Assembly: GCA_037903475.1 (NCBI GenBank)
Contig: JBAJFG010000034.1
Coordinates: forward strand, 310,001 to 374,000
Length of the DNA: 64,000 nucleotides
Source of the DNA: Ancylostoma caninum
Taxonomy: Eukaryota; Nematoda; Chromadorea; Rhabditida; Ancylostomatidae
Reading direction: 5' to 3'
The notes under the pieces are model-generated. The model did not search any database. It had not been told where the DNA came from and saw nothing but the letters and a program-made list of their open reading frames with translations. The first letter of the stretch is position 1. Each line of letters begins with the position of its first letter. Below, in pieces: positions 1-64,000 of this stretch. The position numbers and the translations under genes are program-made.

Positions 1-35
1 TGAGGCAAGTCCAGAAAAATGAAATAGCTACTCAC

Positions 36-2291
36 TTGCAATTGGTAACGTCCGACATCACAGCCTCCGCAGGCTTTGTATCGACCTGATCCTGATTTTC
101 GGGAGTGGATTTCTCCGTAGGACCATTTTCTTTACGCTTTCGTCCACGTCCACGGCCCACGGTGCTGCTGTCGGATTTCGCTGCAGGATCACTTTCCTTA
201 CGCTTTCGTCCACGTCCACGGCCCTTGGTGCTGGCGTTGGACTTCGCCACAGGATCACTTTCCTTACGCTTTCGTCCACGTCCGCGGCCCACGGTGCCGG
301 TGTTGCTCGCTGCACGCTTCGATTTCTTCACTCTTTGCTTTCTGAGCTTTGCATCCTAAGAAGTTTTCAGGATGAGAAACATTTCATCGTGACCGAAACT
401 CAAGGGATATTTCGGGTATCTACAGGAAGCTCCAAATGTGCGTAGTCAAGAGGGGCGTGGCCACGGTGCGGCTCCTTGATCAGACACAGGCGCTCTCTAT
501 GCTGCCTCTGACTTCTCTGACTCTGCAGACAACCGGTGACAGCATGCAGAGCGTCTGTGTCTCTGCCTAAAGCCGCGTCGTGGCCACGCCCCTCTTGACT
601 GTGAACATTTGGAGCTTCCTGTACATAAACAGGGATAAATAAAAAAAATTTCAGGTGAGAACAAAAATTTGATGGATTAGACACTTACATCAAAATAGCA
701 GAATTCCTCCTCGTCACCCCCTTCCTTCCCTTTTGGTGGCTCCGACTTTTCCTGCGGATTTGCAGACACGATCGTGTCAGCGTCCACAATCTTCAGCAGA
801 GCATTCATGAGTGTTGGCAGCTTGGAATAGCAGCGAGGTGGATTGGCAAGGATCGAGCACAGCCTGAAGAATATTTGACTACTATCCTTAGCACTTTTAC
901 CTATGGTTCTTAAAAAGCTCAAAATCTGGATGGAAGTACTAAGGATATTCGGAAAAGGACACCATTGCATGGAGGAATAAGCCACTTTTTTTGCTATCAT
1001 CGCATCAGCCACTGACAAAAACTAAGTTTTTCAGTTTCGAGATGTTCCAGGATTGTGAATGACGGGACCAAGCCAATCAAACCCGTACATAAATAGGTAA
1101 TGTCAGAAGCACTATTATCGCGGATTCACTAGTCAGGAATGCAATCGCTCCAACAGGTTCCTCTCTCACTATTTAATAACGCTGCGTGAAATAACATATA
1201 GGAAAATCACTACACCTATTTAAACCTCCACCACAACCCCTTACCGAAAAATGAAAAGTTCAGACCGGTTAGCAAACGGTCTTACCGTAAAAGTGCGGGC
1301 GTAAGGTAAAATGTGCTCCACATACGTATAACTTTACCGAAGCCATTCATAAGGTCATCAGGGTCTACATATAAAATGTCGAGCCACCTATCAATGCCGA
1401 TTTTTACTTTGCAGAGGGTAGTATAGATCCCCTACACTTGGAGGTTACGGTAAGACTGTTTGCTAACCGGTCTGAACTTCTTATCTCTCTACCGCCTACA
1501 TCACACCTCAGCCAGTGAAACCTAGGTTCTTGGTCTGATATACCATTATATTTTTCTCCCATTTCAGAATAAAAATGTTCACAGCTTGCCGCAACCTAAT
1601 AAAAAAATGTCAAGTCCTTCTTTCACGAGGTATTTGTTCCGGATTTTTCTCACGGTTCCTGCATGAAGACCTTCGTTAAATGAGCATATTTGGATCCTGA
1701 CACGACACTGGATGATGACGTCAGGAGTTTTTCCTCTAATTCCGACCCACTATCAAAAGGGAAGCACTTCACTTCGCAAAGAAGCGAATTACGTGAAAGG
1801 AAACCACGATGGGGTGGATTTGGAGCACCTGTGATGGTACAATCAAGAGGGCGACAGCCAGTAGCGGTCTTCCGGGACAGCCTCATCTCTCGGAATACGG
1901 TCAATTTTCTCGGAAAAGGGTAACAACAGAATCCGACGCACCTGCGGAAAGAAACCGGGAAGTCAACGAAATCCTTCACTTTGTTATACACCATTTGATA
2001 GCAGTGCTCGATATCGACTGCCTCAGACTTCTCTTTGGAATCCTCGTCCTTTTCGTGAACACGAATCTTTTCATGCATCGCTGTCTAAATTTAAGCCATA
2101 TGTATTGGAAAAGGGAGCTAGGAAAGAGACATCACCTCAAAGTACTTCAGAAGAGCCGGCTGCACTTCAGTCCAAGGAATTGAGGACTTGCCGTTCTCCG
2201 CCACTTGCGCCATGAAGTCAACCAACCAGTCGGTTGGAAGCGCTTCTTCAGCAGGAGCCGTCAATTTCATATCACCAGCCTCGTCACTCAT
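36..2291 (-). CDS. PPP4R2-like protein phosphatase 4 regulatory subunit with AT-hook tail (3' end partial)
   Basis: Probable regulatory subunit 2 of protein phosphatase 4 (PPP4R2 family, called ppfr-2 in C. elegans), which with the catalytic subunit acts in the nucleus and at centrosomes. Exons on the minus strand are 2136-2291, 1992-2084, 1856-1941, 689-863 and 36-355, and their phases agree. Residues 33-40 (NGKSSIPW) match the conserved GE..IPW stretch of the family. Residues near 113-125 (LCSILANPPRCY) match its RLCELL..P...Y core. The tail (from about residue 171) carries three GRGRGRKRK AT-hooks at about 193, 215 and 237. The start is chosen because an acceptor TTAG (2306-2303) sits 11 bases before the ATG, fitting trans-splicing. 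Weak point: the exon 3 donor (GTCGCC at 1855) is poor, although phase and homology support it. The last exon either stops at 34-32 or splices at a strong GTGAGT donor (35-30), so the gene probably continues off the window. A 203-bp and a 224-bp MITE lie in its introns. Confidence 0.68.
114..311 (-). repeat. 66-bp coding minisatellite encoding AT-hooks
   Basis: Three near-identical units with a 66-bp period: the core TTACGCTTTCGTCCACG starts at 132, 198 and 264. Each unit encodes 22 residues built as an AT-hook (GRGRGRKRK) followed by an acidic or serine-rich linker (ESDPAAKSDSST type). The period is a multiple of three, so copy-number change keeps the frame. AT-hooks bind the minor groove of AT-rich DNA. 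A basic DNA-binding tail is unlike the acidic tails I know from animal PPP4R2. Confidence 0.85.
421..623. mobile_element. 203-bp palindromic MITE, Tc1/mariner type (family 1, copy 1)
   Basis: The ends are perfect inverted repeats (TACAGGAAGCTCCAAATGT and its complement), and the arms stay similar almost to the centre, including GAGGGGCGTGGCCACG. A TA at each edge fits the TA target duplication of Tc1/mariner elements. It lies in the intron between exons 4 and 5 of the PPP4R2-like gene. A second copy in the opposite orientation is at 15516-15717. There is no coding capacity. Confidence 0.9.
1256..1479. mobile_element. 224-bp MITE with about 35-bp terminal inverted repeats (family 2)
   Basis: The left end AAGTTCAGACCGGTTAGC is mirrored at the right end (GCTAACCGGTCTGAACTT). 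The mirrored region continues through GGTCTTACCGTAA, giving about 35 bp with one or two mismatches. The interior of about 150 bp is non-coding. It sits in intron 3 of the PPP4R2-like gene. No second copy is seen in the window. Confidence 0.82.
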
Positions 2292-2309
2292 CTTTTCGTT
2301 ATCTAAGTA

Positions 2310-3374
2310 AGAGGTAAAGTTGTCCGCCTAAGGATTCGAGACACAGGCGGCCACCCGCAAGGGAAAAATGCGACTCACTTGGAAGATTCAATACGACGTC
2401 GCTAGATTGACAACAACACCAGTATGTGAAGATAACTTCACTGGAAAAAAAAGGCAGCAAGACTTTCGAGAATTTTAACCAAAGGATCAAAAATTTTCAC
2501 CAAATGACCATCCACAGCCGACTGTAGCTGTTTTTTTTTCAACAAGGGTGAGGTGAAAGAATATGCATATCCTAGGACTTCGCCCCTTAGAAATGTGCGC
2601 AATTGCCAAAATGGCATCTAAGAGGATCTCTCGTTCCGTGAAATGAATTGTCCAGCTAGTTCAAATTAAGCCCAACTAATCAAAATCCAGTTTTCCAGGA
2701 ATTTCTCACAACTACTCAAATCTCTGGGCATTTGAGAGCACTCGCGTCTATACCACAATCTTTGGTGTATTGCAGACCCTCAGCTATGAACATTTTTGAG
2801 GGTCACATGCTATAAAGCCAAGAAGTACGCCTCGATCTAAACGAGGAACATTTGATACCAGTAATCCACGAGTAAAATTCTTTAACAGGTATATCACACA
2901 AGCGCATGAAACGATAGCGAAGACCAATACTAGAACCAACAGATATTGCCTACAGGCCTTTACATATAGGGTGCCACAACATTTAAAAAAACATGCCGAC
3001 ACATGGAGAGGAAGTAAACGCCTCGCTGCGTACAGTACCTACTAGTAACAATTGACAGCATCAAAAGTCTAACAATACAAAAGTAACATCAGAACAACAA
3101 GTAGCACATGACCATGTATAAGCCTAACAGCACCCATTCCGACAAGTTATCTATAACTCCGACTGTCTATACTCGAGATTCAATTGCTGCACTTGTAGGG
3201 TATGCTCCTCTACATCATCATCGTGAAGTGAGGTTGATATGAAGGATGACTGCCTTTCCTAAGCAAGAGAGAATAGTATACCGTGACAAACACTAGAAAA
3301 TACATGAAATCCTACATGAAATTCTTACCTCTGTTGAAGCGAGCTGTCGCTCCTTCACGTTCCTTCAGAATTCA
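2310..3374. other. Intergenic, no gene seen
   Basis: Sequence upstream of the PPP4R2-like gene, presumably including its promoter. I see only short, non-conserved reading frames and no clear repeat or RNA gene. Confidence 0.5.
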
Positions 3375-3844
3375 CTAGATGGTGGAAGCACTGGTACATT
3401 TGAAGACGATTTCTAAACCTAAACACAAACAAAATTAAGAAGTTTATCGAAAAAGTGTGAACAACGATGCTTACAAAGCGGATGATCGATGCGAGAGCAG
3501 GACTGGCACGAAAGCTGATTGACGCGAATTCGTGCACAGCTTGCACAGCGGTCGCGTCGCGTCTCGGCTGTAGAATGCTGCAAAGATGACAGTATTTCAT
3601 CGAGGTAATAGAAAACTCCTCCTAGGAACATAAGAGTATCATTCAGGATATTCACAACGAATGTTCACCAGTAGTACAAATTTTCTAGGTTACAAGCCAG
3701 GCATCCCAAAGAACTCAATTGTTATGCTACGCTTTTGCTTTCTTGCGGAAAACAAAGAAGGGGCTGCGGATGGACCGAAATTAGAAAGCGTTGACCTACC
3801 TCCTGCAAAAAAGCGTGAACAGCGCTCGCGGCACGGTCGCCCAT
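3375..3844 (-). CDS. Putative PHD-like zinc-finger miniprotein
   Basis: Inferred three-exon gene: 3800-3844, 3475-3577 and 3375-3418 on the minus strand, giving 63 residues. Donors GTAGGT and GTAAGC and acceptors TTTGCAG and TGTTTAG are good, and phases fit. The second junction regenerates a cysteine codon split T|GT. The product has CASC, then CQSC, then HPLC followed by L, the C2-C2-HC spacing typical of the first part of a PHD finger (a histone-tail reader). The final cysteine pair is not clear, so the finger is incomplete or truncated. The middle exon is also open upstream to about 3640, so a longer form is possible. A candidate leader acceptor (CTCTCAG) lies about 25 bases before the ATG. 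It could also be a gene fragment; the family assignment is tentative. Confidence 0.4.
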
Positions 3845-4527
3845 AGAGTGGTATAGTCGCATCTCCGCTGAGAGTGTATTGTTCAAGGAGCTTGGAGAGG
3901 CCTAAAGAATCGCACCTTATGAAAAGGAAGATTGGAAAGACATTGGAAATTGAAAACCGTACTATTTCACCGCGAAGCGTTAGTATTACAGCGTATCAAA
4001 CAGGAAACAACTTACTACTTGGGCTCACACATAACCATTGGTTTGTGCGTGTCTTGTTGACTGGAGTTTAGCACAAGCACCTACTTCTTAGGATGAGTGA
4101 ACAACTTATAGCTTTACTCGCTGGTAATGAAGGAGTAATTTGGGAAGAGCAATGTATTCCTAAAGAAAATCACCCCACAAAAATGAACCGATACATGCAA
4201 CCAGTGCAGGAGAGGCTACAAAGCATTCATTTGTATAAAAACTTACGGACACGGTATTTGCCTGAATACTGAATGAAGTCACGTGGCGGGACCTCCCAGG
4301 CAGAGCGGTAGACCACGGAGGTATCTAGGATGTCCGCTCAGAGTTCATCTCGAAATGGATTTGTGATTATGCCTAGGTTATAATGGGCAGTAGACCATTC
4401 ATATTCGCTTATTTATTTTTGTGATAAAGAACAGATGGCGGGAATACGAGTTAGTGTGCTATAGCTTTTTTGCTTCATATCATTCCTCGGCATGCAATGG
4501 AATTTACTCGACAATATAATCATCATA
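3845..4527. other. Intergenic, no gene seen
   Basis: A weakly tRNA-like stretch occurs near 4290-4360 (AGGCAGAGCGGTAGACC, then AGAGTTCATCTCG) but no stable acceptor stem is evident. The last part (4413-4527) may include the far end of the mariner copy interrupted at 4528. Confidence 0.4.
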
Positions 4528-5800
4528 TCAGGTTGGTGCGAAATTAATTGCCGCTTTGGGGTATGCACAAATAAACTCTCTTCGGTGGAATTTGAAAAAT
4601 TCTGAGCAACTTGTGTGACCATCTGGAAGGGTTTTTTCCTCCTTTTTCAAATGCTCCTTGAATATTCTGGCTAGCTCTTTCCTGCGGTTCTTTATATAGT
4701 CACTAAAAAATGACGAGTCAAGGTGATTTTCGGGCGATCATAGTTAATGACCTCAAACTTGATTACTCCGGTTCGGAGATGTCCGGTAAATTTGCATTTG
4801 TTTTATCTTAGAAACATCTTCCCAATGGACAGTGAGATAAAGATTCGCGAAGTTTTCTCCCTACGATTTCAAACTCAAACACAACCATGGTCGTGGTCGC
4901 GGAATGTCGCTAGACGATCGGCGTTGAGGGCAGCCGTGGAACCTTAACCGGATCTTATCGTTTGGATGATGAAAGCAGGGATGATCACTCGCTATACTGC
5001 AGCTTCAAGACATCTGACTTCAATCAACAGGGCAAGCAAGGTGCGGATGTGAACACCACACGATCTGGCAGGTGACCAGTGTCTCACAAGCTGTGACACC
5101 TTTCTGCCCTAATTTTTCTTCCTAAAACTACTCACTTCTAGACCATGTAGTTACTGTGAACGAAGCTCAGTTTCTGTACAACAACAAGAATGCAAATGGA
5201 TATGGACAGAGATGATCTCCCACTTCTGAGTTTTCCTTAACCAGATCTTCTCTCTAGGGAGTTGTCATGGGAGTTTGCTGGTGCTGTAAGGGTGTGATCC
5301 GCTGCAACCTTTTCCATCCAAGTCGGTCGTTGACAACAGAGTCCTACTATTGTAATTTCGAGCTGATGTCCGAAAATCTGCGGTAGATGTGGTTGGCAGT
5401 GGTGAGAAGAACCAGGTCTCCTGCACTAGGGTAGCACTATGTCTCTCACATGGAAACTCACCCGGCGAAAACTGGCACAGTAATACATCGAGGCGCTCAC
5501 TCATCCTCCTTTTTTCTCAGACCTTTTCATTATCGAATATCGCTTTTCTGAAGTCCCAGATGCAAATCTGCGACAGCAGCCGACTGCTGATCTAGAGCAT
5601 GCCGAATTCGCCTTCCAAACGTTTTTAGATTTCTGCGACCTCAGTTTTCATTGTAGAGGCATGGCGTTTCCACCATGTCGTTATGGAAGACTTAGCGAAT
5701 TAAATGGGCATTAAAGTGATGAAGAATGTTGTGTTTTAGCCAAGTTATAACACTTTGAACTGAAGTGTTCGTTTCGGCAATTAATTTCGCACCAACCTGA
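4528..5800. mobile_element. Mariner-type element, 1273 bp, no intact transposase (mariner 1)
   Basis: Terminal inverted repeats begin TCAGGTTGGTGCGAAATTAA at the left and mirror this at 5776-5800. They are flanked by TA on both sides (4526-4527 and 5801-5802), as for mariner insertions. The TIR sequence resembles known mariner ends (TTAGGTTGGTGCAAAAGTAA type) and the length is usual for the superfamily. I could not recognise transposase blocks on either strand, so it is decayed or non-autonomous. It abuts the transposase fragment at 5803, apparently inserted into its 3' end. Confidence 0.85.
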
Positions 5801-6450
5801 TAGTTAGCCACTGCGGTATCCCGCTTAATGGGTGGGTCAGCAGTATCCTTCTCCCAGAATTGGGGAGATTGGGAGTCAAAGAAGTCGCTCACCGCCCCTT
5901 CAACATCTTCAATTTTGCCGAATTTTCTCTTAGGTAAGATTGCGTTGAGGAAGCGAAGTAAGTGACAGTCGGAGGGGACAATGTCAGGGGGATAGGGTGG
6001 GTGGGGAACCGTGTCCTAGGCATGCTCCTCCAATTTTTCATGGGTCTCCTTAGCCGTATGGAACCTAGCGTTATCGTAGAGTAAATGGGCGGAAGCTCGT
6101 CTCGACCGAACAGCATCAGCGAGTTTCTGGAGCTGATTGACGTACAGTCCGGTCCGGCAGCCACTGCAAATGGGCGCCGGCGGGCGCCGGCCGCCGCCAC
6201 CCTCCGACGCCCCGGTATTAATGAGCTATAAATCACTCGAGCTTGGGAGAAAACGAAGAAAAATACAATTTTAGTCCATAGTAGACAGGGTAGATAAGCC
6301 TAACCCTATGCTTAAGAATGGGTTTAAGGCTTAGGCTTAGGCTTCACAGGAGGACAGGAGTGGCCCCACCCAACTCCCTTTTCACCTAAATTTCTAAGAT
6401 AAACTACGATAAGTGTAAATGTAAGTATTAGTGTATTTTGCATGGCGTGC

Positions 6451-6524
6451 GCGCATAGCTCAGTGGGTTGAGCGAATGATCCACGTTGGGGTGGTCAGGG
6501 GATCGAATCTTGCCCTGTGCCCCC
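6451..6524 (+). other. tRNA-like module 1 (Pol III box A/B-like)
   Basis: TAGCTCAGTGGGTTGAGC matches the tRNA D-arm and box A. GGGGATCGAATCTTGCCC matches a T-arm and box B at a spacing usual for tRNAs. The acceptor stem is poor and this is a repeat component, so it is read as tRNA-derived, SINE-like, rather than a working tRNA. Equivalent copies are at 41561-41635 (plus) and 26025-26098 (minus). Confidence 0.6.
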
Positions 6525-6595
6525 GTTTTGCAAATACACATGGTATGCTGCCTACGACTGCTGCAGTTATCTAACAAACTTCAACATAAAAAGTA

Positions 6596-6660
6596 GCCCG
6601 GATGGCTCAGTGGTTTGAGTGGCAGATTGCAATCTGTCCCTATCGCTGGTTCCACTCCGT
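6596..6660 (+). other. tRNA-like module 2 (Pol III box A/B-like)
   Basis: GCCCGGATGGCTCAGTGGTT resembles an acceptor plus D-arm. GCAGATTGCAATCTGT forms an anticodon-like stem-loop. GCTGGTTCCACTCC is box B-like. It resembles a degenerate tRNA without a matching 3' acceptor strand. Copies are at 41706-41771 (plus) and 25885-25950 (minus), unusually well conserved compared with flanking sequence. Confidence 0.6.
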
Positions 6661-7560
6661 CGGAGATCCAGAGTTAAGTATCGCAGTGTTTGGGGTTCAC
6701 TGCTTGGAACGTCCCCCGTGATCTCCTTCGGGTAGTCCAGGAAGGCATCCGGCAACGTTTTGCATAAATTTCGAAGATAAACTACGATAAGTGTAAGTGT
6801 AAGTAATAATAATAGTGTAAGTAATAGTGAAAAACCACTTTTTCAAAGTTGAGGGAAACCGGGAGAGAGTAACTCCGCCGTAAAGGACTGCTCCACGAAA
6901 GATAAATGACAGCGGTAGAACTACTTCGCAATGGATATGGAACAATTTATACGGATTTCAATTATTTCTGAGGATCCCGAATTGGATGAGCTTTATTATT
7001 CAGATGGGATAACTGAAGTACTGTGTCCATCTATAGAAGAATAACGGCCATTTTTGTATTCGCGAAGCAGTGTACTATAGCAGAAAATGGAAGAGTTGGC
7101 TTCGCTTATTGTGTATTCAGAAATCTTTCCCCATGAAAATCACAAAAATGAAAAAACGTGAAAGTTGTGAAAATGGTCCCCTGCTTTATAGCCTTAACAT
7201 ATCCACTGCACTCTGTCTACTATGGACTAAAATTGTATTTTTCTTCGCTTTCTCCCAAGCTCGAGTGATTTATAGCTCATTAATACCGGGGCGCCGGAGG
7301 GTGGCGGCGGCCGGCGCCCGCCGGCGCCCATTTGCAGTGGCTGCCGGACCCGACTGTAAATGTTACCGGGTGATGGTGTGCCCTTGCGAGGGCTGGTCGT
7401 AATACACCATTCCTCGCGAATCCCAGAAGCAGCAAGGCAGCCACTTGCTGGGGTGGAGGTACGGTTTGGCGGGTGTTCTCCTCCAGGGAGTCACATGGCA
7501 CCATGCGACTCAGAATCATAAAGGGTCCAACTCTCATCTTCAGCGATCAGGTCTTAGAAA

Positions 7561-7875
7561 CTCCTTTCGGAGCAAGCGGAGAAGGAAAAACTGTTTGTGG
7601 CTCGGAGGTGCTCAAGTGGAATTGACATCATGGTTAAAAATAAGAAAGGCAAGGCGGCTATGTATATACTATTATGGAGAAGTTCCGAGGGTGGTCTACA
7701 ACTATCACATGATAGATCATGGGCATCGATCAATAATCGAAAGTTTTGAAGCTTTCAAAAATTCGGCTCAAACCTAATATTATTTCCCGTCCTGGAGCGG
7801 ATTTCACAATTTTACTAATGGCTCCGAGCTTTTCGCATTGGCTTGCTCATCTGTCGGCTTAACCCTCATTTAGTA
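7561..7875. other. Short spacer between mariner copies
   Basis: May hold the remaining 5' part of mariner 2: CAAACCTAATATT near 7769 is reminiscent of a worn mariner end. No gene seen. Confidence 0.35.
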
Positions 7876-9133
7876 TTTGGTTGGTGCAAAAACAATGCGC
7901 ATTTTCATACCTAATTTCTAGACCCCATAACTCGCTTCAGAATCAAGTAACTCAAAAAAGCTCAAAATCATTGCAATACGCAAATCTCTGGCAATAAGAC
8001 TGGTATTCTAGGACGACCAATCATTTCGAAACTGGCCTTCCAGAATCGACGAACGCCCGTAAGGCAATTTTAATAGTCTTGGAGCATTCAAAGAAATTCT
8101 CCCGGATAAAGTCGTTTAGATGCTCAAGGAAGGGATGCTCCGTAGGGGAGAGACTTGCTGATTATGATATGTGAAGCAGAGCTCCTTAGCCTAGCAGCTG
8201 GAGCCAGTGAAGTGTTAGGTGTGCTACTTATGGCTCGATCGTACTGTGTGGGAAGATGGAATCCATTTTATTGAGCAATGTCGGGCTCATGAAGTAGACT
8301 TTGCAGTACTTTTCAGAACTATCTCAGAAGTACTTCTCGAAAGAAGGAGAATCCATGAGCTGTAATGATAGACACCCACAAAATCACTGTGGCCTTCATT
8401 TGGTGCACATTCGCTTCATGGCAGTGTACCTTCCTCGTCCAGCTGTTCAGCAAGGCACTTCATGTTCTCGCACAGGGTCTGTCCTTCACCATAGATCACA
8501 AGGGGATTGGGAAATGGGCTGCATTTTCTTCAAAATAAAGATGCAAATCAAACCTCTGAATGAGGATCGACCTGGTACTTTTTCAGTTTATCCGGCACCT
8601 ACTCGTCGAGCTTCTTCATCCTCCCATTCTTATCCAACGTAGGAATGGTCTGACAACGATTACCAGCGAGTTCTGCGAAACCATATATGTTGTTTTGAAT
8701 GGGTCCTCATAGACTACTGCCAACCCCATGAAGAGGGCCGCCAACCCCATGAAGACTTATGCGAGGCCTTCCCTATCTTCGAGGCAATACACAGCAGGTC
8801 GAAACATTCAGAAGCAGCTTCGCGACACGCATTCGCTCATACTTCCTTGTGCAAAACTACGGTCGAATTCCCAGCGGTTCCTGCTAAGATGCTGCAAAGT
8901 TTTAGTTCACAGAAGTGAATTTGGCAAAAATCGTGTTTTGCCATCTTTCGTTTCGAAATCAAAAATTCAACAAAGATGTAGATTTCTTTCAATGTAGATA
9001 AGGCGACTGAAAAGATAATAAAATTTGCTACCCAACCATATATAATCTGTCGTACAAGTGATAAGAAAGACCAGAAATTTTCTGCGCCAAAAATGATGAA
9101 AGAAAAACGCGCATTATTTTTGCACCAACCTAA
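7876..9133 (-). mobile_element. Mariner element, 1258 bp, with decayed transposase (mariner 3)
   Basis: TIRs (TTTGGTTGGTGCAAAAACAA at the left; mirrored GCACCAACCTAA at the right) are flanked by TA at 7874-7875 and 9134-9135. On the minus strand near 8690-8550 a mariner transposase block can be read: AELAGNRCQTI, then LDKNGRMKKLDE, a stop, VPDKLKKYQ. This corresponds to the helix-turn-helix to WVPHEL region of the family. Stops and frameshifts elsewhere make it inactive. A 20-bp tandem duplication lies at about 8721-8755. Confidence 0.85.
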
Positions 9134-9135
9134 TA

Positions 9136-9862
9136 TTTCATGTTACGACTGGAGGGCATGGAATAAATAAATATGGGAATATGGTGTAGATGACCGATGA
9201 CGTCGAAAAAGGACAGGAAGAACGTTTTCTACATACTGAATTTTAAAGTTCTACTGTTTCACTGGTTGTTATCGGTGGGCGCTAACTTGTGTGCTGTTTT
9301 ACGTCTTCCTTAAGAAGCGTAGTAAATAGAATAGAATGAAAGGAGATGATTCAAAAATGTAAAAATATTAATCGGGGAGTGGATCGTCATCCGTGAAAAA
9401 AAAAACCTTGCTTTTTCCTAGAATTAATAAAAAGCAGTTTTGTAGCCGTGTACTTCATGAAAAGCTGGTTGTCTGCAACCTCGATGACACATGTTTACTA
9501 TTTACAGCCTCGTCTACGTACCAGTTACGTAAATACCACTAATGATGAGTGTATGAACGTAACGTAGATTCTTCTGAGCTGGTCTCAGTACCACCATGAG
9601 TTTTCTGGAAGAAAAGCTGGCTCCCGCAGCGCCGAAGACATCCAGGATACGGTAATCCGCGAATTTCGAGCGGATAAGTTGCGGCTGCGGACCACCGCTA
9701 ACAAAGTGTCGACGAGTCTCTAGCAGTTCGACGTTTCTGTTTAAAGGTATGATGTAATCCTTGCATTTCTTGGATCTATGAGAGTTTTCATGTTCGCTTC
9801 TTCATTTTGTTTTATATCTACAATGCAAAACAAGGCCGAAACAAGGACATGTTATTTTAGAG
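9136..9862. other. Spacer and possible 5' region of the next gene
   Basis: Holds no recognised gene. A short open stretch starts at 9596 (ATGAGTTTTCTGGAAG) and reaches a donor-like GGTAATC at 9651 with an in-frame stop. Its phase does not fit the 9863 exon, so if transcribed it would be leader or an upstream reading frame. Confidence 0.35.
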
Positions 9863-10780
9863 ATGGGAAAAAAGAAGAATCGTACTGTGAAAGTAGCTGT
9901 CAAGCCCGTGGTTGAGCAAAAGCTCGTGGTTGAGCAAAAGCTCATAGTTGAAGAGAAGAAGGACCAAAACGAAGAGGTCAAGGATGTCGAGGATGTTGAG
10001 ACTGAGGAATTAAGTGATCATGAGTGTAGGACAGAGCCCTCGACATCCGGGATAGTTCTCAAATTGGCTGCAAAGGAATTCGGTATGTTCAACTCTTCAA
10101 TACATCTACATACGCTGGCATCTACAAGTGTAGTGCTAATTAACAACTTCTCCGCTACTAACTAGTAATTCTAATAATTTAAATACAATCATGTCCATGC
10201 CTTAAACCACTTTTCAGGCTATTCAAACGTAAAAAAATTGCTGGAATCAGGTGCTGACATCAAGGTGAGTACGTAATGTGCGACCTCTGGTTGTCTTTAC
10301 TTTTGTTTCACAACATTCCTGTTAGGATTACTTCTAAGATGTTACAGAAATGTCTAGATGTAGTAAACTAGTAAACCATCGCTATTAAGGTGAGATATCG
10401 TGAAGTAGATGAAATCCCACAGTGCAAGGACTGTGGGGGACGCTGCACCTGTCCCCGTCAGATGACACTATATGAGCGTAAGTTCCCAGCAACTTTTATG
10501 CAAATTTAACTTTTACTAAACTAATATTTAACTTTTACTAAACTAATACTAAAACGTAGTACAATCAGTAATTAGCAGGAAAAAAAAGAAAAGTAAACAG
10601 TACAGTCACAATTTGTACAGCTTAGTAGAGAAAAAGCAACCAAAACCAGTATGGAAGTTGTAGAACTTTCCTGTAGATGAAATAAAACAACTGTCTATAA
10701 TACACAGAAGACATATATACATAGAAGTTATCAAACACGTTTTAGGTCCTGGAGCGGCAAAAGGCCCCGAACTCCACTAA
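9863..10780 (+). CDS. Small lysine-rich protein with a Cys cluster, unknown function
   Basis: Inferred exons 9863-10082, 10218-10264, 10390-10477 and 10746-10780 give 129 residues, with phases 1, 0 and 1 agreeing at each junction. The start follows an acceptor-like TTATTTTAG by two bases, fitting trans-splicing. The N-terminus is basic (MGKKKNRT), then a hexapeptide VVEQKL is repeated two to three times (residues 16-33), followed by an acidic coiled-coil-like stretch rich in E, D and K. Residues 74-89 (GYSNVKKLLESGADIK) look like the end of an ankyrin repeat. Residues 101-111 (CKDCGGRCTCP) form a compact Cys cluster that could bind metal. I do not recognise the family. The exon 3 acceptor (TATTAAG) is weak, and an alternative last exon at 11346-11472 is possible. 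No clear poly(A) signal is seen. Confidence 0.45.
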
Positions 10781-11127
10781 TTTCTCGCAGCTGTTCCATT
10801 TTCCCCATTTTTTCCGTCTAGCATTCCCGTAATGTAATCATGAGTTGTTCATCACATACTGTGGGATGTTACTTTTTTGTTTTTCCGTTGTTATTGTGAA
10901 TCTTTCAAAAAGTGCATAATCTTTCGTAAATTTAAACATTTCTCTGCTCGTTGTTCAAACTCTGTTGATCTTAATTTGTTGCTTGTGTGTCGATGGATAA
11001 ATATTTTTGGGTCAAAATTTGTGTAGATTTTCAGAAACTTTCAACATTACCTTTATTTCACACACGATTTTCTTCTAGTTATTTACTGACTTTGCCGGTC
11101 AATCATTTTTACACCAAAACTACGCGG

Positions 11128-11330
11128 TGGTCTGCCGCAGCGCATCCCACACATGGCGCGGCAGACCAGGTGAACGCTGTGGTTGCCGGGCTCTCAGGTA
11201 TTAATGTTTTCTTATGTCTGTTGCCACGCTGACCCAAGCGTTTTAGAATGAAAAATACACAAAGAGAAAGGGTGAAAATAGCAGCATCTCCTCCCAGTTG
11301 ATGGCATTTTCCCCTCACTTACTGCTCTAG
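11128..11330. repeat. Diverged copy of the 59316-type inverted-repeat element
   Basis: TGGTCTGCCGC, GCGGCAGACCA, CCGGGCTCTCAGGTATT and TTATGTCTGTTGCC line up in order with the left half of the element at 59316-59579. The right half is more diverged. No coding potential of its own. Confidence 0.6.
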
Positions 11331-11517
11331 CTTTTGTCCTTTTAGCAGCAATTGCTGAAAGATGGCGGCAGTCGAGGGAAGGATGTCAGCAACTGGCAGG
11401 AGACGCCGATAGGGTTTCTACTCGTCGTATTGCGCTGTTCGGCCTGCGTTCCTAGCGCACATTTATCAGAGTAATTTCTCTTACGATTCCCTTAGAAGAG
11501 AAGGGCAAAGGGGTTGT

Positions 11518-11532
11518 GGGGGGGGGGGGGGG
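11518..11532. repeat. Poly(G) run of 15
   Basis: Uninterrupted G homopolymer. The region 11331-12037 around it contains no recognised gene apart from an open stretch at 11346-11472 after a TTTTTAG acceptor. Confidence 0.9.
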
Positions 11533-12037
11533 TGGATGGATGTAAGGGAGTGAGTAACTACACGAACTGATTTGGTATCGTGATGTACTTTATATGTACT
11601 CAAGTATTCATACCCCGCGGTAACTGCTGCTCACCCGCATGGTATCCTATGGCCAGGAGGCTTCATTAGATGATGGGCATGGTTTATGGAGCTTTCCATG
11701 CTGGTGGGCAGCAACTACCCTGCAGACCTCCCTAAATCTGGCCACCCACACAGTACGAATGGCTAGCCTACTGCTATACTCCACGAATGTAGCGGTTACA
11801 GTGGCTGCCCTCGCATCAACACTGTTTTTGGTACGTATTGATTGATCACCGGACATGGCGGCGACAACGGCAGTGAAGCATCATCTCCAATCAATATGTA
11901 CCAAAAATCAATATCGCCGCAGTGGCAGCGAACGATACCACATACCAAACAAGGAGTAGAGGAACAGCTTAGGTAGTCCAGTAAGTATGGTCCTGTAGGA
12001 AAACCCGAACCGATTTCAACAACACTTACCATTGCAG

Positions 12038-12214
12038 TACATCGTTATCACTAAGCTACGTCTGATGGTCTATCGTTATCTCCAGTCCTCTCCAATCAAT
12101 GACCTATCAATCAATGATCTAGTTGCTGCAGATGACGTCACAGATATGGTAAGCGTTGCGGAAATCGGCACGGTTCATCCTACAGGACAGCAAAAACCTC
12201 TAGTCCCCACGCAG
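12038..12214 (+). CDS. Orphan exon-like segment (59 codons), unknown
   Basis: A 177-base open stretch in phase 0 is bounded by CCATTGCAG (acceptor) and CAG|GTAAGT (strong donor). It encodes YIVITKLRLM...SINDLVAADDVTDMVSVAEIG...TQ. I find no neighbouring exons that extend it with confidence, so it may be a fragment of a broken or captured gene. The piece that encodes MVSVAEIG.VHPTGQ recurs as a diverged inverted copy at about 11990-12033 (minus: MVSVVEIG..FPTGP), suggesting a local inverted duplication. Confidence 0.3.
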
Positions 12215-15200
12215 GTAAGTTATCAGATACACTTCACAAATTCGACATTGGCCTACAAGTTACATACGCCTTCATTACTGGGAAGTTTGCCTCAAATCCC
12301 ATTTCCAAAGCAGAATTATTCTTATATGAGAAAACAATGCGAAACGGCGCGGCTATGACACCCACACATGATTCCTAGGCCAAGCCAGATTTCTTTTTGT
12401 TGAGTACTTCTGCATTATGAGGTACCAAATAAGGAAATCAGCGAACCAGTGATGAACTCCTCCGTTGAAATGGGATGGTCACGTGATTAGTGACGAAATA
12501 TATAAAAAAGTCGGGAAAAGCCAATAAGTACGAACAAAACAAAAGGAAACAAAACAAAAGATGTAACCAAATTCACTTGCCTGCATTTTCCACATCACCG
12601 ATTGATCCTCGGAGGTGATCCTGACATCTTCATGTTGCAATCGGAGGCGCTGCTGGCTTGAAAGCGATGGTTACTATTTCGACGGCACTTCAGCGCGTTT
12701 TTCTTGCTGGGACGCAATGCCCGCAGATGGCTAGTGCTTTTGAACACTGAGCGTAAGAAAGCAGTAGGATTGTCGCCTATCAGTGTGTGATGTAAGTCTA
12801 GAATTATCTGAGGAGTAAGAATGTGGAGCTAAGGGTGCTTTAGGGACTTCGGGCCATATTTGAGGTGAAACACAACATCCTAGGATCAGCACCGAGAGGT
12901 TTAAAGCCTCAAGGTCGTTCTGATCTTATGATCTTGCGTGCTTCCTCGCATTGTTCGTTTCTATTCTTGGAAGCCCTGATGTGCTGTAGCATGTAGATCT
13001 ACAGAGTTTTACAAGACAGTAAGCTGTAGGGGGTCGCCAGTGGTGGACGACCTGAACTGTGCTCTTCAACAAAGTTCTTGCCAATGATTTGCTGAACCTT
13101 AGCGTCAAATCCAGTAAAAGGAACTTGTTGGTGTAGTCGTTCAAGGATACCGAAAGTCAGTGAACCCCTTCTCGTGAGGTCCCAGCCCCCTTCCCCCCTC
13201 CCTCCCACCCTAATACGTTCGCAAAGGATTCGTGTCGGATTTGTTCGCCTTGGGTTAGGTTGATCATCCAAGCCCCGGTAGCGCTTGCCTTGTCTTTCTC
13301 TTCTGGTTTTGATCAGAGCTGGCAAAGTTATCCGAGCAAACTAGTGGTGGTTAGCGTGGTAGGTTACGTTATAGAGCATGTAATTGTGGGAGACGCAGGA
13401 AGTGAATATTGGGTTGCTAACCTGAATTCGTATGATACATGCCTTCATGAATCCTAGCCTAGTAGGGGAGGTTTCTTCCGGAAGAGGAGGATTATAGGAT
13501 TATACGTCTATAGGTTGTGCATACCGGAATACATGCCGAAATATCCGCATTCCGAGTTGTACATGTTGAATTTTGTCTGTTTGATGGACCTTCGATGCCC
13601 TTTTTTCAACTCGATTTTTTACGAGGATTTGAACTAATTCCGATGGACTATCATAGGTCATCTTGTAGCTCTTGTTTTGCTCTATACGAATATTATAACC
13701 AATATCCCAAATTCGTACTACTTCTCACTTTCTGCGCATGAAATGTAACGCTTCAGTTCGACAAGAGCTCATGTACACATCCGAACCTCCAACTGTTCCA
13801 CTCGAATAGTGGAACAAATTCAGCACATGCTGCTGGGGATGTTAACAGCATCCAAGTGGAAGCCATTACTGTTGAGGGGACAGCGCAGAAGCGGATGTCT
13901 GCTTCAGAGAGGTCCATTTTGGGCAGGAGGATGCTCCTTGTTCTGTACGCACAGTTCGTACAGTCATGAGACGATTTTTCGCAAGGACTTGCTCTAGATG
14001 TGAAGAAGAAGTACTGCGGATATCAACTTTCAGAAAAACCTGAGTCCGAGTAGTTCACTTCGTAAAAATGCATTGAATGCTTAGAAAACCGCACGAACTT
14101 ATTGTCCAACCTAATTAATAAATGAATAGTCAACAGTATCCAACACGTATAAGGAATATCCATTGGTAATCATTTTGGCTACGAATTCGATCCGTATTTT
14201 CTCCATGAATCCATGAATCATGCGTTTGCAAACTGCCACAACGTATGTAAGTCATCCGATTGTTCGTGAGTGCGGCATATGTAAATTTTCATCTATGCGC
14301 TTTCGAAATGCTACTTATGATAAACATGTACTGGAATTCTCCGCACTCATTTTTGAGTAATGTACCACGCAGCCCATGGATTTGCATCCACCCTACTGTC
14401 TCCATCGTCAGCTCCTCCACTCCTCCTGCACACATCCGTTGTCCTTCTCTAGTGACCAGCCGAATAATTAGGCCACATTCGTCGAATGCATGACTCAGCC
14501 GAGTTCTCCAGCTACAAAAGCGGCGGATTTCACTCATCCGAGAACTCGTCTTCACATTAACTTTGATGTATTAGGCTGTGAAAACCGTGGTCTTTTTGCT
14601 TTGACACCTTGTGTCCTTGGTCTTGACTGTTCTTTTCACAGCATTTGCCACCTATAACACGATTACCGCCCTGAAAATCTGAACTGGGTATTAAGAACTC
14701 TCATCGGCGAGCTCGGCTAATTTCCAGGAGTTTAGAGACCTTTCAGTTCAGCTTTGGGATTGCTCCTAGAGCGATCCTGTCTTGAAAGGCTTCTGGATCT
14801 TTGATTCCATAATAATGTCATTTAAACCTTATTCAAACAATACACAATTTTACAAAGTGAACATCATAGGAATAGATTGCAACCTTCTGTTTTTTCATTC
14901 GCATTCCGATCTCTGGAAGAAAGTTTTTTTGACGCCTCAAAGGGTGGAGTTTCAGGATTGAAAAGAGATAAGTGATTATGGCTCTATTCAAAAAAAAAAC
15001 CTGAAAATTAGGAAGAATACCAGCGTCTCCCAGCGGAACATTCCTGCGCATTTACTATTATTTACTATCCCGATAGCTCTTCTGAATCCTATCCCCATAG
15101 CTCTTCTGAATCAAGCAGGAAATATTCATCCTTTAACTTGTCCTGCTCTACCTCGCTGGCCTAATTTTTACCTCCATAGAGTTCATTGGTCTGCGCTCTC

Positions 15201-15515
15201 ACTCTTGATCCAGAACTGAACCGAACCAGTTTCTGGTCTCCAGCGATGATACAGTAACCCATCGCAATCGCTGTGCAAACGTGCTCTGCACAGTTTCCAG
15301 AATTTTTTAAAGCGCATTTATAGATGCTGACGCTTTGTATAGGAAGATTAACCGTGAACGAGATGTCTTTTACTCTTCCGCGTGGTCATTATTTTAGCAA
15401 CACTGTTACTCATAACCTCATCGCCATGAAGGACCAAGAATTTTATATTCGTCGATTTGAGTTAGATACTTATTTCTTAGCACTATATACGTATTAGGAG
15501 TGTAGCTTAGCTATG
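12215..15515. other. Intergenic, no recognised gene
   Basis: AT-rich with worn repeats. Near 14085-14113 the minus strand reads TTAGGTTGGACAATAAGTTC, a mariner-type end without an evident partner. I see no convincing exon chain. Confidence 0.4.
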
Positions 15516-15717
15516 TACAGGAAGCTCCAAATGTCCGCAGTCGAGAGGGGCGTGGCCACGACGCGGCTTTAGGCAGAGACACAGGTGCTCTACATGCTGC
15601 CACTGGTTGTCTGCGGAGTCAGAAAGCCAGAGGCAGCATAGAGAGCGCCTGTGTCTGATCAAGGAGCCGCGCCGTGGCCACGCCCCTCTTGACCGCAGAC
15701 ATTTGGGGCTTCCTGTA
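15516..15717. mobile_element. 202-bp palindromic MITE, Tc1/mariner type (family 1, copy 2)
   Basis: Same family as 421-623, inserted in the opposite orientation: TACAGGAAGCTCCAAATGT at the left, ACATTTGGGGCTTCCTGTA at the right, with TA at both edges. The interior matches the reverse complement of copy 1, with scattered substitutions. Confidence 0.9.
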
Positions 15718-17067
15718 TATATGATAAAACGAGACCAGTCTGGCCAGTATTCACATATCCTGACATCCTCCTTCCCGTACCTCGTTTCAATGCTCTGTAC
15801 TAAGACTAAAGAACAAAAATGAAATAAGTGGTGAGTGAATAGATGTCCTCCCTGATTTGATCAAAAAGACATCCTCATGCCTTTTCAATCATATGTTGGC
15901 CTAGTAGCAATACCTGCTAGCACTGAAATCCTTGCGATAGTTACTCTCTGAAGTTTGTAGAAGTTTAACACGTTGTTGGTGATGGTTTCAGATTCGCAAT
16001 GATTAAATCTCGGATGCATAGTTGAATTATCTATAGTAACGTTTGACCTGCCCAAATTTACCCTTTACCTGACGCTCATCGACATTTTCACAAATGGGTG
16101 ACGTATTCAATACTCATGTGTTACCCATGGATGGGTAATCATACCCATGAGAAAGAGATCCTTCCAATGAATCATACATCCGAGTCCAGATGAACAGACA
16201 CATTTTTGCCAGGTTCAGTATATGAGTATTTCGTCGTGCTGCATGGCATTAACGTTTGTTGAGTTGAAGTTTCTTTTTTCAAAATTTCTGTACAAAAGCA
16301 TAAAATGCATTACATTGAACATTATATTAGGTTGTCGGGAAATGATTGAGACACTCCGGATTTTTTCCAATCTTCGAACTTTTTCTCTTCTATTAAAGAA
16401 CTACATGAAATGCTGTAATGATCATGTGCACCTGTCACCTGGGGCCAGCTGTCGGGGACAGATCCAGCACTGCGGGGTCAGTAATCATGTCAAAACAGGT
16501 CGAAGAAGTCATCAGTCACTGATCAAAAATCGTCAAACTTAGCGAAGTGCTGCTTGACCAGGGAGAACTTCAGCGACCAGGAAAGGTGTTGTTTAGAGAG
16601 CACGATGTTGGGCAAGTGTGGTGTGTATGGCGTTGTGGTCCGTGCCTGCTCCTCCAAGTGCCGATGAGTTAACAAATCAACATATTTGAGGGTGCGTTTT
16701 GTACAGCAAAACGCACCCTCAAATATGTTAATGTCTCTGTTTCCTATCAACGCGGCTGTCGCTCCGATTTGACTATTGTAAGTGTTGATGTTGCCCACCA
16801 TGCTGCTTGCCGGCAACTCTGGTAGAACACATCCTGCACTTATGCTCAGGAGATCGCAAAATAGGAAAATGGCTACGAGGAGTCATATCGCTTGAAACAA
16901 AGCGTTATGAACGACGGCTCACGGTTGCATTGCTGGCGATCACCGGTCCGAATGAGACGACGACGTTGCTGTCCCTCTTGCTCGCATTGGCGCTCTACGG
17001 GAGCTCGTGCAAGAAAATCGCTCGAATTGGTTGCTCGTCCATTTTCGCTCCTCGCTAACAAACGGCT
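15718..17067. other. Intergenic with a worn mariner-like end
   Basis: TATTAGGTTGTCGGGAAATG at 16327-16346 looks like the start of a mariner-type TIR. The following sequence has no intact transposase. It contains the perfect hairpin at 16679-16729. Confidence 0.45.
16679..16729. repeat. Perfect 23-bp hairpin with 5-base loop
   Basis: AACATATTTGAGGGTGCG... and its exact complement ...CGCACCCTCAAATATGTT, arms of 23 bp (16679-16701 and 16707-16729), loop TACAG. The perfect match in a decayed neighbourhood points to a young fold-back, or a small-RNA precursor-like structure. Confidence 0.85.
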
Positions 17068-17542
17068 CCTTACGCGCAATCCGCGGAAAATTTTCGAGAG
17101 CGCCCAGCATGCGGCGCGTGCGCGGCACGGCCCTCTTGTGGCCGCGGTCCCCAGTCGTTCGTCAGATTCTTGGCCCAGGTGAGCGTTTTCTTTCATTTTT
17201 TCTTTAACTGAGGTTCATCTGAAGCTATAAGGCCTGTGGCTGACCGATATCGACTGCACGGCCCCACATGCCTCATATTTTGCACGTTTTCTCCATCTAT
17301 GCCCCAAATGCTTGTTTTTATTACTTTTATGAGGCATGCCGGGCCGTCTGGTCGACATCGGTCAGCCACAGGCCTCACACCTTCAGACAAACTTTGATCA
17401 AAGAAAAAAAAATAAAGGAAAAACACTCACCTGGGACAAAAATCTGACCAACGACAGGGGACCGCTGCCACAAGAGAACCGCGCCGCGCACGCGCCCCAT
17501 GCTGGGCGCACTCAAAAATTTTCCGCCGATTGCGCGTAAGGA
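17068..17542. mobile_element. 475-bp fold-back element with splice donor-like arms
   Basis: Both halves are inverted copies: TCCTTACGCGCAATC at the left mirrors the right edge. Internal mirrored landmarks are the GGCGCGTGCGCGGC block, CAGATT.TTG..CCCAGGTGAG, AGGCCTGTGGCTGACCGAT and GGCATGCCTCATA near the centre. It is GC-rich and CpG-rich. Each arm carries CCAGGTGAG, a perfect splice donor motif, pointing outward from opposite strands. No coding capacity is evident. Confidence 0.85.
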
Positions 17543-20500
17543 CTTTACATAGTCATGACGCAGATGCTCAGAGGATAGGGGATCACATATTTACATCCCA
17601 TGGATACAGGTCGCGTGCGAGAGATACAAGAACAACCTTATACATATTTATGAGTTGTATTTCAAACTGGGTAAATATTGTTATAAATAAGCGGCAATCT
17701 GGCAGCAACTGGCCAAAATCTGTTCATCAACAAGATAGTACATATTTTCGTGCTACATATTTGTAACTCAGTTATTGGCGACCATATGTATTGATATATT
17801 CACTGGGATTTACAACGTCTGTCCATTTGCGGAAAAAAAAACGTTAACATAGAACTCATCAACATCTCATATGAAATAGCAATTGATATGTCAAATGGGA
17901 TCAGCACATTGAGATGAAAGAATGCATTGTATGGAGAGGATACAGAGCAATAGGGAACATGACAATGTGCTCGAACTTCTCAGGATTTCACCAACTTCCC
18001 GGAAATTCTCGCAAATACTAGTATTATGCCAGGGCTGACTGACTTCCTGATGAGCGCCTCGAGGTGAACCCTCATTCCAACTAGGAAGAGTCTCCTAACA
18101 TTGCTCACTGCCCTTCTCGACAACTCTAATACTGAATGGCATATTCATTTTAAGGTCACAGTACTACAATAGAATTCTCGTTATTCTCGAACCCCACTCT
18201 TATACCATGGAATATTGACTACTAGCACATTAGACAACCAGTCGTTCACTCGGGATACTACTTCCTTATTTGTGTCCTTACAGTTTAACAGTCAATCGGT
18301 CCGTTGACTGGTTGGTATTTACGCCTCAGTAGAACCTGCTCAATCATTCTTACAGTAACTGATTGACAACCATAAATTCACCTCGACATATTTTTTCAGG
18401 GCTGATTGATAGCCGCTTACTTGCATCGAGAATCCTTAAGTTGCTCTTGGATATCTTATTTTTCCGTGTGGCTATCGCAAGACGTTATGGGAGTATAGAC
18501 CAACTTTCAAGGAAAAGCTGACTCCTGCTGTGTAGCTATTCTTTGCAGAGGTGCCAACGTTGGCGGATTATTATGGATTATAGGGATTGGAGATATTCGA
18601 TGACCAATACCTTCGACTTGCACCATAAGCTTGTTCTCTTAAGGACCCTCCCAAAATTTTGTGCTTTTGTTCTCAAATGTGAGGAATAAGACTTCTACTG
18701 GGGGTAGAGCACACTATAATCTCGCCTCTCTTTCACTAGTCGCTATCTTTGATGTTCGAAGGCTGCCTAAATATTTAGTCCTGCTGTCCTGCTGATGTTG
18801 ACCATCTTTCTATCAAAAGCGCTGGCGAAAACATAGAAAAGCTACTTAAACTTTGTACTATGTCAAGTTTAAGGATTGCTCGCGTCCTTAACTTGAATCC
18901 TTCCACCCGTGATTGTGGGGTCTTGAGACAAAACTAGTTATCATATAAGTATTTTATCCTTATAACATAATTAATGGATTACTACATAAAACAGGAAAAG
19001 GGGGTGTGGCTCCATGAGGAGCAGGGGGAAGGGAAGGGCCGCCGTTCGCCAAGCCATTTCATATCCTGAGTACTTTGAAGAAAAGAGCTCGCCCGAAAGA
19101 TCCACAGTTGATTTTGTCTACTTTCATAAAACCCGGGCGGTAATTTTTCATTTCATTGACAGGAAATACAAAGTGTATGTAAACAAACACAAACGTCTGG
19201 TAGTTTTCGCCCTCACTTTGTGTCGTGGTTTAACTGCCTTCAAATCAACACCCCTTACCTATAGAAACACAATTATCAGCAAAAAGCTCTGCAGAATAGG
19301 GGACTTTCGGGATAAAGTTATTATTCAGGACACTCCTGAGCTCACGATTAGGGACCACACGGAAAGACTATGCAATCCCGCAGGGTGATGGACTGTTGGC
19401 TACAGAAAAATTCAGTGGTTCGAACAGAAAAATCCTAGTGCTAGTCAATGACTGGTAACGAAAGTCGTTAAAATGTCCTCTCAATTTCTTGCCCACCGGA
19501 CACGGGAACAATGGCAAGCCCGGGGGGGGGGGGGGATGCGGTGGGAACAGTGGAAAGAGAAGTGGCAACTCCGCCACTTCAGCAGGCTTTATGGAAGAAT
19601 AAAAATAATAGAACTACTTATTTTGGCGTTAAATAATTGCTAATAAATATTTGAAAATACCAATTGGTTTCCTTGATTAATCTGATGGAATGGTTTTTAC
19701 TAGGAGATTACTTCCATAGATGATCTTGGAAGCAGCGCCCACGGGGGAAATCGGACTCCGAGGTTTTCACAATCCCTAGGCTATTTAATTAGGATAAGTC
19801 CCGGTCTCAATTCACACTAAAGTGGCACTCGGTTTCCAATCAGCCGATAACTGCCATTTTTTATGCGTTAAAGCGTTTCAGAGCTCGGTGCTAACACCGA
19901 AACTCGTAAAACTTACTGCCTGGTGATCCCGCTGATCCTATATAACCTATGATTGGTCGGCATAGAGGATGTTCCCATCTATGGTGGGAAATCTACGCTC
20001 CAGTCGAGGAGATCACTTTAAGATATAGGAAGCAAAAATTTCCGTGGATATTGCCTTTAACTCTGGAAAGGATGAGAGCATCTAAATTTCAGGCATTAAA
20101 TGAAATCATTAGCAACCTTATGGTCGTCTTGAAATTAACACTATAAAGTTGAGTAACTATTAAATGGTTAGGCTCAAAAGGAGAAATTAGAATTATCGGC
20201 AGTGACTTGCATTTAGAAAATACTTGCACTTTAGTTACTGTTGCTCAAATTCAACAGCACTCACTGGAAGAGCAGCTACTGCTCACCGTCAATTTTGCTC
20301 TTTCCTCCATTAAAAAAAAAAAAACAATACTCGACGACATTTCGGTGTGAAGCAGTTGATGCTCATCTGCGATGAAGCGAAACTGAAATGCTAGTTCTTC
20401 TAGCTTAAAATTATTTTCCTCTTTTGCTCCTTCCTACGAAAATCATACCTCGACATAAGAAGAGACGAGATTTTTTTTTTTCGAAAAAAAAAAAACAGTC

Positions 20501-20637
20501 CTTCGATCCCATATGAGTTCCTGTACGGTGATTATTTTATTTTTAAAGAGATTTATTCAGTATTTCTCCTCAATATTCTTGTTTAATGCGATAATTCTTC
20601 TGTACCAGTCAGGTTGTTATAAGAACACGTTTACTAC
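17543..20637. other. Intergenic, no recognised gene
   Basis: Contains a 14-base G run (19522-19535) and A/T homopolymers (20311-20326, 20471-20495). A 124-codon open frame at 19014-19388 has no recognisable domain. Nothing else stands out. Confidence 0.4.
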
Positions 20638-20676
20638 GGCCTAACGTTTCGACTCAACGTCGTCTTCAGAGGCCTG
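20638..20676 (-). ncRNA. Hammerhead-ribozyme-like motif, Penelope-type
   Basis: On the minus strand: GGCCT, CTGAAGA (fits the CUGANGA core), a short stem GAC/GTC with loop GTTGA, GAAAC, then ACGT and TTAGGCC. GGCCT can pair with AGGCC to make stem I, and the palindromic ACGT would make a very short stem III that could form only in a dimer. This is the layout described for hammerheads in the terminal repeats of Penelope-like retroelements. One extra C sits between CTGAAGA and stem II. No reverse transcriptase is seen next to it. Cleavage activity is unproven. Confidence 0.45.
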
Positions 20677-23108
20677 AAAGTGGTGCAAGTTCATCTATAC
20701 ATATTCACGCTCTAAACCACCAAAGACCTCACACCCGTTCATTCGACTCATCCTAGCTAGGCAACACTCAGCATCCAGTCAACGGGCTGCGTGACAAGAG
20801 GTACGCTGCTGAGCTGGGATTGGTCGATTCATGCACGCGTCGCGGCTGCAGACATCGAAGGTCCAGCGGTTCTACGCAGAAATGGACGAGTTTTCTAACC
20901 TTGAGTAGGACAGATGAGGCCACCGCAGCCAAAAAATTGTTACGAAGTGGTCACTGATGTCTTTCAATGCGTCATATTTGAAGGATCAGTCTGAACTTGA
21001 GAAGCACATGCGTGCGGCGCGGTCGCGTCGCGGCGTACGTCTTGACCGTCTCCTCAGTCGACGGACGAACTCACCATGTGTCCACCGATAAAGTGGAGCA
21101 AAATGCCACTGCGACAGCAAATGATCGTCCACTGATGGCGAATGAATACTGCATCGTGCAGCCCTGGTCTTAAAGGGTGTGCACCAGTATCGTGACGATC
21201 TCAGAGCTCGCATAATGATAAGAAAGGCATCAGATCACTAGTTATAGACATCTGCTCATTACTGCTGTTCAACCCGGGATTACGTGCAAGAATCCATAAC
21301 GCCTCAAGTGCTTTCCTAGCTGAAATATCAGTTTCGAGCGCCAAAATGGTGCACCTTAGGTCGAAATCATTCCCGTCGTGGTCTTCCTTTGTATTTTATT
21401 TTTTTATTCTTGTTTAATTTAATTGGGCGTACTGCAGCGGATAATTATTGATAAAATTTAGATCTAATCATGAAACCATTCATGAGACCTAGCAGACCAC
21501 AGTGGAAGGAATAAGAAACTCATTTTTTTGCGGGGTAAAGAACATTTACTTAGGCATTCATCCATGCAGACGGAGGCCAAGTCCATGAGCGGAGCGGAAG
21601 CTACTCAGGCAAACCCTCAAACTAGAAAAGAAGTTATACTCCATAATAAATCTGGACGTTCGGAAAAAAAACCTTCTTTCACAACATTTTCTCTTCCAGA
21701 ATCAACGGGAATTCCATTAGATCGTCAAACTCGCGGGTGATGTTTGAACGTAGCACATTACCAACCTCACTAATTCAAATACCAGGGAAAACATGCCCGC
21801 ACAACAAAGAGGATCTTACAATCTCGGTACCGGTTCTTTTTACTATTTTGTTTTGCTGATCGGTGCATATTTTCAGACGATAATTACCTTGTTGACCAGG
21901 CAAAATAAAGACGTTGGGGCGATCTCTTACATTGGCTTACTTAGACTCATTTTTCAGCCATTTTTCCTGAGTCAGAATTACTTCCAGCACTGCTTTTACT
22001 CAACTTTTTTCTGATGCAGGTGCTATCGAGAAGAAATGGATGTGTCTGTCCACTCGAGCTATTTTTATACAGACAGTTTAATGTCGGAACCGGACGGTTT
22101 TGGCGCGATGACTTTTGAAGAAAGGAGAACTGATAGCATCGCTGTGATATATGATCGGGTTTTTAGCCCGTAGAGTAGTGGTCTTGGGTGTGTCGCTGCA
22201 AAGTTCTGCACCTTTACGTCTCTTACAATCTTTATTGATATTGGGAACCTATTTTTTATAAGGTCACAGTAAGTAACAGTAACTAAACTCACAACATGTC
22301 CTGGAATCTTACCTTATATATTAAGGTGTCCCAAAAATAATGACCGTTTTTGAACTGCACAATCCAAGTTGCGCAACTCAGCCCAATCCTGAGATGTTTC
22401 CTCGGATTTATAACTAAATATTAGGATCGCCATTCCAGAAGATTTTTTCCAGTATCAATCCAACTTAACAGCCTAGCTTAAAAACCTAACTTAACTTAAC
22501 AACCTGATGAAGGATTAACTCTCCATGTCGCGAAAAAGGAGACCTGTCGATATGCAGCGCACTGAGGCGGGAATTTTGAATCCAGCCTCACAAAATTGCT
22601 CTTTAATTCGACCTGAAGTTGTACTTATCAAGGGTGAGACAGAGATTAGATAGAGGGAGACTGGTCCAGAAATTGTATAATGAATATAACCCCTATGAAC
22701 ACTAAACTCTCTCTATAGATTGTAAAACTGGATCGATTTGCATTAAAAACATGTGTTCCTGTACTCTGCGAAAAAACCTGTCTTTAAGCAACAAATCACT
22801 TGCTCAGGGTCACTATTCCTTGGCCCACAGTAACAACGCGTCGAACATCAGCCTCATCGTGAAGGGGCGGGACGTTGTACGGTTCACTGTTACTGCGTGA
22901 GAAATACTAGTATCAAGGCGTGAACAGCTAGTCCTGGAAGGCCTTCTTTTGAATCATTTCATCGCTATTTTCTCAAGTTCCACATGTCAAACAATTTTGT
23001 TAATGAATAAAGGTTATTCTGTAGCTCTCTCCCATGTATCGGGTCCTCTGGATTGTCGTCGCTTTCCATGTATTTGTTCCAAAAAAAAAAAAACAAGACG
23101 TAATTCAG
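20677..23108. other. Intergenic, upstream of the aquaporin gene
   Basis: No gene recognised. AAGGTGTCCCAAAAATAATG at 22324-22343 resembles the start of some Tc1/mariner TIRs but no partner end is apparent. The promoter of the aquaporin gene presumably lies in the right part. Confidence 0.4.
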
Positions 23109-23110
23109 GA

Positions 23111-26100
23111 ATGGACGAATTTCGAGAGCGCATCAGTAATACGCTTCGAATCGAGGACAACAAACTCGTACGAGAGTTGCTGGCTGAAACTATTGGCACA
23201 TTCTTTCTACTGGTAAGTACACAAGTTGCCATGAATAGTAGTTTTAGAATCAGTACACAAGTTGCCATGAATAGTAGTTTTAGAATCAATCTAAAACCTA
23301 AAGGAAAAAAATCAATTTGGCTTAAGTTTGTTGCCAAGTATAGGTTTCGTGCCAGAACTGACAACGACTTCGAATAAAGACTCGAAAAGTTCAAAAATTC
23401 GAATATTTGAAAGCAAGAGAGTTCTACAGCCCATATTGTCTTTCTTCAAGGTTGTATTGCTCTCTCTCTATTTAAATTTCTCATCTCCTCTCCTTCTTCC
23501 TCGCTTTCTAGCTTTCTCTCTTTCTCTGTCCCTCTTCCTCCATCTCTCTCTCCTCTCTATGTCTATTTCTTTTCTCTTTTTCTCTCGAACATCTGAATTT
23601 ACGGCTCATTTGAGATCGAATACTCAAATTTGAATGCATTTAATGCATTATTCGGTTTTAAATATGGTACTAGATCTTTTAGACCCTATGCAAAGCGACT
23701 CCATCAATCCTTGAAAATTTGTTGATCCTAGCATTTTAACACGGGACTTTAATGCCTAAACTTTTCTCCTGAACAAACTTGTAGGGATAACTGAATAAAT
23801 TCTATCAACTTCAGATCCATGGAATGTAAAAATTACTGTGTAATCCATGGAATTTAAAAATTATTGTAGAGTTGTACAGATGTAAATTGTTCCCGATAAT
23901 TTTCACCAAAACTGCGCCAGAAGCTGACATTTTGTCCGCCCCTATCTCAATCTTCTTCTCTGCAACTTCTGATTCTTCCTATTCACTTAATTAATCTTCT
24001 TGAATAGGGAATATCACGACGGACTGGAAGTCTTCTAGGTTTTTCCAAGTCATTACAATTCAGCTCATCGGTACAGCAGCAAATATCCAAGCTGCAGCAT
24101 CGGATGGTGGAAATATGACGTCATGCCATATAGCCTGGGGTATTGGATTCATGTTTGCTGTATATTTGGCTGCTAGCGTATCAGGTATGCTCAACTACAC
24201 CTATTATCCGGAAAATTTATACTTCCTAAAATCCAGGCGCTCACCTGAACCCGGCTATATCGTTGGCTCAATGTGTACTCGGCAACATCCCAATGTGGAA
24301 GGTTTTCCTCTATTCAATTGCTCAACTTATCGGTGCTTACTTAGGAACTGCTGTTAGTTACTTTGGCCATCATGGTAAGTTCAACGAGTAGTAATAAATT
24401 TTTGGCTGATAAATCGATTAACCTGTGATATGGCAAAGTGCCAAGTGAGACTAATATGTGCTATTGTTTTCCTAGAAAAATCCGGAAAGCCATTGCCACA
24501 GAAGATCATTCCTCCCTACTTTTTTTCGTTGAGAAACTAATCTGAGAGGGCATCTTCTTTAAAAACAATCCCTTTCATCCCTGGATTTTCTCCTTCCAGG
24601 TGATCTCTGGAAGCTCGACGGTGGAATCCGTCACGTTACTGGATCGCAGGCCACCGCTGGCTTGTTCGCCACCTTTCCCTCGCCCCAAATGAGCGTCTGG
24701 GGAAGTCTTCTCGATCAGGTAATCCCTGTACCCAGCTGTTTTACGTACTAGTATTACTTCCATATTCAGATCATTGGCACGGCTATTCTCGCAGGTCTGG
24801 TGTGCCTTATCACTGACAAGAGGCACAAAATCCCTCCTGGCTTTGTGCCACCACTGGCTGGAGCGATCATGAGTATGGTAAGAGTGAATATCCTATAAGG
24901 ATTCGCAAGGATTATTAGGATTTTTCTAATATCCCAGGTCGCGATGACCTTCGGCGCCAATGGTGGATTCGCCATCAATCCGGCCCGAGATCTCGGCCCC
25001 AGGCTGTTCATCCTCTGTGCTGGTTACGGCTGGGAGGTGTTCAGGTAAGCAGGTTCTCGGTCAATTAAAACTTTTGTGCTTGGGAAATCAGTCCACATTA
25101 AGGCAACGACTCGAGAAACAACGATCACTCTAACCAATAGGATTAGAGTGGCTGTTAAGTAACCTTGACTGCAATTAGATTCTGATTCAGCGGTGATTGT
25201 TCTGTAACGAAAACTGCCAAACTCGCAAAATCGAAGATCGTAACGAAATACAGGATGGTATCGAATTTCCTGAAAATTAGACCGAACATGAATACAATTT
25301 TAGGTGGTTATTTGAAGCAGTAAGGTCAAAAGGCCAATAATGCTGTTTATTATAGGCTGAACTCATATTACTTGAGTAATCGCTAGTTAGGGGAGGTTCT
25401 CAGTACAGTTTTCTGCTATAGTACACTGCTTAGCGAATACAAAAATGGCCGTTATTCTTCTATAGATGGACACAGTACTTCAGTTATCCCATCTGAATAG
25501 TAAAGCTCATCCAACTCGGGATCCTCAGAAATAATTGAAATCCGTATAAATTGTTCCATATCCATTGCGAAGTAGTTCTACCGCTGTCATTTATCTTTCG
25601 TGGAGCAGTCCTTTACGGCGGGGTTACTCTCTCCCGGTTTCCCTCAACTTTGAAAAAGTGGTTTTTCACTATTACTTACACTATTACTATTACTTACACC
25701 TACACTTATCGTAGTTTATTTTCGAAAGAGTTTTCCACTATTACTTACACTTATACTTATCGTAGTTTATCTTCGAAATTTATGCAAAACGTTGCCGGAT
25801 GCCTTCCTGGACTACCCGAAGGAGATCACGGGGGACGTTCCAAGCAGTGAACCCCAAACACTGCGATACTTAACTCTGGATCTCCAACGGAGTGGAACCA
25901 GCGATAGGGACAGATTGCAATCTGCCACTCAAACCACTGAGCCATCCGGGCTACTTTTTATGTTGGAGTTTGTTAGATAACTGCAGCAGTCGTAGGCGGA
26001 ATGCTATATGTATTTGCAAAACGAGGCACAGGGCAGGATTCGATCCCCTGACCACCACAACGTCGATCATTCGCTCAACCCACTGAGCTATGCGCGCACG

Positions 26101-29100
26101 CGACGCTGCATACAAATGGTGTCCACTATTACTTAAACTTACACTTGTCGTAGTTTATCTTAGAAATTTAGGTGAAAAGGGAGTTGGGTGGGGCCACTCC
26201 TGTGAAGCCTAAGCCTAAGCCTTAAACCCATTCTTAAGCATAGGGTTAGGCTTATCTACCCTACCCAGTGCAACAAGTGACGCTGTGCGCGCATTTCTGC
26301 TTGCTTCCAAATACTCTCTACGTCGTCAAATTTATGGTCAGGAACAGTCTCGAACGATAGTGATGTTACGGGAAATTGGCAGGTAGTAATTGGTCATGAA
26401 CAGTAGTTGATGTGACAACTGTACTAGAGCCGCGTGCGGTCTAAACGATCAATACTATACTGTACCGCAAGTTGTTGCGTGCGGCTTAAACGATCAATAT
26501 TGTACGGTCTCCATCCGCTGAACGTCGTATTTGATGTCGAACGAACTTTACTTCAGAACTACGGCAACCATATGGGAGGCCATTTCCCAGCAATGTTTGG
26601 CTCTCTTATACTACTTACCTAAATGGTGATCCTTTGAGGAGTCCGAGAAAATGCCTTAGATTTCTCAAGGATTCTTCTTTTCGGATCTTGCGGGGCTCCT
26701 ACATTGTTCACTTTTACCATAATCACACCTTCCATTCATGCAACTGTCCCCAGCTTAAAATAAACTGCACTATTTCAGTGCTTATGGATTCTACTTCTGG
26801 ATTCCACTGGTTGGCCCATTAATCGGTGCTCTCATCGGAGCCTGGCTGTACAAGCTTTTCGTCGGACTTCACGGACTTAACGAGGATCTCGATCTCACTT
26901 CCAAAGGTTATAATGTAAGTGTACCAGTAGGTTACAGTGGCGACTCTCCTCGACAAAAGCCGCCCATGCGCTATCAGTAATCCAGGAGCTCCGGAATCTT
27001 CATCTATGGTTAATCTCGAGGTTGAATTCGTCGCTTGTATATTTTTAAGCAGTTCTATGTTTGCTTGCATGTTAATTGCTAATCAAAGATCTGATAGAAT
27101 TTTGTATGGATTGTACAGTGATAATTTGCTGGTTTAATAGTGCATTTTGGTTCATTCGCATTTGATTTATGAGTAATTAAGAATTTAATAAAGTCACTCA
27201 ACCACATTTGCATGTGAGCAGCTTCCGCCTTTATTTGCTCGGCAATGTTGCGTTCTTTGCTTCTTTTTTGTTTTTTTTTATACTTCATATATTTTCTATA
27301 GCGGTTTCCGGGATAGAAAAAAATATTCGCTTTGAAACCCTTCAATTTCTCTGCGTTTATCCGGAATACTTACCATAAATGATAAGATATATACTTCAAG
27401 GTACAACCATTCGTAGTGAATGAGTTTTTTATTTTATATTTTTTTTCGTCGCATTCAGTTTATAACAGTAACCTCAAATCCGTTTTCGGTCCCTTTTTCT
27501 CACCTGCTGCATGCAGTGAATATACATTGGACCGAATAAAAATCGAATAATTTTGGTATTTCAATTACCAAATCAAGAAACAATTAAATGTCCAAATATT
27601 CGAGAATCAGAAAGCCCTAAAGCTCTTCGTCTCCCTCATTCAGCATTAAATTGGTCTCTAGTGGTGGAACATTCGAATTTTCCGTTTATTCGAAGTCGAA
27701 TATTTTCGCTTCCAAATATCGAATAGTTCGAATAAATGGAAAATTCGAATGTTCCAATATAGGAGGCTAATACAGCACTGTATGGAAGAGAAGAACGGCT
27801 TCAGAGCTTCCTCAATCTCGAGCACCTGGATGTTTAAATGGTTTTTCGAATTGGTAATTGAAGTAACAAAATTATTCGTTTTCTATTCGGTCCAATATCT
27901 AGCAGTGAATTCCGTGAGCGCCTGGTTTTTTTTTTATTTCCCGGCTTGTCCGAGGAGGCAGATTTGGATTCCGGGAACAGATCCTCATAGAAGACGTCGT
28001 GGAAGTACATAGCTAAATCTGAATAATTTCTGAAAGAGTCAATTATGTTCAGTTAGCAGGTTAGTTTAAAATAGTAGAGGACATTCGCAGCATAATTTAT
28101 CAGAAGCGGAATTTCAGCGCTTCGGGCAAGGTGGGAAAATTTTTTCCTAATTTGCTTCTAAGTGTCTTTCTCACTAGAAAGTTGGACAGTAGCAGCCAGA
28201 CTGAAGATGTTCTGAAGATTGGATTGAAATGCTACAAAACGGCTGCTTGAATCCATAGATAAGCCCGGGTACGACCGTCAGAATGCTGGGCTCAGTTTGC
28301 TGATGCAAGTAAGGCTTAGAACAGCCTCGTTCCCTCAGAGAGATCTTGAGTCATTTTTGCTTAATCGCTTTGTAATCATTATCAAGAGCACGAGCACGAG
28401 CGATGCTTCAGCTAAAACCGTTGTCAAAAGTTTATTTTTAGTTGTTTTGCTCGGAAATTCCTGGCTGGACCAAGGCATTTGGCGTCACAGAAAATATGCG
28501 CTGAAACTTTGCCTCGAAATTTTTCTCCATTTCATTTTTTTCTTTCACAACTCTTCGAGGAATGTTTATGTTGAAAAATCACTTCAACCGAGTTCTATCA
28601 AATAAGGTTTACCCCAGCAGAAAACATGGAACTGCAGCAGAGAAATAAGCAAGCCAACGATGTACAGTAACTTATGCTCCTTCACCGCTGTATATGCCAA
28701 ACAACCTGATCCATGGTTACTGTGCAAGGAGATGTAAGATCCACTGAATCAGTCCTTTCTCTAGACACTACAGAAGCATTTGCACATCCTGCACCAATCT
28801 CTAGGCACAATAACACCCACAAATCAAAAAATGACATCAGATTTTCAGTTAACTAGTCAGTGAAACCGTAGATTTTACCGTAACTTTTTAAGACACATCT
28901 CAGTTATTCATAGCCCAAGCTATATGTAGAATTTTATGTATGTAAACGAAAATTCATATTACAAAATGAATCTGTTTGCTATACCGTATAGGCGAATCCA
29001 CCGCCTTTAGGAGAAATCAAACATATTTGCCAAACATGAAGGTATGAAGAAGAGGTTCTTGTTGATCTTGGCTCCGCTGTTCCACGAGATATAGACCTAC

Positions 29101-30245
29101 GACGTCAGAGACCTTTTCATACGATAAGCAATGGTCACTACTAATTAAATTACCTTCATGGTTTGCCATAGTTATCGTTCATTAAAACTGCGAAGCATAA
29201 TAGAGTCAACGCAAAAAAAAGCGCCATTGCTCTTGCATCAACCTAATAAACTATACTAAAGAACTTAAAGTTTTAACCTGATAATGCTCAATATTTGCTT
29301 GCAAATACGCTTAACCTCCACTTCCCAAGAAAATAAGGTAGTTGGAACGTCTCCATGCGGCATAGGAGACCAGTGGAAGAAGTTCTGGGTGGATTCACTT
29401 ATGGGAATGGAGTCCAGCTAATTATCAATCTATACATAATTTTGCTCTTAGATTCTTTAGAGCGCTTGAATGCGGGTAAGTTTGGGATGATCCTTGTTTT
29501 TTCTTCGATTTTTTTTGCTAATTAAGCGCTTTTGTTCCACTTACTGATCAGACCTAATTTGCTAACTCCTTATTGATTTATCAATAAGCTTAATAATTGG
29601 AAAGCTCAATGAATGATTCTTAATAAAAGAAATGGGGCCATGTTACTACCTACATCCAAAATTCAAAATACGTAGTATTAGATATTCCAAAATACATAGT
29701 ATTAGATTATGGTTAACCAAGTTACATAAGTTATTTCTGCAGAAAACTGGGAAATTTAAATATTTTTTAGGGACGTATTGTTGGACCAACTTTTTAGGTA
29801 TGTTTTGCTGTATTCGCACATTTTTTCAGGATTACATGCCTCGTTCGCAGGGCATCCTGATTGGCTACGATAACACGCTATCAAGGTGAGTGCTGCATAA
29901 CAAGCGAATTACCGATAAAAAAGGAAAAATGGTGAGAGTGCACGTTTTTGGGTTGTCAGCAATTTCAAAGAGAAAAAAAAAACATGTTTTGCCATTTCTA
30001 TTGTCACTTTCTTACGCTTGTTAGATAACTACAGTAAATCCACAAACTCATGGAGTTTGTGCCAGGAATCTTTGTAGAAATAAACAACGGCTACTACTGT
30101 AATGTTATCTTTCACTTTCTTGTAGTTGTGGTTTGTAGCCCTTAACGATTTAGAATTATTCCAGAAATTATTGAGCTGTATATATTTTTCCAGAACAGCC
30201 ACGAACATCTGCGTTCAACGACCACCCATCGACACACGCTACTAG
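23111..30245 (+). CDS. Aquaglyceroporin (MIP family channel)
   Basis: Membrane channel for water and probably glycerol or other small solutes. Nine exons: 23111-23212, 24064-24184, 24237-24374, 24600-24718, 24770-24877, 24938-25044, 26779-26914, 29830-29885 and 30194-30245, all with GT-AG borders and consistent phase, giving 312 residues, a normal MIP length. Six membrane segments are visible. The first pore motif is AHLNPAIS (NPA at 79-81) and the second is INPARDLGPR (NPA at 210-212). The aspartate right after NPAR (D214) marks the glycerol-transporting branch. The start follows ATTCAG by two bases, fitting trans-splicing; MDEFRERI is a short cytosolic N-terminus. Intron 6 (1.7 kb) contains a repeat core, and intron 7 (2.9 kb) holds a fold-back and a dispersed repeat. 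Related to the C. elegans aqp genes; I cannot say which is the ortholog. Confidence 0.93.
23216..23287 (+). repeat. 36-bp perfect tandem duplication at a splice donor
   Basis: AGTACACAAGTTGCCATGAA... (36 bp) occurs twice, exactly, at 23216-23251 and 23252-23287. It begins inside the exon 1 donor of the aquaporin gene (GTAAGTAC). The second copy lacks the leading GTA, so it does not recreate the donor. Confidence 0.95.
23455..23590 (+). repeat. CT-rich low-complexity tract in aquaporin intron 1
   Basis: Interrupted (CT)n and TTCTCT runs over about 135 bp. Polypyrimidine on the transcribed strand, well upstream of the acceptor at 24063. Confidence 0.8.
25409..26262 (-). mobile_element. Composite element core without terminal inverted repeats (copy B)
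   Basis: Reverse-complement match to about 6287-7082 of copy A: the same TTAGGC-type hairpin (GCCTAA units at 26207-26218), both tRNA-like modules (25885-25950 and 26025-26098), and the region ending at TTTTCTGCTATAGTACACTG. It has one extra tandem unit of about 60 bp (ATCGTAGTTTATTTTCGAAAG type, 25700-25785). Both TIRs are absent, and one break falls within about 5 bp of the TIR inner edge of copy A. It lies in intron 6 of the aquaporin gene. Confidence 0.88.
27522..27897. repeat. Inverted-repeat element rich in TTCGAA with an inner palindrome
   Basis: Outer arms: ATTGGACCGAATAAAAATCG..., then CAATTACCAAAT near 27575, are mirrored near 27840-27897. Inside, 27666-27755 is a near-perfect palindrome (GGAACATTCGAATTTTCC and its complement, 29-bp arms with one mismatch). 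A TTCGAA-rich stretch of similar flavour is at about 48865-48960. It lies in aquaporin intron 7. Confidence 0.75.
28240..28690 (+). repeat. Dispersed repeat of about 450 bp (copy 1)
   Basis: Collinear with 43350-43810 in the same orientation. Shared landmarks in order: TCCATA.ATAAGCC near the start, GGGCTC.GTTT, TCGTT.TC, GAGATCTTG, CGTTGTCAAAAGTT, CTATCAAATA, CAGAGAAATAAGC, AACG.TGTAC and TTATGCTCC near the end. Roughly 65-70 percent alike by eye, so old. Class unknown. It lies in aquaporin intron 7. Confidence 0.65.
29221..29246. mobile_element. Solo mariner-type terminal repeat
   Basis: Minus strand reads TTAGGTTGATGCAAGAGCAA, similar to the ends of the mariner copies at 4528 and 7876, followed outward by TA. 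No partner end or transposase found nearby. Confidence 0.55.
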
Positions 30246-33200
30246 TCATCTCGAATAATGCTACTTTATTGTTATGAGTAATGTTAACAGTTGATACTCC
30301 TATTTTTCAGCGTCGATTTTTGTAAATTATGTTTATTTTTACAATTTTTCATAGTTTTCACGCTAGAAAACGCAAAACTTCCTTGTTACTGATTAAAGAA
30401 ATAAGGCTTCACACTGTACTAGTCATAATTTTTATGTTTGTCAATGCTCTTTCACTGCTCAACACTATTTTTATGTTAAATGGTGATATGTGTTTGCTAA
30501 AGATAAATTCTCATTTTTTGGTTGGCATTCAAGTAAAACTTAAAGTATATGTATGTAGTTGTTGCGCTTTGACCAGTCTTTGTCTGTCGCTTTCACTTCC
30601 GTAATCGCCTACCTAAACGGAAAATTTTCATGAAAAATCTAAAATCACACGAGGTAGTTAGATGAGCAAGCGAAATGGACGAATAATGTTGTATAGCCGG
30701 TAGAATAACAAATAAGTTCGGGCATCTAAATAGAACGGAAGCGCGGTCGATGAAACCTCAAAAATAGCGATCGGGAAGCCCACATAGAGGCACCGATAAA
30801 GCTCCAGAAGGGCGACAGGCAAGTCCCAACAAGGGAGCCGATAAGGTTTCACAAAAGACGACTATTGGGTACCTGCACTCGCGTTACTATAACTCACCTC
30901 TGGGTCTGCACATATGCCGATCTTGGGACGGCACAAATGCTCCGAAGTTTTCGCGGAGAGGGAAAGAGTGAAAACGACCTGCACAAGACTACCGATGAGA
31001 TACCAAAGCTAGTGCAATTATAACAAATCACATTCAATGTCAATTCTTGCAAAAAAAAAGGACTAAGACGAAATAATAAAAGTTACAGAACTGGAGTTAG
31101 AATAAATGAAATGGGCAAAAACTCAATGTAGGCGTATAGATTTTACTCGATGGACGGTGAAAACAAATTTGTAGGTTACTTATCACTAGGATTACATTCG
31201 GAGGTGATGTCTCACCTCATGTCCAATTTTGAGATTTTAGTCTCATATAGATCTTCAGACGCCACTGGCCACAAAAGCGCAATAAAACTTTCTGTCAAAC
31301 CCCTTCTTTTCAGAGTCTTGGAGATGCGGTATTCGTAACTCTTCATCCAACTCCTCAGAATTACTGACATTCCAATGAATAGATATTTCTCCAAAAAAAG
31401 GTCAATAATTGAAGTAAGACAGTTTTAATTTGCTTTTATATATGTACAGTCGCGTCGGTAGAATGTGAAAATTTTCGCGGGATTAGCGGGAGTTGTGGGA
31501 TTTTTGTATAACTTCTTTCAGAATTAAAATTTTCCAAAATAAAAAGAACTACGCGATGATGAATGACATTTTGCATTTGTTCATACCTCGGCCGCGCCTC
31601 ACTGTCAGGTGTAGGCCTTGGTTGTCCATAAATTTGATGAAGTTTTGGAACTTGAACCTCTATTCTTCCAGAATTTACGAGAAACCAAAAGTTGCAAACT
31701 TTTTTGTCCCCACTGCGGGTGTTGCAGATGTTATCGCTGTAAGATGTTTCGTCACTATTGAAGGTTATTGTGGGTGTATATTACCATGAAGTATAAATAA
31801 AAATACGTTTCATGAGAGAATTCAGTGCGCTTGACGTAGCCAATAATATCCACGGAGACAACGCAACAATATATTGTATTTGTACGAGTTATTCTCGTAA
31901 AAACTCTACTTTTTCCACGGAAGTACCTGCAGCAGACAACCAAACATGGAAGAGCTTGAGATTTGAGCGGTTTTCGAGGTGTGTAAAAAGTACATATGTA
32001 GCTCGTAGTGTGTTATCATCTATCCAGTTGGTGATGCTATGGGGCAGGCAATATTCATCAGGTTGGATCGAAAGTCTTACTCCAAATTTTACAATTATTT
32101 TTGAACAATAATAATATTATTGTTCATGGATAGAATCTGGACTGCTAATTTTCATAGCTGAGAGCATTTTATCACATTCTGATGTCAAAGAACTTCAACT
32201 CAAGACTGAGAAATTCTGTATCAAAAAATAAATGTCGGTTAAGGACTTCCAGACCAATATAATAAACAGCAGCAACCAAAATTATATAGCCTTTTGGAGT
32301 CTCCTCCGTTTCCCTTATAACTTCATTTGGAGTAGAGCTTCGAAGCTCATACTTTTATGCGTGTTGCAGACACTCACATGTAGTAGAAACGGAATAACAT
32401 CGCACCATTTTGTCAGCTAGTTTCCTCTTGGCAAAATATTATAACTACCTCAGAGCTGAAAATCTGGAATTTTGTGGCATCCACAAAAGACCGCAGAAGG
32501 GATTCTGTGGGCTGTATTTTCGCAAGAATTGGGCTCGTTGTAATAGATTTGACTCATATTTATTTATTACTTATTCATTTACACCTCAGGGGTGTATCAA
32601 TTGAACGGCAAAGGTAGACGTGGCAGAAAAACAGGAAAATAAAAATATTAGAAAAAAAATGTTTGAAAAGATTGTGTCATCCATAGTTGGTGTAGAACAA
32701 ATAATTGAAAAACAACCAAGAAGAACAGAATGGAAAGAACATGTCTGGAGATGTCATTTGAATGAAAACGTGTGCACTCAGAACATTGATCAAAGCATAC
32801 GAAGCAAATTTGAGTTTATTTCAGCACTAAACCAACGTAAGAATTTCAGCCAAATTAGCTCACTCTTCCTTGATTACAATGTTAAGTCGGTCACGATGCA
32901 CCCGGCCATATCACAGGAGGGTGCTTTCGTTTTTCTCAATCTTTAATCTTTTAGCTTTAATCCACCAAACGTTGTGCGGGAAAACTCAAAAGGCTATATA
33001 ATTTTGGCCGGTACTGCATATCAATTAGTTGTTAACATAAGTCCTTGCGCTTTTTTCAGTGGCGATTTTCCCACCCTACCATCATTTTTATATGTTCTAT
33101 ACCTTCTGGAAGCGTTGTTCCTACTCTATCATACTGTCATCAAGTGGTTTCTGAGGAACCTAAATTACCTTGATTTTCAGACTAAAGAAGAGAAACGCCA

Positions 33201-34532
33201 ATTTGAGGGAAAACACCATTTCTTCCTTGTATTCAATAGGGACCGGAATGCATCCGGGACTTTTCAAACATGTGAGCCCTGTAGAATATAAAGAAAAGCA
33301 TCAGTGGAACTGTTGCAGAGCCTGTTTGGCGATGCTGGCAAGGGTGGGATTCGAAGTCATCGTGGGGTGAGATGACGAGACCCTTGCGAATTGATTCTTG
33401 TAGCAGAATTATCTGTTGTTCGATAGCATTGAGAAGTATGATGTACATCTAGATCATATGATTCCTCTGGAACATTTCCCACATCCTCGTGAAAAGAATT
33501 CTGTTCGGTCAAAGTGGATAGTGTCACCGAAATCAAATATGTTTTCTTTGAGCCAAAAACTTCCCTAATGATTGGTCATTTTAAGCAAAACGTCTTCTTC
33601 GTAGTTGGCATAGGGCGTGTGGGCAGTTTTGATGGTCCATCGAGCTTCAACTGAATGCCCTGATAGCTAGTTGTCGGTTGCGCTGTTTTTCATTGACTCA
33701 CTGCTCCTCTTCGCAGGCTCAAAACTCGAGTGAACTGTCGTTCTCGGAAACCCTTTTTTTACAAATTCTTGTAGGAGAAGATTGGCGCTTTCGAAAGGTG
33801 TATGAGTTGTACCTAAAAGATAACAAATAGGTGGAGAAAAGTGCATCCGAAGAAAAGTGCAAGAACTTATGTTAACACCAAATATTATAGTTCCCACGCA
33901 GTGGCAGCAGCGAAACGAAAATAAGGTATGCTGATTTCTTTTTTCACACATTACAGGTACTTTGACACCTTGGCGGTTCAGTGTGGTCACATATTTTTCG
34001 TCTCAAACTGTTTGCGGAAGCGTTTAGGTCGGAAAACAAACGGATGGGTTTCTCTCTTCCTGTTTGCTCTCAGGAAGTGCCTTCCCCATCCATTTGACAT
34101 TCATCGCTGACTTTCTACCTATCATTGCAGTATTCTACTATAATGTCCATTATTATTATAACAGGAATAAGAAGAACCGTTGCATAATATTGTTAACATT
34201 ATGCAATCGGTTTTGTGAGCTATAAAACGGTGTTTTTGTAGCGTCCTCGAATTCTGGTGGAGTGGTCAGCTGGGGCGGTGCGACGACGCTCGGCATGCTA
34301 GGTTGAACGGCGCCATATGATGAAATTATGATTGAGGAAGATAAGCGGCCTGCATAAAGGCGTGCCAGACGGGGCCAAACAAAAATTCTACTCCACAGAT
34401 AACACCAACCTCTTCGTATCGTGGGAAAATTAGGCTGAGCTGGACGTTCTGTGCATGTCCCCTGGTCTTTTTCCTCGAATTTCCTCAACCTCACACCTCT
34501 CCCCGTACCTCTCCTTAATTATCCATATTTTT
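30246..34532. other. Intergenic between aquaporin and the tetraspan gene
   Basis: Contains the aquaporin 3' UTR, with no clear AATAAA close by, and AT-rich DNA. A 108-codon frame at 32620-32946 and Penelope-like hints on the minus strand near 33670-33990 are not strong enough to call. Confidence 0.4.
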
Positions 34533-34545
34533 TAGAAGAATCACC

Positions 34546-36081
34546 ATGACCGGTTACCAAGTAGTCCGTTATGATAGTACCAACAATTGTGTAGACGATT
34601 CTGAGAAGATTCCCCCTGTCTCCCAAGGTTGGTGCTTATCCGTTGACGTCATCTAAGCGGTGTCAGAGGCTCTAAGGCCTAGCTAGCCAGTTGCCTGTTG
34701 CAATTTCCAGGAGAATTATCCAAATTGAGAAGAAGACGCATATGAAATGAATGCTCTGCCCATCTCCCCTCTCTATTCTCATTCCCTCTTATTCATCATT
34801 TGCTTATCATACTGTAGAAGGTTCAGGAATGTTTCCAGGAAAATGGTGACCACTAAGTTTTCCAGAAAGGACGAGAATTTTAGGTACAAATCAGAGTAGT
34901 CCATAAATACTCTCTAGTTTGCCTCCTTTTTTTCTCTAAAGAACCATACCTGCCAAACGATTGGATTTTGCCTTGAAAATCGTTCTGTAACTCCAGGAGA
35001 TTTATATTCTTTCCGGAAGCGTTCCCGAATCCTTGGTGCTCCAGTGGCATGTGTTTGACCAATTTCTGGCTAGATGCAGAGTTGATGTGTGACTTCAGGG
35101 TTATAGAAGCTTAATCCCAAGATCCTGGAATACAGTTCTAATTCCAGGTATGTGCAACATCAAAGTGAGCATCGCCATTGCCATCTTCGGCATGTTCGCT
35201 GGGTTCAGTGCAGCTCTATGTTTCGGCCTGGAATACGATGTGAGAGCCCTGGATTACCTTCTGCGCCCTAAGAAATTAAATGATCCAGCCATTTTCAGAA
35301 TTACACAGCAACAACGATGGCAATTTTCTCCGGTGTGTCTGCAACGGTACTTCTGTACGTGCACTTAGCCTTCCTAAAGGGTTGGATGCTGGAATGGCCC
35401 CCGGCTCGTTTCACCTGCTACATCTGGGCAGGTGAGCTACTCATATTTCGCCTTAATTTCTGGAAAAATCCAAAGTACAAGTTGAAAAGTGTAGGTGGCG
35501 TGCATCTCTGAACTTTGGCCACTTTTTTCGAATTAGTGCATTTGCACGTGGCGATAAGGAGTGCTGAGGAATCAGCTGATAACAATGAGATGCAAATAAA
35601 CTCATTTCGGAAGCATATGATGTAAGATGGCTATAATTAGATACCAATTATTGGATCCAGTCTGCTGTGGTCCAGAAATCACTGAAAAAAATCACAAGTA
35701 CCGTAATTCAGGCTGGGTTATCTGTGTCCTATCAGGAATAGGAATGGTTGGCTGCCTCATCTATGCTGGAGTTCACCATCAAACCCTCACCTCAGAAGGT
35801 AATTTATCGCTTGATGTCGCGTGTTGCCAAGCGAGAACAATACTTTAGCGGCAACTGCTTAACAATGTCTTCAAACGAACTGAAACCTAGTCCTTACAGG
35901 CATGAAAGGCGAGAATTTCTGGATCACATCCGTCTGGTTCTTCATGCTATCGAAATGGACTTCTGTAATTGCACTGTATGCCAAACGCTACCAGGATGCG
36001 ACAACCCTTCCATTGTCGAAGACTCCCCCAGTTATAATAGAGACAGAGAAGACAGTAGAAAAGGAGCTGCAATATTACTAG
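34546..36081 (+). CDS. Four-pass membrane protein, unrecognised nematode family
   Basis: Exons 34546-34627, 35148-35239, 35299-35431, 35712-35798 and 35900-36081, with phases matching at each junction, give 191 residues. The start lies 12 bases after TTTTTTAG, fitting trans-splicing. A short hydrophilic N-terminus (about 28 residues) is followed by four hydrophobic segments: about 29-54, 64-87, 104-126 and 138-158. A possible N-glycosylation site, NYT (59-61), sits in the loop after segment 1, which would place that loop outside and both ends inside. The tail is hydrophilic, ending KELQYY. Donors include GTGAGA and GTGAGC; the exon 1 donor (GTTGGT) is weaker. Claudin-like in size, but the claudin W-GLW-C-C signature is absent, so I give no family. 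An AATAAA follows at 36219. Confidence 0.75.
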
Positions 36082-36218
36082 GAAGTATTTTGTAAGAGTA
36101 TAGGTTTTAATGTGGCTTGTCTGATACATTTAGTGACATCTTCGCTCACATGTAGGTGTCAATTTCGCATAGTTCTCCAAACGATCTCATGATTTCCTCT
36201 ATTAAAGGAAATTGTTTA

Positions 36219-36224
36219 AATAAA
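36219..36224 (+). terminator. Poly(A) signal of the tetraspan gene
   Basis: AATAAA 138 bases after the stop codon, the only canonical signal before the next repeat element. Confidence 0.65.
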
Positions 36225-36260
36225 CTGCTCTGAAGAATATGCGCTTACAACATACAGAAA

Positions 36261-36511
36261 TCAATGGCAGTGGCCATCTACTGCCTCGAGAAGGACGCAG
36301 CGCGTCTGCGCCGCGCGCGCCGGAATCGGTGTCGCCTGCTGTCGGAATGCTATTTGTGGTCACTTTCTTCTCGATTTGGTCAAAGATCCTCAAAATCAGG
36401 TGGAAAAGCTGCTAGATATAGCATAACAGCAGCAGAAAACATCGTTTGCGGCGCACGCGGCGCGGTTGCGCGGCGTACTTCTCGAGGCCGCGGATGGGCC
36501 ACCGCCATTGA
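36261..36511. mobile_element. 251-bp MITE with GC-rich terminal inverted repeats
   Basis: TCAATGGCAGTGGCCATC and GCCTCGAGAAG.ACGC at the left are mirrored at the right (CTTCTCGAGGC, GGCCACCGCCATTGA). Arms are about 65 bp, CpG-rich and imperfect. It lies just downstream of the tetraspan gene. Confidence 0.8.
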
Positions 36512-38090
36512 CGTCCACTGTACACACATGTCAGATTCGCAATAAACATATGTACACTATTAGTTTCAGAAAAAAGGTGAGGACAAAAAAAAGGGAAAAG
36601 AAGACAAGGTGTGAACAGTCACGCATTTTTAACGCAAAAAGTAGTGATTTTATGAACTGTCTAGAAATTATTTAATCCTTAAAAAGGAGGAATAACTAAC
36701 TAATAAGTTCATCTGGATATCAGCAAAGCAATAAATGGTCCTGGAAAGATGCAAGAAACTTATCGAATAACTCCCACACATTATTTTCGCCCTTTAGCGA
36801 TGTGAGGAAAGCCTACATCAATTTTCTGGGCCAGGTTATCAGTCTGGAAGACTGCAGTAGTACTACACCTACCCGTGAAAAAATTACAAGAAATGATCAC
36901 CTGGTTCTACTACTGTGAAATAACGGAATTTCGGGCGGCTGTCCTCCATTACAAAGTCTCGTAGATCGCAAATTTTCCTGGAACGCAGACAAAAAGCTCA
37001 CCATAGAGGGGTATGGTCAATTTGTTATAGGTTGGCACACGTTCAACACGGAGAGGAGATTGAATCACTATTGTTTGTACACTGATGATATGTGCTGACG
37101 ATTCCACCTTTATTCTATTTGGCTAAATGCGACAATGTAGTTTATTGGAAAACAAAGGATGAGTCGTGATTCTTACACACCTCTCAGACACCCTGTCCAT
37201 CGCAAATTCCTTTACGGGTAGCTATCTATTTTGAGTGCGGAGCGTTACACCGAAAAAGGGCGGGACGGTTCTGTCCTGCGATTGGTCAATTCCTCCAACT
37301 GGCCAATCACAGAGCTCGATCGCGTCGCCCACTCCAGATATGTGTAATGCTGCTTAATTATTGATTTCGAATAGCAAACCGGCGTTGTGTTCAACAGGGT
37401 AAACATCAAACTCATAGCCAGGAAGAGGGTATCTACAAGGCACGGTGGCAGTCCGCATTCGGAGCAACGCATGAGATCCAGTTTTCATTTGCGGGTGCAC
37501 TTGTTGTGATTTATTCTATTTATTTATTGTTGCATGCATATTAACACATGTGATTAAAAAGATAAAACACCTAAGGATGGCCCACTAGAGGCAGTGGGTT
37601 TGCTGTGCTATAGTTTTGGTGCGTGAATATGTCCAGTAAAATAGTGTGAGTACGCGTTGATACCCAGAGGTTGAGAAATTAAGAAAAAAGACTAGTCGTC
37701 TAACACTTGAAGGTTACACTCCAAAGGGAAACCCGAAGTTGAGCGCACTTGCTGAACCAGTGCTTGGGTCCTACTGTCCACTACAGTTACCTACAGGATA
37801 AGGACATTCTCGGGAATCATCTCATTTTTTCAAATATGAAAAGTTGCACAGGAGGCCTAGTAGTTGGGCTCCTTGCACTCAGAGGATGTGATGCCATAGC
37901 TCAGTGGTAAAGTGGCACTTCTGTCGTCTAACACTTGCGAGTTCTAATCCCACGAAGCGTGGTTTTTGCTATTCTTGAGATTGTTGCAATATTAGTTGTT
38001 TTTCTAATATGAAAGTGAAAACATCAGAGTGTCGGAGCCCTAAATTGTCCAGAAGAATGTCATGTTTCAAAACGAATAGGGTCCTCTTAG
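36512..38090. other. Intergenic with a tRNA-like stretch, no gene recognised
   Basis: A 75-codon minus-strand frame near 37245-37472 starts MRCSECGLPP but shows no domain or splice context I can support. Confidence 0.4.
37889..37962 (+). other. tRNA-like sequence (pseudo-tRNA or SINE head)
   Basis: GCCATAGCTCAGTGGTAAAG (box A-like) and GCGAGTTCTAATCCCAC (box B-like) at tRNA spacing. The T-stem has mismatches and no 3' strand pairs with the 5' acceptor, so it is not a normal tRNA. Confidence 0.35.
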
Positions 38091-38347
38091 CAGTGGCGGA
38101 AGCAGAAAGTGGGTTGGAGGTGGGGGAGGGGGCGGGCTGGGAGAAGAATTGGGGTCTCCGTCGCTTTGGAGACCCAGACGGATAATAAAATTACTAGAAG
38201 TATCAATTATAATAATAAATAATTAATAAAAATTATATTAAAATAAGTAATAAAAATAAACAATCAAAAACAAACCAATAGAAGATTTTTATTTGTACTG
38301 TACAGACAATAGGAGCAGCCTCCCTGCGTCTGCCACGGGGTTTTTCA
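38091..38347. mobile_element. hAT-like MITE, 257 bp (copy 1)
   Basis: Starts CAGTGGCGGAAGCAG and ends with a worn CTGCGTCTGCCAC. It is flanked by a perfect 8-bp duplication CCTCTTAG (38083-38090 and 38348-38355), the hallmark of hAT insertions. The interior is AT-rich (ATAATAAATAATTAATAA type) with GAGACCC near the left. A related copy is at 39524-39779. Confidence 0.88.
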
Positions 38348-38355
38348 CCTCTTAG

Positions 38356-39515
38356 TATAATTTTTTTCTTATTTCTCAGATTACTACGGTTTCACTGCTT
38401 TTTCCGGATATGAATGAGTTTTCTTGCCTCATTCCTGAGGTTACAGGGAAATAGGTACAACACTTCCTTGGAAAGAACACTCTTAACATTCCCTTAACCC
38501 CTTAACATTCCTTGCCCATTTCTCTTTTCCATATTCCTTCTTACTCAGCACCAAGTGAAATAAGCTTAGTAGAAATACCAAAAGTACATGAGAGCACAGC
38601 CTACATACTTAGATGCAACCCTTGCCCGCCATGGATTTGCATTTCACGAATCCATGAACCCCCACATCTGGGCCTATAAATAATTCCCATGGAATGAGCT
38701 CATACGCAGTATTTTTCCTCACGCGGAAGGTATGCATCACGTCCACCCTAATGCAAATCCTTATAATTATGCAAAGATCGCAACCAAGGAAGTACGTCGA
38801 CAAGTCATTAGTGAACGCGAGCACGCGATCTGCCTCAGACATCATTTGAAAGAGCTGCTAAAAGAACATACCCATGAAGATCACCTCCATGCACATGGGT
38901 AACTAAACCGGGCGCTAACAGCAGCTTAAAAATTCAATTCAGTTGCATTTCCCTGGATTTTAAGAGGTAAACATTGATTTATAGGGAGTGGAAAAATGGG
39001 GGATTTATGAAAAACCAAGGGAGGTGTCTAGGATCCAGGAGGATGTTTAAAAAACATTCCCGATTGATTATGTGGAAAATACTCAAGTTAGCTAATAACA
39101 ACAGAGATTTTTGTTAGTTCATGGAAAGTGATACCTGACTGGTAGCTAGAGTGAGAGTGAAAAGGCCAGAGTGTTTTTTTTTTATTTTGAAATCGGAAAA
39201 CTTTAGAAGTTAGGATCGTAACAGTGGCAATGGATTTCGCTAGATTCTCACGTCCAAGTACCACATTCGTAGCAAGCACCTGGTATACTACACTACTTTT
39301 CAAATTGAATTGAACGACTTCAGCGGTTAGAGGGTTGTAAACGAGCACTTACTGTAACCTCCTCCGGTCACCTTGTGCTCTATGTGTATAAAATCATCCA
39401 CAACATTTTTTAGAGTAGATTCCATTAATATTGTTGGGAGTACTTCAACCTACTTCAACTCACCTACCATGGCCACAACAGCAAAAATAATTACTCATCA
39501 AAACATCTTTTGTAT
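38356..39515. other. Intergenic between the two hAT-like copies
   Basis: No gene recognised. A minus-strand stretch near 38635-38780 (ATGGATTTGCAT, CTCATACGCAGT) vaguely resembles 14310-14400, perhaps a worn shared repeat. Confidence 0.3.
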
Positions 39516-39523
39516 TCATGGAT

Positions 39524-39779
39524 CAGTGGCGGAAGCAGAAAATGGGCGGGAGGGGGGTGGGAAAACGTGGGTTCTCTGCTGTATTGGGGACCCAGATTAA
39601 AAATAAAACCGATAAAAACCTTAATTATAATAACAAATAATAAATGAAAATTATATCAAAAATAATAATAAAAGTAAACAATTGAAAATAATCCTATGCA
39701 AGATTTTTATTTGTGTTGTAAAATAATTTCGAAAATTTGGCGACACATTCTCGCCCCCCCCCCCCTGCGTCCGCCACTG
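39524..39779. mobile_element. hAT-like MITE, 256 bp (copy 2)
   Basis: CAGTGGCGGAAGCAGAAAAT at the left and CTGCGTCCGCCACTG at the right. Flanks TCATGGAT and CCATGGAT match at seven of eight positions. It shares its interior with copy 1 (GGGGACCCAGA, TTATATCAAAAATAATAA, AAGATTTTTATTTGT). It contains a run of 12 C near the right end. Confidence 0.88.
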
Positions 39780-39787
39780 CCATGGAT

Positions 39788-41256
39788 CCATGTGTCAAGA
39801 ATGTTCTTTTCAGGATAAGAAGAATAACAACCTCCTCTCGCAAAGTCCGGCTTGTTTTCATTGAAACACAATTTAAAATATGAATCTGCCTTCCTTTCTT
39901 GCATTCGAAAAGAAAATTGGGGAAAGTGACGTTTCTTTCGCTTACTTCCCCCTGTAGTGAAAAATTTAAGCCTTCAAAGTCCTCACAGCAGAGTTCCCTC
40001 AGTTTTTTTTCTCAATGTATATGGATTATAAAGCCTTGAAACTAAACAATGGTAGATTGGAACAATTCTGTTCAGCCTTTCTGAATATGTAAAGGAAAGA
40101 ATACTGCATTTTTGCAAGCCTATTCCTCTAGGGTATTCATATTAGGAGGCCATTTTCTTTATTTCTTAACATAACATTCTTAAGTATTCCCCATCGGGCG
40201 TTTAAATCCAGTGGTTAATCTAGTAAATTTATCCTGCTGCGTTTGAACGTCTTCAAGATACCTTACTACCTACCTTCTCAAATTGTAATTTATGACTTTA
40301 GCTTAAAGTTTGCCCTTATTCCTGCCTATTCTTATGAATTCTGTCTTAGCCCACACCTATGTACCTATTAGTCCTAGCCTTTAGTGTGCTAGGCTTAGCA
40401 AGGGAGGATTACCTCTCTAATCCTGGACAAAAAAAGAATGGACGCAAAGGACTCCAGACAAAACAGTTAGACAAAATGGTTAGCACTTTATTTATGTTTT
40501 ATTCCTAAAGAAACTAATGAGTACAGGAGAAGGTTTCATTCCTTTTCGCTGTCTAGTGGCAGGAACGAAACGAAGCTAGGTATTTAGTGTTTTCTTCATT
40601 TTCACTACAGAAATCGTTACCGATAGAAGAATTTATTCAAAGGAGTAGTAGCTGCAAAAAGCACAGAAAGGCTGGAAATTGCATGCGACAGATATCACGG
40701 ACGCGTGCGAATGCGAACTTTCGTCTTCCGTTCACTCGCTTGCCATAACCCTTTCTTCAAAATACATAGGACTGCATCCGCTTCAAAACGGATGTAAATG
40801 GAATAAATTAGTAAGTTTTCATGCAATAGCTGGCCTCAGTTCTCATTTAAAACAAGTTTGGCCGTAACTCAAACGAAGCACTCGTTTATTCCCGTTTCTG
40901 AGGCCCATGAGCGAGCATTCCTGCAGCGCAACACTTTTTCGGAAATTCTTTAATAAGTTCATATGTAGAGGTAAAATTGAGCCAACTTGGATAATATCTA
41001 GCTATCGAGGCAAAAAAGCCCTTCTGATAAAAAGAGCAGACTCCTTCGGAGAAATCAATTCTTAATTTGAAAGTTTAAAGTTTCGAACATAATCATCTTC
41101 AAGTGTTCGATGAAAACATTCTCATGGTCTGTAATTTGGAACACTACCGCCGATTTCTAATAGTCATCTGGTGCGACGGTCCACTTCACTGAGGTAGCAT
41201 GCGAATCTTACATGGTACGTGTGATTTATTATATTATTAACATTAACACGTTACTA
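39788..41256. other. Intergenic, nothing recognised
   Basis: AT-rich sequence without an exon chain or clear repeat. Confidence 0.4.
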
Positions 41257-41258
41257 TA

Positions 41259-42467
41259 CAGTCCGGTCCGGCAGCCACTGCAAATGGGCGCCAGCGGGCG
41301 CCGGCCGCCGCCACTCTCCGGCGCCCCGGTACTAATGAGCTATAAATCACTCGAGCTTGGGAGAAAGCGAAGAAAAATACAATTTTAGTCCATAGTAGAC
41401 AGGGTAGATAAGCCTAACGCTATCCTTAAGAATGGGTTTAAGACTTAGGCTTAGGCTTCACAGGAGTGGCCCCACCCAACTCCCTTTTCACCTAAATTTC
41501 TAAGATAAACCACGATAAGTGTAAGTAAGATTGGACACTATTTGTATGTTGCATCGCGTGCGTGCATAGCTCAGTGGGTTGAACGAATGATCGACGTTGT
41601 GGTGGTCAGGGGATCGAATCCTGTCCTGTGCCCCCCTTTTGCAAATACATATAGTATGCTGCCCACTACTGCTGCAGTTATCTAACAAACTCCAACATAA
41701 AAAGTAGCCCGGATGGCTCAGTGGTTTGAGTGGCAGATTGCAATCTGTCCCTATCGCTGGTTCCACTCCGTTGGAGATCCAGAGTTAAGTATCGCAGTGT
41801 TTGGGGTTCACTGCTTGGAACGTCCCCCGTGATCTCCTTCAGGTAGTCCAGGAAGGCATCCGGCAACGTTTTGCATAAATTTCGAAGATAAACTACGATA
41901 AGTGTAAGTGTAAGCAATAGTAATAGTGTAAGTAATAGTGAAAAACCACTTTTTCAAAGTTGAGGGAAACCGGGAGAGAGTAACTCCGCCGTAAAGGACT
42001 GCTCCACGAAAGATAAATGACAGCGGTAGAACTACTTCGCAATGGATATGAAACAATTTATACGGATTTCAATTATTTCTGAGGATCCCGAATTGGATGA
42101 GCTTTATTATTCAGATGGGATAACTGAAGTACTGTGTCCATCTATAGAAGAATAACGGCCATTTTTGTGTTCGCGAAGCAGTGTACTATAGCAGAAAATG
42201 GAAGAGTTGGCTTCGCTTATTGTGTATTCAGAAATCTTTCCCCATGAAAATCACAAAAATGAAAAAACGTGAAAGTTGTGAAAATGGTCCCCTGCTTTAT
42301 AGCCTTAACATATCCACTGCACTCTGTCTACTATGGACTAAAATTGTATTTTTCTTCGCTTTCTCCCAAGCTCGAGTGATTTATAGCTCATTAATACCGG
42401 GGCGCCGGAGGGTGGCGGCGGCCGGCGCCCGCCGGCGCCCATTTGCAGTGGCTGCCGGATTCGACTG
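41259..42467. mobile_element. Composite TIR element with telomere-like hairpin and two tRNA-like modules (copy C)
   Basis: 1209 bp flanked by TA (41257-41258 and 42468-42469). Collinear with copy A throughout and clearly very similar, so the two copies are recent. TTAGGC units are at 41445-41456; tRNA-like modules at 41561-41635 and 41706-41771; TIRs about 145 bp. No transposase or reverse transcriptase reading frame is seen. Confidence 0.92.
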
Positions 42468-42469
42468 TA

Positions 42470-45400
42470 TTTCTGTCTCTAGTATTGTTTCTCTTCCTTT
42501 GACTTTTGCTACAACTACATATTACTATTATTATACTATTGCTGTTATTTATAGACGGATTACCACCTATACCTATTATTAAAACATTACTATTACTGTT
42601 TGTGCTTCTATTATTACCTGAAATACCGGCCGCCCAGACCCCAGGACAAAGACCCCACTTTTCTCCAAATGCTCGCCTTCTCGTCTGCGACTGCCACTAC
42701 TATTTTTAGTCCTACGGTGAAGTAGTACTTAGTATGAAGTATATGTAGCAGTCAACCATTTGTATAGTATATGTAGCAGTCAGCAGTGCATGCTGACATA
42801 ATGACGAAGCTACTACATTTTGCGCTAGAGTAAAGAGGATGATGGAAGGTTAAAAGCAAACTCAACACGGATACCCACATAGAATCACAGGGAAGGGCAT
42901 AAGTTATTGTAAAAATTTTGTTCAGTCTCTTCCAGAAGCTATGCTTTGTCCAACTCTTCTCTCTTTCGAATGATTTTAGTAAGATTAATGGAAGTATTTT
43001 TGGGGTTGGGTTCTTGGAGCAGTTGGCGTCGAAACATATTTCTTGAAAATGTAGGTTGTTGTGACAATTTTTCCAACAAAATCGACCAAATCTTGAAGGA
43101 GCGCCTTGGTGCTTGGATTACTCCTGTGGAGGATAGAATGTCTTGTGGAGCAGTACCTGCGATGTACCACAAGAACGTATTCTCAGGAAGATGCGAGTGA
43201 AAAACCACAACTACTTCATTCTCCCAGTGATAGCCAATCCTCACGTAATTTTCTTTTCCTGAACTTTTCCTGTGGAGAACGGAGCAGTAGTCAGTGACTG
43301 AATGTGCACCGCAAACTATTTAGATTAAAAATGTTGTAAAATTACTGTGCAAGTCCATAAATAAGCCTGACTACGGGCCAGCTGTGACTCTCGAAGTGCG
43401 GGGCTCGGTTTTGTCGGCTATTTATGAGCAACTTTTGGAAGAGTCTCGTTCTCTGCTACAATTAATAGAGATCTTGCGTGGGTTTTGCATGACATTATCG
43501 TCTCGCAATTGGCATCGAGAACGCGAAGCGATCTATATTCACTGATAATCGTTGTCAAAAGTTGTGTTTTTTGCTGTTCTGTTCGAAAAATGTGGCTGAA
43601 TGGTTCGGCGGCACCGAAAACCTGCACTCAGAATTTGCACTAATTTTTTTTTTGGCTGACTCATAAGTTTTCAAGGCGGACCTGTAATTATAAAATAGTC
43701 TAGATCCAGCACTATCAAATATAATTCAGCTTTTCAAAAAACATTCGAATCTCGCAGAGAAATAAGCCTGCAAACGTTGTACATTAACCTATGCTCCCCC
43801 TGTAAACCTCGGTAAGTTTTACTATTTATGTTAACTTTATTTCCAACTGGTTCATCCCCGCTTTTCAACGAATTTTCTTACATTTTTTTATTGCCTTCTC
43901 TTTTTTCTGCTGAGCATATCGGAACCCCCACATCTCCATCGTTTTTGCTCACTCCCTACTCCAGAGCCAACCCCAGAAAACGTGGCAAATCCACATTAAT
44001 AGGGGTGATCCTTCCGAGTGACGTTGCCTCCACGACTAGTCGCCTCCTCCTCCTCCTCGTTACGCTCATCGTCGTGGCAAGTGTTCGGACCGCTGACGTC
44101 GTTCCCAGGGCTTCACTGCCACTAAAAACCCCATAATGACGGCGAGGTTTTGTACGTGTTAAGGGTGCACTAAACCACGGCGTGCTAGCTTCGCGTTTCG
44201 TTTAATGGCAATCCAGGAAAAAAAACGGACACGGAACGTGCACGACATGCTATATTGCACATCCAGCCCTTCCCCCCTCACACTCAGGCTGCATCTCAAT
44301 TATCTAGTTCTCATATTGAGCGTGGAGAGTTTTTGCTCGTATCCCGCACGAATTTGACTCATTCTTGCCAACTTATGTGAGACGTAGACGCTCGTAATGG
44401 ATTCGTAAGTCCATGGGATTTCGTGCATAATCCCAGCTGAACCTCTACTAAGAGCTTTAACTTCTTTCGTGTGGCTAAATGGATGAACAAATTACACTGT
44501 TGCGTAGGAACGTGTCATAAAAATCTGCTACGATAATGTCACTAAATCTATTTCCAGCCGACTATTTCAGGATTGAAGGAGAGTAGAAATAACGAGAAAA
44601 CGAGGGAATAAATGGATAGTTCTGGGAGAAGGAAGTGGAAGTGAAATTGAGAAAGGAAAGAAAGAGATAGAGGAGAGGAAGCTTGAGTGCACGGCTGAGC
44701 AAAAACTTAAGCTCCGTGCACCGTCATAGTAGTATGAAGGCCGGATTTATTTAATTTTCAACTTTGAGATGATGTGTTTATAAGAAAATACATTAGCTTA
44801 TAGCAGATTTTTATGCTACAATGGGAATTTGTTTATCTAAACGTATTTATGGGAATATGCCGCTGCTATCCAAGCTTTTTTCATGGAAAAATGACGCTTT
44901 TCCACTCCGTTGGTTACCGTTCTGATTGACTGCTAATGCTCCAAGCTTTTCCAGAGAAATAGGTATATGATGAGTTAAAGGATCTGTCAATCCGAGAATA
45001 ATGGTCTTATAGAATGAGGTAGAATGTGGTCGTCAACTAGTAGAAGCGTTAGCAAGTAAGCTTATTCTTTTTGTTCACATTTAAATTTATATTTCATTCG
45101 TAAGATTATGGCTATAGTGAAAAAATAAGTATGCGAATAAAACGACGAGGAAATAGATACGTAATTAAACAAGTATGGGTATACTCATTAAGTTCAAGCA
45201 CACTTCCCCACTTCTGCGCTTACAAATCCATGTCTTGATAAAATCCGTCTTTCTGAGAAGTCTTCCAGAAAAAGGTATGAAGTGAAGACTCTAAAAGTCC
45301 CCAAAAAATCTTCGACTCCTTTAGATAGCTCTGCCGAGGAAATGTGGCTTCACATGAGATAGCGAAACGTTCTTGGAATGAATCCAGAAGAAATAATCCT

Positions 45401-45950
45401 GCCAACATATATGTATTTGCTCAAATTTTCCCTCACATCCAGGAGCCCCCCGCACCTCTGCCTCAACCGGTTCCCAAAGCGATCTAACATTTCCATAAAA
45501 CATAAGTGCAAATGCGGTCCCAGGGAAGACAAGCTTTTTATGAAGCGTACATCAGATCCCCTGCCAGCCGATACACTGCGAGGATGAGTTGTCCGTCAAC
45601 CGATGAATACGCCGTGTCCACAAAAACTCACCTTTGAGTCGGGAAAACTACGGGATGAATCATACTATGAGGAAGAGTCTATGGGAATGCGAGGATCAGA
45701 CTTTGAATATAAACGACATTTTTTCAAAAGAAGGAGAAATAGTGGTGATAAAGTTGGCCAAAATTCAGGATATTTCAGTGTTTACGGATACCACCCGAAG
45801 AAAAGAGGATGCTTCTTTATTTCAAGAAATGTTCAATGCTCATATGAGTGACAACTTGCGAATATAGTTCTCTCAAAGTAAAATTTCCATGTCATTCTGT
45901 TAAGAATTCATCTAACTTTCACAATCAGAACTTACACAAACGATTCTCAA
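42470..45950. other. Intergenic with a dispersed repeat, no gene recognised
   Basis: TATGTAGCAGTCA is repeated at about 42737 and 42770. A frame at 43828-44136 ends with a hydrophobic segment (RLLLLLVTLIVVASV) but lacks other support. The dispersed repeat copy is at 43350-43810. Confidence 0.4.
43350..43810 (+). repeat. Dispersed repeat of about 450 bp (copy 2)
   Basis: Partner of 28240-28690. Landmarks: CCATAAATAAGCC, GGGGCTCGGTTTTG, GAGATCTTG, CGTTGTCAAAAGTTGTG, CTATCAAATATA, CAGAGAAATAAGCC and TATGCTCCCCC. No open frame is shared by both copies. Confidence 0.65.
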
Positions 45951-48900
45951 TTACAATTTATTTATTTATTTAATGCACCAAGAGTGCGCTTACAGATAAA
46001 ACGTTCATGGTAAGGCATTAGTTAGTAATAATAGTAACAATGGCAAAGGTTGGTAACTTACTCACTTCAAAATCTCAGAAAACTTTTAAAAAAGTGTGGT
46101 TTACTTCTGAAACAAGTAGGTCTACATATGCAAGCAAATCTAAGAATTCTGAATATACGAAAACACATGCTGGAATATTTATTTATTCATTTGATACACC
46201 AACAACAAGGGTGCGTTTTAGTAAAATAACTAATAACTCCATAAAAGTACGTGTATAGTATAAAAGTAAGTAAGTATAAAAGTACGCGTATGTCCTTGAA
46301 TTTTAGAAGATCGAGGCAGGAATGTGAGCCAGAGGACCGTACGAATATGGTGTTCAAAGGAAGAAAATTAGGTTTCAGAAGTTCAAAGCGCCGAAGCAGC
46401 AAAGATGTCAGAATTCCTGGAGCCACCGCCTGGTTTTCTACTGAAGCCACTAATTTGCTGCTGCAAATTCAAATTACTGGTCTTTATTCCGTTCAAAAGC
46501 GAATTAAATTCCATATTTGACCGAAGAATACTTTAGAAGTAGAGATTTCCTTAAGGCTGCAGGTTCGCACAATTGTATGGAACTGGAAAGTCCAGGAAGG
46601 ATTAGCTAAAAAGAAAAAAACAAAAAAAAATTCGAACTAGAGACACATACACTGTCGATTCCATATTGTTAACTAGTTTTCAGTCTATAAATCTCAGCTT
46701 TTGACCGGTAGGACGTTATTTATGTATGTTTCCTTTGAAATAAAATCCCTTCAAAGAAAATCGCTGCTTGACGTTGAAGCATAAGCCATTCCTCTTTTGT
46801 AGATCTCTTCTCCTTAAAATCCATCACTATCTAGTCGAAAAAAGTAGTGTCCCCAACAGAAGTAGCACTCTGATTTAATTGGAATCGCCAAAGAGGCTTT
46901 TTGTCATCATACTAAAGTAATAAATCTAATGCTGCAGGAAATCATGTATTTGCAGTGATCAAGGGCTGTATTTGTGCTCAAAGAACGATCATCTGCTGAT
47001 CATCTGATTGATGGGCGATCACTCACAGTGGTAGTTCTCGCTAAGATGACTTCTGCGAATGTCATGGATTTGGCGAACAGTTTCTGGAACGGGAAACTTC
47101 ACTATTGATGAACCATCGCATCATCACATAATTAATGAAACTTCTTTGTAGACTGCAACCAAGGTCAATAGTTTTTATACATTTACTGAACTTTCGGCAA
47201 ATTTCTGGATTGCTGTGAATCCAGACAACGTTGAGATAACGCTAGCAAAAACCTTGGCATTTGCTAAAGCAACAATCGTATAAAAAATAAAAAGCCAATG
47301 GAACTTCTGGATGAACAGGTTTAGCAGCCCAGTGTCCGGTTCACACCAGTTGCTCCCACTGGATTCTGGTCTAAACTCCACTATGATCAATATATATTCA
47401 ATGCACAGCGCAAAGCCTCTTTCATATGGCTTCGGTTTTTAAAGACCAGTTTGGTAAAATGGTCGCTTTAATACCTGCTAATGTATTCAGCAACAAATTA
47501 AACATGGCCCAATTAGATAAAACGTTTTGAATCCCGTTTTGTTTTTAAAAAGTCATAAAGTACTAAGATTAGTTGACGCTAATGAAAAAGCTACTAAAAA
47601 GTAGGGCAATAAAGTAATATGATAACAAAAAGCCTCTTTTGTGCAGCTGATGGTACCGATCACTGGCACCTAGTGCCTTCTTATGTTAGATGTCTCATTG
47701 GTCAATATCAGTTCTCCACAAAGCAAAGAGGTCAAAAATGAGATTTTCTGTATTTTTGTAAGCAATCATGTATATTATTGTGATTTGACATTCACGCAGG
47801 TTGCTTTTATGTAAATATTTCTACTATGATTCTGAAGGAGATCATTCCTTCAAGCAGTTGCTACAACGAAGATGCATTTATGGCTGAGAACGGCGAATCC
47901 AGTGGATCCAAGCGATTCTCCTGAATAACGCAACCGCCGTGACATACCGGAGCTTGGCATTGTTCCTAGCCAAGATGAAGGCATCACAAAAAAAAAACTA
48001 ACGGACTTAGGTCCAAGATCAGCTTTAAATTCGAAGAAAAAGGTAGCCATAACGCGGACAAGGCAGTCCTCTCATCTTATCAATGAATTATGTCAAAAAT
48101 ACCGTATAAATATAGTAATCCAGTATTTGAAAGTTTTTCTAGATCTCTGAGGAACTATTCTCGCTCCCATTATCGAAAAAGAAGTGTATTCACCCTCTCA
48201 CGTATAATGATGAACTGAGTGGAAAGGATACAGAGACAACAAGCAAGCAATGCTTTTCCAGGATTTAGAAGGCAGTCACGAACTGAGAAGTTCTTCAAAT
48301 GTAGCGGATAAATGATGGTGAAAGATGTTCAGAGATGAATTCCTGACAACTTTCTGTATATGAAGAATTTTCCTCTGCAAATTCTGTCGACACTACACGT
48401 ATGGAAGTCTGACAAAAATTTTGGGGCGCCTATGATTTTCGAGACATTTCGATTGCGAATTAAGATGTCAATCAGCCTTCGATTATTAACTTTGAATCAG
48501 ATAATTTTATATTTCCATTTTTATAACAACTAAAAGTCCAGGAGAGGTGGATTTTCACAATTAATCAAACAACCAATTAGTCAAATTATTAATTTGATAA
48601 AGAACCAATGAAGAAAGGGGCAATCGTCGGTAATGGTTCAAAGAGCTGATTATTTTTAGCTGAAACAAGTTCCTACTCTTTAATTGTACTTATTGGGATT
48701 TCAAAAGTGCTCGTCTGGCTTCCGCATCAGCAAGGGAGATGACCTCATCCACTCAATTACGAAGGACTTTAGAACTTGGAAACTGGGGGAAGTATACATT
48801 GTCATTGCTATTGCAGAGAATAATTATGAATAATTCTTGAAAAACACCAAAAATTTTCCATTCATGCACTCGAATAGTGAGAAAGCTCAAAGTGTCCCAA

Positions 48901-51900
48901 AATTTGAATACTCGAATGATTCGAAAATATACGAATATTCGACTTCAATATCTGCAACAGTGAAAATGTGACTAGAAAGGGTTCCAACCCCAAAAAAATG
49001 TGAGTAGATCTTATTCATACAATTACTAAGACGACTCGAAAAGCCTCAGTGGAACAGATCCAAAAGTGATTCTTCTGATATGAGGCGAAACGAACCAGCT
49101 CATCAATTCGTTTCACAATCGCACCTCTTTTCCTTTTTTGTGATTCAAATTTCCGAACATTCAATCATTCGATGCACTACTCCATATAGTAGTTTTGAAT
49201 AGCAAAGTAATCTCAAAGTTCAAAGAATTACTAGTGATAGGAAGAGTCTGACTTTTCACCCATAATCGTAACGGAATGCTAAGACGAATTTGTTGTTGGT
49301 AGGTTATTGACCAATCTCAATGTAAACGTACGCTTCCAGAACGAAATATTCCAGAAAAAGTGCCAAAAAGACATTCCGGTAACTTAAAATTACATGAAAT
49401 CCAGCTGCTTGCCGACAATTTTCCTTCTAAAGCCTCTATTGAACATTGCCCAATTATTTTCTGTGTTTTACTCCTTCATAATATCGTAACCATGTATCAG
49501 CTGACATTCAGGAATTCTCAATCAATGAAACCTTTTAAGACAAAGTGGCACTCTGTCGGTCAGTTCAAACCACGAAACCAGATTGGTGTGAATCCTGGTG
49601 CTCGTTAGTTCCAGACATTAATCTCTATTCTTTTCTTTCCCAATGTTCTCAGACGCGATCACAAGACTGAGCAATAAGGCGAAGAATATAGGCTGTCTAA
49701 TGAATAAAAACTTGTTTAGTTTGACGAATAGATGTGTGATCATAACCATTGTGATAGTTGTCCTGATGACATAACTTATGCAACATGTACCATTGTCCGT
49801 GCTTGCTGACTTTTAGAGGAATCATCGCAAGTGTGGCTAGGTCTAATTTTCGGAGACCAATGAACAACTGTCACGTGATCAGTTGTTTTCTCCTGGAAGA
49901 CATATGCCAGACCAAGGATTTCATGCCTGTCAACCCGAAAACACTCGGAGAATCCCATGAACTAATGACTTTCTCAAGCTGACACTTGATATGTTGTTTT
50001 GGCCCTTAAAAGGCAGCAGCACAACAAGCTCATTAGCGTACATTACTTTATAAATAAGCAGTAACCATGACATCCCAGGATTTTCAGTTACTCACGTTCC
50101 CACCTCCGACAATTCAGAATGATAGGAAAGGGTGTAGTTCAGAAAAAGTATTTGAAAATTTATGGATTCGCTGAACTGTGAATGTAGGCGCACCAACAGT
50201 TTGAAAAAACACATCATTATACAGCACTCTGTACCTACACAGAAACTACTAGTAATCCTCTAAAAGTTGCAGGAGTTGTGGGGTTTTGACGAAAAGAATG
50301 AAAAAAATGTGCTTGTGTTATGTATATCGCCAGGATTTGGAACAAAACACCAAAGACCAGCGCCAAAAAAAAATTGTGATCAGCGGAAACGCAGACAAAC
50401 AGAGAAAAACTCACTCTATATCAAAGAATCTATAGCAGTAATAGTGGAAAATACTATCCACACTGCGCCAAAATTCTTGTATTCAGTGATTTGAGATTTT
50501 TCAGGTTGTATTGACAAAAACCTACAACTTGTTCTGAATTGAGAATAATAGAGAAGATTATGAAGGACTTAGAGCACCTATCATACTCTACCGCACCTCT
50601 GATTGGTCAAGCCGCAGTGGGCGGAGCATGTCACAGATTTACACGCGGACTTCGCTGATATCGCTCCATATCCGTCTACAAGATGCCGTTTTTCAGCCTT
50701 TATGAGTTGCAAAATTTCCATACATCATTATTACGTACCCGCCTGCGCTCCTCAAGATCCAGCAAACAAGACTCGCGAGCCGCCAAAGTGCTTCGTTTAA
50801 AAAAGTGCAACCAGTACTCTCTCAAGATTGTCATTTTATTTCACGCACGTGCGTTCTTCGGAACGCTTAATTTAAGTCTGTTCCCAGAATGCCCGTAACG
50901 GTTCGATCCTCTTATGTCGTACGCACGTACAAACATGGAACTCGACAACTACCACAAGTGGGTGTGGCTAGTTGCCGCGGTGCTGGTCACGACTGCGTCA
51001 CTGGCACGACTTTTGAAGAACGACCGGTGTATCGTTTCTGAGATGTCGTCGCTGCGATGATGTATGACGCGATAAAAGGAATAAAAACAAATCGGATTCT
51101 CCATCACGTGACAATGTCATGGATAATTTTTGCAAAGTCCATTGTTCCAGAACATTGAGCAATAGAAAATTATGCGCCATGCTGCTACAAGTCCAACAAA
51201 TGTTTTTACGTGAACTTTTATTCGATCGACGGATTCTGGATGTTGACATTCTAACGACGATCTAACCGATGAAAATAATACGCATCAAAGAGGCATATAC
51301 ACCCGTTGGGAGAAGAAAATACGATTGTCGTCGGATGGATGGATAATTTTGTTTACACAAAGAAAATTTCCTAGGGGCGAAAAATAAATGTATATAACGC
51401 AGGCAAAATCTCTCGACAACGTTTTTCTTTACACGAACATCAGAGTACGGCAAGTGGAGCGATTGGTGATGAAACCAAACCAATAAACTATGAATGTAAA
51501 TAATAAATGAGAACTATGATATGCTGCATGCAGTCTGGAACGTTTTGTGCTTGTATGTATGTGTTTTTCTCGTAAATTTCCGTGAATACATCAGCAGGCT
51601 GGGCGCTATGCTTCGTTTTCCGAGTCAAGATCGGCACCCTAGAACAACAGCTGATAACGACTCATAGCGTGCATGGTGTGGGAGATATCTGAGCATGATG
51701 TTTGCGTTTTTTCGCCTCGTTGCACGCACGATGTGAGGTGAGCGCGGGCGTCGAACTGCGCTCCCACCTCGCCCCGTGAATCCAGCTCTGCACCGCTCGG
51801 AACGACCAGCTACGGCTGCAAAAAGCAGCGACTGCAGCGATTGCAGATTGCAGTGGAATGGATCGCGGCTAACTTTAGCTGCTGCGCTCTTTTACTGCAG

Positions 51901-51935
51901 TAATTCGCTTCAGACCAACTGGCGTTCACCGTCTG
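45951..51935. other. Intergenic, no gene recognised
   Basis: ATTTATTTATT with a GCACCAAGAGTGCG or ACCAACAAGGGTGCG motif occurs at 45956-45990 and 46180-46215, perhaps tails of retroposons. TTCGAA-rich DNA lies at 48865-48960. Scattered short frames show no domain. Confidence 0.4.
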
Positions 51936-52000
51936 TGACGTCATACACGCGACAGAGGGCAGCACTACGGCAGGGCGAGGGAGTGGCCGGCGCTTATAAG
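51936..52000 (+). promoter_or_regulatory. CRE plus TATA-like promoter candidate
   Basis: A perfect cAMP response element, TGACGTCA (51936-51943), lies about 50 bases upstream of TTATAAG (51994-52000) in a GC-rich, CpG-rich stretch. An ATG follows at 52050, but the frame after it is short and not recognisable. Spacing resembles a core promoter; there is no proof of transcription. Confidence 0.3.
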
Positions 52001-55000
52001 TACATCCAGAAAGCTTTGAAAGAAACTCTGGCACATATTTGACGAGCAGAATGCGCGCATCGAGGCGAACACACGCGTACACCGCGCTGCTGGTGGTAGG
52101 TGGCAAAAATTCGCCCTACAATAAACTATTACATGTAACACCTACATGCGCTATCTTAGCGTCCAACATTCGGAAGAAATCCGCTTGACTCGCGCTTTCG
52201 ACCTCCCTGAAACACACGTCTGAAATCGATATCAATGTGTAGAGGGTCGTCTTATGTCGAAGACGTTCCCATCACATGCAAATGAGCCACACGAGAATCA
52301 GAACTGGTCAGATGCATGGTCCGAACGAACGCCGGCGCTTCGAGAAATGCCAACAGCTAAATCACTCACCCAATCGGCTTCGACGCTGTCAAGCTGCTGT
52401 TCGCCGAGTAGCCGTTCCTGGAACTCGAAGAATTTCAGAAGTACAATGGAGTCACATGCGCAGTGTGGGGGTTCAGGTGCTTCGTGTTGTTGACTACGCT
52501 TATACTCGCACGAGATCCGCCTGGTATACATACATCTACCGTGCTGATGTCACTTACAATTAATCTTTACTAGTTGGTGGACAGTTATGAAATCCAGATG
52601 AATGATGGATCCAGGATTTAGTAAGGATCCTAGACGTCCAGTGTTTCTAAGGGGTTAAAGCAGGAGACACTGCAGACATTGAAGTCTAGCCCTGTCCAAA
52701 AGGTTGCGTATCAATGATAGATTCCTTATTAGGACAAAAGTTACAGAAAACAAAGTTCAAAAAACAATTCTTCACCCCTCCACCCACATAGGAACAAATT
52801 CATAATATCAGGTATACAATTTGAAGGTGATTTTTGATGGATACTCTACACGAATTACTTATGAGAACTAGTACACTCCAAGTCAAAGTGTACCAGGACG
52901 CAGAGAACTACTACTAGTAGCTGCGTCCGCCTCGCCTGCGACAGGCTCCAAACGATTTTATTCAAAGAAATGCTCGTGAGGCGATGCGGCAACGTAAAAA
53001 TGCGTACGACCATTAATCACATCGGCTTTTCGATCGATAATGAAGTTGGGGTGCTCGACTACAAAAGTTCAAAAGTACAAAAGTATTCAGTATTGACAGC
53101 AAAGAAGTGTAATTCTACTAACATGACAGCGCTTTTCTAGTAGTCAACAAGTTGGAAATGTGAAGCACACACGAATGGAATGGAATATTCAACGAATATC
53201 CAGAAAACCGAGCTCGACGGTGTTACCTGAGATGTTCGTGTCCATGCGCTGGCGTGTCCTTTCGCATTACTTTCGGTTGTCCGTTCGAAACATTTCCTTG
53301 TTTCTCGTCTTCCTTTGCCGTTTGCTCGCATAATTCGGTTGATTCGGTTCTCGTCAAGCGGCATCCCATATCATAATACGTTGAGGCACTACAACTTATC
53401 GATGCAATTACTAGTATTTTGCGCGTTTTTTTTAGCGATGTGCACGAAATGCGTGAAGACGTGTCGATACATGGAATAGTATGAGACGGGGGAAGTTGTG
53501 AACTTTGCAGACGACACTACGACCTCGGACGAATCAAACGCAAACGCTCTTGCAGATTCGGCTGCAAAAAAAGCTACGCATCGATCAGCCACGTTCTGAA
53601 GTGGATGCAGGTGAGAAAGAACGGCGAGACGGTAGGAGGAGTTGCTGGAAGACAGTGCAGGAGAAGAATGTGAGGAGTATGGCGGAAAATTTCTGGATTT
53701 CATCCGAGAAAAACGGGCAAACGCCACCAGGTGCAGCACGGTCGCGGTGAGGCATCTTACCAATGTACTTAAGTTTAAGTGTACGAGTTTACGAACACTA
53801 AAAGCCCGCGGTGATCGCACGGGCTAAGGGCGGCCGCACTAATCGCGCACGGCGGCGTAATGGCCGGCTGGGGGTGGGAGCAACGGACGTCGGCTGCGGC
53901 GGCAGCGGCGGCTGCGGAGGGAAGGAGCGAGGCGAGAGAGCAGCAGCCAGCTATCCTTCCCCCTCTTCCCCGCTCTCCATCGCTATCCGGAAAATCCAGA
54001 CAGACAAAGATAAAGAGCAAAAGAACAGCACTAATACACACAAGCACCACCCATTACATAGTAATGATCGGTGCGGAAAAAAGTGGACGAGAACAGAATG
54101 AATGGCAGCAGCTGATGAAGAAGTGCAAATAATGTGCGCGTTAATTAGAAGATTCGAGGATAAATGGACGACGGCGTTGAAGCTTTGAGAATTCGAACAG
54201 GCCAGCCGCTGGCAAATGGCGTCGTTGTTCTTCCAGCACTGCCTGTGGATTCCTAGACAAACCACAACGAAAACCTGTTCGAACGAGATTGCATACGAAA
54301 TTCGGAGGACGTACTCCGTAATGGCTACCATAGTCACGTACTGTGAAGATAGTTAGGTAGCAATTTCTAGAACCTGTCTGAACAGTGGGAGGGTCATTAG
54401 AATAAGAAGGATATGAGGAATGAGGTGCCTAATGAGGTGCCTATGCCCAATGGACTACGTTCAGCGGCCGATGTTGAAAAGAAGCCAATGTTGCAAGAAT
54501 CAGCGGAAATTACACCGGTGAAAAAACCACGCAACAGCTGCTTACATATACCATGCAGGTGGAATCGCTGAGGAATAATGGAGGATCGAAAGAAAATTGA
54601 ATTTTAACCTCGTGGGAAGCTGTCACATGCTCTCTATCCCGTAGGTTCCATAATTGGAGCGAAGCCAAACATGAATTAGAATGGAATTTCCAACCATGGC
54701 TGTCAATTTTTGCTAATTTCAGTGCGAACACACGAATCCTGAACCTATTTCCCCCATCTGCTCATGTGAATGCTCCCAAAGGCACCATATGAAGAAGAAG
54801 TACTAATTTAAGCGAGAATATTGCCGTTTGCACTTTCAAACTGGCAAAAAATGCTAATACAAAGTGCTCTCAACCCATGGCAACTTTCAGGTTCCGGCTG
54901 AAATCCAGGCTAATCCAATAACATAAAATCCGAAATGCCATCCATACAGTTTTTCTCAACGCCTATGTACCTAAAAGAGCCAGTTAATCTTCCAACAGCG

Positions 55001-56238
55001 ACATGCAAAAGACGATTGGATCCAACTGAGATCCTCGCATCAAACCTCAAAAACGTCTCACATGATAACAAAATGACGTCACATCACATAAATATCCACG
55101 AAACAATGCGCTCTGGAGAATTCCTGCAGCAGATTAACGCTGCAAAACAAGAAGTTGATTGGATTGAGGGTGGAACGATCGCCGGGAGCAAACTCGTAAA
55201 AGCATTTACGCGTCCAGAAAACTTTCGCTGCTCATAGCATTCTCGTTCTGGATCCGTGTGGATCCAAAAACGACTACGCAGACGCTTCGTCACACTCAAC
55301 TGTCCTTCAGTAATGAAATCGACGACGGTCCGGTAGAGATGAGAGAGTAGAGCTGGCTGAGTATGTACTTCTTATAATTGTTTATGTTAGTGGAAGAAAG
55401 TCCGTCGCAGCTGTGGCCGGCTAAACGACGGATGGACTTGAAATCCAGGAAAAAAACGAGGAAACGGAGAGCGCAATGAAATCAACTGTTGCAGCTGTTG
55501 CTTCAACGCCGATGGAATGGTGAATTATCAGGTGCGCGTCGTCATCCTCGAACCACACGACATCACGTGCTCATTGTGGATGTGCACTTTCGAGAAACGA
55601 CAACGTCAAATAGTCTAATTGCTCTATTCGAGGATGATTGAATAGAAAAACCGATAGAAAACGCTGAGAAGCGCTTTGGCACGGAATTGTGAACGTGCTG
55701 ATTCACGTCCCTCAAGCGGATAAGCACGGGAACGCCGTTCGTCGCCAACGTCTGCAGCAGCACGAAAAGCGGCTGGTGCCGCGCGTGATGGCGCAATCGA
55801 ATTAGGAAGTGCTGCGAGTAACACGCAGATTCGTATTCCTAAATAGCCTCGTTAGAGAATCGACGGCACAAGTTGAAGTCTACTGGTAGTTTCGGCTCGG
55901 CCCGGCTCGGCTCGGCTCGGCTCGACTGCTGCTCTCACCACGAAAAAACCTCCTCCTCGTTTCACTTCAAAACACAAGTGTTGTCGCCGACGGAAATTGT
56001 GTCAAACCGCATAATTTCCGCGAAAATTCGTTATGTGTAGCGCCTCGTTACACATGCCAAGCAGAACGAACAACGCTGCGGGCCGGACGAACGCGATTTT
56101 CCGGAAAAATGGCGCGGCCTCCACCGGCCTTGGCCACAGGTCCGCGCTGAAGTGAGTAACTGGGCCCGTATGCATCATTTAGATAACCTGGTGTAAAGAT
56201 GTTGACGGTTTTGTTAACGATGTGTATGTTTATGTAGC
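52001..56238. other. GC-rich gene-poor stretch
   Basis: Higher GC and CpG than most of the window, with exon-like pieces (for example donor CAG|GTGAGA at 53610 and GATTGG|GTGAGT on the minus strand near 52370) that do not chain into a gene I can support. A GGCTC short tandem repeat lies at 55893-55925. Confidence 0.4.
55893..55925. repeat. GGCTC short tandem repeat
   Basis: About six units of CGGCT/GGCTC with one variant (CCCGG). Confidence 0.85.
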
Positions 56239-56711
56239 GTTAAAGGCAGCAGGAGCTGAAATTCTCGACTCTGAGCTGAGCTGCCGGTAGTGAATTACAG
56301 ACTCAGCACATCATAAATGTGAAACGAACACAGACAATGGTGGCCCACCGGCAGAGAAAATGGAACATTCGTCGCGAACACGCCTGGCCGTGTTCGTGCG
56401 CGGACGAGTTTTCCCCGGCGCGAAAGCTATTGCGGCGCGTGGTTTTGGCCGAGTCCCGCCATGAAACCCTGTGAATTGAATGCATTTCGTTTTCCCTTTG
56501 CGCCAAACCAAGCACCGCAATGGCTTTTGCGGCGTGGAAAGCTCGTCCGCGCGCGAACACGGCCAGGAGTGTTCACGACGAATGTTTCATTTTCTCTGCA
56601 GGTAAGCCATGATTGTCTGTGTTCGTTTCACATTTATGGTGTGCTGAATCTGTACTTCATCACCCACAGCTCAGCTCGGAGTCGAGGATTTCAGCTCCTG
56701 CTGCCTTTAAC
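56239..56711. mobile_element. 473-bp fold-back element flanked by TTAA
   Basis: GTTAAAGGCAGCAGGAGCTG at the left is mirrored at the right (CAGCTCCTGCTGCCTTTAAC). Further mirrored landmarks are CTCGACTC.GAGCTGAGCTG, AATGTGAAACGAACACAGACA, CATTCGTCG.GAACAC and GTTTTGG.C around the centre. TTAA at both edges could be a piggyBac-type target duplication. The arms are GC-rich. It is non-coding. Confidence 0.85.
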
Positions 56712-59315
56712 AAGTTTACCCCGGGTAATCTCAATCATGCATGCGGCCCCTGGTTTGCTTGCAAGGCTGCAAGTGGTAAATATTCAATTAACAAATTCAG
56801 ATTTTTCATGCTGGTTATAAATTTATACACGCAAAGATCGCAGAGTGAAGAAATCCATGTTATTCATGAACTAACGAGAAATGCAAACAAGCTACTCATC
56901 TGCCAATTCGATCGCCGTTAATTTTAATAGCTGCTTGCACACAATTCCTGGCAAATCTCATGGATAATGAGGGATTTGTCAATATTTACAACAATTCAGA
57001 TAAAGACATTTCGTTCCCATCCTAGAAATACCCACTAACTGACTTGACCGCTCCAAGGAAATAATGAAAGGTATTCACATTTTCACCGTGGGTGGTCCTC
57101 ATGCCCTATTCGCTCGTATGTTTTTAAGATGAAGGTGTTTTATACAAAAACGCAGCAGTAAAGTAAAGCGACGAACGAAAACGTTATATACACAATCACG
57201 ATAATACAGGAGGAGAAGATTCGTAACTACAACAAGTAAATTACTAGTTGAATGCGTCCGCAATGACGGCTGTGAGGCAGGGACGGGAAAGAAAGTAGGC
57301 GGGGCTGTTCATTTGCTCATTTACCTGCCTATTCATAAAATCCCCTCACCGCCTGACAAACATTACGCTGCAAAAGCGGATGAGGAGTTCCAGGGAGGAG
57401 AAGGACGAAGTGGTTTAGCCCAGCACTCTTACCTTAACGCTGGAATGGTAATGTAGTCGATGTTACTCTCACTGGTCGCAGTAAAAGTTGGCGGAGTTCA
57501 CCTCATAGACCTTATAGACTCACACATTATTTTTTTGCTTATGCATTATGCTCGACACATTAATTCTTCTCTTTCTCTCCCTCCCTCTTTCTCTACCAAT
57601 CTTACGTCATCTATTCCTAAGGATTTTGTCACCATTTCCTGGAAGTGAAATCAGTATGCTCTAATGTGTTTCTGAAAAAACAACTGTGCTAGTGCATTTG
57701 CACGGCTTAGCTTACACATGATATGCTAGATTTTTTCAAATGTTATATTACTTTTCAGTGGTATTCTGTTACATGATTAGGATTTAGCAAAGCACATTTT
57801 CCAGCGCTTCCTAGTCGTTACTTGCGACATGTGACAGGTCGGATTCCCTTCCCAGACAACGAAAAATATCCAGCATCCCAGAGCAAGCAGCGAAAACTCG
57901 CCTCTACTCAGGGATTACGGAATTTCTGGAAAACATCGGCGCCACTTCTTTGTCACTTGCTTCACTGTCTGCGGCCTCTAGTCACCACACACTATTTCGA
58001 CGTGTTCTAGACTCTGAAAAGAAATTAGTGGAACTATCGCAGGTTAAGTGCTATTCTGACTAATGGTTGCACTGTTTTCATAACAATAAAAACTCTGCGC
58101 TTAAGCACCTCGGGATCTACATGATTTCTCGTGGGGGATTTCAGGATATTCAGGATATTGGCAGACAAAGAGTTATTTTGATGCAGAAGACAAAGGCATT
58201 TTCTCCAGCAAATGAGCGGCGATTTTCTTTTCGAAGTGAACTTTCATCTATGAGATTATCCCCTTACACTGTAAAGTCACTGCTTATCACAGAATAGAAT
58301 CTGAAACAGTGTACAGTGATATTAAAGAAACATCATACTTCGGTGACTGTTGACATATTCGTTGTATAAACTCTCTACCGGTCATACACTGTCTCATTGC
58401 GCACTGGTATGCAGCGATTCGTGCGAAAAACCGTTCGCGACAGTCATGAGTCAATGACAAAAACGTGCACATCGTCGACGAATTCAGGATGTATGATACT
58501 ACGAAGTAGTCGGCGTTTGGGGATCAGTATTGTAAATTTTAAAGGACTTGGTGGGGTGGACTGTAGAGAAATTAGAAGAAAAATCGCATGAAATAATGTG
58601 ATACTTGATGTGGGCGTAGAACGTGGAGAGAAAATGCAAATATGTAGTACACAAGCCTTCAGCAGAGTGAAAATCCAGTAGATTCCAGAAAAAAAAACTC
58701 GCCGTCCAAGCACGAAACCGGAACCAAATGTCTGTGACTGAGTGAAAATGAGGTAAACGCGCTGAAATGATGTGAGGAACATCCGAAAACATGCTCAGAC
58801 TGAATAAAACTCAAAAGACATTCCATGCTGCATAAACTACGCAGAAAATGCGCTCTACAAGGATGTTTTTGCCGATTCGTACGAAATTTTGCAGCGACAC
58901 ATGCAGGGTTAGTGGTGATTTCAGTTGTAAAGTCATTTATTATCACCCAATAAAGTGTACACAATTCTTGCAAATCTTTTTGTGGTCACTAAGCCTCATC
59001 TTAAACATCGCAAATGACGAATGTCATAACTTAAGCTCGAAGAGAATCACGCGGCCTTTGCTAGATTAACTGCTCCTTTCGCATGACTCGACTGTCTTGG
59101 GGTTTTCAGCCCACACTTGGGGGTGTTCTATGTCCATTTTATGCATTTTGGCATTTAATCACAGCAGCATACTATTATAGTACCCATCTCGGTTCAGAAG
59201 AAAACAAAACAGAAAGAAAAGAAATCCAGGCGTCAAAATAGGATCTATGAATAGTAGCTATGATTGTTCCACCGTCAAATGATGACCAAATTTGATACAA
59301 CACTGATCAGTCACC
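56712..59315. other. Intergenic, no gene recognised
   Basis: No exon chain or clear repeat found. Confidence 0.4.
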
Positions 59316-59579
59316 CTTGCACCTCGGGACACCGCCCCTCTGGTCTGCCGCGCCACACCATCTGTGCGATGCGGCAGATCAAAATGGTGCTGAGGTCACC
59401 GGGCTTTGCCGATATTGATGTTCTATTTATGTTCCTGCCCGAGCAGCTCGTAATGAAGACAAAGACGCAGATAAAACGGTGGAAAATACCGCCCGACAAC
59501 GACAGCGTCCAGCTGGTCAGCCGCGCCGCATGCGTGGTGCAACACGGCAAACCAGACGAGCGGTATTTTGTGATGCAAG
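59316..59579. mobile_element. 264-bp MITE-like inverted-repeat element
   Basis: CTTGCACCTCGGGACACCG and CTCTGGTCTGCCGCGCC at the left are mirrored, imperfectly, at the right (GGCAAACCAGACGAGCGG, ending TGCAAG). Arms are about 70 bp. A diverged relative is at 11128-11330. An open frame crosses it but looks incidental. Confidence 0.65.
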
Positions 59580-60734
59580 AGTGATTGAGCGGGCACTGTA
59601 TGACGAATTTTCAACTGCTGAAAAAATATTGTTATAATTATACAAAGATAAGTCTTCGGAAATTCTTTTAAATGCTTAATAAGTGAGTGTGAAGCATTCA
59701 ACGGTAGAGAAGTTTCATGGAAATGAGGACCAAGTCGTACCCCTTGGATGGCGCAAAGCAAGCAACAGCCAATGAGAGACGGTAGAGACCGCCTACGTAT
59801 CCCCACACACTACACACCAGCTGCATCTGAACTGAGGACACGGCCTTGTTTCAAGCAGAACAACAGTAAGTAGTAGGACCTATGTGAAATCCCTGTTTTA
59901 CTATAAAATTGATGTCTCAGTGGTCCATGACTCCTATAAAATTCCTTATGTCCATTATTTCGACTGATTCATAACCACATCAGCTACTGTTTTAGTCTCC
60001 ACATAGCTGCTCTGCTTTAATAGAACTGGAGATAGAAGAGACCAGAGCGGAGACGACCAGACGCGATCGCACGCGTCTCACTCCTGCCTCTTTGCACTCT
60101 GATTGTCTGCGCATCCACATATTTCATGAAGAACATCGTTCCCATTCTCTACCGATCATGTAGTGTGAGGCGTGATAGATGACCCATTCGCCTGGAGTCT
60201 AGGCTCAACAATATATTTCTTTTCCACTTTGCAGGATTTCTCTGGAAAAACCTTAGGAGTTTTCTTGGCATGGCCTGTATTGCCGACATTGGTATCCAAT
60301 CACCAAATTTGAGAAATTTACTAACTCAATTTCAAACCTCTAGGGAAATTTCAGGGCAAACTATCCCCGAATCACTGTATGCATATCTCCTACGCCTTTG
60401 ATGTTAACATAATTTTGGCGCTCCTTGGGGAAATACCACATGGGCGACACAGCAGGCATACTAACAAGCTATGAAAAAAGCTTAGTTACACGTCACCAAA
60501 GAAAAACTGGTAATTTCATACTATTGAAACGAAATTTCATTCACGAAAGGGATCATTCATCATTTACTTCTTCCTCCTACGTTTTACTTCCCTACTATGA
60601 AGTACACGCGCAGAAGATCGAAGGGCCAAAGGGCTAGTAGTTGCACACAGCTTGGTTACTTTACTAGTAGAATCCAGCGCAACAAAAAAGTACTCTAAAC
60701 TATGTACTCCAAACTTCTATTCCAAAAAATAGCA
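59580..60734. other. Intergenic downstream of spc-1
   Basis: No gene recognised. Confidence 0.4.
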
Positions 60735-60740
60735 TTTATT
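60735..60740 (-). terminator. Poly(A) signal of spc-1
   Basis: AATAAA on the minus strand, 226 bases after the spc-1 stop codon. Confidence 0.65.
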
Positions 60741-60965
60741 AAATTCTAACACATCACATCACGCTGTCTTCATAGATATCCGAAGAAAGATCGCATAAAA
60801 ATTCAATTAGTAATAAAAAGTCATTGCCTTTACATACACATAACGTAGCAAAGCTGCCGGCCAAAGACGGGCTGGGCGCAAGGATTCTGAAGCAAAACAG
60901 CAAACAACATTGTACAGAGTATAGACGGATAACAAGTATTCGGAAGAGAACCGCAACGATCATAT

Positions 60966-63900
60966 TTAGCTTTGGAAGAGCGCGTGAACGAATTGCTCGT
61001 AGTCGAGTCCTCCTTGGATGGAGCGACCGGAAATCGCATCCGTGTACGGCTTCATCCTCTTGATACAGTACTCGGCCTGTTCCGTGGTGAGGTTCTGAAG
61101 AAGTAGAAGGCTTTAGCAATCATACATTTGCGATTGGATTCTTGAGCAACAGAAGAAATTCTCGAGCTTTAATCAATGGGCTTTAGAGGAAAAAAGTTCC
61201 AGACTATATAAAAAGAGAGCAAATTAAGTGCAAACGTGAAAAACGCTCCACACTAGACAAGCAGTATACAAATTATGCTAACTTACCGCATAAAGCTCTT
61301 CGGCAGTGACATAGGGACGGAATTCTTTGGATAGTGCACGGAACGCCATCTCGATCTCCTCAGATGACTGGATATTTTCAGTTTCCTTGCTGATCATGAA
61401 CGCCATGTAGTCTTGCAGCGTCACATAACCATCACGATTCGGATCAACAATATCCAGGATACGGTTGAACTCTGGCTCCGGCTGGCCCTCATCCACCATC
61501 GGAAGATCGTAGCCGAGCGCTCGAAGACAGCTCTTGAATTGTTGGTGATCCAAACGTCCACATTTTTCCTGAAAAAAAGGTGTAGTTTGGAAGGACATAG
61601 AATTTGCAATTTTTTTCTGGAACAGTTGACAAGGAACAGTGAAACTCACCTTGTCGAAGTGCTTGAACATCATCGAGAACTCGCGCAGTGCTTCTTCGGT
61701 CACACCCGACTGGTTCCTTGCTTGAATCTGTTGTTCTAGGTTGTGCTGCATTCTCATAGCCAAGTGATCCAATTGGTCCCAAGCTTGGGCTAATCCTACG
61801 GTCGAATGCTCCGTATACCTTAATACATAAGTAATAAATAGAATCAAATCAACCTAAGGCAACCCAAAGACACAAAATTTGGTGAAAGCGGCTGCTTGAG
61901 GAGTCAAAACAGCGAACATATTGGATGGGGCAGCTCGGAGAATCAAAACAACCAGCACATGACTCCGCCCACCTGTTGTCCAGAATCAAATTCCTCTCCA
62001 ACATCGCGCCTTGTTCCTCAATCTTTCGCAATTGTGTCTTGTTCGCTCGGATTTCGCCAGCCTTCCGTTTCAAAACCTCCAACTGCTCTTCAAGGGAACC
62101 ACTGGCTTCCATCATTTCCTAGAGAGAACAGTGAGTTCTAACTTCCTAGGATTTCAGGAAGGAAGATCATTATTCAATACCTGCCGGGTCTGCGTCAACC
62201 AATTATGGAACACATTGGCTAGTTTGGCAAAGTCTCGGCGTAATCGGTCATTTTCTTCTTGACGGGCGTTCTCTTTTTGTAGCTCAACCTCGCGATCCTG
62301 TAAAGAACACTCCGCTATTCCAGCAGCCACTTGGTACAGCAAAAAGTCAAGTAGCGTCCAATTTCACCTTGATTATTCTCTGCAGGTTACGCCATGTGTC
62401 CTCAAGTGCATCCATAGTGAACCAAGTGTAGGGATTAGGGCCAACATTGAACGACTTGATCTGTCTATCCAAAGCCTGCAGCTGTCGGAAGTCCTCCTCA
62501 GCCGAGCTTAGGGAACGCTGAAAAAAATGTCAGTGTGCGGATCTCCTTCATCAGGATAATTGCCATAATCCTCACCTGAAACTCTGCATGCGCTTCTCGA
62601 AGAGCGCGAATTTCCTCTAGTGAATTGCACCTAACGGGGTCTGTCAAATCTTCCTCTGCATTTTCAAACCATGAATTGAAGGTGGAGGCCTTCTTGGCGA
62701 ATGCCAAATAGAGCTCCTGCAATGAAGAAATGTCTAAGAATCCAGGAAGCACAATGCATAAATAGGCTTTCTTACCTCAATTTGTTTATACTGTTCTTGC
62801 ATTTTAAGCAATTTCTGACGACGTCCTTCGGAATGGGCGAGAAGTTGCTGCCACCTCGTGATGACGTTAGCATGACGTTTCTGGATGGCGGGTGACTGAT
62901 GGTGGTTGCTGCTCACAAGTTGGTCCTTCAGTTCCGTAATCCTAGAAGAAACGTACTTCCGTGGTAGCCTTCAGTTTTAATCCAGAAGCATTCAAAATAA
63001 CGTACCTCTGGATTCCCTCATGCTCGAAGGCGTTCAAACCGGCATCGAAAGCTTCCTGCTTGGTAAGGAGAATCTGCACAGAAGACAGATCCCTACCGTA
63101 GTCGTCAGATCGAACCTGCTGTTCTTTTTCCGCTGAAAAGAAAAACCATACGCTCCAAAATAAGCAGAATTATGATGGTAATCAGCAGTTCGTTCGCTTA
63201 CCAATCCAGCTTTCAACAACATCGCATTTCCACATGAACTGCAGGTAGGCGGAGTTATCGCGAAGTTTCTGGAGACGTCGAGCGGCCATATCCTGGATCT
63301 CGCGCAGGCGATTCAGGAGTTGGTCGCAACGATCCTTGATGCGAGGGCCATGATGGTTGCCGGAGTCGATGAGCTAAAAATTTTCTCATACAACTTCTAC
63401 ACCAAGAGAGAAGTAAACCTAATAAGAGGGTAACTTGTTTACCTGTTTTCCTTGTCGAATCAAATCGTCCACACGCTGCTTGTGGAGCTGAAGATCCACT
63501 TCGAACGTATCGTGCTTCTTCAGAAGTCCTTGCACACCAGCCATGTTATCGCCGTAGTTATCGGATCCTACAAAACAACACTTTCGTCTGTGGACCAGTG
63601 AAACCAGAGCAAAAATTACCAAGAATCTGTTGCTTCTCGTTCATCCAGGCTTCTTCTTCCTCAATCTTGCCAAGGAATTCCTGGAAGTCTTCGGACTCGT
63701 TCAGTTTCTGATGGCTGAAAGGAGCAGAAAATAACTACCAATCCAAGTTTTCGTAGAATTTCACAGATTACTCACCGGCTGCCAGTCAGATCACGAATTT
63801 GTCCCCAGCTACGCTCCAGATCGGCCATTCTTCTCTGGATCTCTTCGCCAGCGATTCCTGTCGAACGCAGCAGTTCCTCACCCTTCTGGCGAACTTGGGA

Positions 63901-64000
63901 GACCTGAAGAATGCTCATTTCACTGAGCTTTCAGGATAATTAAAGTACCGACATCAAAATGACTTACGAGTGGTTCGTGGCTTGCCAGTTCGGTATCCAG
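60966..64000 (-). CDS. spc-1: Alpha-spectrin, C-terminal part (5' end beyond the window)
   Basis: Alpha-spectrin pairs with beta-spectrin to form the actin-linked membrane skeleton. Fourteen exons on the minus strand: 60966-61094, 61287-61568, 61650-61818, 61973-62118, 62181-62297, 62368-62517, 62576-62716, 62776-62941, 63006-63132, 63202-63373, 63443-63567, 63620-63714, 63776-63903 and 63968 onward. All have GT-AG borders. They encode about 659 residues: several triple-helical spectrin repeats, with the characteristic W and leucine-rich heptads (for example [18 protein letters not shown]), then [17 protein letters not shown] leading into the calmodulin-like end. EF-hand 1 ([14 protein letters not shown]) is degenerate; EF-hand 2 ([13 protein letters not shown]) has a canonical calcium loop. 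The protein ends ...FVHALFQS. Near-identical to what is known of nematode SPC-1. Introns here are short (58-192 bases), unlike those of the other genes in the window. Confidence 0.98.

Follow-up and report, generated by a model that had tools for sequence, protein, structure and literature searches.

The window analysed here is a 64,000-nucleotide stretch of an Ancylostoma caninum contig (JBAJFG010000034.1). Its plus strand carries two full copies of a repeated element, copy 1 at 6145..7356 and copy 2 at 41259..42467, which are collinear and 95.8% identical over 1,220 aligned columns, as the original prediction had described. A third copy, on the minus strand at 25409..26262, consists of the internal part only (query 143-943); it has no terminal inverted repeats (TIRs) and contains an extra copy of a direct repeat. 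The features of copy 1 given below lie on the plus strand unless indicated otherwise.

Copy 1 is bounded by a left TIR of 144 bp (6145..6288) and a right TIR (7213..7356, minus strand). In the consensus the TIRs match over 144 bp with a single mismatch, at position 6, in agreement with the length of about 145 bp first proposed. The left TIR is followed by a hairpin (6296..6344) with two exact TTAGGC units on one arm and one GCCTAA on the other. The telomere-like hairpin of the original prediction is thus present as a hairpin, but its likeness to a telomere is weak because it has no more than these units. A true telomere seed or tandem TTAGGC array is ruled out, given that there are two exact units only. 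Two direct repeats of about 44-46 bp, 93% identical to each other, are found 5' (repeat a, 6387..6430) and 3' (repeat b, 6765..6808) of two tRNA-like modules. The unit of ~389 bp that they delimit occurs as tandem multiples in some copies. No Pfam match (E<=1) was obtained for the frames overlapping the TIRs (110-133 aa) or for a 37-aa internal frame. The 3' part (consensus about 790-903) harbours a short open frame, MDMEQFIRISIISEDPELDELYYSDGITEVLCPSIEE, possibly a remnant, which has no Pfam match.

Family, ends and insertion site

We searched the genome from which the contig comes (348 Mb, 638 contigs) for the element. Of 1,362 candidates, 40 were scored, comprising the two full window copies and 38 from elsewhere in the genome, a sample biased toward similarity to copy 1. 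Their consensus is 1,215 bp long, and they diverge from it by 0.33-2.06%. Alignments covered the whole query, modules included, in 38 of the 40, the other two beginning at query 5 and 28; genome search and consensus thus support the module pair as a regular part of the family. The element is abundant. Allowing for up to two mismatches, a TIR 25-mer has 1,510 matches in the genome, and with up to three mismatches a 41-mer of module 2 has 1,218 and one of the 3' part 847, while the reversed-pattern controls for all three gave 0 matches. Among the first 30 loci by position with the exact module-2 41-mer, 23 have both TIRs, five have one and two have none.

The ends of the element are nearly constant, with a CAGT start in 37/40 copies and an ACTG end in 40/40. 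The predicted TA duplication was likewise borne out: TA is found on both sides in 36 of the 40 copies (6143..6144 and 7357..7358 for copy 1), and the remaining four are flanked by TG/TA, GA/TA, TG/CA and CT/TA. The target preference is symmetric, with an A three bases before the TA in 22/40 copies and a T three bases after it in 31/40. The flanking sequences vary among the 40 copies, which therefore represent separate insertions.

Copy 1 itself splits the remnant of a mariner transposase gene (approximately 5880..7430, minus strand), pieces of which are found on both sides of the element. When copy 1 is removed together with one TA, the mariner frame reads through the junction, which provides the empty-site comparison called for in the original prediction. 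With X at its one stop, the restored frame matches proteins with solved structures, SETMAR at E 5.8e-19 and Mos1 at E 2e-11. This restored frame is the clearest evidence of TA-duplicating transposition. The bandit mariner of A. caninum, described in PMC2041818 as having 32-bp inverted repeats, and the transposase remnant at the insertion site are both Hsmar1-like, SETMAR being the best match of the remnant. In contrast with bandit as presented there, the mariner at copy 1 is a target of insertion, and the enzyme that would move our element is a putative one.

Some copies depart from the standard structure. The ~389-bp unit, composed of one direct repeat and both modules, is present head-to-tail in two or more copies at loci L077, L078, L080, L081 and L090; such arrays are the expected outcome of unequal exchange involving the two direct repeats (6387-6430 and 6765-6808). 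TIR-less copies comprise that at 25409-26262 in the window, those of L063/L084, L074/L085 and L079, and one in L087. Those inspected by eye showed neither SINE-like ends nor a clear target duplication. The modules of the third window copy are 97.6% identical to the consensus, comparable to many full copies, and more diverged TIR-less copies are found at L063/L084 (90.4%) and in one unit of L079 (92.9%). The idea that the TIR-less copies are older, the internal unit having come first, is contradicted by the third window copy, even though those of L063/L084 and the L079 unit are more diverged. Three copies lacking the left TIR (L087:1917, L078:8263 and L066:about 1711) begin right at the hairpin base (AAGCCTAACCC), a hint of breakage at this structure. 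The TIR-less module copy of L084 is flanked by two exact copies of a 50-bp word (L084:2114 and L084:2624) and therefore lies in a duplicated stretch.

Two putative Pol III units

Module 1 (6449..6529) is a tRNA-like unit ending with TTTT (6526-6529). Its box A, TAGCTCAGTGG, is at 6456..6466 and its box B at 6500..6510, with the sequence GGATCGAATCT in copy 1 and GGATCGAATCC in the consensus. Module 2 (6596..6761) is a predicted Pol III RNA unit of ~166 nt with box A TGGCTCAGTGG at 6603..6613, box B GGTTCCACTCC at 6648..6658 and a terminal TTTT at 6758-6761. Both modules thus possess the hallmarks of type-2 Pol III units, namely an A box, a B box and a T-run terminator. Scored against consensus box motifs, each module of the element consensus has no mismatch in box A and one in box B, to which copy 1 adds a second in box B of module 1. 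The distance between the boxes in the consensus is 44 bp in module 1 and 45 bp in module 2. In first-order Markov shuffles of the element (plus strand), none of 3,000 equalled even one module, and five of 3,000 reached two mismatches in total.

The original prediction considered the modules to be derived from tRNAs. The A and B boxes at tRNA spacing support this, but tRNA models do not: ARAGORN called no tRNA in either module, and the Rfam tRNA model gave no match to them even at E<=10. The modules are therefore ruled out as tRNA genes, and their description as 'tRNA-like' rests on boxes, spacing and D-stem. Over the whole window, no Rfam family was detected at gathering score.

The predicted fold of module 2 is closed by a helix, GCCCGGATG/CATCCGGC (GCC-GGATG/CATCCGGC), located four bases 5' of the TTTT, and it contains hairpins resembling a D-arm and an anticodon arm. 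Its folding energy is modestly lower than that of shuffled sequences (z -1.93), 10 of 200 of which fold equally well; that of module 1 equals the shuffles (z 0.15). The predicted paired sites of module 2 show 28 types of variant, 11 of which preserve the pairing and 17 disrupt it, to be compared with 18% kept at random in an estimate that leaves transition bias uncontrolled. One of the variants, T479C, found in 28 units, changes a G-T pair of the D-stem to G-C.

Part of module 2 (6654..6722) gave a weak RAGATH-11-like match (Rfam RF03148) with 26.8 bits and E 0.02 in copy 1 and E 0.0068 in L009, i.e. 26.8-27.0 bits against a gathering score of 79.4. RAGATH-11 and module 2 share a 6-bp hairpin, a 9-nt loop of the UUUGGGGUU type and a downstream GAACGUCCC with the potential for a pseudoknot. 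Nevertheless, the spacer is 58 nt in RAGATH-11 and 2 nt in module 2, and the likeness is probably due to chance or convergence. Scans with RAGATH-11 patterns gave no match with the short spacer in viral contigs and none with the long spacer in bacterial and archaeal genomes; one pattern match in a viral contig had no Rfam support.

Variation along the element

The 98-bp body of module 2 (consensus 521-618) is nearly invariant, a feature absent from the original prediction. The rates given here exclude CpG sites. In the 40-copy sample, the left TIR has singletons at 1.37% per site and copy and the right TIR at 0.82%; module 1 follows with 0.74%, the 3' part with 0.53%, the tRNA-like part of module 2 with 0.32% and direct repeat b with 0.29%, the module-2 body having only 0.12%. 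Module 2 as a whole holds 12 of the 195 internal non-CpG singletons, for 33.9 expected (p=3e-6), and four of the 55 shared variable sites, for 9.6 expected (p=0.03).

Further samples were based on exact 41-mers. L047-L076 are the first 30 listed places with the exact module-2 41-mer, and L077-L087 were chosen from the same list for their tandem or odd structure; among them L082-L086 are longer versions of L048, L049, L063, L074 and L052 and were excluded from the 36-locus, 105-unit and linkage counts. L001-L008, from a first search, were excluded from all counts. At the 36 loci with the exact module-2 41-mer (HSPs of at least 250 columns), substitutions amount to 0.43% in the body outside the 41-mer, 1.02% in the 21-bp tract that adjoins the body and 1.3-5.5% in the other regions.

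As a sample selected outside module 2, we took all 30 exact matches to the 3' 41-mer listed on C1-C6 (HSPs of at least 170 columns), a 41-mer that is invariant here by construction. They represent 16 new loci and 14 earlier ones; the module-2 list contributed 12 of the latter and the 40-copy sample two. In these 30 copies, the body has two substitutions in 2,579 non-CpG cells and no singleton; considering the 16 new loci only, there are two substitutions in 1,376 cells. The tRNA-like part of module 2 is near the rest of the element in substitutions (1.61%), with 0.32% singletons. Elsewhere in the element, leaving aside the 41-mer used for selection, substitutions amount to 1.15-5.2% and singletons to 0.70-1.78%, depending on the region.

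We also computed variation in 25-bp windows over 105 distinct pooled units (HSPs of at least 170 columns), which, like the 85 units of the linkage test below, combine module-2-selected loci with the other samples, so that windows 451-499 are biased low. The windows from 451 to 625 range from 0.25 to 1.14% and the others from 0.88 to 3.76%, with one hypervariable window at 10.4%. The lowest values of the element are found in windows 501-625; those of 451-500 are low too, with the bias due to locus choice. Upstream of 451 variation climbs from 0.70% to 2.23%, and beyond 625 it goes from 0.45% to 1.56%, both edges being near the predicted ends of the RNA. The downstream edge is not sharp in the 40-copy sample, because direct repeat b, which lies beyond the transcript, shows low variation there too. 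Thus, the firm claim of low variation is that for the module-2 body (521-618). The whole module-2 transcript is low in singletons, its tRNA-like part in singletons only, and in the pooled set it is low with the bias of locus choice. A hand count of the exact matches listed on C1-C23 gave 98 for the 41-mer of module 2 and 88 for that of the 3' part, the genome totals being 1,218 and 847; the exact share is therefore no greater for this stretch of module 2.

Class, cargo and candidate causes

Altogether, the element duplicates TA, has TIRs at fixed ends and contains no transposase gene. We take the TA and the CAGT ends to indicate the Tc1/mariner superfamily, and the enzyme is probably of that kind. 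Our favoured reading, to which we give a probability of about 0.7, is that of a high-copy, non-autonomous MITE of the Tc1/mariner type carrying two Pol III type-2 units as standing cargo. Its cut-and-paste movement at TA would rely on a transposase provided in trans. Module 1 would represent a tRNA-sized type-2 unit, and module 2 would give rise to a 166-nt tRNA-like RNA with D-arm- and anticodon-arm-like hairpins in its 5' part and a longer folded body in its 3' part, its ends closed by a helix just 5' of the T4 terminator. RNA selection, gene conversion or both would keep this body constant. The proposal of a DNA transposon with internal Pol III promoters thus holds for the TA-duplicating element and for the regular box cargo, present in the 38 copies aligned over their whole length; transcription of the modules by Pol III is predicted from their boxes and terminators.

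We found no transposase associated with the TIRs of this family. Two loci with longer TIR pairs, L089 and L090, contain inserts and tandem units and no transposase-sized frame. L090 was rejected as an autonomous partner, its extra length being an internal tandem unit, and so was L089, whose insert is another TA-flanked element with CAGGGTGCGTC ends. This separate TIR element (L089:441-1346, CAGGGTGCGTC...GACGCACCCTG), with TA on both sides, is inserted in a copy of the family.

Our element resembles Tc1/mariner MITEs and Tc1 elements with long TIRs, e.g. Tc3 and Minos, in TA duplication, CAGT-type terminus, long TIRs, lack of internal transposase and high copy number, but it differs from them in carrying two type-2 Pol III units, one with a near-invariant body. 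With tRNA-derived SINEs, including twin-head ones, it shares box A/B heads at tRNA spacing and a small body; in contrast with them, its ends are fixed at the TIRs, its target duplication is the 2-bp TA, and it spreads by its TIRs. Type-2 Pol III RNA genes such as vault RNA have internal A and B boxes, an end-closing helix and a T-run terminator like module 2, which differs from them in being part of a transposon, with about a thousand copies, and in matching no Rfam family at gathering score. Among the open-licence titles and beginnings of abstracts listed, we found no nematode MITE or TIR element with tRNA or Pol III modules and no nematode SINE of this kind; repeat databases may already have an entry for the family. 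The cargo is unusual and regular, and the near-invariance of the module-2 body is its surprising part.

Selection on transposing lineages, gene conversion and homogenisation in the assembly are all possible causes of the low variation. If the differences in the TIRs mostly arose after insertion, they represent neutral decay, and the lower rate of the body then calls for a process acting on single copies. Gene conversion among dispersed copies, affecting the middle of the repeat and aided by the direct repeats or by transcription-linked breaks, might account for it without selection on the RNA, and we consider this quite possible, if somewhat short of an even chance. It is consistent with the tandem ~389-bp units and with the near-central position of the lowest tract, and such a broader process is favoured by the low variation, in the 40 copies, of the adjoining repeat b beyond the transcript. 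Furthermore, linkage between shared variants is weak, with a mean r2 of 0.013-0.028 in every distance class among 85 units, and six pairs above 0.3, namely those among 277, 279 and 287, plus 804-808, 372-412 and 419-663. Weak linkage allows for conversion or recurrent mutation. Nevertheless, the test has little power, since the shared variants are mostly rare (4-8 copies), and the immediate rise of variation on both sides of 451-625, near the predicted RNA ends, favours constraint on the RNA.

Another proposal concerns the origin of the cargo, and is compatible with both conversion and an assembly effect, which concern the low variation. A tRNA-derived SINE with one or two heads might have inserted long ago into a plain TIR element, after which the composite was amplified by the transposase, the boxes being passive fossils and the RNA without a role. 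The original prediction had raised SINE capture by a fold-back element as its alternative. This scenario is conceivable, but we hold it as a tentative one. The presence of two distinct tRNA-like heads, both with TTTT downstream, and the existence of the TIR-less copies are in keeping with it. However, the lack of SINE-like ends or clear target duplication in those TIR-less copies inspected is not, and one would not expect the least variable stretch of the element to lie in passive fossils. That a SINE moved the full copies is contradicted by the fixed TIR ends and the TA, and these copies show neither target duplications of variable length nor a free 3' tail.

The Pol III units of the MITE might also do more than travel with it. 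Module 2 could be a working non-coding RNA gene carried by a TIR transposon, made by Pol III from about a thousand copies with near-identical bodies, and used by the host or by the transposon, e.g. for its own spread. We regard this as unlikely; if true, the fitness of this DNA transposon would depend on a structured RNA of its own. MITEs are usually regarded as passive, without a gene product. A MITE with complete Pol III units, one with a near-invariant body, and drifting TIRs would imply that a cut-and-paste element can live from an RNA or, alternatively, that dispersed copies of an RNA gene can be kept uniform by conversion.

It is rather improbable that the constancy of the body is an artefact, with polishing or consensus calling having erased true differences within the repeat. 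The lowest variation does lie near the centre of a high-copy repeat of 1.2 kb, in which short reads have no anchor, but the 3' internal part, likewise far from the ends, retains 0.5-1.4% singletons. In the TIR-less copy of L084, a locus picked by its exact module-2 41-mer and located between direct repeats, the element sequence stops right after module 2, yet module 2 has no substitution, with many upstream. That the family is a retroelement or Helitron-like element merely resembling a TIR element is very improbable, since the near-constant CAGT...ACTG ends, the 144-bp TIRs, the TA duplication and the empty site all argue against it, and only the three copies that start at the hairpin base would fit.

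The window also contains other repeats. Self-complementary fold-back repeats with other ends are found at 56239-56711, 17067-17542, 27526-27896, 15512-15721, 417-627 and 36261-36511; those at 417-627 and 15512-15721 belong to one family, with 91% identity. Two repeats that start with CAGTGGCGGAAGCAG, at 38091-38302 and 39524-39720, are 72% alike. Lastly, the window harbours a spectrin exon whose closest named match is from Wuchereria, followed by Trichinella.
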